The notes below the pieces were generated by a model. That model saw only the letters and a program-made list of their open reading frames with translations, was not told the origin of the DNA and did not search any database. A DNA stretch of 64,000 nucleotides from positions 1-64,000 of the forward strand of contig NZ_KB904153.1 in assembly GCF_000379945.1 (NCBI RefSeq). Reading direction: 5' to 3'. The stretch comes from Porphyromonas macacae DSM 20710 = JCM 13914 (GTDB lineage Bacteria; Bacteroidota; Bacteroidia; Bacteroidales; Porphyromonadaceae). The position numbers and the translations under genes were made by a program. Below are positions 1 to 64,000 of this stretch, in pieces. Numbering within the stretch: the stretch's first letter is position 1; each line of letters starts with the position of its first letter.

Positions 1-203
1 AGCTGTAATTTCTCGCAAGGAATCAAAGCGATGAATAACGGCGTAGAGCATCACGACTACTAAGTGTGTCCACGCATCAAAGCTCTTAACATAGCGTTCT
101 CCCGAATGTCTACGACTATGTTGAAGTACTGACGACTTATCTACGAGTGAGAGAACTTGGCTGTAGAGAGGCTGTTCCGAAGAAAATGATTACGTTTATT
201 CAT
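1..203 (-). pseudogene. IS4-type transposase, N-terminal fragment
   Basis: Reading leftwards from an ATG at 203, the first residues (MNKRNHFLRNSL) run into a stop, but a frame two bases away continues with YSQVLSLVDKSS, then RYVKSFDAWTHL, then DSLREIT up to the window edge. That second part resembles the N-terminal DUF4372-type region of IS4-family transposases of Bacteroidetes, where a KSFxxWxHL...FDSLREI pattern is usual. The break is explained by a duplicated TC in GCCTCTCTAC near 160-170, so the copy is frameshifted as well as cut by the window start. The upstream end of the element lies at about 304. The family assignment rests on recalled similarity of these short motifs. Confidence 0.6.
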
Positions 204-283
204 CATTGGTTTGGCGACAACAAAGTAACGAAAAGAGGGCTGACTTCATTTCCCGAAGCCGGCCCTTAATTTATTACTTCAAA

Positions 284-304
284 AATTTTTATCGGACACC
301 AATA
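284..304 (-). repeat. Terminal inverted repeat of the IS4-type element
   Basis: Read leftwards the outer end is TATTGGTGTCCGATAAAAAT. It matches the ends of the 222-bp MITE copies (TATTGGTGTCCGGTAAAA) at all but one position, linking the MITE to this insertion sequence. No target duplication can be judged because the other end lies outside the window. Confidence 0.55.
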
Positions 305-474
305 AAAACAAAACAGCGGGGCTGTATGAGAGATAACTCCTTCTTGCCGGTTGGATGAGATAAAAGCCTGTTGCTGAAGATGGAGCTGAATTTTAACGTC
401 AGTTCAATATAAGACAATGATCTCCAACTGCATTATGGAGACTTTTTTCATTAGCGACATTTAACACTCTTTTA

Positions 475-960
475 TTATCGAAGAACTTCTTCGCTGCAAT
501 AGGATGCCCTTAGAAAACTTTTTTCTTTTTCGTTTAATTTATCCCAAGGATATTCATCTTTACTATCAATTCCTTCTCCAGTTTCTGCTATTATTGCTTC
601 TCAATTATTGCTGTCCGGTAAAAAATCGAAGAACCTTCAAAAACTACTGTTCTATAGCAGATTACAAGAGAATTTGAATTAGAGGGCTTGTATTTTTCCA
701 TACTGTCATTTCTAACATTGTCAAGCTCCTTTTTCTTCGTAATGTCCTTTTAGAAGGTTGTTTTTGCGAAATATGAATGGTTTTAGTTCCAAATCTCTAA
801 CTTCCTTAATTTTACCGTACACCAATACTTCTAAATACTCTTGAATAGGTTTTTCTAAAAATGCCAAAAATTCAGAGTTTTAACAATCAACACAAATATG
901 GTTCATTCTTGCACATAGATCTTCAATCACGACTAACTTCGGTAATGGGTTCTTTGGTGG
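475..960 (-). pseudogene. Decayed gene of unknown family, split by MITE copy 1
   Basis: On the minus strand, coding-like sequence reads KNPLPKLVVIEDLCARMNHI before 827, then has a stop, then NSEFLAFLEKPIQEYLEV up to the MITE. On the far side of the MITE another open stretch reads IIAETGEGIDSKDEYPWDKL and ends at tandem stops at about 475 (VLR then TAA TAA). The amino-acid composition is protein-like and both pieces run in the same direction, so they may be one gene interrupted by the 222-bp element. The family is not recognised. It could instead be two unrelated remnants. Confidence 0.3.
606..827 (+). mobile_element. 222-bp MITE, copy 1
   Basis: A miniature element with imperfect inverted ends, TATTGCTGTCCGGTAAAA on the left and the complement of TATTGGTGTACGGTAAAA on the right. 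The interior is almost identical to copies at 33153 (inverted) and 53807 (same orientation), and the core measures 214 bp in all three. It encodes no transposase. This copy has a few point differences (for example ACCGTACACC for ACCGGACACC at the right end), so it is probably an older insertion. The ends match those of the IS4-type fragment at 284-304. No clear target-site duplication is visible. Confidence 0.75.
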
Positions 961-1505
961 ACGCTGTCGCTACCGAAGTTTGGAGCGGATGCACTCACCA
1001 TCGGACAAACGTTATTTGTTATTTTGTCCATTTATCATAAGTTTTTTGATGTTTTCAGTGTTTTTAGTCCCTCTCTTATATTTTTATAATTGTTTTTAAC
1101 AATTTTTATATTCTTTTTTGATTTTCAATTTAAATATTCATTTGTTTGAAATAAAATGTTAAATTTGTTGTGAGTTGTTTTTTGTTTGTTTTTGGTTGAA
1201 GTATATTCTTTTGATTTTTATTTCGAAATAGAGTTGGATGTTATTGTTTAATAAATGTCGGATATCTAATTATTTTAAGAATATATGTTTTTGAATAGTG
1301 TATATATTAATGTTTCACTTGTTTGGAATTTAAATATGTTTAATAAATGTTAAATTTTATCAATGAATATTATTCGTGTTTCTCTAAAATAAAATGGAAT
1401 AAATCATTATAGAGTTTGGATTTTTTCCTTAATAATATTGGGTATTGAATGCTCTTTTTGAATGTTTGATAATTTATGTAGATAGTAATAAAACCAAGCA
1501 AAAAG
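961..1505. other. AT-rich leader region before the polysaccharide operon
   Basis: No gene is visible here. From 1020 onward the sequence is extremely AT-rich, with many T runs. A weak promoter-like element (TATTCTTTTG near 1205) lies about 300 bases before the first operon gene, which would leave a long 5' leader. No NusG-like (UpxY) antiterminator gene or clear invertible-promoter repeats, as seen at some Bacteroides capsule loci, could be recognised. Confidence 0.35.
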
Positions 1506-2645
1506 ATGGAATTTTTATTTTCACTTGAAGCGATGTATGTTTATGCCTTTGTTATTTCATTATTATTAGGAAGTATTATTATTCCTAAAATATTGATTAT
1601 TTCTACTAAAAGAAATTTGTGTGATATACCAAATGTTAGAAAAATACATCATAGTTTTGTATCTCGTTTAGGGGGATTTTCTTTTGCTTCATCTGTTTCA
1701 ATAGCTTCTTTATTGACGATATGTTTAGCTTTAAGTTTTTATAATCAATATATTATAGAAAGATTTGAGATTTTTAGTTTGCAACTGTATGTTTTACTAT
1801 GCGGTGTATTTCTTTTATTTCTTGTTGGTCTTTATGATGATTTGGTAGGAGCTACTTACAAGCATAAGCTTATTTTTCAAATAGGAGCGTCTTCTCTTCC
1901 CCCTTTATTTGGAATATATATAGATAATTTTCATGGAATCCTTGGTGTTTTTACAATTCCTGCATGGCTTGGAGTTTTGTTAACCATTTTTATTATGGTT
2001 GTAATTATCAATTCTATAAATTTTATAGATGGAATAGATGGATTAGCATCCGGCCTGACTTTTTGTTCTATGTTGGTTATGCTTTCATTATCAATATGGT
2101 TGGAAAATTACATTCTGGCAATAGTGGCTGCTGCTACTCTTGGGGTTATAGTGCCTTTTTTTATATATAATGTTTTTGGCGGATATAATGGTTTTAGAAA
2201 AAAGATTTTTATGGGTGATAGCGGTTCTTTGACCTTAGGGTATCTGTCTGGTTTTTTTGTTGTGGCTCTTGCTGCTGATGAAAATTTTATTGATAAGGAT
2301 TGCAGTTCTGCCTTTATTATATCATTCACTTCTATTATTCTTCCGGTTTTTGACTTAATACATGTTGTTTTCTTGCGTCTTTCAAGTAAACATTCTCCTT
2401 TTCATCCGGATATGAATCATATACACCATAGATTAATTAAAGCAGGTTTTTCTATGCACTTGTCTCTCTTGATAATTATAGTCATGTCTTGTTTGTTTAT
2501 TTTTTTAGGTATTTATCTTGCTCCTTATCTTAATATAAATGCTATATTTTTAATATATGTGGTAATTTGGCTGGTTTTTAACTTAATTATAAAAAAGATG
2601 AATAATTATAAAAAAATAAAAGAGGCATCGATTGATATTTTATAA
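1506..2645 (+). CDS. Undecaprenyl-phosphate sugar-1-phosphate transferase (WecA/MraY-like, GT4-phosphotransferase family)
   Basis: This integral membrane enzyme should start glycan assembly by moving a sugar-1-phosphate, typically HexNAc-1-P, from UDP-sugar to undecaprenyl phosphate. The 379-residue protein is mostly transmembrane helices and carries the family signatures: the YDD of the first cytoplasmic loop at 110-112, NSINFIDGIDGLASG at 169-183, FMGDSGSL at 235-242, and HIHHR at 305-309, which is the WecA-type substrate loop. Length fits the family (350-400). It is the first gene of the polysaccharide operon, as expected for the initiating transferase. Base composition is very AT-rich compared with the housekeeping genes further right, which suggests acquisition by transfer. 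The exact sugar cannot be read from sequence. Confidence 0.88.
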   Translation: MEFLFSLEAMYVYAFVISLLLGSIIIPKILIISTKRNLCDIPNVRKIHHSFVSRLGGFSFASSVSIASLLTICLALSFYNQYIIERFEIFSLQLYVLLCGVFLLFLVGLYDDLVGATYKHKLIFQIGASSLPPLFGIYIDNFHGILGVFTIPAWLGVLLTIFIMVVIINSINFIDGIDGLASGLTFCSMLVMLSLSIWLENYILAIVAAATLGVIVPFFIYNVFGGYNGFRKKIFMGDSGSLTLGYLSGFFVVALAADENFIDKDCSSAFIISFTSIILPVFDLIHVVFLRLSSKHSPFHPDMNHIHHRLIKAGFSMHLSLLIIIVMSCLFIFLGIYLAPYLNINAIFLIYVVIWLVFNLIIKKMNNYKKIKEASIDIL

Positions 2646-2690
2646 ATTTGATCTTGATAAATCCTTTAGAGCTTATAATTTTTTAGTTAG

Positions 2691-4235
2691 ATGGAGCAGG
2701 AATCACGTGTTAAAAAGTCGTTACTCAACGCTCGAGTTAACTTGTTTTTTTATTTTATAACACTTGTTCTTTCATTCTTTTCCCGAAAAATCTTTCTTGA
2801 TTGTTTGGGGGTGAGTTTTGTAGGGTTGATAACTACTCTGCAAAATCTTCTTGGCTTTTTGAATTTGGCAGAATTAGGAATTGGTACAGCCATTGGTTAT
2901 ACTCTTTATAAACCTTTATATCAGAATAACAAATACCAGATAAGTGAAGTCGTTTCTGTATTGGGTTATTTATATCGTCGGATAGGCATCGTTATTTTGG
3001 GGGGTGGGATTCTTCTCAGTTTATTTTTGCCATTGATATTTCTAAGTACGGATTTTTCCCAAAGATTGATTTTTTTTGCGTTCTATACCTTTTTGATTAG
3101 TTCGTTAATTAGTTATTTCTTGAATTATAAGCAGTTGCTACTCGGTGCTGATCAAAAAAGCTACGTTATTACTGCTTATTTTCAGAGTGCTATAATTGTT
3201 AAAACAATACTTCAAATGACTTCGGCCTATTATACCCGTAACTATTATTTATGGGTTACAATAGAATTTATATTTGGTTTTATTTTTTCGTGGATTTTAA
3301 ATTGGAAAATCCACCAAGTGTATCCGTGGCTTCAAAGCAATATAAAACAAGGAAAACTTTTGTTGAAAAAACATCCTGAAATTTGGAAATATACCAAACA
3401 GTTATTTGTCCATCAGATTAATGAGTTCATACAATTTCAAACAGCACCATTATTTATTTACTCTTTTGTTTCTCTTAAAACAGTTGCATATTATGGTAAC
3501 TATTTGTTAATCAGTGATAAATTAACTCAAGTTTTAGAACATATATTAGGAAGCACTCGTGCCAGTATCGGCAATTTAATTGCAGAGGGAAATATACGCA
3601 GGGTTGAAAATATTTTTTGGGAGTTGAACACAATAGAATTTTTCGTTGCCGGATTTTTTTCTTTTGGACTTCTAAAATATACAGAGCCTTTTGTTTCTTT
3701 GTGGTTAGGTCCGGAATATATAATGGCAATATCTATTTTATGGCTTGTTGTTATCAGTCTGTTTTTATATATAACACAGGGGGCTATGCAACCTTTTTTA
3801 TATGGATTTGGGTTATTTCAGGATATATGGGCTTCTATTCTACAAACGGTTTTATACCTTTCATTCTCTGTTATTGGTGGATATAAATGGGGCCTAAATG
3901 GTATTTTATGCGGTGGAATTCTTTCTTATGCCTGTATATATATGCTATGGAAACCTTATTTTCTATATAAAAAAGGATTCCAAAAGTCTGTTATAGGTTA
4001 TTGGAGAAAATGGTCTGTAAATTTCTTGATAACATGTTTTTCCTTGTTTTTGTCTTTTAAGATTTATGATTACGTTGTATATCAATTAATGTCAGCTCCT
4101 TATGATTCTTTTGTCAGTTTATTTTTTGCTGCTGTTATTGGTCTCTTAATATGTGTGTTGATAACATTCTTTTCTTTCTATTTATTGACTACTGATATGA
4201 AAAATTTTGTAAGGCGTTTTTTAAGAAATAAATGA
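2691..4235 (+). CDS. Wzx-type polysaccharide flippase
   Basis: The predicted role is to flip the lipid-linked repeat unit from cytoplasm to periplasm. The protein has 514 residues with about 12-14 hydrophobic segments and a basic N-terminus (ESRVKKSLLNARVNLFFYF), typical of the MATE/MVF-superfamily polysaccharide transporters. The start at 2691 follows the upstream gene by 45 bases, and its stop overlaps the next start (ATGA at 4232-4235), so the genes are probably translationally coupled. Together with the Wzy-like protein at 7185 it defines a Wzx/Wzy-dependent pathway. Strong AT bias is shared with the genes before and after. Flippases are too divergent for the substrate to be predicted. 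Confidence 0.85.
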   Translation: MEQESRVKKSLLNARVNLFFYFITLVLSFFSRKIFLDCLGVSFVGLITTLQNLLGFLNLAELGIGTAIGYTLYKPLYQNNKYQISEVVSVLGYLYRRIGIVILGGGILLSLFLPLIFLSTDFSQRLIFFAFYTFLISSLISYFLNYKQLLLGADQKSYVITAYFQSAIIVKTILQMTSAYYTRNYYLWVTIEFIFGFIFSWILNWKIHQVYPWLQSNIKQGKLLLKKHPEIWKYTKQLFVHQINEFIQFQTAPLFIYSFVSLKTVAYYGNYLLISDKLTQVLEHILGSTRASIGNLIAEGNIRRVENIFWELNTIEFFVAGFFSFGLLKYTEPFVSLWLGPEYIMAISILWLVVISLFLYITQGAMQPFLYGFGLFQDIWASILQTVLYLSFSVIGGYKWGLNGILCGGILSYACIYMLWKPYFLYKKGFQKSVIGYWRKWSVNFLITCFSLFLSFKIYDYVVYQLMSAPYDSFVSLFFAAVIGLLICVLITFFSFYLLTTDMKNFVRRFLRNK

Positions 4236-4972
4236 GAATGGTTATGGAGCTTTTTGTTTTACTGAAACACAAGATGAAAAATGTAATGAGATATTTACGT
4301 GTAAAATATATTGGTTTAAAAGTTTTGGGAAAACCTGATATACAAATAAGAAAGCGTATACTTATATTGGCTCCTCACCCTGATGACGAATCGATTGGCT
4401 GCTGCGGATTGATACAAAGAGCTGTAAAAGAGAGGAAAGACGTTTATATCATAATTTTAACCGATGGATCTGCTGCATTAGATGATTATGCGAAAAATCA
4501 AATAATTAATGAAAGAAGAAGTTTGGCACGTAACGTAACTGATAGATTAAAAATTACAAAACTTTTCTTTCTTGATTTTCCGGATGGAAAAATGAAGTTA
4601 AATCATCCTGAGGTGGAAAAACTTCATGCACTCATGAGGGAAATTCATCCGGACCAGGTTTTCATTCCAAGCCGCTTAGAAGGATGGAGTGATCACGTTG
4701 TTGTGAAAACACTTATTAAAGAATTGTGGTCCGATATTTCTGAAGTATACGAATATTGTGTTTGGTTTTGGTACTATTTTTCTTGGAAGATTGATTGGAA
4801 GAGTATTTATGTGCTTAGAATGACCAGGAATGAACATAGAAATAAAAAGAGAATACTTGAATATTACACTTCAAGTTTATCTCCCCGAGGCAATCCATGG
4901 ATTGGAGTTCTTCCATCAATTCTTTTAAGAGCTAATACACAAAAAGATGAATTGTATTTTAAAATAAAATAA
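4232..4972 (+). CDS. PIG-L family N-acetylhexosamine deacetylase
   Basis: PIG-L/LmbE proteins are zinc enzymes that remove N-acetyl groups from GlcNAc-like sugars. Here the hallmark APHPDDES lies at 47-54, giving the His-Asp-Asp metal/catalytic set, and a third metal-ligand-like His falls in EGWSDH near 150-155. The 246-residue length suits a single-domain enzyme with a short N-terminal basic extension. The start overlaps the flippase stop. Inside this operon it would most likely deacetylate an amino sugar of the repeat unit or of its lipid-linked precursor, and the acyltransferase-like gene just downstream could then re-acylate the free amine; this pairing is inference. Confidence 0.85.
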   Translation: MRMVMELFVLLKHKMKNVMRYLRVKYIGLKVLGKPDIQIRKRILILAPHPDDESIGCCGLIQRAVKERKDVYIIILTDGSAALDDYAKNQIINERRSLARNVTDRLKITKLFFLDFPDGKMKLNHPEVEKLHALMREIHPDQVFIPSRLEGWSDHVVVKTLIKELWSDISEVYEYCVWFWYYFSWKIDWKSIYVLRMTRNEHRNKKRILEYYTSSLSPRGNPWIGVLPSILLRANTQKDELYFKIK

Positions 4973-4987
4973 AAGATATTAATTTAT

Positions 4988-6028
4988 ATGTGGACTTTTA
5001 CAGCTTATGAAAATTGGGAAGAAATTTATAATAAAGATTTTTTAGATTACTGGGAATCCCTATTGGAGATATCTCCTACTGCACACGTTTTCTTTACTCC
5101 TGTTATGATGAAGATATGGATTGAAACCTATCTCCCTCTTCGGGAGATGGAGCCTTTATTTTTAGTCGGAAAAGATGGAGATAATGAGATGTTATTCCCT
5201 TTGGTAATGTGGAAGAAAAATTGGAAGATGGCTTTTCAGAAGGTTATAGTTCCTGTTGGTTATAGCGATTATGATTATCATGATCCGATTTTTAAATATC
5301 CGATTAAAGAGAAATCTGTTTTTTGGACAGAGTTAATAACCTTTCTAAAAAATAAATATAACAAAATAGATGCCATTGAGTTTTTGGGAATTCAAGATAT
5401 GGAGACCGGTTCTCAATGGCATAAGGATGATGTCTGTCCTTTTTTGGATTTAAAAGATTTCCGTAATTCGGAAGATTTGTTGAAATCATTTTCCCATTCT
5501 TTGCGGAAAGATATAAGACGAAAAACAAAACAGTTGGAAGAAGACTTCGGAAAGTTGACAATGAGAGAATACCATACATGGGAAGAGGCTGAGGTGGAAT
5601 TTAATACCTTTATGAGAATACATACGAATAGATGGCCTAATTCGTATAAAGCACCTCTTTTCCATGAAAAATTGCTTAAGCTGGGTATGCCTGCCGGAGT
5701 CGTTCATTTTACTACATTGGATATCAATAATAAAGCCATAGCTTGGAATCTGGGGTTTGAGTACAAAAAAGTTTTTTACTATTACATGGCAATGGGAGAT
5801 CCTGAATATCATAGATATTCTCCTTCTAAAGTCCATTTATTTTACTTAATAAACAGAGCTGTGGGTTTGAACTATGAAATATATGATCATTTAAAGGGGG
5901 CTGAAACTTATAAAAATGGCTGGAGTAGTGGTTATAAGTATATATATAAGAGGTATGTATTGAACCATTGTCTATCTTCTTATATTAAAGAGTCTTTTGT
6001 CGGTTTAAGAAAATTGTTAGGAAAATGA
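4988..6028 (+). CDS. FemAB/BioF2-like (GNAT-fold) acyltransferase
   Basis: The 346-residue soluble protein has the look of the CelD/BioF2-like acetyltransferase group found in polysaccharide clusters. An N-terminal segment with WEEIYNKDFLDYWESLLE and TAHVFFTPVMMKIWIETYLP is followed by a SLRKDIRRKTKQLEE helix, and a C-terminal GNAT-like half contains HFTTLDINNKAIAWNLGFEY, FYYYMAMGDPEYHRYSPSK and DHLKGAETYKNGW. It probably transfers an acyl or aminoacyl group to an amino sugar. It follows the PIG-L deacetylase by 15 bases and overlaps the next gene by four (ATGA), so it is cotranscribed. Donor and acceptor are unknown. Confidence 0.75.
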   Translation: MWTFTAYENWEEIYNKDFLDYWESLLEISPTAHVFFTPVMMKIWIETYLPLREMEPLFLVGKDGDNEMLFPLVMWKKNWKMAFQKVIVPVGYSDYDYHDPIFKYPIKEKSVFWTELITFLKNKYNKIDAIEFLGIQDMETGSQWHKDDVCPFLDLKDFRNSEDLLKSFSHSLRKDIRRKTKQLEEDFGKLTMREYHTWEEAEVEFNTFMRIHTNRWPNSYKAPLFHEKLLKLGMPAGVVHFTTLDINNKAIAWNLGFEYKKVFYYYMAMGDPEYHRYSPSKVHLFYLINRAVGLNYEIYDHLKGAETYKNGWSSGYKYIYKRYVLNHCLSSYIKESFVGLRKLLGK

Positions 6029-7170
6029 AAACACTTATTTGTATACCTTGTCTCTTAATAGGAGGAACTGAAATACAGACGCTCAACTTAGTAAGAGCAT
6101 TGAGAGAGTACGGCCATGAGGTGCTTATTTTATGTTATTATGAATATGACTCTTACATGGTCCGACGCTGTGAAGAGATGGGTAGTTTGGTACATTGTTT
6201 GAGTCCGGATGGTGTTCGTATGGAAGGGAAATCTCAAATTCCTTTTCTCTACAAAGGGTTTAGAAAAATACTCAAAATATATTTGCCTGATGTTGTTCAT
6301 ATTCAATATATGGCTCCCGGAGCCTTACCTGTTTTGTTGCTTAAGATATTAGGTGTACGTAATATTATAGCCACTTTGCATACGACAGCCGAGATATATA
6401 AAAGTACCAAATTGGTTCGTTTTATTCAGAAATTTTGTGTCAGAGCTTTTACTTGTATAACACTTGAAGCAGAGAAGTCTTTTTTTGGTTCTTCTTTATT
6501 GTATACGAAAGATGTGGTTTTGAAGAGACGTAATCATTTTACCATTTACAATGCATTACCCGATTATATCTGTATTAAAAAAGATTCCAAAGTACGAAAT
6601 ACAACTATTACCGTAGGTGTTGTCAGTCGTTTGGAGCCTATTAAAGGTATGGATTTGGTTATTCCGGCTTTTGCAGAAGTTTTGCTATTGCATCCTTCTA
6701 TCCGTTTATTTGTAGTGGGAGATGGCAGTTTACTGGATGAAATGAAAGCAGATGCTGAGAAACGGAATATTAGCAATTCTATATCTTTTTTTGGCGAACA
6801 GCCGCATGAAGCATTACCTGCTCTCTATGATCAGATAGATATACTTCTTGTTCCTTCTCGAAGCGAAGGCTTCGGCCTCACTGCTATTGAAGGGATGGCA
6901 CGTGGTTGTGTGGTTGTTGCAGCAAATGTGGGAGGATTACCTGAGGTCGTAAAGAATCGTCAGGTTGGATTGTTACATGAACCGGGTTCCATTGAAGATA
7001 TTGTGGAAAAAGTTAATCTGCTTGTTTGTTCTCAAAAAAGATTAAAGCATTTGTCGGAGAATGCAAGGGCTTATGTCGGTAAATTCTGCTTTATTCATTA
7101 TAGTCATTTATTCAATGATTTGTATCAGAAATTATATAATAAAAAAAGAAAAAACAATTCTTTTACATAG
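6025..7170 (+). CDS. Glycosyltransferase family 4
   Basis: A GT-B fold retaining glycosyltransferase of 381 residues. The N-terminal half starts with ICIPCLLIGGTEIQTLNLVRAL, the usual GGxE-type acceptor-domain loop. The C-terminal half has VGVVSRLEPIKGMDLVIPAF, VVGDGSLLDEM and the nucleotide-sugar-binding motif PSRSEGFGLTAIEGMARG, where the EGFGLTxIE glutamates are characteristic of family 4. It is probably cytoplasmic or peripheral at the membrane, adding one sugar to the undecaprenyl-linked repeat unit. The start codon overlaps the preceding stop. Linkage and donor sugar cannot be deduced. Confidence 0.9.
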   Translation: MKTLICIPCLLIGGTEIQTLNLVRALREYGHEVLILCYYEYDSYMVRRCEEMGSLVHCLSPDGVRMEGKSQIPFLYKGFRKILKIYLPDVVHIQYMAPGALPVLLLKILGVRNIIATLHTTAEIYKSTKLVRFIQKFCVRAFTCITLEAEKSFFGSSLLYTKDVVLKRRNHFTIYNALPDYICIKKDSKVRNTTITVGVVSRLEPIKGMDLVIPAFAEVLLLHPSIRLFVVGDGSLLDEMKADAEKRNISNSISFFGEQPHEALPALYDQIDILLVPSRSEGFGLTAIEGMARGCVVVAANVGGLPEVVKNRQVGLLHEPGSIEDIVEKVNLLVCSQKRLKHLSENARAYVGKFCFIHYSHLFNDLYQKLYNKKRKNNSFT

Positions 7171-7184
7171 TTAAAATCTCGCAA

Positions 7185-8516
7185 ATGGCTTTTCTTAATT
7201 ACATCTATTTTATTATTATTTCAGTTTTTAGTTTGAAACTTCTTTTGCAGAGAGAAGGTAAAGTCCGTAGTTCTTTCGATAAGAGAAGGGTTTTGCTGTT
7301 TACCGGGCCGGAATTGTTTCTATTATTGATTTTTGCTACCGGATTACTTGCTTTTTCTACAGATTTGGGTGGCCTTGATCTAATGGCCATAAGGTTATTT
7401 GTACTTGAATTGTTCTGTATTATAGGTCTCTATATAGCCAATCGGAAAATTGGAATAAATATACCGGTTATATTGTATCTGATTTATATGCTATGGTTGT
7501 TTATCGGTTTATTTTACAGCCCGTCTGCTACCTATGGCATACGTGTTATTTTAAAGTACTCTTATCCTTTGTTGTTGATGCTTTTTGTATCGTCCGTGGT
7601 TCGTGATGAGGAAGTTTTTCTTAAAGCCGGATTATATGCACGTATTGTTGCATTGATATCGTTGGTGGTTATATTAACAAATTCCTATAAACTTATTCAA
7701 TGGGACAGGTTTATTCCCGGGGTTTTCTGGTATGGTACTGCTGTTACCATAAATTACATTAGCATGATTGTATTCTCATTGGCTATGTATATTTTTTATG
7801 GAAGGAAAATAAAGGATATTATTTTAGCTGTACTGTTTTTTATACCGTGTATAGTATTGGGGTTTCGTACAAGTATTATTGGCTCTTCTGCTGCCTTAGG
7901 TCTTTTTATTTTTTTTCGTTACAGATGGAAATCATTGCCTTTGCTTTTAGGTCTTTTTATTCTGTTTTTCTCCGTTTTATTGTTTTCTCCTGAAGTAAAA
8001 AAGAAGATGTTTTTGAATAAGGATATCAATGCCGAAGACTTTATGGAGGGAAAGGTTACAATAGATGATATCAATAGCAACGGTCGTTTCGTTATGTGGA
8101 CCAAGCTCTTGGAAAAACATTTCAGAGGAAGAGAACTATTGGGAAGCGGAACGGGAAGTACACAAAAATATATGTATGAAAATCATGTATTCGGAGGCTT
8201 GAAAGTACCGCATAATGACTTTGTACAGCAATTATGTGATAATGGCTTGATCGGTATTGTCCTTTATCTGACAATGGCATTGTTTATTATTTCTCACTCT
8301 TTTATAGAATATTCAAAGAATAATAATATTTATGCTGTACGTGTCAGTGCTATTGTTGCCGGTGTATCTATGGGAGGTGTTCTTCTAACAATGCTAACAG
8401 ACAATGTCGTAAACTATTCAATGGCTACTATTGCTTATCCTTTTGGGTTTTATGGAATGATGTTGGGACTAAAAAGAAGACAAAAAAATGATATCAGTAG
8501 TAATCCCTTTGTATAA
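7185..8516 (+). CDS. Wzy-type O-antigen/EPS polymerase (O-antigen ligase family)
   Basis: Predicted to polymerise flipped repeat units in the periplasm. The 443-residue protein has roughly ten to twelve hydrophobic segments and one large hydrophilic loop (about 265-340). That loop contains NSNGRFVMWTKLLEK and VPHNDFVQQLCDNGLIGIVLYL; the HNDF/H-N-xx-L loop motif is typical of the Wzy_C/WaaL superfamily. Starts at ATG 7185, 14 bases after the glycosyltransferase. Its 3' end overlaps the next gene by 29 bases. Ligase function cannot be excluded, but the Wzx, Wza and Wzc partners make polymerase the better guess. Confidence 0.82.
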   Translation: MAFLNYIYFIIISVFSLKLLLQREGKVRSSFDKRRVLLFTGPELFLLLIFATGLLAFSTDLGGLDLMAIRLFVLELFCIIGLYIANRKIGINIPVILYLIYMLWLFIGLFYSPSATYGIRVILKYSYPLLLMLFVSSVVRDEEVFLKAGLYARIVALISLVVILTNSYKLIQWDRFIPGVFWYGTAVTINYISMIVFSLAMYIFYGRKIKDIILAVLFFIPCIVLGFRTSIIGSSAALGLFIFFRYRWKSLPLLLGLFILFFSVLLFSPEVKKKMFLNKDINAEDFMEGKVTIDDINSNGRFVMWTKLLEKHFRGRELLGSGTGSTQKYMYENHVFGGLKVPHNDFVQQLCDNGLIGIVLYLTMALFIISHSFIEYSKNNNIYAVRVSAIVAGVSMGGVLLTMLTDNVVNYSMATIAYPFGFYGMMLGLKRRQKNDISSNPFV

Positions 8517-9408
8517 CAAAGAACATCAAATCGGTAACACGCTGAATTCTGTTCTGGGGCAGACTTTTCAGGATTTTGAGGTTATAATAGTCAATGATGG
8601 CTCTACAGATAGTAGTGTAGAAAAAGTACAGAAAATCTCTGATTCAAGAATTAGATTGATTCATCAGAAGAATTTGGGTGTTTCTGCTGCGCGTAATCGA
8701 GGAATTAAGGAATCGAAAGGAGAATGGATCGCTTTTTTGGATGCGGATGATGAGTGGTTACCGGAGTATTTACAGACCCAAATAGAACTTTCGAGAAAAT
8801 ATCCTCAAGCGGCAGTATGTGCAACCGGATATATTTTAAGAGATCAAGATGGGAAGTTGCGTGACCCGTTATTTTCTCATTTGAATATTGAGGGAGATGG
8901 GGTGATAAATAATTATTTTGAAATTGTTTCGTCTTCTTCTCCTCTTATAACATCGATTTCTGTATTTATAAAAAAAGAAGCTTTGATTGCTTTGGGAGGC
9001 TTTCTGTTAGGTGTAACATTGGGTGAGGATCTTATTACATGGGCGAAGTTAGCTTGCCGATATCCGATTGCTTATTCATCAAAAAAGTTGGCCATATATA
9101 ATTTCCCCAGTATTCAGATGATTGTTCCGGGGAAGATTCCGGATAAGATTGATTTGGTTGGTGAGGAACTCGGAAGATTATATCGGGAATATGGTTATAT
9201 CAAAGGGTTAAAAGAGTATGTGGCCTTATGGCATAAAATGCGTATGGCCACTTTTGTAAGATTGAAAATGAAGCACGAGGCTGATATGTCTTATAGATAC
9301 ATAAAATCCTATGCAAAACCTACTCTTAAGGTACGTGTATGGTATCTATTAAACCATATGCCCCCTCTTTTTACAAGAGGTATTCTTAAATGCATCTTTC
9401 GGAATTAA
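8488..9408 (+). CDS. Glycosyltransferase family 2
   Basis: A GT-A fold inverting glycosyltransferase of 306 residues. The canonical start SVVIPLYNKEHQIGNTLNSV is followed by VIIVNDGSTDSS at about 33-44, then GVSAARNRGI, and the metal-binding FLDADDEW (DxD-like) near 85-92. A later LGEDLITWAKLA supplies the usual ED/W acceptor-side element. The gene begins inside the last 29 bases of the polymerase gene, showing tight coupling. It presumably extends the lipid-linked oligosaccharide. Sugar specificity is not readable. Confidence 0.9.
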   Translation: MISVVIPLYNKEHQIGNTLNSVLGQTFQDFEVIIVNDGSTDSSVEKVQKISDSRIRLIHQKNLGVSAARNRGIKESKGEWIAFLDADDEWLPEYLQTQIELSRKYPQAAVCATGYILRDQDGKLRDPLFSHLNIEGDGVINNYFEIVSSSSPLITSISVFIKKEALIALGGFLLGVTLGEDLITWAKLACRYPIAYSSKKLAIYNFPSIQMIVPGKIPDKIDLVGEELGRLYREYGYIKGLKEYVALWHKMRMATFVRLKMKHEADMSYRYIKSYAKPTLKVRVWYLLNHMPPLFTRGILKCIFRN

Positions 9409-9418
9409 TACTTTTTAG

Positions 9419-10594
9419 ATGATGAAAAAAGTGGTAATTGTTCATACGGATTTTCGCATATATTGGCCGGCCAGATTGAAAGGTTTGGAACGTATAGCCC
9501 AAAAACAAGGTCTTGAGCTATATGTCATCGAGATTGCCGGTAAGGGAAGCCCTTATGCTTTTGCCGGTTGTGAGACCAGTCTCACACGACATTGGAGAAT
9601 TTTATTTCCCGAAAAGAAAATGGAAGATTTATCCTCTTCTCAAATTAAGCCTTTGTTGATAAGAAATTTACAAGAGCTTAATCCGGATGTTGTTGTTGCC
9701 GGGGCCATTGCTTTTCCTTCCGGGGCAATTTCTGTTATGTGGGCAAAGAAAAACCATAAAGGTGTTGTAATATTTGATGATGCCAAAGTCGAAGATGTCC
9801 CACGTGGATTTTTTGTGAATTTTATAAAAAAAAGGATATATCGTAATGTGGATTCTGTTGTCTATCCGGCATCTCCCTGGGATAAAACAGCATTTTCATG
9901 GGGATTTAAAAAAGAGCAAATTTTTTATGGTATAGATGTAGTTGATAATAATTTTTGGAAATCATCCGATGAATCTATCATACTCAGAGAACCGAAAATG
10001 GTTGTAGTCGGCCGACTTGTTAAACGTAAAAATATAGATTTTCTGATTCGTGTTTTTCAAGAATGTAACACACAAGATTATGAGCTTTTGATTGTTGGAG
10101 ACGGTCCGGAAAAAAAGAATCTGAAATGTTTGGCAGAATCTGATCAGAACATTCGTTTCCTTCCTTTTATGAAGCAGTCGGAATTGAGAGAATTGTATAA
10201 ACGTGTATCTGTTTTTATTATTCCAAGTACATATGATACGTGGGGACTGGTTATCAATGAAGCTATGGCTGCCGGTTTGCCTGTTATTGCAAGCAGCAAA
10301 TGCGGAGCAACCGAAGTTTTAGTTAAAGATGGTGTAAATGGTTATGTTTTTAATCCGGAAGATGATGGTACTTCCATGAAGAAAAAACTGGATGTTTTTT
10401 TTAATCTTTCCGAAGAAGCGAGAAGAGAATTAGGGCTGGCGTCAGAAAAGATTATTTCAGATTGGGGTATAGATCGATTTGCCGAAGAGATGTTGAAAGC
10501 TATCGATTATGCATATCGGAATAAGAAAAAGAGTGTGAACATTTGGGATAAACTTATTTTGAATCTTTGGAAAGGAAGATATAAACAGATATGA
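9419..10594 (+). CDS. Glycosyltransferase family 4
   Basis: The 391-residue GT-B enzyme has MVVVGRLVKRKNIDFLIRVF around 195-215, LLIVGDGPEKKNLK, and a C-terminal donor site with IPSTYDTWGLVINEAMAAGLPVI. The TWGLVxNEAM version replaces the common EGFGL form and occurs in a subset of family 4 enzymes. The N-terminal domain starts with VVIVHTDFRIYWPARLKGLE. Spacing to the previous gene is ten bases, and the stop overlaps the next start by four bases. Role: another repeat-unit sugar addition; donor unknown. Confidence 0.88.
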   Translation: MMKKVVIVHTDFRIYWPARLKGLERIAQKQGLELYVIEIAGKGSPYAFAGCETSLTRHWRILFPEKKMEDLSSSQIKPLLIRNLQELNPDVVVAGAIAFPSGAISVMWAKKNHKGVVIFDDAKVEDVPRGFFVNFIKKRIYRNVDSVVYPASPWDKTAFSWGFKKEQIFYGIDVVDNNFWKSSDESIILREPKMVVVGRLVKRKNIDFLIRVFQECNTQDYELLIVGDGPEKKNLKCLAESDQNIRFLPFMKQSELRELYKRVSVFIIPSTYDTWGLVINEAMAAGLPVIASSKCGATEVLVKDGVNGYVFNPEDDGTSMKKKLDVFFNLSEEARRELGLASEKIISDWGIDRFAEEMLKAIDYAYRNKKKSVNIWDKLILNLWKGRYKQI

Positions 10595-11784
10595 AAATCC
10601 TTATTGTACATAATGATTATGGCAAGCCCAGCGGTGAAGAATCTGTCGTAGAACGGATGAAGGCCTTATTTATGCAGCAGGGAATGGAAGTTTTTGAGTA
10701 TAGATGCTCTTCTGAGATTTTAACCGGAGTTAAGGGTAAGATCAGAGGATTTATCTCCGGAATTTACTCCCATTCAGGTGTCAAAGGATTAAGAGAGGCT
10801 ATAAGAATATATCAGCCGGATATTATTAATGTTCACAACTTATATCCGTTAATATCTCCGGCCGCTCTTTTTGAGTGTAAAAAACAGAAAATACCGGTTG
10901 TAATGACTGTACACAATTACCGCTTGATATGTCCTACGGGACTTTTTATGAGAAAGGGGGTACCGTGTGAGGCATGTCTTGTTTCCGGGTGTGAGTTGAA
11001 TTGTATTCGTTTTAATTGTGAAAAATCTTTTGCTAAATCTATTGGTTATGCTATCCGTAACTATGTTGCAAGGAAGAGTGGGGCGTATAGGAAGAATGTA
11101 AGTGTTTTTGCTTGCTTGACGGATTTTCAGAGGAGCAAATTGATCGAAGCGGGTTTTGAACGAGACAAAATCGTTGTTATACCGAACTCGATAGAAGTTC
11201 CGCCACAGCATACTTTTTCCGAAGGTAAATATATTGGATATGTAGGCCGGTTAAGCTATGAAAAAGGATTTGACCGATTAGTGAAAATTGCTCGTTTACA
11301 TCCGGAGTTAAATTTTCAGTTTGCCGGAGAAATACGAGGTGATATGGCTGGAGATATACCTGAGAATGTGAAATTTCTTGGCCAACTTGATCAAAAAAGC
11401 TTGGATGGGTTTTTTCGTAATGCAAAATTTTTGGTTATTCCAAGTCGATGTTATGAAGGCTTCCCAATGGTTATATTGGAGGCTGCCGGATGGCATAAGC
11501 CTGTAATTTGCCCCGAACATGGAGGTTTCACGGAAATCATAGGCAAAGGAATAAACAGTATTGGGAGGTTATTTAATACCAATGATGAAGATGATTTAGA
11601 GAAACAAATTTTGTATTTGTGGAATTCCCCCGAGGAGGTAAAAGAATTGGGAGAAAGGGCCTACCGGAAGCTGCAAACAGGATATTCATCTGAAATAATA
11701 GCAAAAAAATGGATGGAGTTAATAGGCTGTTTGGTAAACTCGGGTAGAAGTTTTGAAAATACTTTGCAGAGAAAAGTCCAATAA
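10591..11784 (+). CDS. Glycosyltransferase family 4
   Basis: A 397-residue GT-B glycosyltransferase. The N-terminal domain has ILIVHNDYGKPSGEESVVERM and VHNLYPLISPA. A cysteine-rich loop (CPTGLFMRKGVPCEACLVSGCELNC, about 108-135) is typical of one family 4 subgroup and could bind metal. The donor domain carries YVGRLSYEKGFDRLVK, VIPSRCYEGFPMVILEAAG and the conserved glutamate pair. Overlaps the preceding gene by four bases. Inferred to complete the repeat unit; acceptor and donor are unknown. Confidence 0.88.
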   Translation: MKILIVHNDYGKPSGEESVVERMKALFMQQGMEVFEYRCSSEILTGVKGKIRGFISGIYSHSGVKGLREAIRIYQPDIINVHNLYPLISPAALFECKKQKIPVVMTVHNYRLICPTGLFMRKGVPCEACLVSGCELNCIRFNCEKSFAKSIGYAIRNYVARKSGAYRKNVSVFACLTDFQRSKLIEAGFERDKIVVIPNSIEVPPQHTFSEGKYIGYVGRLSYEKGFDRLVKIARLHPELNFQFAGEIRGDMAGDIPENVKFLGQLDQKSLDGFFRNAKFLVIPSRCYEGFPMVILEAAGWHKPVICPEHGGFTEIIGKGINSIGRLFNTNDEDDLEKQILYLWNSPEEVKELGERAYRKLQTGYSSEIIAKKWMELIGCLVNSGRSFENTLQRKVQ

Positions 11785-11799
11785 TAAAACTTAATAAAT

Positions 11800-12504
11800 A
11801 TGAAAGAAGTGGTATTATACTCATATAGGATAGCTATAGACTATGTTTTTTCCGGTATTCCGGTAGAAAAAACAGTAGTAAATACGATTAATCCTCATTC
11901 GTATGTTACGGCAAAAGCAGATGTTGCTTTCAAAAAAGCTCTGTTGAGTAGTGATGTGTTGTTACCAGATGGTGAGGGAATTGTTTGGGCTATAAAGAGA
12001 CGACATGGTATTCATGCACAAAAAATTGCCGGTTCTGATTTGCATCAAATGGTTTTGGACAAACTGAATATTTGTGGAGGAAGAATTTTCTATTTGGGAG
12101 CATCTCCGGAAACACTTAGTATCATCAAATCCAAAATGGCGGGCCTTTATCCGAATATTCTTGTAGATACTTATTCTCCTCCCTATAAAGAGGTTTTTTC
12201 CGTTGAAGAAAATCGAGAAATGATCAGGCGAATAAACAACTTTTCACCCGATGTTCTTTTTGTGGGAATGACCGCCCCCAAACAGGAAAAATGGATTGAT
12301 GAAAATAAGAAGCAACTGAATGTGAAGATGATTTCCGGTATAGGTGCAGTTTTTGATTTTTTTGCCGGTACGAAGAAGCGTCCGCCTCAGTGGATGATAA
12401 AATGTAAATTGGAATGGCTCGGAAGGCTATTGAAAGAGCCTAAAAGAATGTGGAGACGGAACTTTGTTTCGACACCAATATTTATCATGGATTTTTTGAG
12501 ATAA
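11800..12504 (+). CDS. WecG/TagA/CpsF family glycosyltransferase (GT26)
   Basis: The family transfers N-acetylmannosamine(uronic acid) or similar sugars to the undecaprenyl-PP-GlcNAc primer. The 234-residue protein shows the family pattern: NTINPHSYVTAKAD near 28-41, LLPDGEGIVWAIK near 52-64, FYLGASPETL, and VLFVGMTAPKQEKWIDEN near 150-168, ending with WLGRLLKEPKRMWRR, the C-terminal membrane-associating basic segment. It fits with a WecA-like first gene: WecA makes the lipid-linked primer and a GT26 enzyme adds the second sugar. The start follows the previous stop by 15 bases. Confidence 0.88.
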   Translation: MKEVVLYSYRIAIDYVFSGIPVEKTVVNTINPHSYVTAKADVAFKKALLSSDVLLPDGEGIVWAIKRRHGIHAQKIAGSDLHQMVLDKLNICGGRIFYLGASPETLSIIKSKMAGLYPNILVDTYSPPYKEVFSVEENREMIRRINNFSPDVLFVGMTAPKQEKWIDENKKQLNVKMISGIGAVFDFFAGTKKRPPQWMIKCKLEWLGRLLKEPKRMWRRNFVSTPIFIMDFLR

Positions 12505-12549
12505 TATTTTAATGGATTATTTATCGTTTAATAGATTTGAAATAAGTTT

Positions 12550-13335
12550 ATGAAAAAGTATTTTATACATTTTGGGGTAATACTATTTGTTACTTTGTTT
12601 TTGTCTTCTTGCAGTAACTTAAAAGAAGTCGTTTATTTACAGAATAAACATATATATGGTAATGCAATCAGTACTAAAAATGTACTTTTCGATGCAACCA
12701 TAAAGCCTAAAAACATCTTGTCTATTGAAATTAAAAGTGCAGATCCCGAACTCTCGGCTCCTTTTAATTTGAGTGCAGTGACTGTTGAAACTCCTGAATC
12801 TGAAAGAAAGACCGGATCGCTTACATATCTCGTCGATAACAGAGGGGAGGTCGAGCTGGCTGTAATAGGGGCAATCTATGTAAATGGTTTAACAGAGCGA
12901 GAAGCAGAAAAAATGATAAAAGAGAAGCTCTCTAAATACCTGAATAATCCTACTGTACATGTAAGAATTATGAATTATAAGATATCGGTGTTGGGAGAAG
13001 TTACCCATCCGGGAGTCTATTCTATTGAGAATGGTAAGGTAAATATTTTTGAAGCTTTGTCTTTAGCCGGTGATATGACTATCTATGGCAATCGAAAAAA
13101 TATCAAATTGTTGAGAGAAGATAAAAATGGCGGTAAGCAACTTTTTTTACTCAATATTACCGATGCTAATATTGTCAATTCTCCCTATTATTACTTGCAA
13201 CAAGGTGATGTTGTGTATGTTGAACCCAGCAAGGTGAAGGCAAATTCTGCACTGGTCAGCGATAATACTACGTTTTGGATATCTACTCTTTCTTTATTGA
13301 CCGGTTTAGTAAGCATTTTAGTTACCATTTTGTAA
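12550..13335 (+). CDS. Polysaccharide export lipoprotein (Wza-like, Poly_export plus SLBB)
   Basis: Wza-type proteins form the periplasm-spanning outer-membrane channel for capsule or EPS. The sequence starts with a signal peptide ending in a lipobox (LFLSSC, Cys at about 21). The Poly_export domain follows (TIKPKNILSIEIKSADPELS), then VDNRGEVELAVIGAIYVNGLT and an SLBB-type segment around MNYKISVLGEVTHPGVYSIENGKVNIFEALSLAG. The last 20 residues are hydrophobic (TTFWISTLSLLTGLVSILVTIL), a C-terminal membrane segment common in Bacteroidetes versions. Length 261 fits those short forms. Located just before the Wzc-like partner, 13 bases away. Confidence 0.9.
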   Translation: MKKYFIHFGVILFVTLFLSSCSNLKEVVYLQNKHIYGNAISTKNVLFDATIKPKNILSIEIKSADPELSAPFNLSAVTVETPESERKTGSLTYLVDNRGEVELAVIGAIYVNGLTEREAEKMIKEKLSKYLNNPTVHVRIMNYKISVLGEVTHPGVYSIENGKVNIFEALSLAGDMTIYGNRKNIKLLREDKNGGKQLFLLNITDANIVNSPYYYLQQGDVVYVEPSKVKANSALVSDNTTFWISTLSLLTGLVSILVTIL

Positions 13336-13348
13336 ATAGAATAAAGCA

Positions 13349-15637
13349 ATGAGAGAATATAGTTCGAATAATATAATGAAGGCTGAAGTAGACAATAATA
13401 TTGTTCTGAAAAAAATGCTGTCTGTTTTGATGGATAAATGGAAATGGTTTTTATTGTCCATACTGTTCTGTCTGGCTTGTGCCTCTTTTTATCTGTGGTA
13501 TTCGACAAAAGTCTATACCATTAGTGCAACAGCTTTAATACGTGAAACGGATTCGAAAATCAACCCTGCGCCTCAAGGTGTAAATCTGTCCAATATCGGT
13601 TTTTTAGCTCCGGCGAATAGTGTGAGCGATGAAATTGAAATCATGCGTTCAAAAACGGTTATGAAGAAAGCTATTCTTGCGACGGGTTCATTTGTTACTT
13701 ATACCACGAAAGACGGTTTTTTAAGTCATAAAGATCTTTATACGGAATCTCCCGTTATTGTAACTATGGGAGAAGAAAATCTAAATAAACTTTCATCGGA
13801 TTTTGCCCTTGAAATCAGAATACCGGATGTAAATAAGATAGAAGTCAATGGCTCCATCGGTGAAAAGAAAATAACAACCGGAGTTGTAGCATGTCCTTAT
13901 GTTTTGGATTCTCCGGTTGGACCGATTCAAATAGCTCTGAAACCCGATGTTCCTTCTGTTAAATCCGGTAAAGTCTCTGTTGTGGTTCATGCCCTCGACC
14001 AATTGGTAAACGATTATTTAGATGCATTATCTATCTTAAAAAAGGAAAATACCAACTCGATTGTTAACATCGAATTCAAGTCTACGCATAGAAGAAGAGG
14101 AGAAGATTTTGTAAATGAATTCATTCGTATGTACAACCGTACGGCTGATATGGATAAAAATCTGATTGCTCAGAAAACAGATGATTTTATCAATGAACGT
14201 ATAAAGATTATCGCTTATGGATTAGGAGATGCGGAAACAGCATTGGAACAAACCAAGAAAGCTGCCGGTCTTACTAATTTGAGTGATTTCCAGAATGTTG
14301 TTTCCGGTAATGCGAGTGCCGAAAAGGAGCGTGTACAAATCAATACGCAGTTACAGCTGGTCAAATACTTAAGAGAGTATGTTTATAATCCACAGAATAA
14401 TGATCAGGTTATTCCGGCAAATATAGGTATCGAAAATACTACTTTAACGACCCTTATAAGCAACTATAATGAACAGCTTTTGAAGCGAAACCGCTATTTG
14501 GAATCATCTACACCGGAAAATCCGATGGTGGTAAGAAAAACGGAAGAACTGAAAACCTTAAAAGAAAATATATTGACTTCTATTAATAACGTTTATCAAA
14601 GTTTATTAATTAATAAGAGGGATATAGATACTCATGCGAGTAAACTTGCAGGGAGAATATTGAATGCCCCTACTCAAGAACGTGAGTTGACGGATATTTC
14701 ACGTCAACAGGAAATCAAGTCCAGCCTTTATCTGATGCTGTTACAGAAAAGAGAGGAGAATAATATAAAACTGGCCTCCACGGCAGATAATGCCCGCATT
14801 ATAGATCCTGCCATAGCGAGCAGAAAACCTGTCAATCCAAATCCTTTTACAGTAAGACTGATCGCTTTAATACTCGGCATATTGATTCCTGTCATAATTC
14901 TTTTACTTTTGAATTTCTTCAAGACAAAAATTTCTTCTGTTGAAGATATCCGAAAATTGACCGCAATACCCATTTTTGCTCAAGTACCATGGATTAAAGA
15001 TTTGAAAAAGCTGCAAATCGTTATCAAAGAAAAAGATAATACGCCTTTATCGGAAGTTTTCAGAAAAATAAGAACAAATCTGAGACTTGCTTTGAAAAGG
15101 GAAAACAATAAAGTCGTTTTGGTAACTTCTACGGTGAAGGGCGAAGGAAAGACCTTTATTGCATCAAATCTGGCAGCCAGCTTGTCTCTGTTGGGTAAAA
15201 AGGTTGTGATAATAGGCATGGATATGCGTAATCCGCAATTGATCAATGTTTTTGGGTTGAAAGAACAATCGGCCGGGTTAAGCGATATGCTTCTGGCAGG
15301 TAATAGAAATTACGATTCTTATATTCAAACGTCAACTTATCATGATAATCTTTTCATACTTCCTGCCGGAAAGAATTCTGTTAACTCTACTGAACTGTTG
15401 GAGCTGCCTTTATTACAGGAGATAGTAAAAGAGCTTAAAATGAAGTTTGACTTCGTGATTATTGACACCGTTTCGGTGGGAGAAGATGTGGTAGATGCTT
15501 TTGTCATATCGGATCTTGCAGATGCAACTTTATATGTTTGTCGTGATAATCACGTAAAGAGAGACCAATTCTCAACGGTCAATGAATTAATCAGTCAAGG
15601 GATACTGCAAAACGTTTCTATTGTATTTAATGGATAG
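13349..15637 (+). CDS. Wzc-like polysaccharide co-polymerase / BY-kinase, lacking a Tyr-rich tail
   Basis: This inner-membrane protein controls chain length and export. The N-terminal Wzz-type domain is bounded by membrane segments at about 32-50 and 505-525, with a long periplasmic part containing the SRQQEIKSSLYLMLLQKREE helix. The cytoplasmic ATPase has Walker A VKGEGKTFIASNLA near 592-605, Walker A' VVIIGMDMRNP, and Walker B FVIIDT. Family members generally end in a tyrosine cluster that is autophosphorylated; this one stops at NVSIVFNG, and reading past the stop gives no tyrosines. It may therefore be regulated differently or be inactive as a tyrosine kinase. Last gene of the operon; a terminator-like hairpin follows at 15737. 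Confidence 0.9.
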   Translation: MREYSSNNIMKAEVDNNIVLKKMLSVLMDKWKWFLLSILFCLACASFYLWYSTKVYTISATALIRETDSKINPAPQGVNLSNIGFLAPANSVSDEIEIMRSKTVMKKAILATGSFVTYTTKDGFLSHKDLYTESPVIVTMGEENLNKLSSDFALEIRIPDVNKIEVNGSIGEKKITTGVVACPYVLDSPVGPIQIALKPDVPSVKSGKVSVVVHALDQLVNDYLDALSILKKENTNSIVNIEFKSTHRRRGEDFVNEFIRMYNRTADMDKNLIAQKTDDFINERIKIIAYGLGDAETALEQTKKAAGLTNLSDFQNVVSGNASAEKERVQINTQLQLVKYLREYVYNPQNNDQVIPANIGIENTTLTTLISNYNEQLLKRNRYLESSTPENPMVVRKTEELKTLKENILTSINNVYQSLLINKRDIDTHASKLAGRILNAPTQERELTDISRQQEIKSSLYLMLLQKREENNIKLASTADNARIIDPAIASRKPVNPNPFTVRLIALILGILIPVIILLLLNFFKTKISSVEDIRKLTAIPIFAQVPWIKDLKKLQIVIKEKDNTPLSEVFRKIRTNLRLALKRENNKVVLVTSTVKGEGKTFIASNLAASLSLLGKKVVIIGMDMRNPQLINVFGLKEQSAGLSDMLLAGNRNYDSYIQTSTYHDNLFILPAGKNSVNSTELLELPLLQEIVKELKMKFDFVIIDTVSVGEDVVDAFVISDLADATLYVCRDNHVKRDQFSTVNELISQGILQNVSIVFNG

Positions 15638-15736
15638 AGAGAGTTTATAATTTTTGTTTGGGTAAATCTTTTGTGATAATTAAGTTCCCATTTTATAGGA
15701 TAAGGAATACAGATTAGCGGCTTTCTTTGATAATTC

Positions 15737-15785
15737 TAAAAGTCCTTCAGGCAGAAATTGAAAAACTTCTACTTGAAGGACTTTT
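15737..15785 (+). terminator. Terminator-like hairpin after the polysaccharide operon
   Basis: Arms AAAAGTCCTTCA and TGAAGGACTTTT are perfect complements around a loop of about 25 bases, followed by TTTCTTT. It lies 100 bases after the Wzc-like gene and abuts palindromic repeat copy A. Confidence 0.6.
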
Positions 15786-15788
15786 TTC

Positions 15789-15880
15789 TTTGCCTGATGG
15801 ATTTTCAACGAAGTTAACTTGGATTTTTTTTCTTTGCCTGAAGAATTTTCAACCATCAGGCAGATTTTTTTCAGTACACG
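15789..15880 (+). repeat. Palindromic intergenic repeat, copy A
   Basis: The core runs from TTTGCCTGATGG through ACGAAGTTAACTTGG and a T8 run to a right arm with CAACCATCAGGCAGA, followed by TTTTTTTCAGTACACGTCA. It is the same orientation as copies at 37493 and 57301, but its left arm is partly degraded. Short open frames such as KNFQPSG are by-products of the palindrome. Confidence 0.7.
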
Positions 15881-16040
15881 TCAGTACACATCAAGATAAG
15901 AAAATATGCTTCGATCTTGATAATTAACTAAACGCTATTGTTGTTTTGTTGAAAAAGAATTTGTACTTTCTGATCCATATATAGTAATCGTTTGATATGA
16001 TTGCAAATGAAAGAATAGTAACATTTTAACAGTAATCTTT
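15881..16040. other. Leader region of the double-glycine peptide gene
   Basis: Between the palindromic repeat and the small peptide gene the sequence is AT-rich. AATTTGTACTTTCTG near 15958-15972 is a loose match to a Bacteroidetes promoter. No strong Shine-Dalgarno sequence precedes the ATG at 16041, which is usual in this phylum. Confidence 0.3.
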
Positions 16041-16217
16041 ATGATGAAGACTAAAGATTTTGATGTTTTTACTAATCAAGAATTATCAGAAGTAAAAGGT
16101 GGCACATGGTTCGAAGATGCTATTGACTGGATTGGTGAGAAATTGTCTGACATTTGTAAATGGATGAAGGAATATGGTAAGAAGGACGGGGCTCCAGGCC
16201 TTGAAATTCCTTTTTGA
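16041..16217 (+). CDS. Small double-glycine-leader peptide (bacteriocin-like precursor)
   Basis: A 58-residue protein. Its first 22 residues look like a double-glycine leader: MMKTKDFDVFTNQELSEVKGG has the phenylalanine, the EL at -8/-7, and the terminal GG recognised by C39 peptidase-containing ABC exporters. The predicted core of about 37 residues starts TWFEDAIDWIGEKLSDICKW; it is amphipathic and Trp-rich, has one Cys, and ends GAPGLEIPF. It has its own terminator-like hairpin at 16290, so it appears monocistronic. No C39 exporter, immunity or modification enzyme is encoded nearby, so export would need a remote transporter. Antibacterial, signalling or scaffold roles are all possible. The start could be either of the two tandem Met codons. 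Confidence 0.7.
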   Translation: MMKTKDFDVFTNQELSEVKGGTWFEDAIDWIGEKLSDICKWMKEYGKKDGAPGLEIPF

Positions 16218-16289
16218 TTAACTGAAGTGACAGGCCTTATTTTGCTGTTTATACATCAGAATAAAAAGCTTTTACTCGAGGGTTTTAGT

Positions 16290-16316
16290 AAGGGGTCTTA
16301 TATCGTAAGAACCCTT
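16290..16316 (+). terminator. Hairpin after the small peptide gene
   Basis: AAGGGGTCTTA pairs with TAAGAACCCTT over 11 positions with one mismatch and a five-base loop, then GTTTAGTTT. It separates the peptide gene from the secreted protein gene at 16351. Confidence 0.5.
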
Positions 16317-16350
16317 GTTTAGTTTAAAACCATCAATCATATACTCAGCA

Positions 16351-17328
16351 ATGAAAAGAAATAGATTTTATATATTCCTTTTATTAACATCGTGCTTTAT
16401 AGCACAACTTCATGCTCAAAGAAAGCTAACTATAGCTGTATTCGACACACAAGGAAACAGACTGCCATATCCTGAGTTTATAATAGGGCATGATTTTCAC
16501 AGGGTAGGGACAAAGGATGGAACTGTAGAAGTCTCTTTTGACTCTACTGCTCTACATGATTTAATAACAGTGAAATACATGGGGTATAAAACAACTCAAA
16601 TACAGTTAGATAGTATTCACTTCTCTGATAAACTAATCAATGTGAATTTAGAAGAGGATTCATATCTGCTTGACCCTATAATAGTTGTTCCAAGCAAATT
16701 TTCTGCAGAAAAATACTTTCAGGAGAGAAAAAAGAATTTACTTCTACCTTACTATCGCACATACTTTTTTGATTTGGACTTTGTCTTAAACGAGAACAAT
16801 AAAACAGATCATTTCTATACCGGCCATGCATTGGGAACATCATGTCGTAACCAAACAGATATAGACAGCGCAAGTTTAGTTATCTCAGAAGTGATTTCAT
16901 ATAATGCTAAGCTACTCACCATATTGAAACGAGCTTCTGAAGTTAGCTATTTGATGGCAAATGCTTTTTGTCACAAAAGTGATAGAAAAAACTTTTATTG
17001 CACATACATGGGGAGTATTGATGGTTTTGAGTTGTGGGAGTTCTCTATTCGAAAACAAAAGGAAATGCCTTGGAATTTACAAGAAGACGATGAACTTAGA
17101 TGTATAGTTTCTTTGGATAAAGATGGCTTTATCAATAGGATTAAAACTCAACTAACATCGTCATCCGAGTATAGTGCATCTTATTTGTTAGATACCGAGT
17201 TTGGGCTTCATAAGAAAAAATTAATCCCATCAATAATTAAAATCGATCTCGTACCCAATGCTCGTAATGAGGATTTGAAATCATTATCTCTCGTAATTAA
17301 TTACTCTAATTTTCGCAAGGAGAAATAA
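16351..17328 (+). CDS. Secreted protein with N-terminal carboxypeptidase-regulatory-like domain
   Basis: Start chosen at the ATG at 16351 because it begins a clean signal peptide (KRNRFYIFLLLTSCFIAQLHAQ) with cleavage after AQ. The upstream in-frame extension is not signal-like. Residues about 24-100 form a beta-rich segment (KLTIAVFDTQGNRLPYPEFIIG, VKYMGYKT) like the CarboxypepD_reg/DUF4480-type Ig-like domains fused to Bacteroidetes envelope proteins. The remaining 220 residues are not recognised, though their pattern is reminiscent of DUF3868/GLPGLI-like secreted proteins that interpret a precursor's conversion. Total 325 residues. No barrel signature. The neighbouring double-glycine peptide may or may not be functionally linked. 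Confidence 0.65.
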   Translation: MKRNRFYIFLLLTSCFIAQLHAQRKLTIAVFDTQGNRLPYPEFIIGHDFHRVGTKDGTVEVSFDSTALHDLITVKYMGYKTTQIQLDSIHFSDKLINVNLEEDSYLLDPIIVVPSKFSAEKYFQERKKNLLLPYYRTYFFDLDFVLNENNKTDHFYTGHALGTSCRNQTDIDSASLVISEVISYNAKLLTILKRASEVSYLMANAFCHKSDRKNFYCTYMGSIDGFELWEFSIRKQKEMPWNLQEDDELRCIVSLDKDGFINRIKTQLTSSSEYSASYLLDTEFGLHKKKLIPSIIKIDLVPNARNEDLKSLSLVINYSNFRKEK

Positions 17329-17671
17329 CGCAGAATGGTGCTTTATGTGGCTATAAATACAAAACGACAGATTAATTAAAGTTGTTGAAAAGCTACTATC
17401 AATCTATTTCCATAACTTTGGATAGAAAAGCGACTATCCTTTGTACAAGCGCCTTTCGCACAATTACCTGATTTTTGGGTAACGATTTGTCAACCGTTCC
17501 ATTTGCTATGGTTTGCTATATTCTGCTTGCATTTGAAACTCTTTTTCGGTTTAAGGGTTGCTCGTTTTTTTGTTATCCGACAAAACTTTTACACTACTTT
17601 TAAGGTGCAGATGCTTTCTTTTCGGAGAATTATAAGTATCTTTTTCTTTGTCCACACAAATAAAGACAATA
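17329..17671. other. Intergenic stretch with weak coding-like remnants
   Basis: No intact gene. A frame through 17440-17600 reads QAPFAQLPDFWVTICQPFHL and similar, resembling nothing I can name with confidence; it may be a remnant of integrated mobile DNA like the primase fragment further right. Confidence 0.25.
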
Positions 17672-18397
17672 ATGAAGCGTAAATTGCCGATAATTCTTTT
17701 TACTGCATTCTCTCTTGCATTCATCTTGGCTGTATATGCCATGATGTTTGATAACTCAAATCGCCATTCACCAAAACATAGTTTTTCAATGAAAAAAATC
17801 TTTTTATGCTCATCTTTTCATGATGTGGCTTCCCTTTTGCCCAAGTCTTTTTCTATTCCATTGAAAGGAAAGACGGTAGCATTCATCCCAACCGCAAGTA
17901 TCCACGAGGAATATACCCAATATGTTGAGGATGGAAAAGTGGCACTTGACTCCCTCGGGCTTGTCGTGAGGGAATTGGAAATTACGCAGCACGACACGAA
18001 GGAAATTGCACGGTGTCTGGAAGACTGCAACTATATCTATGTTTCGGGGGGCAACACATTTTTACTCATGAAGGAACTCAGAAGGACAGGAGCAGACAAA
18101 CTGATTGTCGAACAAGTGGAAAACGGCAAACCATATATTGGAGAATCGGCAGGAGCAATGGTTGTTTCTCCCAACATCGAATACGCCAGAAAGATGGATG
18201 TCCCTCCTTCACAGACTTCAGATTTCAAGGGGCTTAATATTGTGGAATTCTATCCCGTTCCACATTTTGGAAATTTTCCTTTTGAAGAGGAGACATGGTC
18301 GGTCGTGCAAGAATATATACACTTGCCATTGAAGCCAATTACTAACCAGCAAGCAATTGTCGTTGTGGGAGATAGTGTGACCATACGGCAAAAGTGA
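17672..18397 (+). CDS. Peptidase E-like protein (S51 family, class I glutamine amidotransferase-like fold)
   Basis: Peptidase E is a serine dipeptidase for Asp-X dipeptides. The nucleophile motif IGESAGAMV, the oxyanion segment YVSGGNTFLLM and a candidate catalytic His in PVPHFGNF are all present, as is PTASIHEEYTQYVEDGK. Two starts are possible: ATG 17672 gives a membrane anchor (KRKLPIILFTAFSLAFILAVYAMMF) before the domain, while ATG 17789 (MKKIFLCSSF) gives the usual cytoplasmic form of about 200 residues. I list the longer one because the hydrophobic N-terminus is uninterrupted and in frame. It lies in the accessory stretch next to a methyltransferase and a degraded mobile-element gene, so it could be transferred cargo. 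Confidence 0.78.
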   Translation: MKRKLPIILFTAFSLAFILAVYAMMFDNSNRHSPKHSFSMKKIFLCSSFHDVASLLPKSFSIPLKGKTVAFIPTASIHEEYTQYVEDGKVALDSLGLVVRELEITQHDTKEIARCLEDCNYIYVSGGNTFLLMKELRRTGADKLIVEQVENGKPYIGESAGAMVVSPNIEYARKMDVPPSQTSDFKGLNIVEFYPVPHFGNFPFEEETWSVVQEYIHLPLKPITNQQAIVVVGDSVTIRQK

Positions 18398-18462
18398 AAC
18401 AAACTTTATAAATAACAAATTCCAGTCGAACCTATATAGAAACAGAAATAAATCAGTGAACA

Positions 18463-19254
18463 ATGGAGTGCAATGATTTTATAGCAATCAACAGAAACAG
18501 TTGGAATCAAAAGACGGGGGAGCATTACAATTCAAATTTCTATGATGTCAAAGGATTTTTGGAAGGGAAGTCGTCACTTACCCCTATAGAATTGGAGTGT
18601 CTCGGAAACATAGAGGGAAAGAAAGTCTTGCACTTGCAGTGTCATTTCGGGCTGGATACAATCTCCCTGTCCCGTATGGGGGCTAAGGTTACAGGAGTGG
18701 ACTTCTCGGACGAAGCCATAGAGAGAGCTCGACTGCTTGCAGATAAATCAAGAACTGACACAAAGTTTGTCTGCTGTAATCTTTTTGACCTGCCCGAGTA
18801 TCTGGATGATTCGTTCGACATCGTCTTTACAAGTTACGGTGTCATCAATTGGTTTCCCAATCTCAAGGAATGGGGAGCAGTTATAAGAAGGTGTCTAAAA
18901 CCAGATGGAAAGTTTGTGATGGTAGAGTTTCATCCAATTCTATGGATGTTTGACACACGGTTTGAGATGATAGAGTCCGCTTATTCAAGGGAAGAACCCT
19001 ATATAAGCGTTTCTGAAACCTATACCGACATTTCGGGAACAGGTGGAGAATACAAAGAGATAACTTGGAATCATGGCTTGTGCAAAGTCTTTCAAGGTCT
19101 TCTGCATAGCGGTCTGCGCATAGTCGATTTTCAGGAATACGACCATTCGCCCTTTAATCTGTTTGGAAATATGCAAGAAGACAATGGAAAGTATCGTATA
19201 AAAGGTAAAGAAGGAATGATACCGATACTGTTTTCTCTCGTTGCTCAGGGATAG
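18463..19254 (+). CDS. Class I SAM-dependent methyltransferase
   Basis: The 263-residue protein has the Rossmann methyltransferase motifs: VLHLQCHFGLDTISLSRMGA (motif I) near 54-73, VTGVDFSDEAIERAR (motif II, acidic Asp binding the SAM ribose), DSFDIVFTSYGVINWFPNL (motif IV region) and LKPDGKFVMVEFHP. The C-terminal half has aromatic-rich insertions (WNHGLCKVFQGLLHSGLRIV). The substrate is unknown; soluble small-molecule methyltransferases of this type often annotate only generically. It follows the peptidase E gene by 65 bases, with an inverted-repeat terminator at 19279. Confidence 0.85.
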   Translation: MECNDFIAINRNSWNQKTGEHYNSNFYDVKGFLEGKSSLTPIELECLGNIEGKKVLHLQCHFGLDTISLSRMGAKVTGVDFSDEAIERARLLADKSRTDTKFVCCNLFDLPEYLDDSFDIVFTSYGVINWFPNLKEWGAVIRRCLKPDGKFVMVEFHPILWMFDTRFEMIESAYSREEPYISVSETYTDISGTGGEYKEITWNHGLCKVFQGLLHSGLRIVDFQEYDHSPFNLFGNMQEDNGKYRIKGKEGMIPILFSLVAQG

Positions 19255-19278
19255 ATACTGCTATAACACTGACGCAGA

Positions 19279-19324
19279 AGAATGGCATATAACGAGTATG
19301 TTGTTGCTTGCTATATGCCATTCT
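19279..19324 (+). terminator. Hairpin after the methyltransferase gene
   Basis: AGAATGGCATATA and TATATGCCATTCT are perfect 13-base arms around a 20-base loop, followed by ATTTTA. It lies 24 bases after the methyltransferase stop. Confidence 0.55.
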
Positions 19325-19522
19325 ATTTTACATTCTTCGCCCATGATTTACTTTTTGTACCCTGTTTTCATTCGGGAAAATCCTCTGGACTGACCTTTCC
19401 CACTGCCCCTTGAACCATGTGGCAATCGGCATTCTGTCCACGAGCAGGTGGAGTACGGTCTTTCTGTCCCTTTCCTCCCTGCTCACCTTCAAGCCTGCTT
19501 TCTCAACGGCGAACGACTGCCT

Positions 19523-20724
19523 CTACTTGCCCGATTGCAGTTTTCCTGTAACGACGAAGAGTTTGCCTTGCAGGAGTTCGTCCGTGTGTTTCCCTGACAA
19601 TCCGTCCGAACGGCAAAGCTTTTCGATACAGAGAAATTCGGCAAGCATGGGAAACCACTCCTTCGCCTTGTCGATGATGCGCCTGAGATTGCCGACCTCA
19701 CGCTGATGCAGTTCCCAGGTTACCGCCATCCCTACCTTCGTCCTGTTGCGGTTGCTCCGTATAATCCTGCTTAGGGGATGCGTATGGATGAGTTCGGGAC
19801 TGAACCACATACGGCTCTCTTTCTTTGTGGAGAGCGTACGGTGTTGAAGGGAAAAGAGGAAGGCAGGTATTTCCTGCTTTATCCTTTATAGAAAGTCCGT
19901 GTCGTCCTTTTCCATCCTCCCCACCTTCCTTACCCAATGGCGTGCTTCCCCTGCGTCGATGATGACAGGCAGACGCTCGTTGTTGGAGCATAGTACGAAC
20001 TTGGTGAAGAATGAAATCTCGTTCCTGTTCTTGCCCTTCGCTTCCACCTTGTAGGAGAGGGGCGTGCCGAGGTTCTTGAGCCGCTCGCTGTCCTCCCTGC
20101 GGTCAAGAAGTACCTCGTCCACTAAGGATGAGCAGTTTCCCTGTCCAGTCAAAATTGAACTGACTTCGGAGGTCCTCGTTGGTGTTGAAGGTTACATTGC
20201 TGCCGAAAAGGGTTTTGAGGAAATTGAGGCGTGTACTCTTGCCTGTGTTGCGTTCCTCAGATACGTGCAGCAGGATGGGCAGTTTCTGTACGGGGTGCAG
20301 GTAGAGCGGTTGCAGGTAGTCCATGCCAAGTTCGTACTGCTCTCCGAAGATGTGTATTGTCAATGCCTCTATATGGAGAAATGCAACTTGCTTCGGCCGG
20401 TGTCTCGTCGGCTCGTAGAGACAGAGGAAACTGCCTATCACGCGCTCATAGTTCACATGGTCGGTAATAGTGCAGAAACCGTTATATTTAAGGATGGTTG
20501 CCAAATAGTCTCTGCCGTAGCGTCTCGTTGTTCCACACGATGCGCTTCCTTACAAAACCGCGTCCGACGAGTGGCAGGCTTACCATCTTGTAGAGCGTTG
20601 TGCCCACACTGACGAAAGCCCCGTCCTCTTTCTCCTCTTTTCTTTTGCCGGGTGTTTCTTTCAACAGCCCGTCATTGTTTTTCTTATTCATTTCTTTCTT
20701 ACTTAAATGATTCATATATAGCAT
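19523..20724 (-). pseudogene. Broken mobile-element primase-helicase (DUF5906/VapE-like)
   Basis: Three frames on the minus strand join into one protein. The first frame (ending RKRIVWNNETLRQ) is followed by a second with DHVNYERVIGSFLCLYEP and the P-loop HVSEERNTGKSTRLNFL. A third carries EVLLDRREDSERLKNLGTPL and VLCSNNERLPVIIDAGEARHW, then a stop, then RMWFSPELIHTHPLSRIIRS. This matches the order of the primase-helicase carried by Bacteroidales mobilizable and conjugative elements. At least two frameshifts (near 20500 and 20120) and one nonsense codon (about 19887) rule out function. GC content here is clearly above that of the flanking DNA, supporting transfer. The stop side is ragged, so 19523 is approximate. 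Confidence 0.8.
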
Positions 20725-21282
20725 CGTGCAAAGTTGCGGACATCGTTCCGAAACTCACTTGTGAATAATGGTGTGGAACGGTGAAAGAAAAACAGCATGA
20801 AAAAACAGGGGTAAACAGAGAGGTACGGAGTGAGAAATATGAGAAACAGGGGGATAAATCGGTGGAGATTTAGTAAGGGCAATTGAAAAAAGAAAAAACA
20901 CACCGCAGGGGGTAGCCCTAGCGGAGAGGGGGAATGCGCATTACCCCGATGAGCAAAATGAACCTAAAGTTGAACATGGTTCGTTGGCACTCGGGTAGGC
21001 CAAAGAAGAAGTAATTATCTCTAAAGATTTTTCAATCACGAACTCAACCTCCCCAACTGTCGACTTTTTTCAGGACACGTCACCCCCTCCCTCCTTCTAT
21101 TAAATTAATGTAGATTTGAAGGTGATGTTTTTAGAAGAATATTTAATGAGATAAATATTCGTTGTGAAACCCACATATTGCATTATCTTATCTGTATTGC
21201 TCATCTTTAGGAATAAACAGGTCTGGACACAGAAAGAAAAAATGTATTTTTGTAAAGGTTACATGGAGGGTAACTTTTATTT
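20725..21282. other. Intergenic region between the pseudogene and the fur-like gene
   Basis: No gene seen. It holds a G-rich stretch (AGGGGGTAGCCCTAGCGGAG near 20910) and, near 21066, TTTTTTCAGGACACGTCA, which resembles the tail next to palindromic repeat copy A. The regulatory signal for the downstream operon is at 21245. Confidence 0.4.
21245..21252 (+). promoter_or_regulatory. -7 element for the fur-like/purA transcript
   Basis: TATTTTTG fits the Bacteroidetes -7 consensus TAnnTTTG and lies 31 bases before the ATG at 21283. Downstream, GTTAC and GTAAC flank ATGGAGG in the leader, a small dyad that could be an operator or only chance. Confidence 0.5.
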
Positions 21283-21762
21283 ATGCTTAGACAAGAGATT
21301 CATTGGGAAAAGCAATTCAAAGAGCTTTCCGGATGTTTGAAAGAGTTTATTACACTGAATAAATTAAGAAACACTCCGGAGCGTTATGAAATATTGGAAT
21401 CGGCTCTTGATCTTGAGTACACACATCCGGCTTTTAATGCTCAGATGCTTTATGCACATCACAGCACCCAGGGATATGTGGCCTCTCGTAATTCAATATA
21501 CAATGCGTTGAATTTATTTGAAGAAGCATCTATTTTAATTAAATTGCCGGAAACAGCCGAAGGAAGTAATTATTGCTTTACTTACCGCACATCCGGTAAC
21601 ATGCTCATGATTTGCAGGCGATGTGGAAATATTTCTTTTTATAAGCGCAAAAGGGAGCTGATTCAAATAAAGCATATTGTACCTCCCCGCTTTAATGTGA
21701 CAAATCCGGTAATCATTCTCTATGGGATTTGTATTAAATGCAAAAAAATAAAAAAGAAATAA
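21283..21762 (+). CDS. Fur-family regulator, divergent (metal-site residues missing)
   Basis: The winged-helix part is clear: NKLRNTPERYEILESALDLE, then SRNSIYNALNLFEEASILIKL, the recognition-helix region of Fur. A C-terminal dimerisation part keeps CRRCG near 107-111 and CIKC near 153-156, the structural zinc CxxC pairs. The His-rich sensing stretch normally just before the first CxxC (HHHxxC) is replaced by SGNMLMIC, so metal sensing is probably altered. Porphyromonas has a divergent Fur relative, Har, proposed to respond to haem; orthology cannot be tested here. The gene sits 27 bases before purA and is probably cotranscribed. Confidence 0.82.
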   Translation: MLRQEIHWEKQFKELSGCLKEFITLNKLRNTPERYEILESALDLEYTHPAFNAQMLYAHHSTQGYVASRNSIYNALNLFEEASILIKLPETAEGSNYCFTYRTSGNMLMICRRCGNISFYKRKRELIQIKHIVPPRFNVTNPVIILYGICIKCKKIKKK

Positions 21763-21789
21763 GAACGATAAATATAAACACCATACTCA

Positions 21790-23055
21790 ATGAAAAAAGT
21801 AGATGTACTCCTCGGTTTACAGTGGGGAGATGAAGGCAAGGGAAAAATAGTGGACGTTTTAACTCCAAAGTACGATATGGTTGCAAGATTTCAAGGAGGC
21901 CCTAATGCCGGTCACACCTTGGAATTTAATAGTGAAAAATATGTACTTCGCTCTATTCCCAGTGGAATATTTCAGGGTAATAAAATTAATGTAATCGGGA
22001 ATGGTGTGGTACTTGATCCGCTTTTATTTAAGGAAGAGTCAGAAGCTTTGGCAAAAAGCGGACACAACATAATCGAACGTCTGGTTATATCCCGTAAGGC
22101 TCATTTGATTATGCCTACACACCGTTTGCTCGATGCAGCCAATGAGAAAGCAAAAGGTGGGGCAAAGATTGGAACTACAGGGAAAGGTATTGGCCCCACT
22201 TATACCGATAAAGTTAGTAGAAACGGGTTGAGGGTTGGAGACATCGAGCATAATTTTGCTGAAAAATATGAGATGGCAAAAGCCAGACATATTAGAACAT
22301 TGAAAGCCCTCGACTTTCCGATAGAAGATAACGGTATAGAGGCCAAATGGTTTGAGGCTGTTGAATATCTGAAGCAGTTTAAGTTTGTCGATAGCGAATT
22401 TCTGGTTAACAATGCTTTGGTTGGAGGTAAATCCGTTTTGGCCGAGGGTGCTCAAGGTTCGTTGTTAGATATCGACTTTGGCTCCTATCCTTTTGTGACG
22501 TCGAGTAATACGGTCTGTGCCGGCTGTTGTACGGGTTTAGGTGTTGCACCTAAAAATATAGGTGAGGTATACGGTATTTTCAAAGCTTACTGTACACGTG
22601 TTGGTGCCGGTCCTTTCCCCACCGAATTATTTGATGAGACAGGAGACCGGATGTGTAATATAGGTCATGAATTCGGTTCTGTTACCGGTCGTAAACGTCG
22701 CTGCGGCTGGATTGATCTGGTCGCCCTAAGGTATACTTGTATGCTCAATGGTGTTACCAAACTTATTATGATGAAAAGCGATGTGCTGGATACCTTCAAA
22801 ACAATTAAGGTATGTGTGGCATACGATATTGATGGAGAGGAGACCCGGGAATTTCCTTTCGAATTGAATGAAAAAGTAAAACCGGTCTACATCGAATTGC
22901 CCGGTTGGGAGCAGAAACTTTCCGGTTTGCGAGAGGAAGATCAACTCCCACAAAATTTCAAGAACTACATTAAATTTATCGAGAAGGAATTGGGAATACC
23001 TGTTTACATCGTATCCGTGGGGCCGGATCGTGAAGAAACAATCATCCGCCATTAA
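21790..23055 (+). CDS. purA: Adenylosuccinate synthetase
   Basis: Catalyses IMP + aspartate + GTP to adenylosuccinate, the first committed step from IMP to AMP, in the cytoplasm. The N-terminus VDVLLGLQWGDEGKGKIVDVL contains the signature QWGDEGKGK phosphate-binding loop; FQGGPNAGHT follows at about 35-44, GTTGKGIGPTYTDK at about 128-141, and AEGAQGSLLDIDFGSYPFVTSSN at about 218-240. Length 421 agrees with the family. Transcription with the Fur-like regulator just upstream is likely; folC starts 29 bases after its stop. Confidence 0.98.
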   Translation: MKKVDVLLGLQWGDEGKGKIVDVLTPKYDMVARFQGGPNAGHTLEFNSEKYVLRSIPSGIFQGNKINVIGNGVVLDPLLFKEESEALAKSGHNIIERLVISRKAHLIMPTHRLLDAANEKAKGGAKIGTTGKGIGPTYTDKVSRNGLRVGDIEHNFAEKYEMAKARHIRTLKALDFPIEDNGIEAKWFEAVEYLKQFKFVDSEFLVNNALVGGKSVLAEGAQGSLLDIDFGSYPFVTSSNTVCAGCCTGLGVAPKNIGEVYGIFKAYCTRVGAGPFPTELFDETGDRMCNIGHEFGSVTGRKRRCGWIDLVALRYTCMLNGVTKLIMMKSDVLDTFKTIKVCVAYDIDGEETREFPFELNEKVKPVYIELPGWEQKLSGLREEDQLPQNFKNYIKFIEKELGIPVYIVSVGPDREETIIRH

Positions 23056-23084
23056 TCGAATCTGCACCATTCATTAAAAATCGA

Positions 23085-24386
23085 ATGAGTACAAGGTATG
23101 AAGAGGCTGTTGAGTTTCTTTATAATTCAACACCTGTGTTTCAGCATGTTGGAGCATCCGCTTATAAGCCGGGATTAGAAACGGTGCTTGCTTTGGATAG
23201 GTATTATGACTATCCTCATCGAGCATTTCGGAGTATACATGTGGCAGGTACGAACGGAAAGGGTTCTACTTGCCATACTTTGGCCTCTGTTTTTCAGGAA
23301 GCCGGATATAAGGTGGGGTTATTTACATCTCCTCATCTGGTAGATTTTCGTGAGCGTATCCGCGTAAACGGAGAAATGATTTCCGAAGATTATGTTTGCA
23401 ATTTTGTTGATACGTGCAAACCTTTGGTGAAAGAATATGCACCTTCTTTTTTCGAGTTGACCACCCTCATGGCTTTTTGTTATTTCAGGGATTGCAACGT
23501 GGATTATGCCATTATCGAGGTTGGTATGGGCGGACGTTTGGACAGTACTAATATTATCAGTCCGATTCTTAGCATTATTACCAACATCTCTTTGGATCAT
23601 ACGCAGTTTCTTGGGAAAACTTTACCTGCAATTGCTTCGGAAAAAGCCGGTATCATCAAGGAAGGCATACCCGCAGTAATCGGTGAGGCAGAAGATAGTG
23701 ATGTGCGCAATGTATTTATAGAGAGAGCCGCCGAAGTACAGACCGAAATCTTTTTTGCGGATCAGTTGCAGGGATATCGATACAGGAGATCGGCTAACGG
23801 TCGATGGCAGTATACGATGCCGCATATCAGAAGTATCGATGGCGAATTGATGGGAGAGGTTCAATGGTTGAATGCTCGAACCGTGTTGATGGCTATTGAA
23901 GTTTTGTCATCCAAATGCGGAGTAAGGCTGTCAGTACAGGAAATTATTGATGGTTTTGCGCGGGTAACTCGAAATACCGGACTTATGGGACGGTGGCAGA
24001 TTATACAAAATCGTCCGCTGGTTGTGTGCGATACTGCGCATAATGAAGGTGGAATCAAGGAGGCAGTGGCACAGCTTGAACACACCCCGCATTGCAAACT
24101 GCACATAGTGTTTGGTATGGTAAGCGATAAAGATGTGGACGCAGTGCTAAGACTATTGCCGCAAGATGCCGTTTATTATTTTATAAGCCCGAATATAAAA
24201 AGAGCTCTTGATGCAGAAGAACTTTCACAAAGAGCTTCTGTATATAACCTTAGAGGAGAAACTTTTAATACCATTGCAAAAGCCTATGAGACCGCTTTGG
24301 CGCAAGCAAAGCCGGAAGACATTATCTATGTAGGTGGGAGCAATTTTGTTGTATCAGAATTTATTATTCATTTAAAAAAACTTTAA
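23085..24386 (+). CDS. folC: Bifunctional folylpolyglutamate synthase / dihydrofolate synthase
   Basis: Adds glutamate to dihydropteroate and to reduced folates using ATP. Diagnostic segments are HVAGTNGKGSTCHTLASVF (P-loop, about 48-66), GLFTSPHLVDFRERIRVNG, YAIIEVGMGGRLDSTN, ITNISLDHTQFLG, EKAGIIKEGIP and, in the C-terminal Mur-ligase domain, VVCDTAHNEGGI. Length 433 is typical. The gene ends one base before the MFS transporter start, so the two are cotranscribed; whether the transporter relates to folate is unknown. Confidence 0.96.
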   Translation: MSTRYEEAVEFLYNSTPVFQHVGASAYKPGLETVLALDRYYDYPHRAFRSIHVAGTNGKGSTCHTLASVFQEAGYKVGLFTSPHLVDFRERIRVNGEMISEDYVCNFVDTCKPLVKEYAPSFFELTTLMAFCYFRDCNVDYAIIEVGMGGRLDSTNIISPILSIITNISLDHTQFLGKTLPAIASEKAGIIKEGIPAVIGEAEDSDVRNVFIERAAEVQTEIFFADQLQGYRYRRSANGRWQYTMPHIRSIDGELMGEVQWLNARTVLMAIEVLSSKCGVRLSVQEIIDGFARVTRNTGLMGRWQIIQNRPLVVCDTAHNEGGIKEAVAQLEHTPHCKLHIVFGMVSDKDVDAVLRLLPQDAVYYFISPNIKRALDAEELSQRASVYNLRGETFNTIAKAYETALAQAKPEDIIYVGGSNFVVSEFIIHLKKL

Positions 24387-24387
24387 T

Positions 24388-25818
24388 ATGACAGAATTTG
24401 TAAAAAAGACGATGAGGGATAACCCCAAATCGCGCTGGACGGCACTCGTCCTATTGGCATCCATGATGTTTTTTGCTTACATGTTTGTGGATGTACTTTC
24501 ACCTTTACAAAGTTTACTTCAGGAAACCAGAGGGTGGGATCCTGTAGCTTATGGTAACTTTGCCGGCTCGGAAATGTTTTTGAATGTCTTTTTCTTCTTC
24601 CTTATTTTTGCCGGTATCATTTTGGATAAAATCGGTGTGCGGCGCACTGCGATCTTGTCCGGTGTTGTAATGGTTATCGGTGCTTTTATTAAATATTTTT
24701 CCGTTTCTTCCTTATTCCCGGGCAGTGGGGTAGAAACATGGTTTAACAACAACCTGAATCTTCCTGCAGCCTGGTGGAATATCACCCCGTTTTTTCAAGG
24801 AATGCCCGCGTCGGCCAAGATGGCAGCCGTGGGTTTCATGATATTCGGTTGCGGTGTCGAAATGGCAGGTATAACCGTATCACGGGCTATTGTAAAATGG
24901 TTTAACGGCTATGAGATGGCTCTTGCCATGGGTCTGGAAATGGCTATTGCACGTATCGGAGTGGCCATCATTGTTGTTCTCAGTCCGGTATTGGCTTCGT
25001 TAAACGGAGTAGATGAAGTTTCCCGTCCTGTGTTGGTTACAGCTTTCCTCATTTTAATTGGTCTCCTTTGCTTCGTTTTCTATTTTATGATGGATAAGAG
25101 ATTAGACCATCAAATAGGCGCATCCATTGAAGAGAAAGATGAACCGTTCCAGCTTAAAGACCTCGGACGTATTTTTTCATCTAAAACATTTTGGATTGTA
25201 GCCCTTTTATGCGTGCTTTATTATTCTGCGATTTTCCCTTTCCAGAAGTATGCTATCAATATGCTTCAGTGTAATCTGGGTATTACTGCAAAAAATGCCG
25301 GTATGATTTTCTTCTTCTTCCCAATCGGAGCTGCTATTATTACTCCTTTCCTGGGAAACTTCCTGGACAAAAAGGGTAAGGGAGCCACAATGCTTATTTT
25401 CGGTGCAGTTTTGATGATTACATGTCACTTGATTTTTGCTTTCCTGCCGAATTTTGGAGGTGCGTCTACTTTTGTTGCATTCTTCGCAATCGTGTTGCTG
25501 GGCATTTCGTTCTCATTGGTGCCTGCCGCACTTTGGCCTTCTGTACCTAAATTGGTGGATGGTAAAATATTAGGTTCGGCCTATGCTGTGATATTCTGGA
25601 TTCAGAATATCGGTCTCTATTCTTTCCCTATGATTATTGGAAGCGTACTTCGCAATTCCAATCCGGGCATCGAGGATCCTTTGAAATATAACTATACCAA
25701 GCCCATGCTTTTGTTTGCTGCTCTCGGTGTTGCAGCTCTTCTTCTGGCTCTTTGGCTGAAGGTTGAAGACAAACGAAAAGGATATGGTCTTGAGGAGCCC
25801 AATATCAAATCAAAATAA
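24388..25818 (+). CDS. MFS transporter, substrate unknown
   Basis: A 476-residue protein with about twelve membrane segments in two halves separated by a charged loop (DKRLDHQIGASIEEKDEPF, about 232-250). The first half has FFFLIFAGIILDKIGVRRTAILSG, the major-facilitator motif A equivalent between helices 2 and 3, repeated in the second half as FLGNFLDKKGKGATMLIFGAV. The overall pattern recalls oxalate/formate or nitrate-type antiporters, but no substrate residue set is obvious. It follows folC by one base and ends before a strong inverted repeat at 25829. Confidence 0.85.
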   Translation: MTEFVKKTMRDNPKSRWTALVLLASMMFFAYMFVDVLSPLQSLLQETRGWDPVAYGNFAGSEMFLNVFFFFLIFAGIILDKIGVRRTAILSGVVMVIGAFIKYFSVSSLFPGSGVETWFNNNLNLPAAWWNITPFFQGMPASAKMAAVGFMIFGCGVEMAGITVSRAIVKWFNGYEMALAMGLEMAIARIGVAIIVVLSPVLASLNGVDEVSRPVLVTAFLILIGLLCFVFYFMMDKRLDHQIGASIEEKDEPFQLKDLGRIFSSKTFWIVALLCVLYYSAIFPFQKYAINMLQCNLGITAKNAGMIFFFFPIGAAIITPFLGNFLDKKGKGATMLIFGAVLMITCHLIFAFLPNFGGASTFVAFFAIVLLGISFSLVPAALWPSVPKLVDGKILGSAYAVIFWIQNIGLYSFPMIIGSVLRNSNPGIEDPLKYNYTKPMLLFAALGVAALLLALWLKVEDKRKGYGLEEPNIKSK

Positions 25819-25828
25819 TGTATTATTA

Positions 25829-25886
25829 ATTGCTAATATCCCGTCCAAAATTCTGTAATGCCTGATTAGGACGGGACATTAGCAAT
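25829..25886 (+). terminator. Long-stem hairpin after the MFS gene
   Basis: ATTGCTAATATCCCGTCC pairs with GGACGGGACATTAGCAAT, 18 positions with one mismatch, around a 22-base loop. It lies ten bases after the stop. A T-rich stretch follows only 20 bases later, so it may act as a terminator or an mRNA 3'-end stabiliser. Confidence 0.6.
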
Positions 25887-25923
25887 AACGAGAAGAAAAA
25901 CTTTATTTTTTTAATTACACCTA

Positions 25924-25954
25924 TTGCGTAGTTAAATTATCTTCTCTATCTTTG
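25924..25954 (+). promoter_or_regulatory. Promoter of tRNA-Gln
   Basis: TTG at 25924-25926 and TATCTTTG at 25947-25954 with a 20-base spacer match the Bacteroidetes sigma-ABfr consensus (-33 TTTG, -7 TAnnTTTG). It ends 38 bases before the tRNA. Confidence 0.65.
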
Positions 25955-25991
25955 CACCGCATTCAAGGATAAAACGAGTGCTTTTAGAGGA

Positions 25992-26064
25992 TTGTCTCAT
26001 GGTGTAATGGTAGCACAACAGATTTTGGTTCTGTTTGTCTAGGTTCGAATCCTAGTGAGACAAC
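25992..26064 (+). tRNA. tRNA-Gln (anticodon TTG)
   Basis: Acceptor arms TTGTCTC and GAGACAA pair perfectly. The D-loop has GGTGTAATGGTAGCAC, the anticodon stem-loop ACAGATTTTGGTTCTGT presents TTG, and the T-arm TAGGTTCGAATCCTA is canonical. CCA is not encoded, as usual in Bacteroidetes. Isolated tRNA with its own promoter and terminator. Confidence 0.95.
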
Positions 26065-26070
26065 ACAAAA

Positions 26071-26097
26071 AGGGGAGGACATTGTCTTCCCTTTTTT
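26071..26097 (+). terminator. Terminator of tRNA-Gln
   Basis: GGGAGGAC pairs with GTCTTCCC across a short loop, preceded by an A run and followed by TTTTTTG; a classic intrinsic terminator seven bases past the tRNA. Confidence 0.8.
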
Positions 26098-26194
26098 GTA
26101 TTGTCTCTATTACGTTTTGCTTTTGAATTTTTATCTATTCTTATGCAAATCGATATAAGGTAAATATCATTCTGTTTTTTACTGCATTTTGTTT

Positions 26195-26220
26195 TTTAAG
26201 TTGAGATATCTCAACTTAAA
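26195..26220. repeat. Perfect 26-bp palindrome
   Basis: TTTAAGTTGAGAT is followed directly by its exact complement ATCTCAACTTAAA. The right half-site recurs exactly at 41673-41685, just before the tgt promoter. It could be a protein-binding operator; no T run follows, so a terminator is unlikely. Confidence 0.6.
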
Positions 26221-26460
26221 GTATCGCTTTCGGATAGCTCTTATATAGGACTCAGATATTCAATGAGATGAGAGTCGAACTTTTATTTCCCCATCCTTTT
26301 CATTTGGTTATAGCTAATATTCCGATAAGAGTATGGTTGAAACACCTTATGAAAGTCGGCTACATATCGCTTACATTGAACTAATATTATTCTTAAAATA
26401 CTGTTAAATGTACAACGATCAAAGCTTTATTTTATGTTTTCATTAAAAGTACTATTTCCG

Positions 26461-26468
26461 TATCTTTG
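26461..26468 (+). promoter_or_regulatory. -7 element for argS
   Basis: TATCTTTG matches the Bacteroidetes -7 consensus, 72 bases before the ATG. No convincing -33 TTTG is at the right distance. Confidence 0.5.
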
Positions 26469-26539
26469 TAAGCTAATAGCTGCATTCCGGCTTCTTGCCC
26501 TGCTGGCTGTATGAATAGCTAATAAACAAATCATTATAT

Positions 26540-28336
26540 ATGTCCATCATTACAACTATTGAAAAGAGTGTGGCCGATGCTGTGAAAGCATTGTACGGCC
26601 AAGAACCGAAACCCGAACAAATTCAACTTCAAAAGACCAAGAAGGAGTTTGAGGGACATTTGACCGTCGTAGTATTTCCTTTGTTGAAAATATCGCATGC
26701 AGCTCCGCAGCTAACGGCAAAAGCCATAGGTGATTATCTGTTGACCAACCAACCTTTGGTCAGTCATGTGCAGGTAGTAGGTGGTTTTCTCAATCTGACG
26801 ATCGCCGACGCTGTATGGTTAGGGTTGTTGGATTTTATTCGTAAAACAAAAGATTTTGGACATATTGCGCCTGCTGAAGAAAGCCGATTGGTGATGATCG
26901 AATACTCTTCGCCTAATACGAATAAACCTCTTCATCTTGGCCATGTGCGCAATAATCTGCTCGGGTACAGCCTTGCCAAAATATTAGAAGCGAATGGCCA
27001 CAGGGTGGTGAAAACGAATATCGTTAATGACCGGGGTATCCATATTTGTAAATCCATGTTGGCATGGCAGAAATGGGGTGAAGGTATCACTCCAAAGAGT
27101 TCCGGAAAGAAAGGCGATCATTTAATCGGCGATTTCTATGTGCTCTTTGATCAGAAGCTAAAGGCTGAAGTTAAAAGCTTGATGGAAAATCAGGGACTTA
27201 CCGAAGAGCAGGCAAAAGAGGTGAGTCCGTTGATGGCAGAGGCTCGTGATATGCTTCGTCGCTGGGAGCAAGGTGACCCTGAGATACGTGATTTGTGGAA
27301 GAAAATGAACGATTGGGTTTACGAGGGATTTGATGAAACGTATCGGATGATGGGTGTTTCGTTCGACAAAATATATTATGAATCCGATACCTATTTGGTG
27401 GGTAAAGAAGAAGTTCTGCGCGGACTTGACGAAAAACTTTTTATTCGAGATGAAGACGGTTCTGTATGGGCAGATTTGACAGATGACGGTCTGGACCGTA
27501 AGATTCTGTTGCGTGCGGATGGAACTTCTGTATATATGACACAGGACATCGGTACTGCTAAGATGCGTTTTCAGGATTATCCGATAGATAAAATGATTTA
27601 TGTGGTTGGAAACGAGCAGAACTATCATTTTCAGGTATTGAGCATTCTGTTGGATCGTTTGGGCTTCGAGTTCGGTAAGGATCTTACACATTTCAGTTAC
27701 GGTATGGTTGAATTGCCGGAAGGGAAGATGAAGAGCCGTGAGGGTACGGTGGTGGATGCTGATGATTTGATGAGCGAGATGATTGCCACGGCACGTGATA
27801 TCGCCAATGAAATGGGGCGCGCCAAGCATATGGATGCTGCTGAAGTCGATGAAGTGGCTCGCCGCGTGGGATTAGGTGCTCTGAAGTACTTCATCTTGAA
27901 AGTAGACCCCCGTAAGAATATGACTTTTAACCCGAAAGAATCTATTGATTTTAATGGTAATACCGGCTCGTTTATTCAATATACTTATGCCCGTATTCGC
28001 TCTTTGCTTTCGAAGGCTGTGGAAGCCGGATTCGTGGAGCCGGATTCATTGACGAAAGATATCGTCCTCTCAGACAAAGAACAATCTTTGATACAACGTC
28101 TGAGCGAATATCCTGATGTGGTTAGAGAGGCAGGAACCACTTACAGCCCGGCATTGATTGCTAATTACACTTATGAACTGGTTAAGGAATATAATCAATT
28201 CTATCACGACTTTTCGGTTCTTAAAGAAGAAAATGCAGCACTCAAGTCGATGCGTATTGTACTTAGCGGTGCAGTAGCAGATATCGTTCAGCGTGCAATG
28301 GGCTTGTTGGGTATTGAAATGCCCGAACGCATGTAG
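26540..28336 (+). CDS. argS: Arginyl-tRNA synthetase
   Basis: Class I aminoacyl-tRNA synthetase charging tRNA-Arg. The HIGH-type motif appears in SSPNTNKPLHLGHVRNNLLG near 128-147. The second ATP signature is GKMKSREGTVVDADDLM, the KMSK-like form used by many ArgRS. The C-terminal anticodon-binding helical domain includes SFIQYTYARIRSLL and ends MGLLGIEMPERM, the typical ArgRS terminus. Length 598 is normal. It is followed after 36 bases by mnmA, so the two may share a transcript. Confidence 0.97.
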   Translation: MSIITTIEKSVADAVKALYGQEPKPEQIQLQKTKKEFEGHLTVVVFPLLKISHAAPQLTAKAIGDYLLTNQPLVSHVQVVGGFLNLTIADAVWLGLLDFIRKTKDFGHIAPAEESRLVMIEYSSPNTNKPLHLGHVRNNLLGYSLAKILEANGHRVVKTNIVNDRGIHICKSMLAWQKWGEGITPKSSGKKGDHLIGDFYVLFDQKLKAEVKSLMENQGLTEEQAKEVSPLMAEARDMLRRWEQGDPEIRDLWKKMNDWVYEGFDETYRMMGVSFDKIYYESDTYLVGKEEVLRGLDEKLFIRDEDGSVWADLTDDGLDRKILLRADGTSVYMTQDIGTAKMRFQDYPIDKMIYVVGNEQNYHFQVLSILLDRLGFEFGKDLTHFSYGMVELPEGKMKSREGTVVDADDLMSEMIATARDIANEMGRAKHMDAAEVDEVARRVGLGALKYFILKVDPRKNMTFNPKESIDFNGNTGSFIQYTYARIRSLLSKAVEAGFVEPDSLTKDIVLSDKEQSLIQRLSEYPDVVREAGTTYSPALIANYTYELVKEYNQFYHDFSVLKEENAALKSMRIVLSGAVADIVQRAMGLLGIEMPERM

Positions 28337-28372
28337 GTTTTAAATTTGTAAGAAAAGAGAAAATAAGCAGAA

Positions 28373-29533
28373 ATGGCAGTCTGGACCGAAATGTTACAAA
28401 AAAAGGCAGATGGCAGTATGCCCACAGTGGCTGCTCTTGTCTCAGGCGGAGTGGATAGTGCCGTCATGGTTCATGAGCTTGTCGGCCATGGTATAAAGCC
28501 TCATATTTTTTATATCCGGATCGGCATGGATAGCGATGGGTTTACAGACTGCAGCAGCGAAGAAGATATTGAGTTGACAACATTGATAGCACATCGTTAT
28601 AGCTTGCCATTTGATGTAGTTTCGTTGCATGATGAATATTGGGACAGGGTGGTGAAGTATACCATTGAAACGGTTAAGAAAGGATTGACCCCAAACCCAG
28701 ATGTGATGTGTAACAAGTTGATCAAATTTGGTGTGTTTGAAGAACGCTATGGTCATCAGTTCGATTATATCGCTACGGGGCATTATGCGACTACGACCTT
28801 TTTGTTGGGGCATACATTCTTATCGACATCTCCCGATCCGGTGAAGGATCAAACCGATTTTCTGGCACAAATTAATCTGAAACAGGTGAGTAAATTACTC
28901 TTTCCGATAGGCCATATGCAGAAAAATGAAGTACGACAAATTGCAGAGCGTGAGGGACTTGCCAATGCCCATCGGAAAGATAGCCAAGGTATCTGTTTTT
29001 TAGGTAAGGTTAATTATAACGATTTTATTGAACGCGCTCTGGGTACGCGTGAAGGGCGTATTATCGAGCGTGAAACAGGTAAAGTGCTTGGCAAACATAA
29101 AGGATATTGGTTTCATACCATAGGTCAGCGCAAAGGACTTGGTTTAAGTGGGGGACCGTGGTTTGTGGTGAAGAAAGATATCAAACGCAATATCATATTG
29201 GTGAGTCGGGGATACGATCCTGAGGATCAATACGGTATGCACGTTCAGATGGATGAATTCGATTTTATCAGTTTGGATCCATGGAAACTACAGGAGAAGA
29301 AATCACCAGTCGATGAACCTGATGCCGGAGATATAGAGGATATAGATATCACATTTAAGATTAGACATACTCCCGAATTTACTCGTGGCGTTTTATCCTA
29401 TAAACCTGATGCCGGATATACGATAACCAGCAAGGTAAAAATACAGGGGATAGCTCCCGGTCAATACGGTGTTGTTTATGATTGCAATCATCATATCTGT
29501 TTCGGCAGCGGTATGATAACCAAAGGTTTTTAG
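28373..29533 (+). CDS. mnmA: tRNA 2-thiouridylase MnmA
   Basis: Thiolates U34 of tRNA-Lys, -Glu and -Gln. The ATP-pyrophosphatase loop [14 protein letters not shown] lies near 23-36. The catalytic cysteine in [12 protein letters not shown] and the second cysteine in [16 protein letters not shown] are both present, as is YIATGHYA. The C-terminal beta-barrel ends [23 protein letters not shown]. The length of 386 includes a modest insertion compared with the E. coli protein. Note the tRNA-Gln(TTG) substrate encoded 2.3 kb upstream. Confidence 0.95.
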
Positions 29534-29559
29534 CAAATGTTTTTTTACAGAAGTTAGTG

Positions 29560-31617
29560 ATGAACGCCAAACCGTTTTCTTTTTTTTCTCTTTTGCTGTT
29601 ATTGCTGTTTTTTACCGTTTCAGCATGCAGACATAAAGAACCGGAAGTGAATATGGAGGTCAGCTCTCCGAGTGAAGAGGTACTATTGTCTTTGCATCTA
29701 TCGCCTTCTGATGGTTCTTTATCTTATAGTCTTGCCTTTCGTGGAAAAGAGGTTATCAAAGAAGCGAGGCTGGGCTTTGAAACAGAAAACGGATTAAATC
29801 TAAATAAAGGTTTCGCTCCGTTAAGATCAATTTGCGGTACGGTCGATAGTACTTATTCTTTACCTTGGGGTGAGAATAAAAGGGTAAAAAATTATTATCG
29901 CTTTCTGGAGATTCCTTTTCGCTGCGCTGACGGTGGTGTACTGACATTGGAAAGTAGAGTTTATGATGATGGAGTCGGGTTTCGTTATCGTTATATCGCT
30001 CCTCCGAATGTCGATTCTGTTTTGATTACGAGAGAGTTAACTGAGTTTGCTTTTACAAAAGATGGCAAGAGTTGGAGTATACCTGCCGATGATGAGACTT
30101 ATGAATTATTATATCGTGAACTTCCTTTGAGTGTTGTTCAAACGGCAAATACGCCGATAACCGTACATACGGAAGATTCATTGTGGATAGCCATTCATGA
30201 AGCGCGATTGGTGGATTTCCCCGAAATGACCCTGAAGCAAAAGGATAGCTTGCTATTCGCATGTGAACATGTTCCCTGGCCGACTGAGAGAGTTGTTGCC
30301 AAAATGCCATCCGTATTCGTTTCTCCGTGGCGTGTTGTTTTGATTGGGAATAAGGCCGTGGATCTGCCGAAGAATAATATTGTACTCAATTTAAATGATG
30401 AATGTTCGGTCGATAAGTCTGCATTGGCGAAACCGATTAAATATATCGGTGTATGGTGGGGGATGCATGTAGGAGTTCACAGTTGGATTCCCGGTGAAAG
30501 GCATGGTTCGATTACAGAGCGGGCTCTTAAATATATCGATTTTGCCGCCCGGCATAATATACAGGGTGTGCTGTTCGAAGGTTGGAATGAAGGCTGGGAG
30601 AGCTGGGGAGGAGAGCAACATTTCAAACAAACATCTCCGGCAGAGGATTTTGATTTGCAAAAGGTGTTGGCTTATGCTAAAGAGAAAGGTATTGCTTTCA
30701 TCCTGCATAATGAAACCGGAGCCAATATGCCTGCATACGAAAGAGATCTGGACAGCGTTATGATATTCTGTCGTGATCATGGAATTCGTTACTTAAAGAC
30801 AGGGTATGCCGGAGGTATTCCCGGTGGGTATAAACATCATGGACAGTATGCCGTCCGTCATTATTTCAATGTTCTTCGTAAGGCTGCGCAAGCCGGGGTC
30901 ATACTGGATGTGCACGAACCGATTAAAGCTACGGGCATGCGTCGAACATACCCGAATATGATGACACGGGAAGGTGCACGAGGCATGGAGTGGAATGCCT
31001 GGAGCGAAGGAAATCCGCCGGAACATGAAACATTGTTACCCTTCACTCGTTTACTCGGAGGTCCAATGGACTATACACCCGGTATTTTTGATATTACTTT
31101 AGAAAAGAGCAAACGATCGGGTGTTTATAAAAAATGGAATGACAATGATATGGGTAACAGCCGGGTAAATACAACTCTGGCCAAACAGATTGCCTTGTGG
31201 ATTACATTATACTCGCCAATGCAAATGGCAGCGGATATGATTGAAAATTACGAGGGGCATGCTGCTTTCCGTTTTTTTGAGGATTACGATGCTGATATAG
31301 ATGAGAGTTTTCCTCTCGATGGTTATCCGGGGCAATTCTATGTTGTAGCTCGCCGTGCCGGAGAGTGTTACTATTTGGGGGCTGTAACGAATGCGGAGGA
31401 GAGGCAGATAGAAGTTTCTTTGGATTTTCTGAAGCCGGAAGTCATTTATGATGCCATCATATATGCCGATGCTCCTGATGCTCATTGGGAGACGAACCCG
31501 TTGGCATATCGAATTCTCGATAAAAAAGTTTCATCCGCAGATCGTATAACCATTTCAATGGCTCCCGGAGGAGGGCAGGCCATTACTTTTATTCCTGATA
31601 AACAAAATTTTAATTGA
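29560..31617 (+). CDS. Glycoside hydrolase family 97, SusB-like lipoprotein
   Basis: Start taken at ATG 29560, where a signal peptide with lipobox-like FFTVSAC begins; an in-frame upstream extension overlaps mnmA. The 685-residue protein has the GH97 N-terminal beta-sandwich, a TIM barrel with GVLFEGWNEGWESW, FILHNETGANMPAYE and GVILDVHEPIKATGMRRTYPN, and the C-terminal beta domain (PGGGQAITFIPDKQN). The glutamates in HNETG and DVHEP correspond to the base pair of the inverting SusB branch, while the aspartate of the retaining branch is not seen, so inverting alpha-glucosidase is more likely than alpha-galactosidase. The site is odd: no SusC/D partners, and the gene is wedged between mnmA and queF. 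Confidence 0.92.
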   Translation: MNAKPFSFFSLLLLLLFFTVSACRHKEPEVNMEVSSPSEEVLLSLHLSPSDGSLSYSLAFRGKEVIKEARLGFETENGLNLNKGFAPLRSICGTVDSTYSLPWGENKRVKNYYRFLEIPFRCADGGVLTLESRVYDDGVGFRYRYIAPPNVDSVLITRELTEFAFTKDGKSWSIPADDETYELLYRELPLSVVQTANTPITVHTEDSLWIAIHEARLVDFPEMTLKQKDSLLFACEHVPWPTERVVAKMPSVFVSPWRVVLIGNKAVDLPKNNIVLNLNDECSVDKSALAKPIKYIGVWWGMHVGVHSWIPGERHGSITERALKYIDFAARHNIQGVLFEGWNEGWESWGGEQHFKQTSPAEDFDLQKVLAYAKEKGIAFILHNETGANMPAYERDLDSVMIFCRDHGIRYLKTGYAGGIPGGYKHHGQYAVRHYFNVLRKAAQAGVILDVHEPIKATGMRRTYPNMMTREGARGMEWNAWSEGNPPEHETLLPFTRLLGGPMDYTPGIFDITLEKSKRSGVYKKWNDNDMGNSRVNTTLAKQIALWITLYSPMQMAADMIENYEGHAAFRFFEDYDADIDESFPLDGYPGQFYVVARRAGECYYLGAVTNAEERQIEVSLDFLKPEVIYDAIIYADAPDAHWETNPLAYRILDKKVSSADRITISMAPGGGQAITFIPDKQNFN

Positions 31618-31620
31618 GAT

Positions 31621-32091
31621 ATGAGTAGTATAAGAGAAGGAGAAAATGAGCTGAGCATCTTAGGCTCACAAACTCGATATAGCCAGGATTATGCTCCTGA
31701 AGTTTTGGAAGCATTTACCAATAAACATCAAGAGAACGATTACTGGGTACGTTTTCACAGCCCCGAGTTCACCAGTTTGTGTCCCATTACAGGGCAACCT
31801 GATTTTGCAACCGTTTATATCAATTACATACCCGATGTTAAAATGGTCGAGAGCAAGAGTTTGAAATTGTATCTCTTCAGTTTCAGGAGTCACGGTGCTT
31901 TTCATGAAGATTGCGTTAATATTATCATGAAGGATCTCATCAAATTGATGGATCCCAAATATATCGAGGTGCAGGGTGATTTTACTCCACGTGGAGGTAT
32001 CAGCATATTGCCTTACTGTAATTATGGTCGTCCGGGAACGTGTTACGAAGAATTGGCGAAGCAGCGATTATTCAATCAATCTACGAGATGA
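31621..32091 (+). CDS. queF: NADPH-dependent 7-cyano-7-deazaguanine (preQ0) reductase
   Basis: Reduces the nitrile of preQ0 to the aminomethyl of preQ1 in queuosine synthesis. The unimodular form of 156 residues shows [23 protein letters not shown] (active-site Cys), the QueF motif [24 protein letters not shown] with its NADPH-binding glutamate, and a conserved [12 protein letters not shown]. It starts three bases after the GH97 stop and its stop overlaps the lipid kinase start, so all three are cotranscribed. The product feeds Tgt, encoded at 41720. Confidence 0.96.
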
Positions 32092-33005
32092 AAAACTTTG
32101 TCGTAGCCATTATCAATCCAATATCCGGAACCGGTTCCAAGAACAGTGTGCCGGGGCTGCTGGCCGATGCCTTTCAGAATACGAATACGGATGTTTATAT
32201 AACTTTTTCCAAAGAAGAAGGACACGCTACGAAATTGGCGCAAAGAGCTGTGGAGAAAGGCGCTTCCATGGTAATTGCCGTAGGAGGAGACGGAACGGTC
32301 AATGAGGTCGCAAAAGCGCTTATCAATACAGGTATTCCCTTGGGTATCATTCCAAAAGGTTCGGGCAACGGACTGGCAAGGGCTCTGAATCTGCCCTTGA
32401 ATGAGCAGGGGGCAATTGATGTAATCATGCGTGGTAATAAACGTCTCATCGACTGTTGTAAAGCCAATGAACGTCCTTTTTTCTGCACTTGCGGTATGGG
32501 GTTTGATGCCGAAGTGAGTGAGAAGTTTGCAGAAGCTCCGTTCCGGGGGCCTTTATCCTATGTGCATGCGGTATTGAACAAGTATATCAATTATAATACG
32601 ACTACTTATAAGATTGAGTTTGATGGTCGAAAGATCGAACGTGAAGCTTTTTTGATAGCAGCTGCAAATGCACCGCAATACGGTAATAATGCATACATAG
32701 CACCGGATGCCAGTATGAGTGACGGGGAGTTGGATTTGGTAATCCTCAAACCATTCAAAGATATAGAAGCTGCTCAAATTCTGCTTCAGCTTTTTACTAA
32801 GAATTTGACCAAGAATTCGAATATGGAAGCGTTCAAGACACGAAGAGTGCGGATTATTCGAGAAAAAGCAGGTGTAATGCACCTTGACGGTGATCCGGTG
32901 GAAATGGATAAGGTAATAGATATCGAATGTATTCCCGACTCCATACGGGTAATGGTCCCACGCAAAAAAACGTCTAAGAAAGATAAGGCAGAAGAGAAGA
33001 AATAA
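32088..33005 (+). CDS. Diacylglycerol/lipid kinase family protein (YegS/DgkB-like)
   Basis: ATP-dependent kinase of the DAGK catalytic superfamily. Start at ATG 32088, overlapping the queF stop (ATGA). Conserved: [15 protein letters not shown] near 4-18, [17 protein letters not shown] (the GGDGT motif) near 63-79, [16 protein letters not shown] near 87-102 and, near the C-terminus, [13 protein letters not shown]. Acidic and basic C-terminal tail ([13 protein letters not shown]). Length 305 fits. It may phosphorylate diacylglycerol or a sphingoid/long-chain base; sphingolipids are common in Bacteroidales, so the substrate remains open. Confidence 0.9.
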
Positions 33006-33076
33006 AGCAGGAAAATGCCAATCGATAGAGAAAAGGCATATCAAAGATAAATTCGTTATATACCCGGTTTATTTTA

Positions 33077-33117
33077 TATAAAGAGAGCGTTATGAATTTC
33101 ATAACGCTCTCTTTATA
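33077..33117. terminator. Bidirectional terminator
   Basis: A perfect 20-base inverted repeat (TATAAAGAGAGCGTTATGAA and its complement) around one central base, 70 bases after the lipid kinase stop and facing the convergent rocA gene. Short A and T runs in the stem ends suit termination from both sides. Confidence 0.8.
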
Positions 33118-33152
33118 ATGACTTAGCAAAGATTTTACCGTCTAATTGAAAA

Positions 33153-33374
33153 TATTGGTGTCCGGTAAAATTTAGGAGGTTAGAGATTTGGAACTAAAAC
33201 CCTTCATATTTCGCAAAAACAACCTTCTAAAAGGGCATTACGAAGAAAAAGGAGTTTGACAATGTTAGAAATGACAGTATGGAAAAATACAAGCCCTCTA
33301 ATTCAAATTCTCTTGTAATCTGCTATAGAACAGTAGTTTTTGAAGGTTCTTCGATTTTTTACCGGACAGCAATA
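33153..33374 (-). mobile_element. 222-bp MITE, copy 2 (inverted relative to copies 1 and 3)
   Basis: Starts TATTGGTGTCCGGTAAAATT and ends in the complement of TATTGCTGTCCGGTAAAA; core 214 bp. Apart from orientation the interior is nearly base-for-base the same as the copy at 53807, so both are recent relative to copy 1. It sits in the space between the bidirectional terminator and the end of rocA, disrupting nothing obvious. Confidence 0.8.
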
Positions 33375-33387
33375 AATTGAAAAGCTG

Positions 33388-35019
33388 CTAATCCTGAGTC
33401 AGGAATGGATATTTGTAGTCCGTAGGAGGCACGAATGTCTCTTTTACACAGCGTGGGCTACACCAACGCATAAGGTTAAGAGGTCCACCGGCTTTATCGT
33501 TTGTTCCGCTTGCACGAGAACCTCCGAATGGCTGTTGTCCTACAACGGCGCCTGTGGGCTTATCGTTAATATAGAAGTTGCCTGCTGCATTTCGCAATTT
33601 ATCCATTGCTTTTACAATGGCATGGCGATCTTTTGCAAAGATCGAACCTGTCAGACCATACATCGTAGTTGTATCACAAAGTTGCAAGGCCTCATCGAAG
33701 TTTTTATCGTCATAAACAAATACGGTAAGAACGGGGCCGAAGAGTTCCTCTTTCATTGTAATATAATGAGGGTCGGTTACTTCGATAACCGTAGGCTCGA
33801 TAAAATATCCTTTGGATTTATCTCCTTTACCGCCGAAAATAATTTTTGCCTCGTTGTCTTTCGCTGCTTTCTCCAAATAGCCCATGATATTGTCGAAAGA
33901 TGCTTCATCGATAACTGCATTTACAAAGTTGCTGAAATCCATTACATCGCCCATCTTGATATCGTCGATCATGGCAGCCATCCGATCTTTGATCTCTGGC
34001 CATAAAGATTTGGGTATATATGCACGAGAGGCTGCCGAACATTTTTGTCCTTGATACTCGAAAGCTCCTCTAACCAAAGCAACACTAACTTCACTCGCAT
34101 CTGCCGACGGATGTACCATTACAAAGTTCTTACCGCCCGTTTCGCCTACTATGCGCGGATAAGAGCGATATTTATCGATGTTTGCTGCCATACCTTTCCA
34201 TAAGGTGTTAAAAGTGGCAGTAGAACCGGTAAAATGCAATCCGGCCAAGTGTTCGCTGGCTGTAACCACATTGCCTATGGTGCTGCCTTTTCCCGGGATA
34301 AAGTTTACAACTCCGTCGGGCAGGCCTGCTTCTTTGAATATCTGCATCAACAGATAATTGCTGTGTAAAGCTGTCGTACTCGGTTTCCACACAGTTGTAT
34401 TACCCATCATGGCCGGAGCCAGATTAAGGTTGGAGGCAATACTGGTGAAGTTAAAAGGTGTGAGGGCAAAGATGAAACCCTCCAAAGGCCTGTACTCCAT
34501 GCGATCCAGAATACCTTTTACGCTGAGAGGTTGCTCTTCGTAGATTTTCCCGGCATAATAGGCTCCGAAGGTCAGGAAGTCTATCAATTCGCAGGGGGCA
34601 TCGATTTCAGCTTGCATGGGGTTTTTGCTTTGTCCCAGCATAACGCTCGCAGCCAGTCGGTATCTGTATTTAGTCGAAATAAGTTCTGCTATTTTCAGCA
34701 TCAGTGAAGCTCTTTCCGTCCATGGCAGATCAGCCCAATCTGCTTTGGCTTTTTGGGCGGCTTTGATAGCTTCTTGCACGTGCTTTTCAGATGCCTTGTG
34801 GTAGGTTCCCAGTTTATGGTGATGATTATGCGGCATAACTACCGATCCTGTATCTCCTGTATGGATTTCCTTACCTCCGATAATCAGGGGAATTTCCCAT
34901 TCCTCATTTTTCAGCTCGTTTAATGCTTCTTTTAATTTTTGCCTTCCTTCGGTGCCCGGGGCATAGCTGAATATAGGTTCATTGACCGGCTTTGCAAAGC
35001 TATAATGAGAATTGTTCAT
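33388..35019 (-). CDS. L-glutamate gamma-semialdehyde (1-pyrroline-5-carboxylate) dehydrogenase
   Basis: Oxidises glutamate semialdehyde to glutamate with NAD+, the shared last step of ornithine and proline breakdown. The 543-residue aldehyde dehydrogenase has RIVGETGGKNFVMVHPSAD with the conserved Glu, EYQGQKCSAASRAY with the catalytic Cys, LHFTGSTATFN, and the C-terminal GAVVGQQPFGGSRASGTNDKAGG typical of P5C dehydrogenases. Third gene of the minus-strand operon rocD-ctlX-rocA: the ornithine aminotransferase upstream makes its substrate. Confidence 0.94.
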   Translation of the reverse strand: MNNSHYSFAKPVNEPIFSYAPGTEGRQKLKEALNELKNEEWEIPLIIGGKEIHTGDTGSVVMPHNHHHKLGTYHKASEKHVQEAIKAAQKAKADWADLPWTERASLMLKIAELISTKYRYRLAASVMLGQSKNPMQAEIDAPCELIDFLTFGAYYAGKIYEEQPLSVKGILDRMEYRPLEGFIFALTPFNFTSIASNLNLAPAMMGNTTVWKPSTTALHSNYLLMQIFKEAGLPDGVVNFIPGKGSTIGNVVTASEHLAGLHFTGSTATFNTLWKGMAANIDKYRSYPRIVGETGGKNFVMVHPSADASEVSVALVRGAFEYQGQKCSAASRAYIPKSLWPEIKDRMAAMIDDIKMGDVMDFSNFVNAVIDEASFDNIMGYLEKAAKDNEAKIIFGGKGDKSKGYFIEPTVIEVTDPHYITMKEELFGPVLTVFVYDDKNFDEALQLCDTTTMYGLTGSIFAKDRHAIVKAMDKLRNAAGNFYINDKPTGAVVGQQPFGGSRASGTNDKAGGPLNLMRWCSPRCVKETFVPPTDYKYPFLTQD

Positions 35020-35043
35020 AAGTTTAATTGATTGTTAATAATG

Positions 35044-35970
35044 TTATAAAAAGATTTCAGCAATCATACATCTGGCAGAGCCACCCCCGTTTGTCTCTAT
35101 TGTGTAGAGTTCAGGAGCTAATATCTTGCTGTATTTTTCTATGTTTTCTATTTGTGTAAAAGTCAGGGAGCGTTTGGCCTCTGCACTCATGATAATGAGC
35201 GATTTACCCTCATCGCTTTCCAATTCTAACATATTTCCGGCAAAGTGGTTTACTTGTTCCAAAGTTATGGTGATGACCTCATGTCCGGTAGATGTCAGTG
35301 AATTTATCACGGTTTCCCGCTCATTGTCGTTTTTGATGGCTTCCAGGCATACCACCGCATAATGTGTGGCTACACACATCATCACATTGGTATGATAGAT
35401 AGGAGCATCATTGGTGTCTGTGGCATGGAAGAAAACCAGAGAATAATCCAGTTCTTCTTTGAATATATCCAGAACTTCAACGGATGAGCGCTCCGATGCA
35501 CAGCAATAGGCTATCTTGTTTATTCTGTCCAAAACCATGCTCCCCGTTCCTTCAAGGTACTTGCGCTGTGCTTCATAGCTTTTCAGGTTGATGATGCGTT
35601 GTACGCCATCTAACTCTCCAACTGTGGCCAGAATGGGCAATTTACGCTCCTGTTGTCTGTTCAAAGCAAACATGGGGTAGAGCACAAGCTCTCCTGTGAT
35701 ATGTGTAGAGAACCAATTGTTTGGGAAAATAGAATCCGGTGTATGAGGTTTGGGTGAGTCTTGCACTACCAAAACGTCCACACCGTTGTCCCTTAAAAGA
35801 GAAACATAGTTGTCAAATTCTTTTTGAGCCTGTTTGGCTACTGTTTCAGGTGAACCTGTCAGTTTTTGAAAAGCATTGTTTGCTGCTGTTTCCGGATTAT
35901 AGCCGAAGACTGCGGGTCTGACCATCAAAATCCGGTTAGTGGCTTGTTTGCGTATCATAGGCACAAACAT
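35044..35970 (-). CDS. ctlX: Citrulline utilization hydrolase CtlX (guanidino-group-modifying family)
   Basis: An arginine-deiminase/amidinotransferase-fold protein. The CtlX family is placed in citrulline use, giving ornithine, and often neighbours rocD. Visible are PDSIFPNNWFSTH near 80-92, the catalytic His region IYHTNVMMCVATHYAVVCLEA, and the terminal catalytic Cys in NGGGSARCMIAEIFL. Start at 35970 is chosen because it lies 11 bases after the rocD stop; Met 35958 is an alternative, and further upstream extension would overlap rocD. Length 308. Cotranscription with ornithine aminotransferase supports ornithine as the product. Confidence 0.9.
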   Translation of the reverse strand: MFVPMIRKQATNRILMVRPAVFGYNPETAANNAFQKLTGSPETVAKQAQKEFDNYVSLLRDNGVDVLVVQDSPKPHTPDSIFPNNWFSTHITGELVLYPMFALNRQQERKLPILATVGELDGVQRIINLKSYEAQRKYLEGTGSMVLDRINKIAYCCASERSSVEVLDIFKEELDYSLVFFHATDTNDAPIYHTNVMMCVATHYAVVCLEAIKNDNERETVINSLTSTGHEVITITLEQVNHFAGNMLELESDEGKSLIIMSAEAKRSLTFTQIENIEKYSKILAPELYTIETNGGGSARCMIAEIFL

Positions 35971-35981
35971 TAGATAAAAAA

Positions 35982-37214
35982 TTATTCCAGCACTTTTATT
36001 GACTCTTTGATGATTTCGATGGCCTCGTCCAGTTCTTTCTCCGTGATACACAGAGGTGGAGCCAACCGGATGATATGCCTGTGAGTGGGCTTTGCCAGCA
36101 AACCTCTGGAGGCCATTTCTTCACAAACATCCCATGCCTCGTGTCCGTTGTGAGGTTGAATGATAATAGCATTCAGCAAGCCTTTACCTCTTACCAAAGT
36201 CAAGAGAGGACTCTCGATTTCTTTTAGTTTTGCACGGAAATGACGTCCAAGCATTTCTGCTTTTTCTGCCAGATTTTCTTCTTTGACCACTGTCAGGGCT
36301 GCCATGGCTACTTTACAGGCCAAAGGAAATCCACCAAAGGTAGAACCGTGTTCACCCGGCTTGATGGTCAGCATAATTTCATCATCGGCTAGAACTGCAC
36401 TAACCGGCAGTACTCCTCCGGAAATAGCTTTTCCTAAAATCACAATGTCCGGTCTGATGCCTTCATGGTCGCAGCACAGCATCTTACCCGTGCGTGCAAT
36501 GCCTGTTTGGACTTCATCTGCAATAAACAGCACATTGTATGCATGGCACAAGTCATAGCACTTTTTCAGATAACCGTTATCGGGTACATTCACACCGGCT
36601 TCACCTTGTATTGGCTCCAGTAAAAAGCCTGCAATTTTGCTGCCGTACTGTTTCAGAACTTTTTCCAATTCTTCGGTATCATTGTAGGTAATGGTGATAA
36701 ATCCGGGGGTGAAGGGGCCGTATCCTGTGAAGCTCGAAGGATCCGAGCTAAGGCTGACGATACTGATGGTTCGCCCATGGAAATTTTCTTTGCAGGCAAT
36801 GATAAGAGCTTCGTTTTCGGGCACACCTTTTACATCGTATGCCCAGCGGCGGGCCAGCTTCAGGGCTGTTTCCACTGCTTCTGCCCCGGTATTCATGGGT
36901 AAAACTTTGTCATAGCCGAAATAGTCATGCATAAACTTTTCATATTCACCCAGCACATCGTTGTAGAAAGCTCTTGATGTCAGGCAGATACGTTCGGCTT
37001 GCTCCTGAAGCGCTTTTATTATTTTCGGATGACAGTGACCCTGATTTACCGCACTGTATGCAGACAGGAAGTCGAAATACCGTTTCCCGTCCACATCCCA
37101 TACATAAGCGCCTTCTCCTTTGGATAGAACAACTTCCAGCGGATGATAATTATGTGCGCCGTACTTTTCTTCCAGATCGATGAAATACCTTGATTTGTTT
37201 GATAATTGCATCAT
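35982..37214 (-). CDS. rocD: Ornithine aminotransferase
   Basis: PLP-dependent transfer of the delta-amino group of ornithine to 2-oxoglutarate, giving glutamate semialdehyde. The 410-residue class III aminotransferase shows [42 protein letters not shown] at the N-terminus, [51 protein letters not shown], and the PLP lysine in [18 protein letters not shown]. First gene of the minus-strand operon; two tandem Met codons make the exact start uncertain by one residue. Confidence 0.96.
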
Positions 37215-37492
37215 GGTTCTTGTTAGATTTCGTTAATATGTAAATGTTTGATTTTTATTTGCAAACGGTTATAAATATAGCAACAAAGCTTTCATAAAAC
37301 AATACAAAGAATTCATTGTCTTTCTTTTTGTTCTTTGTTCCCTTCTTATCGTTTCGATTGGGTAATAAAACAGGTCTCCACGAAAGGCCTCATTTGGGGA
37401 TATTTATGGGGTAAAAAAGTTGATTAAACCAAAGAAAGAAGAAAGAGAAGTGTATTGCTTCAGGTTGGTTTTTGTTTTTCATTTGTGTGATG

Positions 37493-37604
37493 AAAATTCT
37501 CTGCCTGATGGTTGAAAATTCTTAGCGCAATGGATTTTTGACGAAGTTAACTTGGATTTTTTTTCTTTGCCTGAATAATTTTCAACCATCAGGCAGAGAA
37601 TTTT
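37493..37604 (+). repeat. Palindromic intergenic repeat, copy B
   Basis: Inverted arms begin AAAATTCTCTGCCTGATGG and pair with CCATCAGGCAGAGAATTTT, with about 30 complementary bases and one or two mismatches. A central ACGAAGTTAACTTGG and a T8 run are shared with copies A and C. It is followed by GTGTACACTGTGACGTGTAC, itself dyad-like. The whole could fold into a long hairpin in RNA. Confidence 0.75.
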
Positions 37605-37884
37605 GCGTTTGGCGTGTACACTGTGACGTGTACTGAAAAAAGGTTGAGATTGATGCTTATTTGGAAAGAACTTAAAAGATAAACAGAAATTTCTTGTGGT
37701 CCGAATTCTTAGAAAACTCATTCGATAAAATATTCGCAGAACATGCTTATCTATTTCATAAAGATATTGTTGGATATATCTGTCACAAAGAACAGGCCTA
37801 ATCAGAGTTTCTATTTTTGTTTGTTGTTCTATATGATTTCTTTTTTTTGAACAATTTCAACAATGAATGTGAATTTGTTTTTTA

Positions 37885-37892
37885 TATCTTTG
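37885..37892 (+). promoter_or_regulatory. -7 element for the GLPGLI/barrel pair
   Basis: TATCTTTG, 78 bases before the ATG at 37970, fits TAnnTTTG. No good -33 box at standard spacing. Confidence 0.45.
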
Positions 37893-37969
37893 ATTTACTA
37901 AAGAATCTTGTTTATATTCTCTATACATAACATAGAGAGGACGTTTTAATACCACAATTTTACCAAAAT

Positions 37970-38839
37970 ATGAAATCTGTTTTTTCTCGTTTAACCTCGC
38001 TTGTTCTGTTTATTTGTGTTTTCAATCAAATGTCGGCTCAAAATGATAATTGTAAGGCATTGTCGGTAGTGTACAGGGTGGGAAGGCCGATCTTAGTCGA
38101 TGGCGAACAGCAAATTCATTCAGACTCTATGGAACTGATTTCCGATAAAGGCGTCAGCATCTGGATGGCTTGGAATAGAGATTTGTTAATGTCATTATTC
38201 AAACAGGAGCAAAAAAACTTACAAAGAGAAGGAACGACAGTTGTAACCTTGTACAGCTATTCAAGTTTCGAGCAGCGACTGAGAGATAACAATGACGACA
38301 ACGCTCTTAATAACATTAAATCATGGGATGCCGGTTTTACAACGGAGATGTTGTATAAAACCACAGGCTCGAATGAGATAACTTATTATGATGAACTTCC
38401 CGGTATGGTTATAGGCACAACTCGAGAGATGACTCCTGTTCCCTGGAATATAGTGGCCGATACCATGACTGTTTTAGGATATCCGTGCCACAAGGCAACT
38501 GCATTCTGGGGAGGAAGAGCATGGACCGCATGGTATAGTGAAGAGATTGCCGTTAGTGATGGACCGTCTGTTTTTTCGGGGTTACCCGGACTTATTCTTC
38601 AAATGGAAAACGCAGACAAATCTTTTTCGTTTGAAGCGATAGGAATACAACAGCATACCATTCCTTGTGAAAAACTTAAGCTGCCCGAAAATTATAGAAA
38701 AGTAACACATAAAGAATTCATAGAGTTTCAAGAGAAGCATAGAAGAGATCGGCAATCTTATGCTGTGGGAAAAGATGGAGTACTTTATAAATATTATAAT
38801 GATAACAATGTTGTAGTAGTACCATTAGAGAAAAAGTAA
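37970..38839 (+). CDS. GLPGLI family secreted protein
   Basis: A 289-residue protein with a signal peptide (KSVFSRLTSLVLFICVFNQMSAQ) and the family-naming motif in VFSGLPGLILQMENADKSFSF near 203-223. Other typical features are GYPCHKATAFWGGRAWTAWYSEEIAVSDGP, where Cys, Trp and the Y/W-E-E pattern are conserved, and MTPVPWNI. Function of the family is unknown; members are periplasmic or surface and usually sit beside a TonB-receptor-like barrel, as here (27 bases downstream). Confidence 0.93.
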   Translation: MKSVFSRLTSLVLFICVFNQMSAQNDNCKALSVVYRVGRPILVDGEQQIHSDSMELISDKGVSIWMAWNRDLLMSLFKQEQKNLQREGTTVVTLYSYSSFEQRLRDNNDDNALNNIKSWDAGFTTEMLYKTTGSNEITYYDELPGMVIGTTREMTPVPWNIVADTMTVLGYPCHKATAFWGGRAWTAWYSEEIAVSDGPSVFSGLPGLILQMENADKSFSFEAIGIQQHTIPCEKLKLPENYRKVTHKEFIEFQEKHRRDRQSYAVGKDGVLYKYYNDNNVVVVPLEKK

Positions 38840-38865
38840 TACCAACACAAATTCATATATACATT

Positions 38866-41516
38866 ATGAATCGATCTCTAAGCCTGCATTTATTTTTATC
38901 TGTTTTTCTCTATTCTTTTCTGTTGCACTTTACGGCCAAAGTACGGTAAGTGGGAATATTTATTACCAAGAAACTCAAGAGCCGGTGGCCGGAGCTGTTG
39001 TTTCTCTTCTTGAACCCAAAGAAGGTAAAATGCTTTGTCTCTGTACGACTGATGGCAAAGGGTTCTTTTCCTGTAAAACCGGTCTTCAGTTAGATTATGC
39101 TATCATTCGTGTGCGCTCATTGGGGATAGAAACATTTGAAAAGAAAATATCTCTGAGTGAGCATAAACCATTGAAGATACAAGTGGTGGAAAAGGCTCAA
39201 ATCTTGAGGGAGGTTATCGTTAAGGCACCCTTGATCAGACAAAGCGGGGATACCATTACCTACATGAGTGCCCCTTTTCTGAATCCTAATGATAGGACTT
39301 TGGCCGATTTAATGAAGAAACTGCCGGGAATACAGATTTCCGAATCCGGTAAAATTTCGTATCAAGGAGAACCGATTAGTAAATTCTATATCGAGGGTCT
39401 TGATATGTTAAATGGCAGGTATGGATTGGCCACAAATAATCTTGATGTAGACAAGGTAGCATCTGTGCAGATTCTTGAAAAACACCAACCGCTGCAGGTG
39501 CTTCAGGGGGTTGATATGCCTGATGCTGCGGCAATTAATATCAAACTTAAGAAATCAGCTTTAGGAGCGTTATTTGCTTCTGTTCGTTTGGGAGCAGGAA
39601 TACCGGTGGGGCTATTCAGCAATCAGTTGGCCGGCATGCGATTTACGAGGAAGCAACAAAATATGTTGATATATAAACAAGACAATACGGGTCGAAATAT
39701 TGAAAAAGATTTACTTTCTTATTATGAAAATCTTAGAGAAAACGACAGACAGTTCTTATCGATTCCATATACGCCTGCTCCCATTGCCGATCAGTTAACA
39801 CGCTTTAATAATGCCCATTATGTTTCTGTCAATACATTGCTGGCGATCGATACCGTGTCTACTTTTTCCTATAATCTGAATTACAAAAGAGATAAAAGAA
39901 CATATCACGATAAGACTACACGTACAATCTATACTCCAAACGGTCCGGTAACCAATTTAATTGAATCTGCCAATGACAGTATAAAAGAGCATCGGGCAGA
40001 ATTCGAGTTGAAGTACGAACAGAACAGTCATAAGCGATACCTTTTGAATAGAACTGTTTTCAAAATTGCAAAGAACAATGGTGAGGGTGTAATTGACTGG
40101 AAGGAAAACCAAGTTTATCAAACTTTGTCTACTCCTTTCTTAAATGTTACCAATAAACTATATCTGATCAGAAAGAGCGAGAGTGGCAGATACAGATTGA
40201 ATTGGGATACTCGTTATTATCGAACAAAGAATAATTTACAGGTACTTCCGGCTATAGGTTTCGATGAGCTGCTGAATACAGCGAATCGGTCTGTGGATTT
40301 TATCGTAAGTCAGAGAGTGAATTATCAGCAATTTTCTTCGGTGGTAAATCTTTCAAAGAGTCGTGACTATCCCAAAAGAATGGTTGGGGATTACTATCTA
40401 TCGGGTGGAATAAAAGTAGATCGATTTTACTCTGATCTTAGTTTTAATGAAAAGAACGACCTGAATAATATTGTGAAGATTGAGAATGGAGAAAATGATA
40501 TTTTTTGCAAGACTCTTTTCCTGCGCGGAGGAACTTCTTTTTTCCATAAAGCAGTAAATGGATGGCAACTAAAATTAAACCTGCCTGTTACGTATCAACG
40601 GAAATGGTCCGAGTTGAAAACGATGAATTATTTTCGTTTTCATCCTTCACTCGAAAGCAGCTACGATCTTTCATCCCGTTGGAGCTGGAGAGGGCGTATG
40701 AGCGTGACCGATCAGGTCGGAGATTTTATGGATGAGATAAAAGGTTATCTCTTAAAATCCTACAACATGCTTTCCTATAGCAGTCACCCTTCCTCACGTC
40801 TTATTTTTGCGGATTTTAGTACTTCTTTTAATTATAGAGATCCTTTATCCACCACATTTTGGACTGCATGGTTGGGGCTGAATAGAGGTTGGAGCAATTC
40901 TCTGGTCAGTATGAGATATGAGAAAGGGGCTTTCAGGTATGAAAATCGATCACATAAGAATAGCCCGCTCTCCTGCAAATTAGGTAGCAGTATCGAGCAT
41001 CATTTCCGTTCCATTAAGACAACTCTCAAAGGAAGTGTCGGTTGGATCGGAAATAGTGGCACAACACTCCTTTGGGATAGACCTGCCAACTATAAAGGCA
41101 ACAATTATTGGATAAATGGTTCCGCATTTTTCAGATGGGCTAAATGGCTTTCCGGTGAATATGTTGCTACTTTCTCTGTCTTTGACTACAAAGTGGGGGC
41201 GAAATCTGTTGACACCCATTACTCTCAGTCTCATAAACTGATGTTAACGTTGACACCGGTATATAAATTCAATCTTGGTTTCGATACAAGATATATTCAG
41301 AATAGCTCTGCGGGAGAACGGTATAATGTCGTCCTCGGTAGCCTGAACTGTTTGTATAAGATTAATAAAAACATGGAGTTATCGGCAAGTTGGAGTAATG
41401 TTTTTGGAGCAAATAATTTTGTTGTTTACCGAAATATTGATTCGGATATAGAGATGACTGAATATATGTTACGTCCTTCGGAGTTTCTTATTAGTGTGGC
41501 ATTTTCAATATTATAA
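38866..41516 (+). CDS. TonB-receptor-like outer-membrane barrel with CarboxypepD_reg domain, frameshifted N-terminus
   Basis: The intact frame from about 38880 to 41516 encodes a carboxypeptidase-regulatory-like domain (VSGNIYYQETQEPVAGAVVS), a plug-like domain (LADLMKKLPGIQISESGKI, EPISKFYIEGLDMLNGRYG) and a long beta barrel ending in SEFLISVAFSIL with terminal aromatic/hydrophobic alternation. It is the usual partner of GLPGLI proteins. The only good start, ATG 38866, opens a different frame that reads a signal-like MNRSLSLHLFLSVFLYSF and stops at about 38948. The barrel frame meanwhile reads KPAFIFICFSLFFSVALYGQ, the expected signal peptide. A one-base loss near 38875-38882 (or a sequencing error) explains this. 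A GTG at 38985 is a poor alternative because homology continues upstream. Confidence 0.8.
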
Positions 41517-41672
41517 TACTCATATTTCGTCGATGTTCGGTTGAGAGTTCTTACATTGTACCTACTGAACCACAATCTTACCCTCTCTCAAGGTTTTTGT
41601 CTTAAGTTTATCACAGTGATACGTTCGATGCCGGAATGTTTCTTTCATGCAATACGCATCGATAAGGATAAT

Positions 41673-41685
41673 CTCAACTTAAAAA
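41673..41685 (+). promoter_or_regulatory. Half-site of the 26-bp palindrome upstream of tgt
   Basis: ATCTCAACTTAAA is identical to the right half of the palindrome at 26195-26220 and lies seven bases before the tgt -7 element, overlapping the promoter. It could be an operator half-site or a chance match. Confidence 0.35.
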
Positions 41686-41692
41686 TGCATTA

Positions 41693-41700
41693 ACTTTGTA
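41693..41700 (+). promoter_or_regulatory. -7 element for tgt
   Basis: TAACTTTG fits TAnnTTTG; it ends 19 bases before the ATG at 41720, implying a very short leader with no room for a preQ1 riboswitch. Confidence 0.55.
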
Positions 41701-41719
41701 TGATATTATTATTGTATTT

Positions 41720-42850
41720 ATGGATTTCAAAATAAAAACCGAATGCCGATCGACTAATGCCCGTACAGGCCTTATAACAACGGATCATGGACAAATAGAG
41801 ACACCTATTTTTATGCCTGTGGGCACCGTAGGAAGCGTTAAGGCCGTACACATGAGAGAACTTCGGGATGATATAAAGGCTCAAATTATTTTAGGAAATA
41901 CCTATCATTTATATCTGCGTCCGGGCTTGGATATATTGAAAAAGGCCGGCGGATTGCATAAATTCGGCGGATGGACCAAACCTATCTTGACCGATAGCGG
42001 AGGGTATCAGGTTTTCAGCCTGACCGACCGGCGGAAAATAACGGAAGAAGGCGTAACTTTTCGCTCACATATCGATGGATCCAAACATCTGTTTACACCG
42101 GAAAGAGTAATGGATATCGAGCGTGTTATCGGGGCTGACATCATCATGGCTTTTGACGAATGTTGCCCCGGCGATGCCGACTACAGTTATGCGGCCAAAT
42201 CCTTAAAACTCACGGAAAGCTGGTTGGACAGATGTGTTAAACGTATTAAAGAAACAGAACCGCTCTATGGATATGGCCAGAGTTTGTTCCCTATTGTGCA
42301 GGGATGTGTTTATCCTGACTTGAGAAAGCGTGCAGCGGAAAATGTGGCATCGATAGGTGCCGATGGCAATGCTATCGGAGGATTGGCTGTGGGGGAGCCG
42401 ACGGAAAAAATGTATGAAATGGTAGAGCTCACGAACGAGATACTGCCGAAGGATAAACCTCGCTATTTGATGGGAGTGGGTACGCCTGTCAATTTGCTGG
42501 AGGGCATAGCCAGAGGCGTGGATATGTTCGACTGTATCATGCCTACCCGCAACGGAAGAAACGGTCAGCTTTTCACACGAAATGGAACCATCAATATTAA
42601 AAACGCCAAATGGGCCAAAGAGTTGACCCCGATAGATCCCGAAGGGGCAACGTGGGTAGACCGTGAATATACATTGGGTTACTTGCACCACTTGATTAAA
42701 ACACAGGAGATTCTGGGACTGCAAATAGCCAGCATCCATAATCTGGGTTTCTATCTGAGTTTGATGCAGGAAGCACGTGAGCATATTGCCGCCGGTACTT
42801 TCGGACCGTGGAAAGATGAGATGATTTACCGCCTTGATAAACGTCTGTAG
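41720..42850 (+). CDS. tgt: Queuine/preQ1 tRNA-ribosyltransferase
   Basis: Exchanges G34 of GUN-anticodon tRNAs for preQ1. Start at ATG 41720 (MDFKIKTECRSTNARTGLI); the 376-residue protein has ILTDSGGYQVFSL (substrate Asp), AFDECCP, GGLAVGEPTEKMYEMVE, and VDMFDCIMPTRNGRNGQLFT with the nucleophilic Asp. The zinc site is altered: where the E. coli enzyme has three Cys (CxCxxC), this one reads DPEGATWVDREYTLGYLHHL, leaving only the later His in ASIHNLGFYL. I recall this Cys-less form from other Bacteroidetes, so it is probably functional and lineage-typical. QueF for the same pathway is at 31621. Confidence 0.96.
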   Translation: MDFKIKTECRSTNARTGLITTDHGQIETPIFMPVGTVGSVKAVHMRELRDDIKAQIILGNTYHLYLRPGLDILKKAGGLHKFGGWTKPILTDSGGYQVFSLTDRRKITEEGVTFRSHIDGSKHLFTPERVMDIERVIGADIIMAFDECCPGDADYSYAAKSLKLTESWLDRCVKRIKETEPLYGYGQSLFPIVQGCVYPDLRKRAAENVASIGADGNAIGGLAVGEPTEKMYEMVELTNEILPKDKPRYLMGVGTPVNLLEGIARGVDMFDCIMPTRNGRNGQLFTRNGTINIKNAKWAKELTPIDPEGATWVDREYTLGYLHHLIKTQEILGLQIASIHNLGFYLSLMQEAREHIAAGTFGPWKDEMIYRLDKRL

Positions 42851-42882
42851 TATAGGGCTTTTTAACACTGAACATTTTGAAC

Positions 42883-43971
42883 ATGAAAGGATTAAGCCGA
42901 TTAGACCGATATATCATCAAGCAGTTCTTAGGCACATTTTTCTTTGCTATTCTGCTGATTATATCCATTTCTGTGGTATTTGATATCAATGAAAAGATTG
43001 ATGATTTTCTGAAGCCGGAAGTGCCGCTTTCCGATATCCTGTTTCAGTACTACCTCAACTTTATTCCTTTCTATGCTAATTTATTCAGTCCGTTATTTGT
43101 TTTTATCGCGGTTATTTTTTTTACCAGCAAGTTGGCCGAGAATTCCGAGATCATAGCAATGCTGTCGAGCGGGGTGAGTTTCAAAAGACTGATGAGGCCT
43201 TATTTGATTTCGGCGGCTATCATCGCTTCGGTTACGTTTGTTTTGAATAACTACATCATTCCTCCCGGTAATGCTAAAAGATTAGAGTTCGAAAATAACT
43301 ATATCAAGGATAAAAAAGTAAAGTATGCAGAGAGTGTGCAGATGGAATTGGAAAAGGGTGTTTTTCTTTTTATCGGTTCCTACAGCGCAAGTACGAATAC
43401 AGGCTATCAAGTCTCTTTGGAAAGATTTAACAAAAGAGATCTGGAATCCCGCCTGATTGCGGAGCGTGCTGTTTACAATCCGGACAGTCTTTACCATTGG
43501 ACGCTTTTTAACTATCGTATCAGGAACTTCGATGGCCTGTACGAACGGGATAGCGTAGGGGGCAGTCTCGATACCATTATACATTTGCAGCCGTCCGAAT
43601 TTCTTGTGGGAAAGCATGATGTGGAGACAATGACAACGCCGCAACTGGACAAACAGGCTAAAGTGCAATCCAAACGCGGAATGAGTAATGCCAAAGTGTA
43701 CAGTATTGAGATGCATAAAAGATATGCCTCGATGTTCTCGGCCTTTATTCTTACAATCATCGGTGCGACCCTTTCCTCCAGAAAAATGAAAAACGGGATG
43801 GGATTCAACATTGCTATCGGGTTAGGACTGAGTTTCGGGTATATATTGTTTACAACGGTTACATCGACTTTTGCCGTAAACGGGCAGATGCCTCCGTGGC
43901 TGGCTGCATGGTTGCCGAATATCACCTACATATTCATTGCGGCATATTTATACAAAAAAGCGCCACGATAA
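42883..43971 (+). CDS. LptF/LptG-family permease (YjgP/YjgQ)
   Basis: Part of the transporter that extracts lipopolysaccharide from the inner membrane. The 362-residue protein starts at ATG 42883 ([20 protein letters not shown]). It has three N-terminal membrane segments, a periplasmic beta-rich middle of about 140-260, and three C-terminal segments ([56 protein letters not shown]). The gene lies 32 bases after tgt and 17 before smpB. LptF and LptG cannot be told apart here; Bacteroidetes usually carry separate paralogues. Confidence 0.9.
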
Positions 43972-43988
43972 AAGTGGTTTTGACAATT

Positions 43989-44450
43989 ATGAAAGAAGTA
44001 AAACAACGCCCTATATCAATAAAGAACAAAAAAGCCTCTTTCGATTACGAACTGTTGGATACCTACACGGCAGGGCTTGTATTGGTGGGAACGGAAATTA
44101 AATCGCTAAGACAGGGAAAAGCAAGTCTGGTGGATACGTTCTGTTACTTTAACAATGGTGAGCTTTGGGTAAAAAATATGTACATCGCAGAGTATTTCTA
44201 CGGTTCATACAACAATCATTCGGCTCGCAGAGAAAGGAAGCTGCTCCTAAATAAACGTGAGTTGCATAAAATAAAAGAAGCAATAAAAACAAAAGGAACT
44301 ACTATCGTTCCTCTAAAATTGTTTATTAATGACAACGGGCTTGCAAAACTGGTTATTGCCGTGGCACGCGGCAAGAAGATTTATGACAAGCGTGCAAGCA
44401 TAAAAGAACGTGAAGATAAACGGAGTATGGCACGGGCTATGCAACATTAA
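43989..44450 (+). CDS. smpB: SsrA-binding protein SmpB
   Basis: Binds tmRNA and delivers it to stalled ribosomes. Start at ATG 43989, since the upstream in-frame part overlaps the permease. The 153-residue OB-fold protein shows [37 protein letters not shown], the conserved SmpB beginning, [19 protein letters not shown], and the basic C-terminal tail [24 protein letters not shown] needed for trans-translation. No tmRNA gene could be seen in the following 110 bases. Confidence 0.97.
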
Positions 44451-44558
44451 CCATACTTAATATTGTTTCTTTAATAATACGAGTTATATACATCGTTTTG
44501 TTTAATTAAATCCCCCTAAGTTCATCATATTACAATAGGGTTATTAGGTATATTATGC

Positions 44559-44566
44559 TATCTTTG
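44559..44566 (+). promoter_or_regulatory. -7 element for fba
   Basis: TATCTTTG matches TAnnTTTG; 44 bases before the ATG at 44611. Confidence 0.5.
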
Positions 44567-44610
44567 TGTACTACCTAATTCAATTTATTAATACACAAAA
44601 AGAATATCAA

Positions 44611-45606
44611 ATGGTTAGTTACAAAGATTTAGGCTTAGTAAACTCAAGAGATTTGTTTACCAAAGCCGTTAAAGGTGGTTATGCGATACCTGCATTTAAT
44701 TTTAACAACATGGAGCAAATGCAGGCAATCATACAGGCTACAGTGGAAACAAACTCCCCTGTTATCTTACAAGTATCCAGCGGGGCCCGCAAGTATGCCA
44801 ACCAAACGCTGTTGCGTTATATGGCACAGGGAGCCGTTGAGTATGCCAAGGAATTAGGCTGTAAGAATCCTCAGATCGTGTTGCACTTAGACCACGGCGA
44901 CAGCTTTGAGCTTTGTAAGAGCTGTATTGAAATGGGCTTCTCTTCTGTTATGATTGACGGCAGTCATCTTCCTTATGATGAAAATGTGGCTTTGACCAGA
45001 AAGGTTGTCGATTATGCGCATCAGTATGATGTAACCGTAGAAGGAGAGTTGGGCGTATTGGCCGGTGTGGAAGATGAGGTGAGCGCAGAGCACCACACTT
45101 ATACGGAGCCGGACCAGGTGGAAGATTTTGTAAAGAAGACAGGTGTGGATTCATTGGCTATTTCAATCGGCACCAGTCACGGAGCGAACAAGTTTACTCC
45201 GGAGCAGTGTAAACGTGATGCAAACGGAATTTTAATACCTCCTCCTCTTCGCTTCGATATATTGGAAGAAATCGAAAAACGTATACCGGGATTCCCCATC
45301 GTTCTCCACGGTTCTTCTTCTGTACCTCAAGATAAAGTTGCCATTATCAATAAATATGGCGGTGCATTGAAAGATGCAATCGGTATTCCCGAGGACCAGC
45401 TGAGGCGTGCCGCTAAAAGTGCCGTTTGCAAAATAAACATCGATTCGGATGGTCGTTTGGCTATGACGGCAGCTGTGCGTGAGGTCTTTGCAAACAAGCC
45501 TGCAGAGTTCGACCCCAGAAAATATTTGGGCCCGGCTCGTGATGCATTGAAAGAGCTTTACAAACATAAAATTGTTAATGTTTTAGGTTCAAACGATAAG
45601 ATCTAA
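44611..45606 (+). CDS. fba: Class II fructose-1,6-bisphosphate aldolase
   Basis: Glycolytic/gluconeogenic cleavage of fructose-1,6-bisphosphate with a zinc ion. Start set at ATG 44611 (MVSYKDLGLVNSRDLF), because the 15 upstream in-frame residues overlap the promoter. Signatures: GGYAIPAFNFNNMEQMQAI, zinc ligands in VLHLDHGDSFE, ISIGTSHGANKF, and VLHGSSSVP; the extended class IIB-type C-terminus (RKYLGPARDALKELYKHKI) is present. Length 331. It has its own promoter and a strong terminator at 45631. Confidence 0.95.
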   Translation: MVSYKDLGLVNSRDLFTKAVKGGYAIPAFNFNNMEQMQAIIQATVETNSPVILQVSSGARKYANQTLLRYMAQGAVEYAKELGCKNPQIVLHLDHGDSFELCKSCIEMGFSSVMIDGSHLPYDENVALTRKVVDYAHQYDVTVEGELGVLAGVEDEVSAEHHTYTEPDQVEDFVKKTGVDSLAISIGTSHGANKFTPEQCKRDANGILIPPPLRFDILEEIEKRIPGFPIVLHGSSSVPQDKVAIINKYGGALKDAIGIPEDQLRRAAKSAVCKINIDSDGRLAMTAAVREVFANKPAEFDPRKYLGPARDALKELYKHKIVNVLGSNDKI

Positions 45607-45630
45607 GCCTGTTTGTAGCTTTTTAATTAT

Positions 45631-45676
45631 ACAATGAACCCCGGATGTTTTTAATTCAACTTCCGGGGTTCATTGT
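45631..45676. terminator. Bidirectional terminator between fba and tyrS
   Basis: ACAATGAACCCCGGA and TCCGGGGTTCATTGT form perfect 15-base arms around a 16-base loop, between two convergent genes. Confidence 0.8.
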
Positions 45677-45737
45677 ATTCAGACAAAGTCTGTCTTCGAT
45701 TTTCAAAGTCGAAAAAACTACTCTTTTATTTGTGAGT

Positions 45738-47033
45738 TTATTCGGCTACGATTAAGAAATAATTCTTTTTACCTCTTTGTACCACAATATACTTATCGGC
45801 AATGATATTTTCTTTATTAATCGGAAAATCCTGACTATCCACTTTCTCTTTGTTAATGCTGATGCCTCCCGATTGTATCAGCTTTCGTAATTCTCCTTTC
45901 GACTTAAATACCGGAGCCGTTTCGGTTAAGAAATCAATAACTTTAATATTGTCGGATAGAGCTTCTTTTGGAATATTAAATTGAGGTACGCCGTTGAAGA
46001 CATCCAATATTGTACTGGGCTTCATTTTGCGTAGAGTGTCGGCGGTTCCCTGCCCGAAAAGAATTTGCGAGGCTTCTACTGCTGCATTATACTCGGTTTC
46101 GCCATGTACCAATATTGTAATCTCTTGTGCCAGCCTTTTTTGTAATGGACGCAAATGCGGATTTTCCGCCTGCTCGGCTTCTAACTTTTCGATTTCTTCT
46201 TTACTTAATGAGGTGAAAATTTTGATATATTTTGCTGCATCTTCATCCGAAACGTTAATCCAGAATTGGTAGAAAGCATAAGGGCTTGTACGTTCGGGAT
46301 CCAACCAGATATTACCACTTTCCGTTTTACCGAATTTACCTCCGTCGGCTTTTGTTATGAGAGGGCAGGTAAGAGCAAAAGCTTCCTTGCCATCGATTCT
46401 GCGAATAAGTTCTGAGCCTGTGGTTATGTTACCCCATTGATCGGATCCGCCCATTTGCAATTTACAGTTGAAATGTCTGTTGAGGTATAGAAAGTCGTAA
46501 CCCTGAAGTAATTGATAACTGAACTCGGTAAAAGACATCCCTGCGCGCGAATCCGCACTGAGGCGCTTTTTTACTGAGTCTTTAGCCATCATATAATTGA
46601 CTGTGATGTGCTTTCCTATGTCACGGATGAAATTCAAGAAACCGTAGTCTTTCATCCAGTCATAGTTGTTTACAAGAACAGCGGCATTTTCTGCTTTGCT
46701 GTCGAAGTCGAGGAATTTACTCAATTGCTTTTTTATACATTCCTGATTATGGCGGAGTGTTTCTTCGCTGAGCAAATTTCTTTCTGCCGATTTCATAGAA
46801 GGATCGCCGATCATTCCGGTGGCTCCTCCTATCAGGGCAATGGGTCTGTGTCCTGCCTGCTGCAGATGACGCAGCATCATGACTCCGACTAAGTGGCCTA
46901 TGTGTAATGAGTCTGCGGTCGGATCGATGCCCACGTAGGCAGATGTCATTTCTTTCTTCAGTAATTCCTCAGTGCCGGGCATGATGTTATGAATCATGCC
47001 TCTCCAACGAAGTTCCTCTACAAAATCAATCAT
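45738..47033 (-). CDS. tyrS: Tyrosyl-tRNA synthetase
   Basis: Class I enzyme charging tRNA-Tyr. HIGH-type motif in [20 protein letters not shown] near 36-55, [34 protein letters not shown] (tyrosine and tRNA-binding region), and KFGKTESG as the KMSKS equivalent. The C-terminal S4-like RNA-binding domain is visible in [20 protein letters not shown]. Length 431. Last gene of the minus-strand six-gene operon, 29 bases after tatD. Confidence 0.97.
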
Positions 47034-47062
47034 TGTTACTCTCTTGATTTGATATTTTAATA

Positions 47063-47728
47063 TTAGCAGGACAAAGTTAGCGATAATCTTGCTCCGAAAA
47101 TATTTCTTGCTGTTTTGTCTACCGATTGTTCGAGTTCTTGTAAATCAATTTTTAATGACCGGGAAATATTTTTGTAAGTTGTTTCGATAGATACCTCACC
47201 GGTGTCTGTTTCCGTAAGTAATCTACTGTTTTTATATGCAAGCGTAAGACTTTCAGGGTTGAAATGTTCTCCGAAACTTAAATAGAAGCCGGTTCTTAAA
47301 AGCTTGGCACATTCTATGGCGTTCCCCCGGTAGCCATGTATAATCCAGGGAGAATGAGGCTTTTTCTCTTTCATGATATGAAGGAGATCGCTGTTTGTTT
47401 TGACAGAATGTAAAATTAAGGGAAGATTAAAAGCTTCGCTGAGTTCGATCTGCTCCAGAAAAACGTTGGTCTGCGTCTCTAAAGAATATTTTGATTTAAT
47501 ACGGTCTAATCCGCACTCTCCGATTGCAAGTATCGATGTAGTCGAGTTAAGGATTTGCTTTAATTGATCTAATTGTTCATCGAACTTTTCCAAATGCCAG
47601 GGATGCAATCCGATGCTTATGAATTCAGATGTTTCCGATTCTCTGAATTCGGATGGCGTTAGAGAATGTATACGCAGAACAGCTTCTGTTTCGCCAAAAG
47701 CTTTGTGAGAATGAATATCCCAGTACAT
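47063..47728 (-). CDS. TatD-family metal-dependent hydrolase, short form
   Basis: TatD enzymes are metal-dependent DNases/phosphoesterases on a TIM barrel. This 221-residue version retains WDIHSHK (HxH), AIGECGLDR (Glu ligand), [21 protein letters not shown] and [10 protein letters not shown] (Asp ligand), so the metal centre looks complete. The N-terminal third is abbreviated compared with the 250-265 residues of classic TatD, a form common in Bacteroidetes. It starts one base before the yidD stop region, in tight operon spacing. Confidence 0.88.
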
Positions 47729-47980
47729 TTACGGAACGGGGTCGTATCCGCTACCTCCCCAGGGGTGGCAACGCAGTATTCTTTTTATCGTTAACCAAAG
47801 TCCTTTGAACGGCCCATGCTTTTTCAGCGCTTCCACTGCATAAGTCGAGCAGGTTGGGGTAAATCGACAAGAGGGAGGGGTAAGAGGAGAAATAACTGTT
47901 TTATAGAAGTATATAGGGATCAATAATATCCATATCAATCCTTTTCTTATCGGTCGCCATATACTTAAGTTCTTTCTCAT
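47729..47980 (-). CDS. yidD: Membrane protein insertion efficiency factor YidD
   Basis: The 83-residue protein has the single amphipathic/membrane N-terminal segment and the three-cysteine signature of the family: [29 protein letters not shown], with [17 protein letters not shown] at the end. It aids insertion of inner-membrane proteins via YidC. The start overlaps the rnpA stop by four bases, the conserved rnpA-yidD order. Confidence 0.95.
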
Positions 47981-48390
47981 TCCAACTCTTGAGCTTCTAT
48001 CTTGTACAGAGTTTTCTTGACGGCATTTTCGATGGTTTTATAATCAGGAAGATTTTCTCCCACCATTGTAAAAGCAATTTTGGCAAATTTGTTATTATTT
48101 TCCAAATAAGCTATCCATGAATGTTTGTTTTTTCGATAAGATTCACGGATGAGTCTTTTTATTCGATTGCGTTTTACAGCTCGCTTAAAACGTTTTTTAG
48201 GTACTGCTACCATTATACTGCATCGGACACCCTGAGTCGGGGTGTCCGAAAGTAAATAAACCACACGTAGCGGATATGTGATAAAAGATTTTCCATTGGA
48301 GAAAAGATCTTTTATTTCATCACGCAGATAGAGCCTTTCGGCTTTTGTTAGCGTGTTGGGAGATTTATCAGGCTCAATGCCGTTGATCAC
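47977..48390 (-). CDS. rnpA: Ribonuclease P protein component
   Basis: Protein subunit that helps RNase P RNA mature tRNA 5' ends. The 137-residue protein starts with [24 protein letters not shown]. It contains the RNR-type motif in [26 protein letters not shown], the central basic helix of the family. A short acidic C-terminus ([12 protein letters not shown]) follows. Overlaps hemD upstream and yidD downstream by four bases each. Confidence 0.95.
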
Positions 48391-49139
48391 TTTTTCTTTT
48401 TCTTGGTCAGGAATAAATCCAATGCTGTTGTCATCGACTGTGCTTCGGCCGTTGGAGCTGACAGGTCCAAACGAAAACCGGCTTCTTCCACAGCTTTTGC
48501 AGTAGAAGGTCCGAAAGCTCCCAGTTTAATCTCTCCTTGCTTAAAGTCCGGGAAGTTTTTATTTAATGATTGTACACCTGCCGGGCTGAAAAGAATGATC
48601 ATATCTTGTGCTTGAATATCGACATCGCTTAGATCATCACTGACTGTTCGGTACATAATTCCGGAAGTAAAGTTGATATTCTTTTCTTCCAACATATCGA
48701 TAAGGTCATTTTTATGCTCTTCGGCCAAAGGTAGGAAGTAATGTTCCTTGTTATGCTTGTTGATAACTGCAACCATATCTTCCGTTTTCCCGGTTTGTCC
48801 GAAGAAAACTTTCCTTTTGCGATATACAATGTATTTCTGCAGATATACAGCCACAGCTTCACTTATGCAGAAATACTTCATCGTTTCCGGCATTACCAAC
48901 CGCAATTCTTCCGTTAACTTAAAAAAATGGTCGATAGCTTTGCGGCCTGTGAATATAACCGCCGTGTGGTCCGAAATATTGATCTTCTGATTACGAAATT
49001 CTCTGGCCGAGAATGTTTCCACCTGTATAAACGGTCTGAAATCAATATTTACGTTGTGCTGCGCTGCAATATCGTAATATGGGGATTTTCCAAATGCAGG
49101 CTTGGGCTGTGAGATTAATATTTTCTCTATCTTGCTCAT
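48387..49139 (-). CDS. hemD: Uroporphyrinogen-III synthase
   Basis: Cyclises hydroxymethylbilane to uroporphyrinogen III in haem synthesis. The 250-residue protein fits the two-lobe HemD fold: KILISQPKPAFGKSPYYDIA near the N-terminus, AVIFTGRKAIDHFFK, and the second-lobe segment DMIILFSPAGVQSLNKNFPDF followed by KLGAFGPSTAKAVEEAGFRLD. HemD sequences are poorly conserved, but the Bacteroidetes gene order DUF4271-hemD-rnpA-yidD supports the call. The last residues are poly-Lys. Confidence 0.9.
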   Translation of the reverse strand: MSKIEKILISQPKPAFGKSPYYDIAAQHNVNIDFRPFIQVETFSAREFRNQKINISDHTAVIFTGRKAIDHFFKLTEELRLVMPETMKYFCISEAVAVYLQKYIVYRKRKVFFGQTGKTEDMVAVINKHNKEHYFLPLAEEHKNDLIDMLEEKNINFTSGIMYRTVSDDLSDVDIQAQDMIILFSPAGVQSLNKNFPDFKQGEIKLGAFGPSTAKAVEEAGFRLDLSAPTAEAQSMTTALDLFLTKKKKK

Positions 49140-49837
49140 ACAAATAAAGTCAGATAAATATCATTATTTATCATATAATTTATACCATAGTAAATGTAAA
49201 CAAATGGTAACAATTCGTGGATGCAAAGGTACAACAAAAGATGAATTATTCCAATCTCGGTATATCTTGCATATCCTATTGAAACAAGACAAACAACAAT
49301 TCGCCATATTATAAAAAGAGCCAGCATAACGTAGAGTATAAAAATAGAAATATTCGAAATCCACAGTAAAGTGGCAGGAATTGTTAATAGAAGGGCGAAG
49401 ATCAGTTCTATAATATGATATATCTTGTGAAATCTGCTTCTAGTTTCTTCTTTCAGAAACAGAGTTGTTATAAGTTTATAGATTCCTCTTCGTGTACTCA
49501 TAAACAGGAATATCACAATAAACAAGAAAAAAAACAGTTTGATCGAATTGTAAAAATTTGCTAATGAAATAACTTGCCGGTGGAGGTATAAATGATAAAA
49601 AGCCATACTTATACAGATCGTTTCGATAATGTGTATAAGCGTGTTTAGTATGAAAGGTCTGGTAAATCTTTTCAGATGAGTCGAAAATTCATTGACCCTT
49701 TTATGTCTTATCACTTCTGCTGTCAGTTGTATTACAGCCGGTATTTGACGTATGATGATGGCTGTCAGTAACCATGTGAAGATCATCAGTCCGATAAAAA
49801 AATTAGAACTGTGTTGATTTATCCAAAAATCATTCAT
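49136..49837 (-). CDS. DUF4271 integral membrane protein
   Basis: A 233-residue protein with about seven hydrophobic segments, starting MNDFWINQHSSNFFIGLMIFTWLLTAI. The family is Bacteroidetes-specific and of unknown function; it is consistently upstream of hemD and overlaps it by four bases here. It is the first gene of the six-gene minus-strand operon. A role in haem metabolism or membrane protein biogenesis would be guesswork. Confidence 0.85.
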   Translation of the reverse strand: MNDFWINQHSSNFFIGLMIFTWLLTAIIIRQIPAVIQLTAEVIRHKRVNEFSTHLKRFTRPFILNTLIHIIETICISMAFYHLYLHRQVISLANFYNSIKLFFFLFIVIFLFMSTRRGIYKLITTLFLKEETRSRFHKIYHIIELIFALLLTIPATLLWISNISIFILYVMLALFIIWRIVVCLVSIGYARYTEIGIIHLLLYLCIHELLPFVYIYYGINYMINNDIYLTLFV

Positions 49838-49994
49838 CTGTACAACAGGCGAGTTTAGTTATTATTTCTAATATCAGCGAAAGATAACTCTTTCCTTAAA
49901 ATCTTTTTATGAATATGTTGTAACAACAATAAATGTTTTACGTCTTTAATTGTAGAAACAACTACTAATTATTAATATTAAAATGGTAAATATT

Positions 49995-50501
49995 ATGAAA
50001 CATGTATTTAGAACTTTTGGATTGGTAAGCATTGCATTTTTGTTTTTGAACGTATCTAATGTTTTTGCACAGGCTAAGACCCTCAACGGGGTTTTCGATG
50101 ATTTGCAGGAATTTCATGTAGTTCAACTTGCAGTCGATTCTTTGGATTCTCAATTTTCAGAACTGTATGAATACGGCATGAGAAATATCGGGGTATACAG
50201 TATCGAGAAAAAAGGAATGAAGCAGGAAATACAGGAGCGTTTGCAGGGAATTAATGAAACAATCGAATTTCCGGATGCCGAATTAATGATGAACATTAAA
50301 GAAGAAGACAGTTATGTACGTATTTTTTATGACAAAAAAGATACCGGGCACATCAATAATCTCTACTTTTTGGTAGATACGGAAGATAATTATGTTGCAC
50401 TTAAGATTTCGGGTGTTATGCTTATGGAGAATATTAAAAAACTTATCTCTGAAAATACAGGCCAAAATTCAGGAAAAGATTTCATTAAATTGGGTAATTA
50501 A
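49995..50501 (+). CDS. DUF4252 domain secreted protein
   Basis: Start at ATG 49995 (MKHVFRTFGLVSIAFLFLNVSNVFAQ, a standard signal peptide); ATG 49983 is four residues longer. The mature 142 residues contain AELMMNIKEEDSYVRIFYDKKD and NLYFLVDTEDNYVALKISGVM, the DUF4252 pattern. Function unknown; members occur beside ECF sigma factors in Bacteroidales. It is the first gene of a four-gene plus-strand cluster with a second DUF4252 protein at 51651, and the two are likely coregulated. Confidence 0.85.
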   Translation: MKHVFRTFGLVSIAFLFLNVSNVFAQAKTLNGVFDDLQEFHVVQLAVDSLDSQFSELYEYGMRNIGVYSIEKKGMKQEIQERLQGINETIEFPDAELMMNIKEEDSYVRIFYDKKDTGHINNLYFLVDTEDNYVALKISGVMLMENIKKLISENTGQNSGKDFIKLGN

Positions 50502-50545
50502 AATTGTATACGCGTGCAGCGTTATTTGAAGAAATATAGTTTGTA

Positions 50546-51052
50546 ATGTTAAGCGAAAAGCAATTCCTCGATTCTTTCATGCCGCACAGATACCTGGTAG
50601 AGATATTGTGTAAGCAAATTTTTGAAGATGAAGATATGGCAAAAGACAGTGTTCAGGATATCTATCTGAAGTTGTGGCAACAGAGAGACTCTTTAGACGA
50701 ATTGCAAAACCCTAAGGCATATATTTTACGCACAGCACGTAATCATTGTCTCGACGAATTGAGGAAAAGCCATAGCTATGGTAAAAAACAACCGGTCAGT
50801 GATGAAATATTGCAGATTATTCCTGCAGGAGAAAAGAATGTGGAAGAAAAACTGGTGTTAAAAGAAACAAATGAGAAACTGATGAAGTGGATAAAAAAAC
50901 TTAAAGAACCTAAATACTCTCTTTTTGTGATGGCTCACTTCAGACATTGTTCTAATGATGAAATAGCTCTTTCTTTGGGCCTTTCTGCTGTAAACGTCCG
51001 AGTGATGCTTAGCAGACTCAGGAGAGAAGCTCGCAAGATATGTATGGATTAG
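50546..51052 (+). CDS. ECF-type RNA polymerase sigma factor
   Basis: The 168-residue group 4 sigma factor has region 2 (FEDEDMAKDSVQDIYLKLWQQRDSLDELQNPKAYILRTARNHCLDELRK) and region 4 (LFVMAHFRHCSNDEIALSLGLSAVNVRVMLSRLRREARK), with the short linker typical of ECF proteins. It recognises an unknown promoter set, probably including this cluster. The 3' end overlaps the frame of the next gene, whose likely product is the matching membrane anti-sigma factor. Confidence 0.93.
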   Translation: MLSEKQFLDSFMPHRYLVEILCKQIFEDEDMAKDSVQDIYLKLWQQRDSLDELQNPKAYILRTARNHCLDELRKSHSYGKKQPVSDEILQIIPAGEKNVEEKLVLKETNEKLMKWIKKLKEPKYSLFVMAHFRHCSNDEIALSLGLSAVNVRVMLSRLRREARKICMD

Positions 51053-51078
51053 CCCGAAATCAATTTAATAACAGCAAA

Positions 51079-51627
51079 ATGAAAACTAATAAAAAAGAAA
51101 TCGATGAGTTGCTGGATATGTTCTATGAGGGGAGCACTTCTCGTGAGCAGGAGATGAAATTATATCTTTTACTGTTGAACGAAAGCGATGACGGGGTATA
51201 TGAAGCAGATAAGAAGTTAATTGTTTCTCTGATGGAAGGAAATTTTGATGAAACTTCGATAGTCGGCAATATGGAAGAACATGTTGAATTTATCACTCGT
51301 TTGAAAAGAAAAGAAGCCGGATTGGGAAAGATTTCCTCTCAAAGAAACTATATCGGTTTTTTTAATAGGAAAAACTTCCGATATATGGCGGCCGCATCTC
51401 TTTTTATCCTGATTGCGATAGGTTTCTCCAAATTCGGTTTGTCTGATGAAAATATTTTCATGCACGACGTTTCAATGATAGACGGACGAGAGATTTCTCA
51501 GGCAGAAGCGGATAAGTTGACCGATGATGTTTTTAACATCATTGATATTAAGATGAAACGGAGCCGGGAGTCACTCGAAGAAATAGATAAAACTGTAGAA
51601 AAGATTAAGACCTCCATAAGTTTATAA
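51079..51627 (+). CDS. Putative membrane anti-sigma factor
   Basis: Start at ATG 51079 (MKTNKKEIDELLDMFYEGSTSREQE); an in-frame upstream ATG at 51040 overlaps the sigma gene. The 182-residue protein has a cytoplasmic N-terminal region of about 90 residues, rich in short helices and resembling the zinc-less anti-sigma domains of Bacteroidetes (LLDMFYEGSTSREQEMKLYLLL), then one membrane segment (YMAAASLFILIAIGFSKFGL), then a periplasmic acidic tail. No HxxxCxxC zinc motif. Assignment rests on position after the sigma factor and topology. Confidence 0.7.
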   Translation: MKTNKKEIDELLDMFYEGSTSREQEMKLYLLLLNESDDGVYEADKKLIVSLMEGNFDETSIVGNMEEHVEFITRLKRKEAGLGKISSQRNYIGFFNRKNFRYMAAASLFILIAIGFSKFGLSDENIFMHDVSMIDGREISQAEADKLTDDVFNIIDIKMKRSRESLEEIDKTVEKIKTSISL

Positions 51628-51650
51628 AATCATTAATAAAAGGAATTGTA

Positions 51651-52139
51651 ATGAAACTAATGAATAAAAAATTGATTTTGATTTTGACTGCTGTATTCCT
51701 GTCGTTTTCGGGAATAATAGAAGGTCAAAATATAGATTATGACAAGATGTTAAAGATGAAGGGTGTAACCTCTATTTTTCTTTCGGAAAGTATGATCAAA
51801 ATGATGCCTAAAGGACGAATGATAAAGGAGAACGTGGATTTTTCCGGAATAGCCGAAAAACTTACAGGTATTTATATTTTTACTTCAGAAAATGAACAGG
51901 CTACAGCCGAACTGAAAAAAACGTTTTCTCCTATGTTGGTTACTACATCAAAGAAGTTTGAAACCTTGATGTTTGTAAAAGAGGATAACAGCTTATTGAA
52001 GCTGATTTCAAAGAAACAGGGAAACTTGTTTGAAGATCTTTATATGTTGATTGATGAAAAAGAGGATTTTGTAGCAATTATTCTTCGTGGAAAATTTGAA
52101 AAGAAAGATCTTGATAAAATTATTTCTCAGTCTCATTGA
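51651..52139 (+). CDS. DUF4252 domain secreted protein, second copy
   Basis: The 162-residue protein begins with a signal peptide (MKLMNKKLILILTAVFLSFSGIIEGQ) and has the DUF4252 body, including DYDKMLKMKGVTSIFLSESMI, DFSGIAEKLTGIYIFTSENEQA and DLYMLIDEKEDFVAIILRGKFE. It is clearly related to, but diverged from, the protein at 49995. Ends the cluster, with two hairpins following. Function unknown. Confidence 0.88.
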   Translation: MKLMNKKLILILTAVFLSFSGIIEGQNIDYDKMLKMKGVTSIFLSESMIKMMPKGRMIKENVDFSGIAEKLTGIYIFTSENEQATAELKKTFSPMLVTTSKKFETLMFVKEDNSLLKLISKKQGNLFEDLYMLIDEKEDFVAIILRGKFEKKDLDKIISQSH

Positions 52140-52221
52140 ACTTTTTTCGACTCCAATTGTTTATATTTACGAATCGACCCGTAGGGTAGTTGGTACGTGA
52201 AGTATAGACTTCCCCATTTTT

Positions 52222-52264
52222 ATCCGGCAGATCTCTTGAATTAGAGATTTGCCGGATTTTTTGC
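52222..52264 (+). terminator. Terminator after the DUF4252 cluster
   Basis: ATCCGGCAGATCTCTT/AAGAGATTTGCCGGAT-type arms with one bulge, followed by TTTTTTG; about 85 bases after the stop at 52139. Confidence 0.75.
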
Positions 52265-52280
52265 AAAGCTTTATAAAATA

Positions 52281-52309
52281 AAAGAGTATCCCATCATGAG
52301 ATACTCTTT
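52281..52309. terminator. Terminator facing the GH27 gene
   Basis: AAAGAGTATC and GATACTCTTT are perfect 10-base arms with a nine-base loop, placed 23 bases past the end of the minus-strand GH27 gene; can serve both directions. Confidence 0.7.
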
Positions 52310-52332
52310 ATTTATAAACTATATGAGTATTC

Positions 52333-53574
52333 TTATCTTTTTTGTTGGGAAAGCCGGTATACTTTTGTTTCATGCGCTGCGGCTTTTACGGATATTTTTT
52401 TTCTGATTCCAAATGTTTTTTTGCTCCAAAGATCTTTAGCTTTTATTTTACCTGAAATACCGATCTCTTTCAAATTGATATCTATCGTATTTTCTTTTTC
52501 TCCTGTATTCAAGACGCCCAAAGCATAGTCTCCATAGGATAATTCTTTTAAGAAAACCTGCCAATCAGAGGTCTTTATGATTCGTTTTGCCTGTTTTCCT
52601 GCCACATCCTGATTAATAGCAATAATATCCCTGTTCATAAGAATGTTTACGGTCTCTTTTGACATGTTTTGCAGGTCGCACGTTATCATTAGCGGAGCAG
52701 CCATAAGGCACCACAGACTCATTTGTGATTGGTATTCGACGTCGGTGCATCCTACACCTCCGAGATCGGTTGAGGGAGCTCCGGGTTTACCATGCAATCC
52801 CACCACTAACATATCGGGGTCGTTCCATGCACCGATTTTTGCGTATTCATCCAGATCTGCATTGATATTAAGGATATCCAGTATCCCCGCACCTGTACGA
52901 TGCAGATCTTTTGCATTTTCGGCTTTTTCGATACTCTCCCATTTATCTCGTATATCAGCAGTCGTTCTCCACAATGTGCCGCCTGCTTTTTCTGCCCACA
53001 GCCAAGGAGAGCGATCCCCCCATTCGCAGATACCGAGCGTTATGTTACGTCCCGTTTTTTTCAAAGCATTGCTCATTTTTGTGTATCGTTCTATGGCCGT
53101 TTCCCGATTATCCGGTGCACCGCAATAGTCATATTTCAGATAATCAAACCCCCATTCGGCAAACGTTTTCGCATCTTGCTCCTCAAAGTGTAAACTTCCT
53201 GTATAGCCACCGCAGGTAAGTGGTGCTGCATCGGAGTAGATGCCGATTTTTAGTCCTTTCCCATGTACATAATCTACAAGACTTTTCATTCCGGAAGGAA
53301 ATTTCTGAGGATCGGGGATTATATTGTTTTTATTATCTCGTCCCCCTTGCCAGCCATCATCTATAAAAATATAATTGTAGCCCAAATCTTTTAACCCGGA
53401 TTCCACCATGATATCCGCAATCATTTTTATATCGTTTTCGTGAATGTTCAGCCCATAATAATTCCAAGTCATGTACCCCATGGGAGGTGTTTTGACCTCT
53501 GAGTTTTGGGCATTTAAGAAAGGGCAGTTGAATAGAGTAGCAAAAATTAGAAAAGCTTTTCCGATTATTTTCAT
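52333..53574 (-). CDS. Glycoside hydrolase family 27 alpha-galactosidase
   Basis: Retaining enzyme that releases terminal alpha-galactose. Signal peptide KIIGKAFLIFATLFNCPFLNAQ, then the GH27 barrel: PPMGYMTWNYYGLNIHEND, GYNYIFIDDGWQ, the nucleophile Asp in WGFDYLKYDYCG, LGICEWGDRSPWLWAEKAG, and the acid/base Asp in GAWNDPDMLVVG. A C-terminal beta domain (YALGVLNTGEKENTIDI) follows. Length 413. Exported to periplasm or surface; there is no SusC/D pair beside it. It has its own terminator. Confidence 0.95.
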   Translation of the reverse strand: MKIIGKAFLIFATLFNCPFLNAQNSEVKTPPMGYMTWNYYGLNIHENDIKMIADIMVESGLKDLGYNYIFIDDGWQGGRDNKNNIIPDPQKFPSGMKSLVDYVHGKGLKIGIYSDAAPLTCGGYTGSLHFEEQDAKTFAEWGFDYLKYDYCGAPDNRETAIERYTKMSNALKKTGRNITLGICEWGDRSPWLWAEKAGGTLWRTTADIRDKWESIEKAENAKDLHRTGAGILDILNINADLDEYAKIGAWNDPDMLVVGLHGKPGAPSTDLGGVGCTDVEYQSQMSLWCLMAAPLMITCDLQNMSKETVNILMNRDIIAINQDVAGKQAKRIIKTSDWQVFLKELSYGDYALGVLNTGEKENTIDINLKEIGISGKIKAKDLWSKKTFGIRKKISVKAAAHETKVYRLSQQKR

Positions 53575-53691
53575 AATAAAGTAAGATTTTTTAGTGTCTT
53601 CTTACAAAGTTAATATTATATGCAGATATTGCTAAGAGTTATTTTTATGATGCTTACATGTTGCTATTGGGGAGTAATGTCGATAAAAAGA

Positions 53692-53726
53692 ACCCCGAAC
53701 ATACGAAACATTCGTATATCCGGGGT
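53692..53726 (-). terminator. Probable dps terminator, displaced by a MITE
   Basis: Arms ACCCCG...ATACGAA and TTCGTAT...CGGGGT. Read leftwards the stem is followed by TCTTTTTATC, so it terminates minus-strand transcripts. The nearest minus-strand gene is dps, whose stop at 54047 is 320 bases away with the 222-bp MITE between; without the MITE it would lie about 100 bases downstream. Confidence 0.65.
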
Positions 53727-53806
53727 CTGATAATTGCCCGTTGGGGTTGTTTGAATTATTTTGGAAGTATCACTTCTTCTTCTTTACATCCTTATATATT
53801 TATTAT

Positions 53807-54028
53807 TATTGCTGTCCGGTAAAAAATCGAAGAACCTTCAAAAACTACTGTTCTATAGCAGATTACAAGAGAATTTGAATTAGAGGGCTTGTATTTTTCC
53901 ATACTGTCATTTCTAACATTGTCAAACTCCTTTTTCTTCGTAATGCCCTTTTAGAAGGTTGTTTTTGCGAAATATGAAGGGTTTTAGTTCCAAATCTCTA
54001 ACCTCCTAAATTTTACCGGACACCAATA
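53807..54028 (+). mobile_element. 222-bp MITE, copy 3
   Basis: TATTGCTGTCCGGTAAAA at the left and the complement of TATTGGTGTCCGGTAAAA at the right; 214-bp core as in copies 1 and 2, same orientation as copy 1. Flanks are AT repeats (TTATTATTATT, AATAATTTATT), so a target duplication cannot be distinguished. Confidence 0.8.
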
Positions 54029-54046
54029 ATTTATTATGGAAAGTTT

Positions 54047-54517
54047 TTAACCTTTGTATGCATTAAGCATCCAGATTAATTTTTCCTGTCCACCCAAGAA
54101 GCCTACCATTAAATCTGTCGTTACTTCATCTTTCACCGGCTCTGCAGCATCGATGATTTCACGTTCTAAGCTTATGAGAACGCCATATCCTTCTTCTACG
54201 ATGGCAATACCTTCTTTCGCATCGGATACTTTACCGATTTCTTTTATAGAGCTGATTTTCAGATATTCGCTGAATTTGTTTTCAGGTTTAGCGCCCAATT
54301 GCAGTAATCTTTCTGCTACTTCATCTATTTGTTCGGCCATTTCATCATAAAGGTTTTCGTATTGTTTATGTAATTCGAAAAACTGTTTACCTTCAATGTG
54401 CCAGTGGAGAGCTCTGAGGTTTGTGTAGAAAATTTGCATGTTTGCAAGCAGTGCTTCCAGTTTGCCGATCAGTTCCTTTGAAGGGTTTACTTTTGTGATT
54501 TTTAATACGTTGTTCAT
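54047..54517 (-). CDS. Dps family ferritin-like DNA-binding protein
   Basis: Forms dodecamers that oxidise and store iron with peroxide and protect DNA. Start at ATG 54517 (MNNVLKITKVNPSKELIGKLEALL); the in-frame upstream TTG is less likely. Ferroxidase residues are visible in LRALHWHIEGKQFFELHKQYENLYDEMAEQIDEVAERLLQLG (His, Asp, Glu pattern). Length 156. A well-formed promoter lies at 54555. In anaerobic Bacteroidales Dps is commonly under OxyR control; no operator is claimed here. Confidence 0.93.
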   Translation of the reverse strand: MNNVLKITKVNPSKELIGKLEALLANMQIFYTNLRALHWHIEGKQFFELHKQYENLYDEMAEQIDEVAERLLQLGAKPENKFSEYLKISSIKEIGKVSDAKEGIAIVEEGYGVLISLEREIIDAAEPVKDEVTTDLMVGFLGGQEKLIWMLNAYKG

Positions 54518-54554
54518 AATTTTCAAAATTTATTGTTAGTAATTATTTCTGTAA

Positions 54555-54585
54555 CAAAGATACTTTTACATATATCGACAGGCAA
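54555..54585 (-). promoter_or_regulatory. Promoter of dps
   Basis: On the minus strand TTG and TATCTTTG with a 20-base spacer, a full Bacteroidetes consensus promoter, 38 bases before the ATG at 54517. Confidence 0.65.
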
Positions 54586-54763
54586 CAATCGTTATCTATG
54601 GCTCGATAGCTATTTTGAATTATGAAAATAAAATCAATAGCTTAATTCTATTGATGCCATCGGGTTACAGTGATTTACATATAGAATGGTTGCATTAATA
54701 TGTGTAAAGTAAACATTCCAAAATTCAGGATGTTTCATTATATAAAACATAAAAACAAAAGTC

Positions 54764-54973
54764 ATGGAACAAAAAGAGTTTACTGTAAAAGGTATGATGT
54801 GTGAAGGTTGCAGTGGAGCAGTTGAACGGGTGGTTTCTTCGTTGTCCGGAGTACAAAAAGCACGTGTTATTCTTAAAGAAGCACTTCTCATCGTAGATTA
54901 TAATCCTCAGACTGTTTCTCCGGAATCTATAGCCAGGGTCGTGTCTGATGCCGGGTATGAAATGATATTGTAA
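54764..54973 (+). CDS. Heavy-metal-associated (copper chaperone-like) protein
   Basis: A single HMA domain of 69 residues: EFTVKGMMCEGCSGAVERVV carries the MxCxxC copper-binding motif at about 11-16, and the ferredoxin-like fold continues with KARVILKEALLIVDYNPQTVS and ends GYEMIL. It probably hands Cu(I) to the ATPase encoded 15 bases downstream. Mercury-type function is less likely given the CopA partner. Confidence 0.9.
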   Translation: MEQKEFTVKGMMCEGCSGAVERVVSSLSGVQKARVILKEALLIVDYNPQTVSPESIARVVSDAGYEMIL

Positions 54974-54988
54974 GAAGAACATCCCGGC

Positions 54989-57199
54989 ATGAAAGAGAAT
55001 TTGATAAAACGCATATATCCTATTGTTGGTATGCGCTGTGCCGCTTGTGCCGCAAACGTGGAGAAAGCGGTCGGAAAAATCGACGGAGTCAGGGGTTGTA
55101 GTGTTCTCTTATCCGAAAACAGTTTGCATGTACAGTATGACTCCGGCATCGTAGACGGAAAGCAATTGCAGAAAACCGTTCGTGCCATCGGTTTCGATTT
55201 GATTATAGGGGATGAAGATGCAGAGAGGCTACAACAAAAGGAAGATATTGAAAAGGCTGAACTGAAGACTATGAAACGGGACACTGTTTTATCTTGGGTT
55301 GCCACTGTTTTAATGATGTCTCTGATGTTTGCAGATTTCGGTAATTCTCTTTTGAAAATGTGGTTGATGATGTTGATAGCTTTGCCCGTTTATTCTTATT
55401 TCGGTCGTAGCTACCATATCAATGCGGTTAAACAGATACGCCATGGTATTATGTCGATGGATACGCTCGTTTCTTTGAGTACCGGCATTTCGTTTTTCTA
55501 CAGTTTTATCATGCTTCTTTTACTTACTTTTTCTGCTGAAACGGTTTATCATGGTACGCATCTTTACTTCGATGCTTCTGCTATGATCATAACATTCGTT
55601 CTTACGGGAAAGTTGATGGAAAAACGTGCTACTTACAGTACCGGCAGTGCCATCAGGCAGCTTGTCGGGTTAATGCCTAAGGAAGCCGTGGTACGCAGAG
55701 ACGGTCGGGACGAGACTGTTCCCATCGGCAGTATTCGAATAAATGAGTTTGTTTGCATACGGCCGGGAGAGCGTATACCGGTAGACGGTGTTGTTATTAG
55801 CGGGCAAAGCAGTGTGGATGAAAGCATGATAAACGGAGAACCTCTGCCGGTAGATAAGGAACCTGATCATTTCTTGTATACCGGTACCATTAACGGGCGT
55901 GGATCCATGATTATGAGAGCAGAGGGGGTAGGGGCACAAACAGTTTTGGGACGTATTATACAGGCTGTGCGTGATGCCCAGTCGAGCAAGGCCCCGATAC
56001 AGCGATTGGCCGATAAGATAGCCTCTGTTTTCGTACCTGTTGTGATAACGATTTCTATTCTTACCTATCTTTTTTGGCTGATATTCGGTGGTTATGGATC
56101 AAATTCCATTGCTCTTTTGTGTGCCATTTCCGTTATGGTTATTGCTTGTCCCTGTGCTTTGGGGCTGGCTACACCTACGGCATTGGTGGTTAGCATAGGC
56201 AAAGCTGCTCAAAACCATGTTTTAATTAAAAATGCCGTTTCATTGGAATTGCTTTCCAATGTGAATACCGTACTGCTGGATAAGACCGGTACATTGACGG
56301 AGGGAAAGCCGGTAGTCAATTCCGTAGAATGGACTGTGGAAGAAAGTCGTGTAAAAAGATATGAGTTGCTTTTGTATGCAGCAGAATTAGCCAATACGCA
56401 TCCGTTGGCGGTTTCTATATGTAACTTCCTTGACTTTAAGAATGCAGAACTGCCGAATTTGGAAGGTTATAATAATGTTCCCGGATCCGGTGTGGAGTTT
56501 GTTTACGAGGGGCATTCCTATCGAATCGGTTCGGAGCGTTTTGTAAGCGAAAAGAAAGGTGTCTGGAAAAAAAGTATTTCCGCAACGTCGGCTTTGGTTT
56601 ACTTCAGTGAAGACGATACATTATTGGCACGTTACGAAATAGCCGATAAGTTACAACCACAAAGTCGTGAGGCCGTTGAAGAATTGAAAAAGCACGGATT
56701 ATCGGTAATCATGGCTACCGGTGACCGTATTGAAAGTGCTGAAGAGATTGCAGCTGAATTAGGAATTACGGAATACAGGGCACGTATGCTTCCGGATGAA
56801 AAAGCAGAATTGGTGAAAGAATTGAAAAAACAGGGACGAACCGTGCTTATGGTGGGTGACGGCGTGAATGATTCGGCTGCCTTGTCACTGGCCGATGTAA
56901 GCGTGGCCATGGCGAAAGGTAGCGATATAGCCGTAGAAACCGCTATGATCACTCTGGTTAAGCATGATCTGCGCTTGTTGTCGGGTGTTTTCAGATTATC
57001 CAGACAAACTCGCAAAATCATAAAGGAAAATTTGTTTTGGGCTCTGATATACAATTTATTGGCGATACCCATTGCCGCCGGAGTGTTGTTTCCTTCGTTC
57101 GGTTTACTCTTGGATCCGGCCATATCCGGAGCTGCCATGGCTTTCAGTTCTATTTCCGTGGTCAGCAACAGTTTGAGGTTAAAACGTTTCAAGTTCTGA
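54989..57199 (+). CDS. copA: Copper-translocating P1B-type ATPase
   Basis: Exports Cu(I). The N-terminal HMA domain has [15 protein letters not shown] near 13-27. Membrane helix 6 carries the CPC metal site in [17 protein letters not shown]; the catalytic Asp lies in [11 protein letters not shown]. The nucleotide-domain His-Pro occurs in NTHPLAVS, and the hinge in [32 protein letters not shown] and [13 protein letters not shown] in the last two helices match the Cu+ subgroup. Length 736. Cotranscribed with the HMA protein. Palindromic repeat copy C lies 100 bases after it. Confidence 0.95.
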
Positions 57200-57602
57200 G
57201 TCGAAGACATAAAACAGTCAAATAAGATCCGAAAGAGAGGCATGTGATGAGAATACACATTGCCTCTCCATTTTTTAATACACGTCATACTCAAAAATTC
57301 TCTGCCTGATGGTTGAAAATTCTTCAAGCAATGGATTTTCAACGAAGTTAACTTGGATTTTTTTTCTTTGCCTGAAGAATTTTCAACCATCAGGCAGATT
57401 TTTTTCAGTCAATCTCAAATAAGATTTATCATTATTTGTTGTTGAAGTATAGAGAATAAATTTTTTAGTTTTCCTGCCTGGATTAAGAAATTCGTAAGTT
57501 TATAAACCGGTTGATTCCAATATGGAGAATCGACCGGAATATTTTGTTGATAATTTGCCTATTAAGAGGTCAGAAATCATCTAATGAAACATTTGATGCT
57601 CG
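57200..57602. other. Intergenic region after copA
   Basis: Holds palindromic repeat copy C at 57301 and, near 57235-57270, GAGAGGCATGTGATGAGA and TTGCCTCTCC, which form a small hairpin (GAGAGGCA/TGCCTCTC) followed by TTTTTTAATA, probably the copA terminator. No gene seen. Confidence 0.5.
57301..57398 (+). repeat. Palindromic intergenic repeat, copy C
   Basis: Perfect 24-base arms: TCTGCCTGATGG at the outer left (arm 57301-57324) and CCATCAGGCAGA at the outer right (arm 57375-57398). The middle has CAACGAAGTTAACTTGG and the T8 run. It is the best-preserved palindrome of the three copies. It is followed by TTTTTTTCAGT, as in copy A. Confidence 0.8.
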
Positions 57603-57959
57603 ATGATAAAAGCGAAAAAAATATATGCCTGTTGGATTTATGTGAGTGACTTGCAAAAATCGAAAGATTTTTACCGGAATATCGGTTTTGAGATAAAACT
57701 CATAGATGGCGATTGGGTGGAGTTTGATTTAGGTGAAACTTCATTTGCCATATTGAAAAGGCCGCAAAGCAAGGGTGGGGTAATTCCACAGAAAACAAGG
57801 ATTATGTTTGAGACCGATAATATCGAACATCTTTACAATGAGTTAAGGAGTAAGAACATAAAGATAATCGGAGAAATAAGGGAAGAACCTTATGGGAAGT
57901 TATTTACATTTGAAGATCCGGATGGTCATTGGCTCGAATTTTTTCAAAGTAGAAAGTAG
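57603..57959 (+). CDS. VOC family (glyoxalase/bleomycin-resistance fold) protein
   Basis: The 118-residue single-module protein has the paired beta-alpha-beta-beta-beta pattern: YACWIYVSDLQKSKDFYRNIGFEIKL in the first half, and IMFETDNIEHLYNELRSKNIKII then LFTFEDPDGHWLEFFQ in the second. The terminal FxDPDGHxLEF is the usual metal-ligand Glu motif. Substrate unknown; too generic to call glyoxalase I. It is a solitary gene. Confidence 0.85.
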   Translation: MIKAKKIYACWIYVSDLQKSKDFYRNIGFEIKLIDGDWVEFDLGETSFAILKRPQSKGGVIPQKTRIMFETDNIEHLYNELRSKNIKIIGEIREEPYGKLFTFEDPDGHWLEFFQSRK

Positions 57960-58167
57960 ACGATTTGACATTTCGGAAGGGAAAGAATTGTATATGATTT
58001 TGTCGAATCGCTCAACCGAGGATTGATGGGAAAGATTATCAAGAAAAGACGAGACGGATTTTTGTTTATTATAAAATAAAAAGGATTGAAAGGTTGATGT
58101 TTTTATGCTGTTTATAGAATTTTGAATTGTACGGCATGCTTGGCTTTACGTAAATTATATAAAGGTG

Positions 58168-58175
58168 TATATTTG
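58168..58175 (+). promoter_or_regulatory. -7 element for nadE
   Basis: TATATTTG fits TAnnTTTG and is 75 bases before the ATG at 58250. No standard-spaced -33 box. Confidence 0.45.
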
Positions 58176-58249
58176 TGCAATATTAACCTTGTTCTACAAT
58201 TGATTGAAATTTACAAGAATAACATAATATCATTCTTTTCTGAGAGAAT

Positions 58250-60187
58250 ATGAAATACGGATTTATCAAAGTAGCCTCTGCCGTACCATTCCTTGAGGTT
58301 GCCAATTGCGATTACAATATAGAACGCATAGAGAAAATGGTCTTCGATGCCGACCGTAACGGAGTCGAAATTATTGCTTTCCCCGAACTGAGTATTACAG
58401 GGTATACCTGCGGAGATTTGTTCTTGCAACCTTATTTGCTGGAAAAAGCTGAAGATGCCTTGAGCCGTTTGGTGGAGCGTACGGCTGAAACACAGGTTTT
58501 GGTTATTGTGGGTATGCCGTTGCGTGTCGAGGAAAAACTGTTTAATTCGGCTGTTGCTTTTCAGCATGGTAAAATGCTCGGTGCTATTCCTAAAACCTAT
58601 TTGCCGAATTATCGGGAGTTTCAGGAGAAACGCTGGTTTTCGCCTGCCAGCGATTTGCAATTTTCCATTGCCGACATAGCCGGACATAAAGTACCTATCG
58701 GGCATAATATTATTTTCCGCTGCGGTACGGTTGGTATCGGTATCGAGATTTGCGAAGATATGTGGACTCCTTATACCCCGGGTACGCGTCTTTGCCTTTA
58801 TGGTGCTCAGATTATTTTCAATCTTTCCGCCAGTAATGAAAATGCCGGAAAACATAGCTATCTCAGGTCACTTATCAGCGGACTTTCTTCACAGAGCATT
58901 TCCGGTTATGTTTATTCTTCCTGCGGTTATGGCGAAAGTTCGACGGACGTCGTATTCACCGGAAAAGGTTTTATAGCCGAATGTGGAGAGATCATTGAAG
59001 AAATGGAGCGTTTCGACTATAGCGAGCGTATGATAATCAATGATATAGATGTATCGCGCATTCAGACGGAGCGATTGATTAATAGCAGCTTTAAGGCTGC
59101 GGTTTCCCATTTTACCGACACCAACCTCACGGAGATACCTTTTACGCTGCGTTCAGCAGAGCAATCGCCCGCTATTACGCGTACTGTGGAGCGAAATCCT
59201 TTTTTGCCCGATACCCCTTTGCGGGATGAGCGATGCCGTGAGATTTTTAACATACAGATCAGCGGTCTTGCACAGCGTCTCAGACACATGAAAACAAATA
59301 ATGCCATTATCGGTATTAGCGGAGGTCTCGACTCTACGCTGGCACTGCTCGTTACAGTGGGTACATTCGATTTTCTTGGGCTGGATCGTAAGGGAATTAT
59401 TGCCGTTACCATGCCGGGATTTGGTACTTCCAAACGTACTTATACCAATGCGTATGAGTTGATGAGCAGATTGGGAGTGACGATTTTGGATATCGATATC
59501 ACGAAGGCTTGTGAACTTCATTTTAAGCAGATCGGGCACGATTCTGCCGTGCATGATGCCGTTTATGAAAATTCACAAGCCAGAGAGCGTACTAAAATAC
59601 TTATGGACTTGGCCAATAAATACAAAGGTCCTGTAATCGGAACAGGAGATTTATCCGAGATGGCGCTGGGGTGGTGTACTTTTAACGGAGATCAAATGGC
59701 CATGTATAGCGTCAATGCGAGTTTGCCGAAAACATCCGTACAGTTGATTGTGAATTATCTGGCGCGTATCAACCGTTTCGGGGCCGATACTTCCAACACA
59801 TTGCGTTCGGTACTGGATACCCCTATAAGTCCGGAATTAAAGCCTGTCGATGCTCAAAAACAAACTTCGGAGTCTACGGAAAGTATCATTGGCCCATATG
59901 AACTGCATGACTTTTTCATCTATCATTTCATGCACAATGCATTTGCTCCGGAAAAGATTTTTTACCTTGCCGAGGTTGCTTTCAGAGGCAATTATACACG
60001 TGCTGAAATAAAGAAGTGTATGTTGACCTTTTTCAAGAGATTTTTCGCCCAACAGTTCAAACGAAATGCCATGCCGGACGGTCCGAAAGTTAGCCGTATC
60101 AGTCTTTCTCCTCGTGGAGAGTGGCGTATGGTGAGCGATGCGCATAGTGCTATGTGGCTGAAGGAGATTGAACTTTTGCCGGAATAA
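58250..60187 (+). CDS. nadE: Glutamine-dependent NAD+ synthetase
   Basis: Amidates nicotinate adenine dinucleotide to NAD+. The N-terminal nitrilase-type glutaminase domain has IIAFPELSITGYTCGDLF (Glu), KTYLPNYREFQEKRWF (Lys) and VGIGIEICEDMWTP (Cys nucleophile). The C-terminal synthetase has IIGISGGLDSTLALLV near 352-367 and GTGDLSEMALGWCTFNGD. Length 645 is normal for the two-domain form. The following porin gene lies 100 bases away with its own leader. Confidence 0.96.
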   Translation: MKYGFIKVASAVPFLEVANCDYNIERIEKMVFDADRNGVEIIAFPELSITGYTCGDLFLQPYLLEKAEDALSRLVERTAETQVLVIVGMPLRVEEKLFNSAVAFQHGKMLGAIPKTYLPNYREFQEKRWFSPASDLQFSIADIAGHKVPIGHNIIFRCGTVGIGIEICEDMWTPYTPGTRLCLYGAQIIFNLSASNENAGKHSYLRSLISGLSSQSISGYVYSSCGYGESSTDVVFTGKGFIAECGEIIEEMERFDYSERMIINDIDVSRIQTERLINSSFKAAVSHFTDTNLTEIPFTLRSAEQSPAITRTVERNPFLPDTPLRDERCREIFNIQISGLAQRLRHMKTNNAIIGISGGLDSTLALLVTVGTFDFLGLDRKGIIAVTMPGFGTSKRTYTNAYELMSRLGVTILDIDITKACELHFKQIGHDSAVHDAVYENSQARERTKILMDLANKYKGPVIGTGDLSEMALGWCTFNGDQMAMYSVNASLPKTSVQLIVNYLARINRFGADTSNTLRSVLDTPISPELKPVDAQKQTSESTESIIGPYELHDFFIYHFMHNAFAPEKIFYLAEVAFRGNYTRAEIKKCMLTFFKRFFAQQFKRNAMPDGPKVSRISLSPRGEWRMVSDAHSAMWLKEIELLPE

Positions 60188-60287
60188 TTGACTATATTGT
60201 CGCTTATAATTTAAACGAACATCTTGTTATATGTGCGATATTTATTTCCATAACAATAATCTATCCAATCACTAAACAAGCTTTATT

Positions 60288-61301
60288 ATGCAGTTGAAGA
60301 AATTTCTTTTGATCAGCTTATTAATGTTTTTGGCTGTTCTTACACCTGTATCGGCACAGTATTATTTGGGTTCAGAAGAAAGAGGGGTTACATTAGGAGC
60401 CTATGCTCAAGCCGGTTTTGGTGCAGAATTTAAAGAAACATCTAACATTAATTCGTTTTACTTGAGGCGTGCTGTTGTCCATGCCAAAGCTCACATTACG
60501 GATAAATGGACAGCAATGGCTGTGGCAGATTTTGCAAAGGGCTTCACTTTGCTTGATCTGTATGCTCAATACTCTTTTGCTCCACAGCTAAATGTACGGT
60601 TAGGGCAGTTCAAGAATCCCGTAGGTTGGGAAAATCAATTTAATCCGGCCACCAACGAACTGGTAGAAGGTTCTATTCTTACCAATTACGTGCTCGGCAA
60701 TGGGCCTATTTGTCCCTTCTTTAGCGGTCACAGCACTACGGGCCGAGATATTGGTTTGGAGGTTTCAGGAGCATTGTTTAATGGTTTACTCGATTATCGT
60801 TTGGATGTGTTGAACGGTAATGGTATAAATCAAGTAGATAATAATACCCATAAATCATTCGGTGGCAGCCTGACTCTGCATCCATTGGAAGGACTTTCTC
60901 TAAACGGAAGCGCTTTGTATGGACGGATCAATATGGATGTGGCCGGAGTAAACACGCGCGTGGAGCGTCTGCAGTGGGGAGCTGCCGCTGCTTATACGAG
61001 CGATATGTTCGACCTTCGTGCAGAGGGACTGTTCCTGCATCTCGATTCGGATAAGGACAAAGGCTATAATGTGACGGGAGTAGCACACTTTTCGGATAGA
61101 GTAGACGGCGTCGCAGCTTTTGAACAGCTTTTTCAGGCTAAAGACATAAATATTCTGAGTGCTGTGGGAGGAGTTCAATATAACTTTTCCAAACGGTGTC
61201 GTTTACAGGCGCAATATATTTTTACTCAAACGAAAAACAAAGTTGTCGACGCAACTGATGATGCCCATCGGGTAGTGGCACAGCTACAGGTTTCTTTTTA
61301 A
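60288..61301 (+). CDS. Porin of the phosphate-selective (OprP/OprO-like) type
   Basis: The 337-residue outer-membrane protein has a signal peptide (QLKKFLLISLLMFLAVLTPVSAQ) followed by a beta-rich barrel with SFYLRRAVVHAKAHITDKWTAMAVADFA, LDLYAQYSFAPQLNVRLGQFKNPVGWENQFNP, and VRLGQFK-type turn motifs characteristic of the P/O porin family. The last strand ends RVVAQLQVSF with a terminal Phe, the BAM recognition signal. Substrate not predictable. Confidence 0.9.
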   Translation: MQLKKFLLISLLMFLAVLTPVSAQYYLGSEERGVTLGAYAQAGFGAEFKETSNINSFYLRRAVVHAKAHITDKWTAMAVADFAKGFTLLDLYAQYSFAPQLNVRLGQFKNPVGWENQFNPATNELVEGSILTNYVLGNGPICPFFSGHSTTGRDIGLEVSGALFNGLLDYRLDVLNGNGINQVDNNTHKSFGGSLTLHPLEGLSLNGSALYGRINMDVAGVNTRVERLQWGAAAAYTSDMFDLRAEGLFLHLDSDKDKGYNVTGVAHFSDRVDGVAAFEQLFQAKDINILSAVGGVQYNFSKRCRLQAQYIFTQTKNKVVDATDDAHRVVAQLQVSF

Positions 61302-61334
61302 GAAACTTTTGGCTTTATACGCTGTCTCGTACAT

Positions 61335-61518
61335 AAACAAAGGGGGTGTGTCAAAACTCCATTCTCCCTAAATCAACTGTCATTTGTAAAGAACAATCGC
61401 TATCAAAGAGCTAAAAACTCAATGATAGCGATTGTTTTATTGGGTTAGAAAGGGCGCTAACTATCGATATGAAAGGAGATTTCTCCCAATTCCATGTTTT
61501 GACACAGCCCCTTTGTTT
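61335..61518. mobile_element. 184-bp MITE-like element with internal hairpin
   Basis: Inverted ends AAACAAAGGGGGTGTGTCAA and its near-complement (23 bases, one mismatch, ending TTTGACACAGCCCCTTTGTTT) enclose an inner dyad ACAATCGCTATCA/TGATAGCGATTGT. No open reading frame. The ends resemble the GGGGCTGTGTCAAAA termini common to some Bacteroidetes insertion sequences, so it is probably a non-autonomous relative. It is unrelated to the 222-bp family. It lies 33 bases after the porin gene. Confidence 0.7.
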
Positions 61519-61579
61519 TGGAGGGATATGTTTTTATTCTATTCGATACAGGCAAATCAAAATGTTGAAATGTGATTTG

Positions 61580-62806
61580 TTATGCGTATTCCAACGTCAA
61601 TAACCGGGCCGGATTCAAGACTTCTCTTGCCACTTCAAAGATATCATCGGCAGTAATACTATCTATGCGGAGATAAAGCTCGGGCAGGGAATTAAAATGC
61701 TCGAAATGCATTAGGCTTTTTCCCATGGAGAGGAATACATTTTCCCTGTTGTCGTTGGAAATTGCCAACTGACCTTTTAATTGTTGTTTTGCCGCAGTGA
61801 GTTCCTGTTCGGTCAGTGGACGGCAGATGAACTGCTCCAGTGCCTCCAGAACCAGTTTTTTTGTATAGGCTGCATTTTGTTTGGCGCAGCCGTAGTAGAT
61901 ATGAAAAACACCGGTATCGCTATATGCCGTATATCCTGCTTCCACGTTGTATACCAAACCGTTTTCTTCGCGCAGCAACATATTTAATTGGGAATTCATA
62001 CCCGGACCACCCAGAATATTTGTCATCAGGCTGAGTGCGTATCTGCGTTTATCGTTCATCGCATAAGCCAGATTGCCTATCATGGTATGGTGTTGATAAG
62101 TGTCTTTTCTTCTTCTTATCGTTTGTCCGCATGGATGTACAAAAGGTTTTCTTTTAACAGCCTCTCTTCGTGGTACGGGGTCCTTGGAAGGGAAATAGTA
62201 TGATGCCTGCTCTATCAGTCGTTCAAAATCCACCTGTCCCATAACAAAAAGAAGCATATTGTCAGGCCTGTAATGTTTGGCCAGAAATTGCCGGCCTGAA
62301 GCCGGTTGTACACGTCTGACCGATTGTTCTGTGCCGAGAATGTTGTGTCCGAGCGGCCTTCCTTTGAAAAGCAAATTTTCAAATTCATCGTATATCAGTT
62401 CTGCAGGAGTGTCTTTATACGAATTTATCTCATCGATAATCACCTCTTTTTCTTTTTGAAGTTCTTTCTCCGGATAGGCGCTGTGGAGAACGATGTCACT
62501 CATCAGCTCCATCGCCCGGTTGAGGTGCCTTTTACTGAAGGCTGCATATAAGAACGTTTCTTCTTTAGTCGTAAAGGCGTTTAAGTCCGCTCCTACCTCT
62601 TCCATTCTGAAAATAATTTGTTTGGCAGATCGCTTCCCGGTACCTTTGAAAAGCATGTGTTCGGTAAAATGAGCCAATCCATGCTCACGGTTATTTTCGT
62701 GACGCGACCCCACACCGATACCGTAACCGAGGTAAGTTACTTCGCTTTGATCGGGAAAATAGGCTATTTTCAGGCCTGAAGGCAATATTTCTGTGATATA
62801 TTCCAT
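61580..62806 (-). CDS. M16 family zinc peptidase (processing-peptidase-like)
   Basis: Start at ATG 62806 (MEYITEILPSGLKIAYFPDQSEV); an in-frame extension to 62860 is not needed. The inverted zinc motif HFTEH (HxxEH) is in GLAHFTEHMLFKGTGKRSAKQI, with the distal Glu in LQKEKEVIIDEINSYKDTPAE. The C-terminal inactive-half features (YNVEAGYTAYSDTGVFHIYYG) complete the 408-residue subunit. Probably cytoplasmic or periplasmic; no signal peptide visible. Divergent from the SIS isomerase gene; start codons are 68 bases apart. Confidence 0.93.
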   Translation of the reverse strand: MEYITEILPSGLKIAYFPDQSEVTYLGYGIGVGSRHENNREHGLAHFTEHMLFKGTGKRSAKQIIFRMEEVGADLNAFTTKEETFLYAAFSKRHLNRAMELMSDIVLHSAYPEKELQKEKEVIIDEINSYKDTPAELIYDEFENLLFKGRPLGHNILGTEQSVRRVQPASGRQFLAKHYRPDNMLLFVMGQVDFERLIEQASYYFPSKDPVPRREAVKRKPFVHPCGQTIRRRKDTYQHHTMIGNLAYAMNDKRRYALSLMTNILGGPGMNSQLNMLLREENGLVYNVEAGYTAYSDTGVFHIYYGCAKQNAAYTKKLVLEALEQFICRPLTEQELTAAKQQLKGQLAISNDNRENVFLSMGKSLMHFEHFNSLPELYLRIDSITADDIFEVAREVLNPARLLTLEYA

Positions 62807-62873
62807 TATAGACGGTCTTTTATTAGAAGGATTCAAAATTAATAAATACTTTTGTGCCATAATTTGTTACAAT

Positions 62874-63503
62874 ATGGAGCAAAAGCAGATACATCATTAT
62901 ACCGTAGCAGAGATTTTACAGGCCGAAGCAGCAGCTGTGCAGGCCATTCCGCAAGATAATGATTATGAAAAAGCCGTGGACTTGATTGTGAAATGTGTTC
63001 ATGAGCGAGGCGGACGTTTGGTTACTACCGGTATGGGCAAGGCTGGTCAGATAGCACTTAATATAGCAACTACTTTTAGCTCTACAGGAACCCCTGCATA
63101 CTTTCTGCATCCGAGTGAAGCACAACATGGTGATTTGGGTTTGTTGTGCAAAAATGATATTATGCTCATGATCAGTAATTCCGGTAAAACTCGCGAGGTG
63201 TTGGAGTTATTGGATTTGGCCAAACGTTTGGTGCCGGATCTGCCGACGATCATGATTACAGGCGCTCCTGATTGTAAGTTGGCTTGCAGTGTAGATGTGT
63301 GCTTATCCACAGGAAATCCTGCGGAGGTTTGTCCGTTGGGGCTTACACCTACTACCAGTACCACAGTAATGACTGTGTTGGGTGATATATTGGTAGTGGA
63401 AACAATGCAACGAATAGGTTTCGGTTATCACGATTACTCTCTGCGTCACCACGGTGGCTATTTAGGTCTCCGCAGTCGTACCCTGAGCGAAGATGAAGCA
63501 TAG
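62874..63503 (+). CDS. SIS-domain sugar-phosphate isomerase (KdsD/GutQ-like, no CBS domains)
   Basis: Related to arabinose-5-phosphate isomerases that make the Kdo precursor. The SIS domain is complete: GGRLVTTGMGKAGQIALNIATTFSSTGTPAYFLHPSEAQHGDLG, MLMISNSGKTREVLELL, and GLTPTTSTTVMTVLGDILVV. The usual tandem CBS domains of KdsD are absent; the 209-residue protein ends soon after with HHGGYLGLRSRTLSEDEA. Start at ATG 62874 (MEQKQIHHYTVAEIL). The short form is known among Bacteroidetes; the enzymatic identity is likely but unproven. Confidence 0.85.
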   Translation: MEQKQIHHYTVAEILQAEAAAVQAIPQDNDYEKAVDLIVKCVHERGGRLVTTGMGKAGQIALNIATTFSSTGTPAYFLHPSEAQHGDLGLLCKNDIMLMISNSGKTREVLELLDLAKRLVPDLPTIMITGAPDCKLACSVDVCLSTGNPAEVCPLGLTPTTSTTVMTVLGDILVVETMQRIGFGYHDYSLRHHGGYLGLRSRTLSEDEA

Positions 63504-63558
63504 GATGCTTCATGGTTGTTCTGCTTTTCTTGCCTTTACTATCATATTATAACTATTG

Positions 63559-64000
63559 ATGACATTTGAAGAACTTGGTGTAAGCACACCTATCCGTCGA
63601 GCAATTGAAGAGCTTGGCTACGAACATCCCATGCCCGTACAGCAGGAAGTGATTCCATACCTTTTGGGCGAACCTGTCGATTTAATTGCATTGGCTCAGA
63701 CGGGTACGGGTAAAACAGCGGCTTTCGGACTGCCGCTTCTCCAAAAGATAGAGAAAGAACTTTCCGATAGAAATGAAGACAAACAGGGGCGTAAACCGCT
63801 AGCTCTGGTTTTATGCCCCACACGAGAGTTGTGTTTGCAGATTGCCGATGATCTGACCGGATACAGTAAATATTTACCCTCCACGCGTATCTTACCCGTA
63901 TACGGAGGTTCCTCCATCGAATCGCAGATAAAAGTATTGAGGCGCGGAGTCGAAATCCTTGTTGCCACGCCGGGAAGACTTTTAGACTTGATGAAAAGAG
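63559..64000 (+). CDS. DEAD-box RNA helicase, N-terminal part (cut by window end)
   Basis: From ATG 63559 (MTFEELGVSTPIRRAIEELGYEHPMPVQQEVI), the Q motif is PMPVQQEVIP, motif I ALAQTGTGKTAAFGLPLL, Ia PTRELCLQIAD, and Ib TPGRLLDL appears just before the edge. The remaining motifs lie outside the window. RNA unwinding in ribosome assembly or mRNA turnover is the family role. Confidence 0.94.
   Translation, partial: MTFEELGVSTPIRRAIEELGYEHPMPVQQEVIPYLLGEPVDLIALAQTGTGKTAAFGLPLLQKIEKELSDRNEDKQGRKPLALVLCPTRELCLQIADDLTGYSKYLPSTRILPVYGGSSIESQIKVLRRGVEILVATPGRLLDLMKR

Follow-up and report, generated by a model that had tools for sequence, protein, structure and literature searches.

The analysed stretch of DNA (64 kb, below called the window) contains a gene for a 58-aa precursor peptide at positions 16041..16217 (+ strand). 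Upstream of this gene is a Wzc-type chain-length gene (13349-15637; PF02706, PF13807 and AAA_31) that belongs to a polysaccharide operon. Downstream is a gene for a predicted secreted protein of 325 aa (16351..17328, +) with a signal-peptide-like N-terminus, which we refer to as the partner. This arrangement agrees with an initial annotation of the DNA, which placed the peptide between a polysaccharide operon and a secreted protein. The annotation also assigned the peptide gene its own terminator hairpin. A terminator-like hairpin does fold between the peptide and partner genes (16289..16317, +), at -11.7 kcal/mol and with a shuffle z of -2.8; for the full 118-nt intergenic region, the folding z is -4.0. 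However, the T tail of the hairpin is imperfect, and a consensus terminator scan did not list it.

Some further properties of the surroundings were noted. A dispersed repeat of roughly 66-99 bp, with copies that are up to 100% identical, occurs at 15786-15883, 37519-37597 and 57331-57409 of the window, at L011:15606-15693 and in L067. One copy precedes the peptide gene by about 160 bp, and another is downstream of the exporter cluster described below. A search with the neighbouring S51 peptidase for an empty site found distant homologues only, and no insertion boundary was set.

The open reading frame at 16041-16217 (+) encodes the leader MMKTKDFDVFTNQELSEVKGG followed by the core TWFEDAIDWIGEKLSDICKWMKEYGKKDGAPGLEIPF. 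The leader (21 aa; 16041..16103, +) is of the canonical C39 (ComC-type) double-glycine (GG) class, with F-15, F-12, E-8, L-7, V-4, G-2 and G-1. The consensus for ComA comprises Leu-12, Glu-8 and Leu-7, and structural data identify Val-4, Leu-7 and Leu-12 as contacts to the groove (PMC6363468). The peptide has hydrophobic residues at each of the positions -4, -7 and -12 (V-4, L-7 and F-12), in addition to E-8 and F-15. We also defined a strict register, in which [FILMV] occupies each of -15, -12, -7 and -4 and then GG follows, within a short frame that begins with ATG. It occurs twice in the window, in the peptide gene and in an unsupported frame at 30621 (-), with 0.08-0.18 occurrences expected per 64-kb window of first-order Markov sequence. 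The peptide itself scores under all curated cut-offs, including those of TIGR01847, PF10439 (17.8 vs 27.1) and PF03047 (14.7 vs 20.4); a homologue in Porphyromonas levii is above those of TIGR01847 (17.9 > 15.7 bits) and PF03047, i.e., ComC (21.1 > 20.4). Given the matching register and the scores of this homologue, the initial recognition of a C39-type leader ending in ELSEVKGG was correct. A TIGR01847 search of the peptide's own genome missed even the 58-aa peptide, and is uninformative.

The predicted mature core (37 aa; 16104..16214, +) would have an average mass of ~4318 Da (4317.9 if unmodified), a pI of ~4.5 and a net charge of -3. It is acidic and Trp-rich, and has a single Cys. The initial annotation had described a short, amphipathic, Trp-rich core with one Cys, and had suggested a prediction of amphipathicity as a check. 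This check agrees with the description (moment p ~0.002), and a low-confidence model (mean pLDDT 59; 64-78 within the helix) puts an amphipathic helix at approximately residues 23-48 of the precursor.

Among all collections searched, the sole convincing homologue of the peptide is the one in P. levii DSM 23370, with 53% identity along its entire length. A stretch of 12 residues, DAIDWIGEKLSD, is unchanged between the two peptides, and Cys is absent from the P. levii peptide. The two genes differ by 54 bases, of which 19, 8 and 27 are at codon positions 1, 2 and 3, respectively. Estimates of dN/dS are ~0.20 (NG86), 0.26 (LWL85) and 0.58 (YN00), so the apparent strength of constraint depends on the method; moreover, the family has two known members, and all conservation statistics come from this one pair of sequences. 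A profile search across 393 genomes of the order found no further member of the peptide family. Searches of plasmids yielded only chance matches, and those of viral contigs yielded none.

Several other matches were rejected. One in Lachnospiraceae (L010) lies, in frame, within the sequence for an ABC ATPase, and weak matches in five genomes (G019, G022, G042, G043 and G059; E 0.3-1) lie inside long, unrelated frames. A match between the peptide and cGAS (E 0.09) was taken as chance.

Its short length and very few homologues might suggest that the frame is open merely by chance. However, it has a full-length homologue with a coding pattern of substitutions, a conserved neighbouring gene and a canonical leader. 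The idea of a chance frame is next to impossible, and we consider it excluded because peptide and partner are conserved as a pair. Judging from these sequence comparisons, the peptide gene is a real gene. The initial annotation had made its case depend in part on homologues of the leader in other genomes, and the P. levii peptide provides one.

The partner has a CarboxypepD_reg/SusC NTE-like domain, with a weak Pfam match to PF13715, and a putative LolA-like domain. Its low-confidence AlphaFold model (pLDDT 67) matches the SusC NTE 9hfj as well as two LolA folds, 3buu and 9tp6 (E 1e-4 to 1e-5 overall, and about 1e-5 for LolA). Since the Pfam matches are weak, we only tentatively describe the partner as a SusC-NTE-like domain plus a LolA-like domain, the latter part with low confidence.

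In P. levii, a homologue of the partner that is 53% identical directly follows the peptide homologue. The peptide is thus one half of a two-gene pair that is conserved in both genomes. The initial annotation regarded the peptide as solitary. This view is accurate in that no exporter is beside the peptide, but the secreted partner downstream accompanies it in both genomes, so the description is only partly right. In another genome of the same genus (G019), the partner gene is frameshifted and truncated, the exporter is broken and no peptide homologue was detected. This coincidence, seen once (n=1), is consistent with a shared function of partner, exporter and peptide. The profile search of 393 genomes also found one distant partner-like gene (in G258; E 1.5e-11), for which the N-terminal part aligned; no GG peptide was found in the 16-kb locus around it. 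The partner was not recognised as an immunity gene, nor was an immunity protein recognised near the peptide, and no modification enzyme adjoins the peptide in its own genome or in P. levii.

The genome that contains the window (2.21 Mb, 99.7% complete) was searched for exporters, and statements about the whole genome are the outcome of these searches. We found exactly one C39 domain, which is on contig C1 and outside the window. This result bears out the initial statement that the window has no C39 exporter. With an exporter elsewhere in the genome and a homologue in P. levii, two of the three outcomes that would have counted against the initial annotation were not observed. The C39 domain belongs to an intact peptidase-containing transporter (PCAT) of 741 aa that has the C39 Cys, His and Asp residues (DCG at 16, H91 and D112), Walker A and ATPase motifs, and whose alignments to PCAT1 (4ry2) and ComA (8hf4) extend from one end to the other.

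The C1 exporter is located in a class I lanthipeptide cluster at ~273.9-286.1 kb (L011:1886-14113). The cluster encodes a GG-leader precursor, LanC, a LanB N-terminal protein, a second, LanB-like C-terminal protein (recognised by eye), the PCAT and an accessory protein of 162 aa. The GG leader of the precursor passes NF038153. Lanthipeptide biosynthesis is uncommon in Bacteroidales (PMC10352776).

In P. levii, the peptide and the partner are followed by the start of a C39 exporter gene (9369-10745), which is cut by the end of the contig. This exporter and the C1 PCAT are 77-80% identical. Exporters of at least 74% identity are found in several relatives. In most of the loci that we read, a single GG peptide is encoded beside the exporter, together with a putative modification enzyme, a TonB-like outer membrane protein and an accessory protein of ~160 aa. 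Among the GG leaders tabulated from the window, P. levii and the loci of this exporter family, each of the 16 carries either L or M at position -7, and I, V, L or M at -4; this table indicates compatibility, and is no independent test because the leaders were chosen partly by the same register. Genome-wide, the register has 29 matches, compared with 25 in a reversed control. The search for peptides with the same leader, which the initial annotation had proposed, leaves two credible GG peptides in the genome; the 58-aa peptide and the lanthipeptide precursor are the only plausible short secreted peptides among the register matches.

Additional observations concern C39 exporters and GG peptides in relatives. 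P. levii (G033) has eleven C39 matches, on contigs C31, C62, C83, C92, C94 and C116, several of which are broken or cut by contig ends. This distribution suggests that PCAT clusters were gained and lost repeatedly. In relatives, genes resembling those of conjugative elements flank several such clusters. P. levii also encodes a further GG-leader peptide (MNRETLTTSEMMNISGG...) at G033:C43:33291 (L047:1492-1665), which is located between genes for GLPGLI-like secreted proteins and scores near the TIGR01847 cut-off.

It seems fairly likely that the 58-aa product is the precursor of an unmodified peptide similar to class II bacteriocins or microcins, and that it is exported in trans by the C1 PCAT, with the partner dedicated to it. 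This reading builds on the gene itself, the type of its leader, the conservation of the pair, the related exporter that adjoins the pair in P. levii, and the presence of just one exporter, which is intact, in this genome. The 21-aa leader would dock to the C1 exporter and be cut after GG by its C39 domain, and the PCAT of the lanthipeptide cluster would thereby act in trans, releasing an acidic amphipathic helix of 37 aa. We infer that the released peptide may have antibacterial activity, and that the NTE/LolA-like partner would work in the periplasm, as a peptide carrier or a self-protection protein.

The fact that the P. levii pair adjoins an exporter of the same family as the only C39 exporter of this genome favours export in trans. 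Moreover, there is a documented case of a GG peptide that leaves the cell through a non-cognate C39 exporter acting in trans, namely BlpC through ComAB (PMC4739728). The remote exporter suggested by the initial annotation is therefore well supported as a prediction. However, PCATs are able to distinguish one GG peptide from another (PMC7018657), so we go only so far as to say that the peptide is probably exported from a distance. Another point against this reading is that the C1 exporter has its own substrate, a lanthipeptide precursor with a leader of a different class (NF038153). Most class II bacteriocins are cationic. The acidic core thus counts against the reading, as do the lack of a recognised immunity protein, the existence of only two known members and the pLDDT of 67 for the partner model.

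A more specific proposal is that peptide and partner form a two-gene secretion module. The partner would then be a LolA-type periplasmic carrier that binds the amphipathic peptide on its way out of the inner-membrane PCAT and passes it on to the outer membrane, replacing the membrane-fusion protein that is absent from these Bacteroidales exporters, and the module could plug into any compatible PCAT of the genome. We consider this proposal doubtful.

The presence of LanB, LanC and the exporter in the same genome, and of SDIC in the core, raises the question of whether the peptide could be a second lanthipeptide precursor that is modified in trans by the C1 enzymes, e.g., with a Ser36-Cys39 thioether ring. 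This is very improbable. The P. levii homologue lacks Cys, and the leader has no match to lanthipeptide leaders, whereas that of the precursor in the C1 cluster does. In addition, LanB and LanC are encoded on a different contig along with this precursor of their own.

The pair could also be a decaying remnant that stayed behind once the exporter of a mobile cluster had been lost, and that is no longer exported or used. The peptide has no local exporter, its locus is of a different kind from that in P. levii, G019 retains only a broken copy of the partner, and P. levii is full of broken C39 exporters. However, both genes are intact, the differences between the homologues are codon-constrained, the hairpin is present, and the genome has an intact exporter of the right family. 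On balance, a remnant is improbable.

Alternatively, the core might be a secreted pheromone that controls group behaviour and acts on a receptor at the surface or in the periplasm, perhaps a two-component system. We regard this function as rather unlikely, although the leader is ComC-like, the core is acidic, the 12-residue stretch is identical in both peptides, and the surroundings of the P. levii homologue include a histidine kinase paired with a response regulator, as well as a second GG peptide. Specifically, the kinase/regulator pair goes with this other GG peptide of 50 aa, which is letter-identical in G030, where the 58-aa peptide was not found. Moreover, no histidine kinase, and thus no adjacent kinase and response regulator as expected for ComC-type pheromones, is beside the peptide in the window. 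Because the P. levii kinase/regulator pair belongs to a different peptide, we favour an antibacterial or effector role over signalling, but the two roles are inseparable by sequence.

The 50-aa peptide occurs in two species (L009:7217-7369 with L009:4970-7025, and L094:8805-8957 with L094:9149-11178). Its neighbours are also similar between these species, with histidine kinases that are 86% identical and response regulators that are 84% identical. Together, they may constitute a peptide-pheromone two-component module of Gram-negative bacteria.

The favoured bacteriocin-like peptide can be compared with several known systems. Bacteroidetocins are class IIa-like peptides of Bacteroidetes (PMC6671954). 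Like the peptide studied here, they are short peptides with GG leaders, originate in Bacteroidales and have no obvious immunity gene, and cleavage by a C39 exporter would be a further likeness. However, they have leaders of 15-16 aa, at least two Cys, an adjacent exporter, a transmembrane protein and usually a thiol oxidoreductase (PMC6671954). By contrast, our peptide has a 21-aa leader and one Cys, or none in P. levii, and has none of these neighbours beside it, but rather an NTE/LolA-like partner. Class II bacteriocins, microcins and ComC-type pheromones (PF10439, PF03047 and TIGR01847) share the leader type, the size and an apparently unmodified core. Unlike these, the core here is acidic and matches no known family, and the exporter and immunity gene that class II bacteriocins have in the same cluster were not found: no exporter is in the window and no known immunity gene was recognised locally.

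Bacteroidales clusters for RiPPs with GG precursors contain a PCAT and an outer membrane protein, lack a membrane-fusion protein, and have rSAM, YcaO or LanB enzymes (PMC10352776). They use the same general kind of exporter, and the exporter family described here adjoins GG precursors in many Porphyromonadaceae loci. The peptide-partner pair differs in that it carries neither a modification enzyme nor an outer membrane protein. The closest parallel for the proposed export is BlpC and ComAB in pneumococcus (PMC4739728), which likewise involve a GG peptide and a non-cognate C39 exporter encoded elsewhere. That case is Gram-positive and ComA and BlpA are 62% identical, whereas the exporter here belongs to a lanthipeptide cluster.

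The initial annotation considered the peptide the best candidate for an undescribed system. This claim is too strong, because C39-exported GG peptides are already known in Bacteroidales (PMC6671954, PMC10352776) and non-cognate export in trans is documented (PMC4739728). Rather than a new type of system, the peptide represents a rare form of C39-exported GG peptide, for which the partner is unusual and the exporter would have to be shared with a lanthipeptide. Few GG peptides are known from Gram-negative Bacteroidales, and the peptide adds a rare family to them. With one C39 exporter and two candidate substrates, this genome makes the sharing of an exporter testable. Finally, in several Bacteroidales clusters, a PCAT and an outer membrane protein occur with no recognised membrane-fusion protein (PMC10352776), and the partner is a specific candidate for this missing step in the periplasm.
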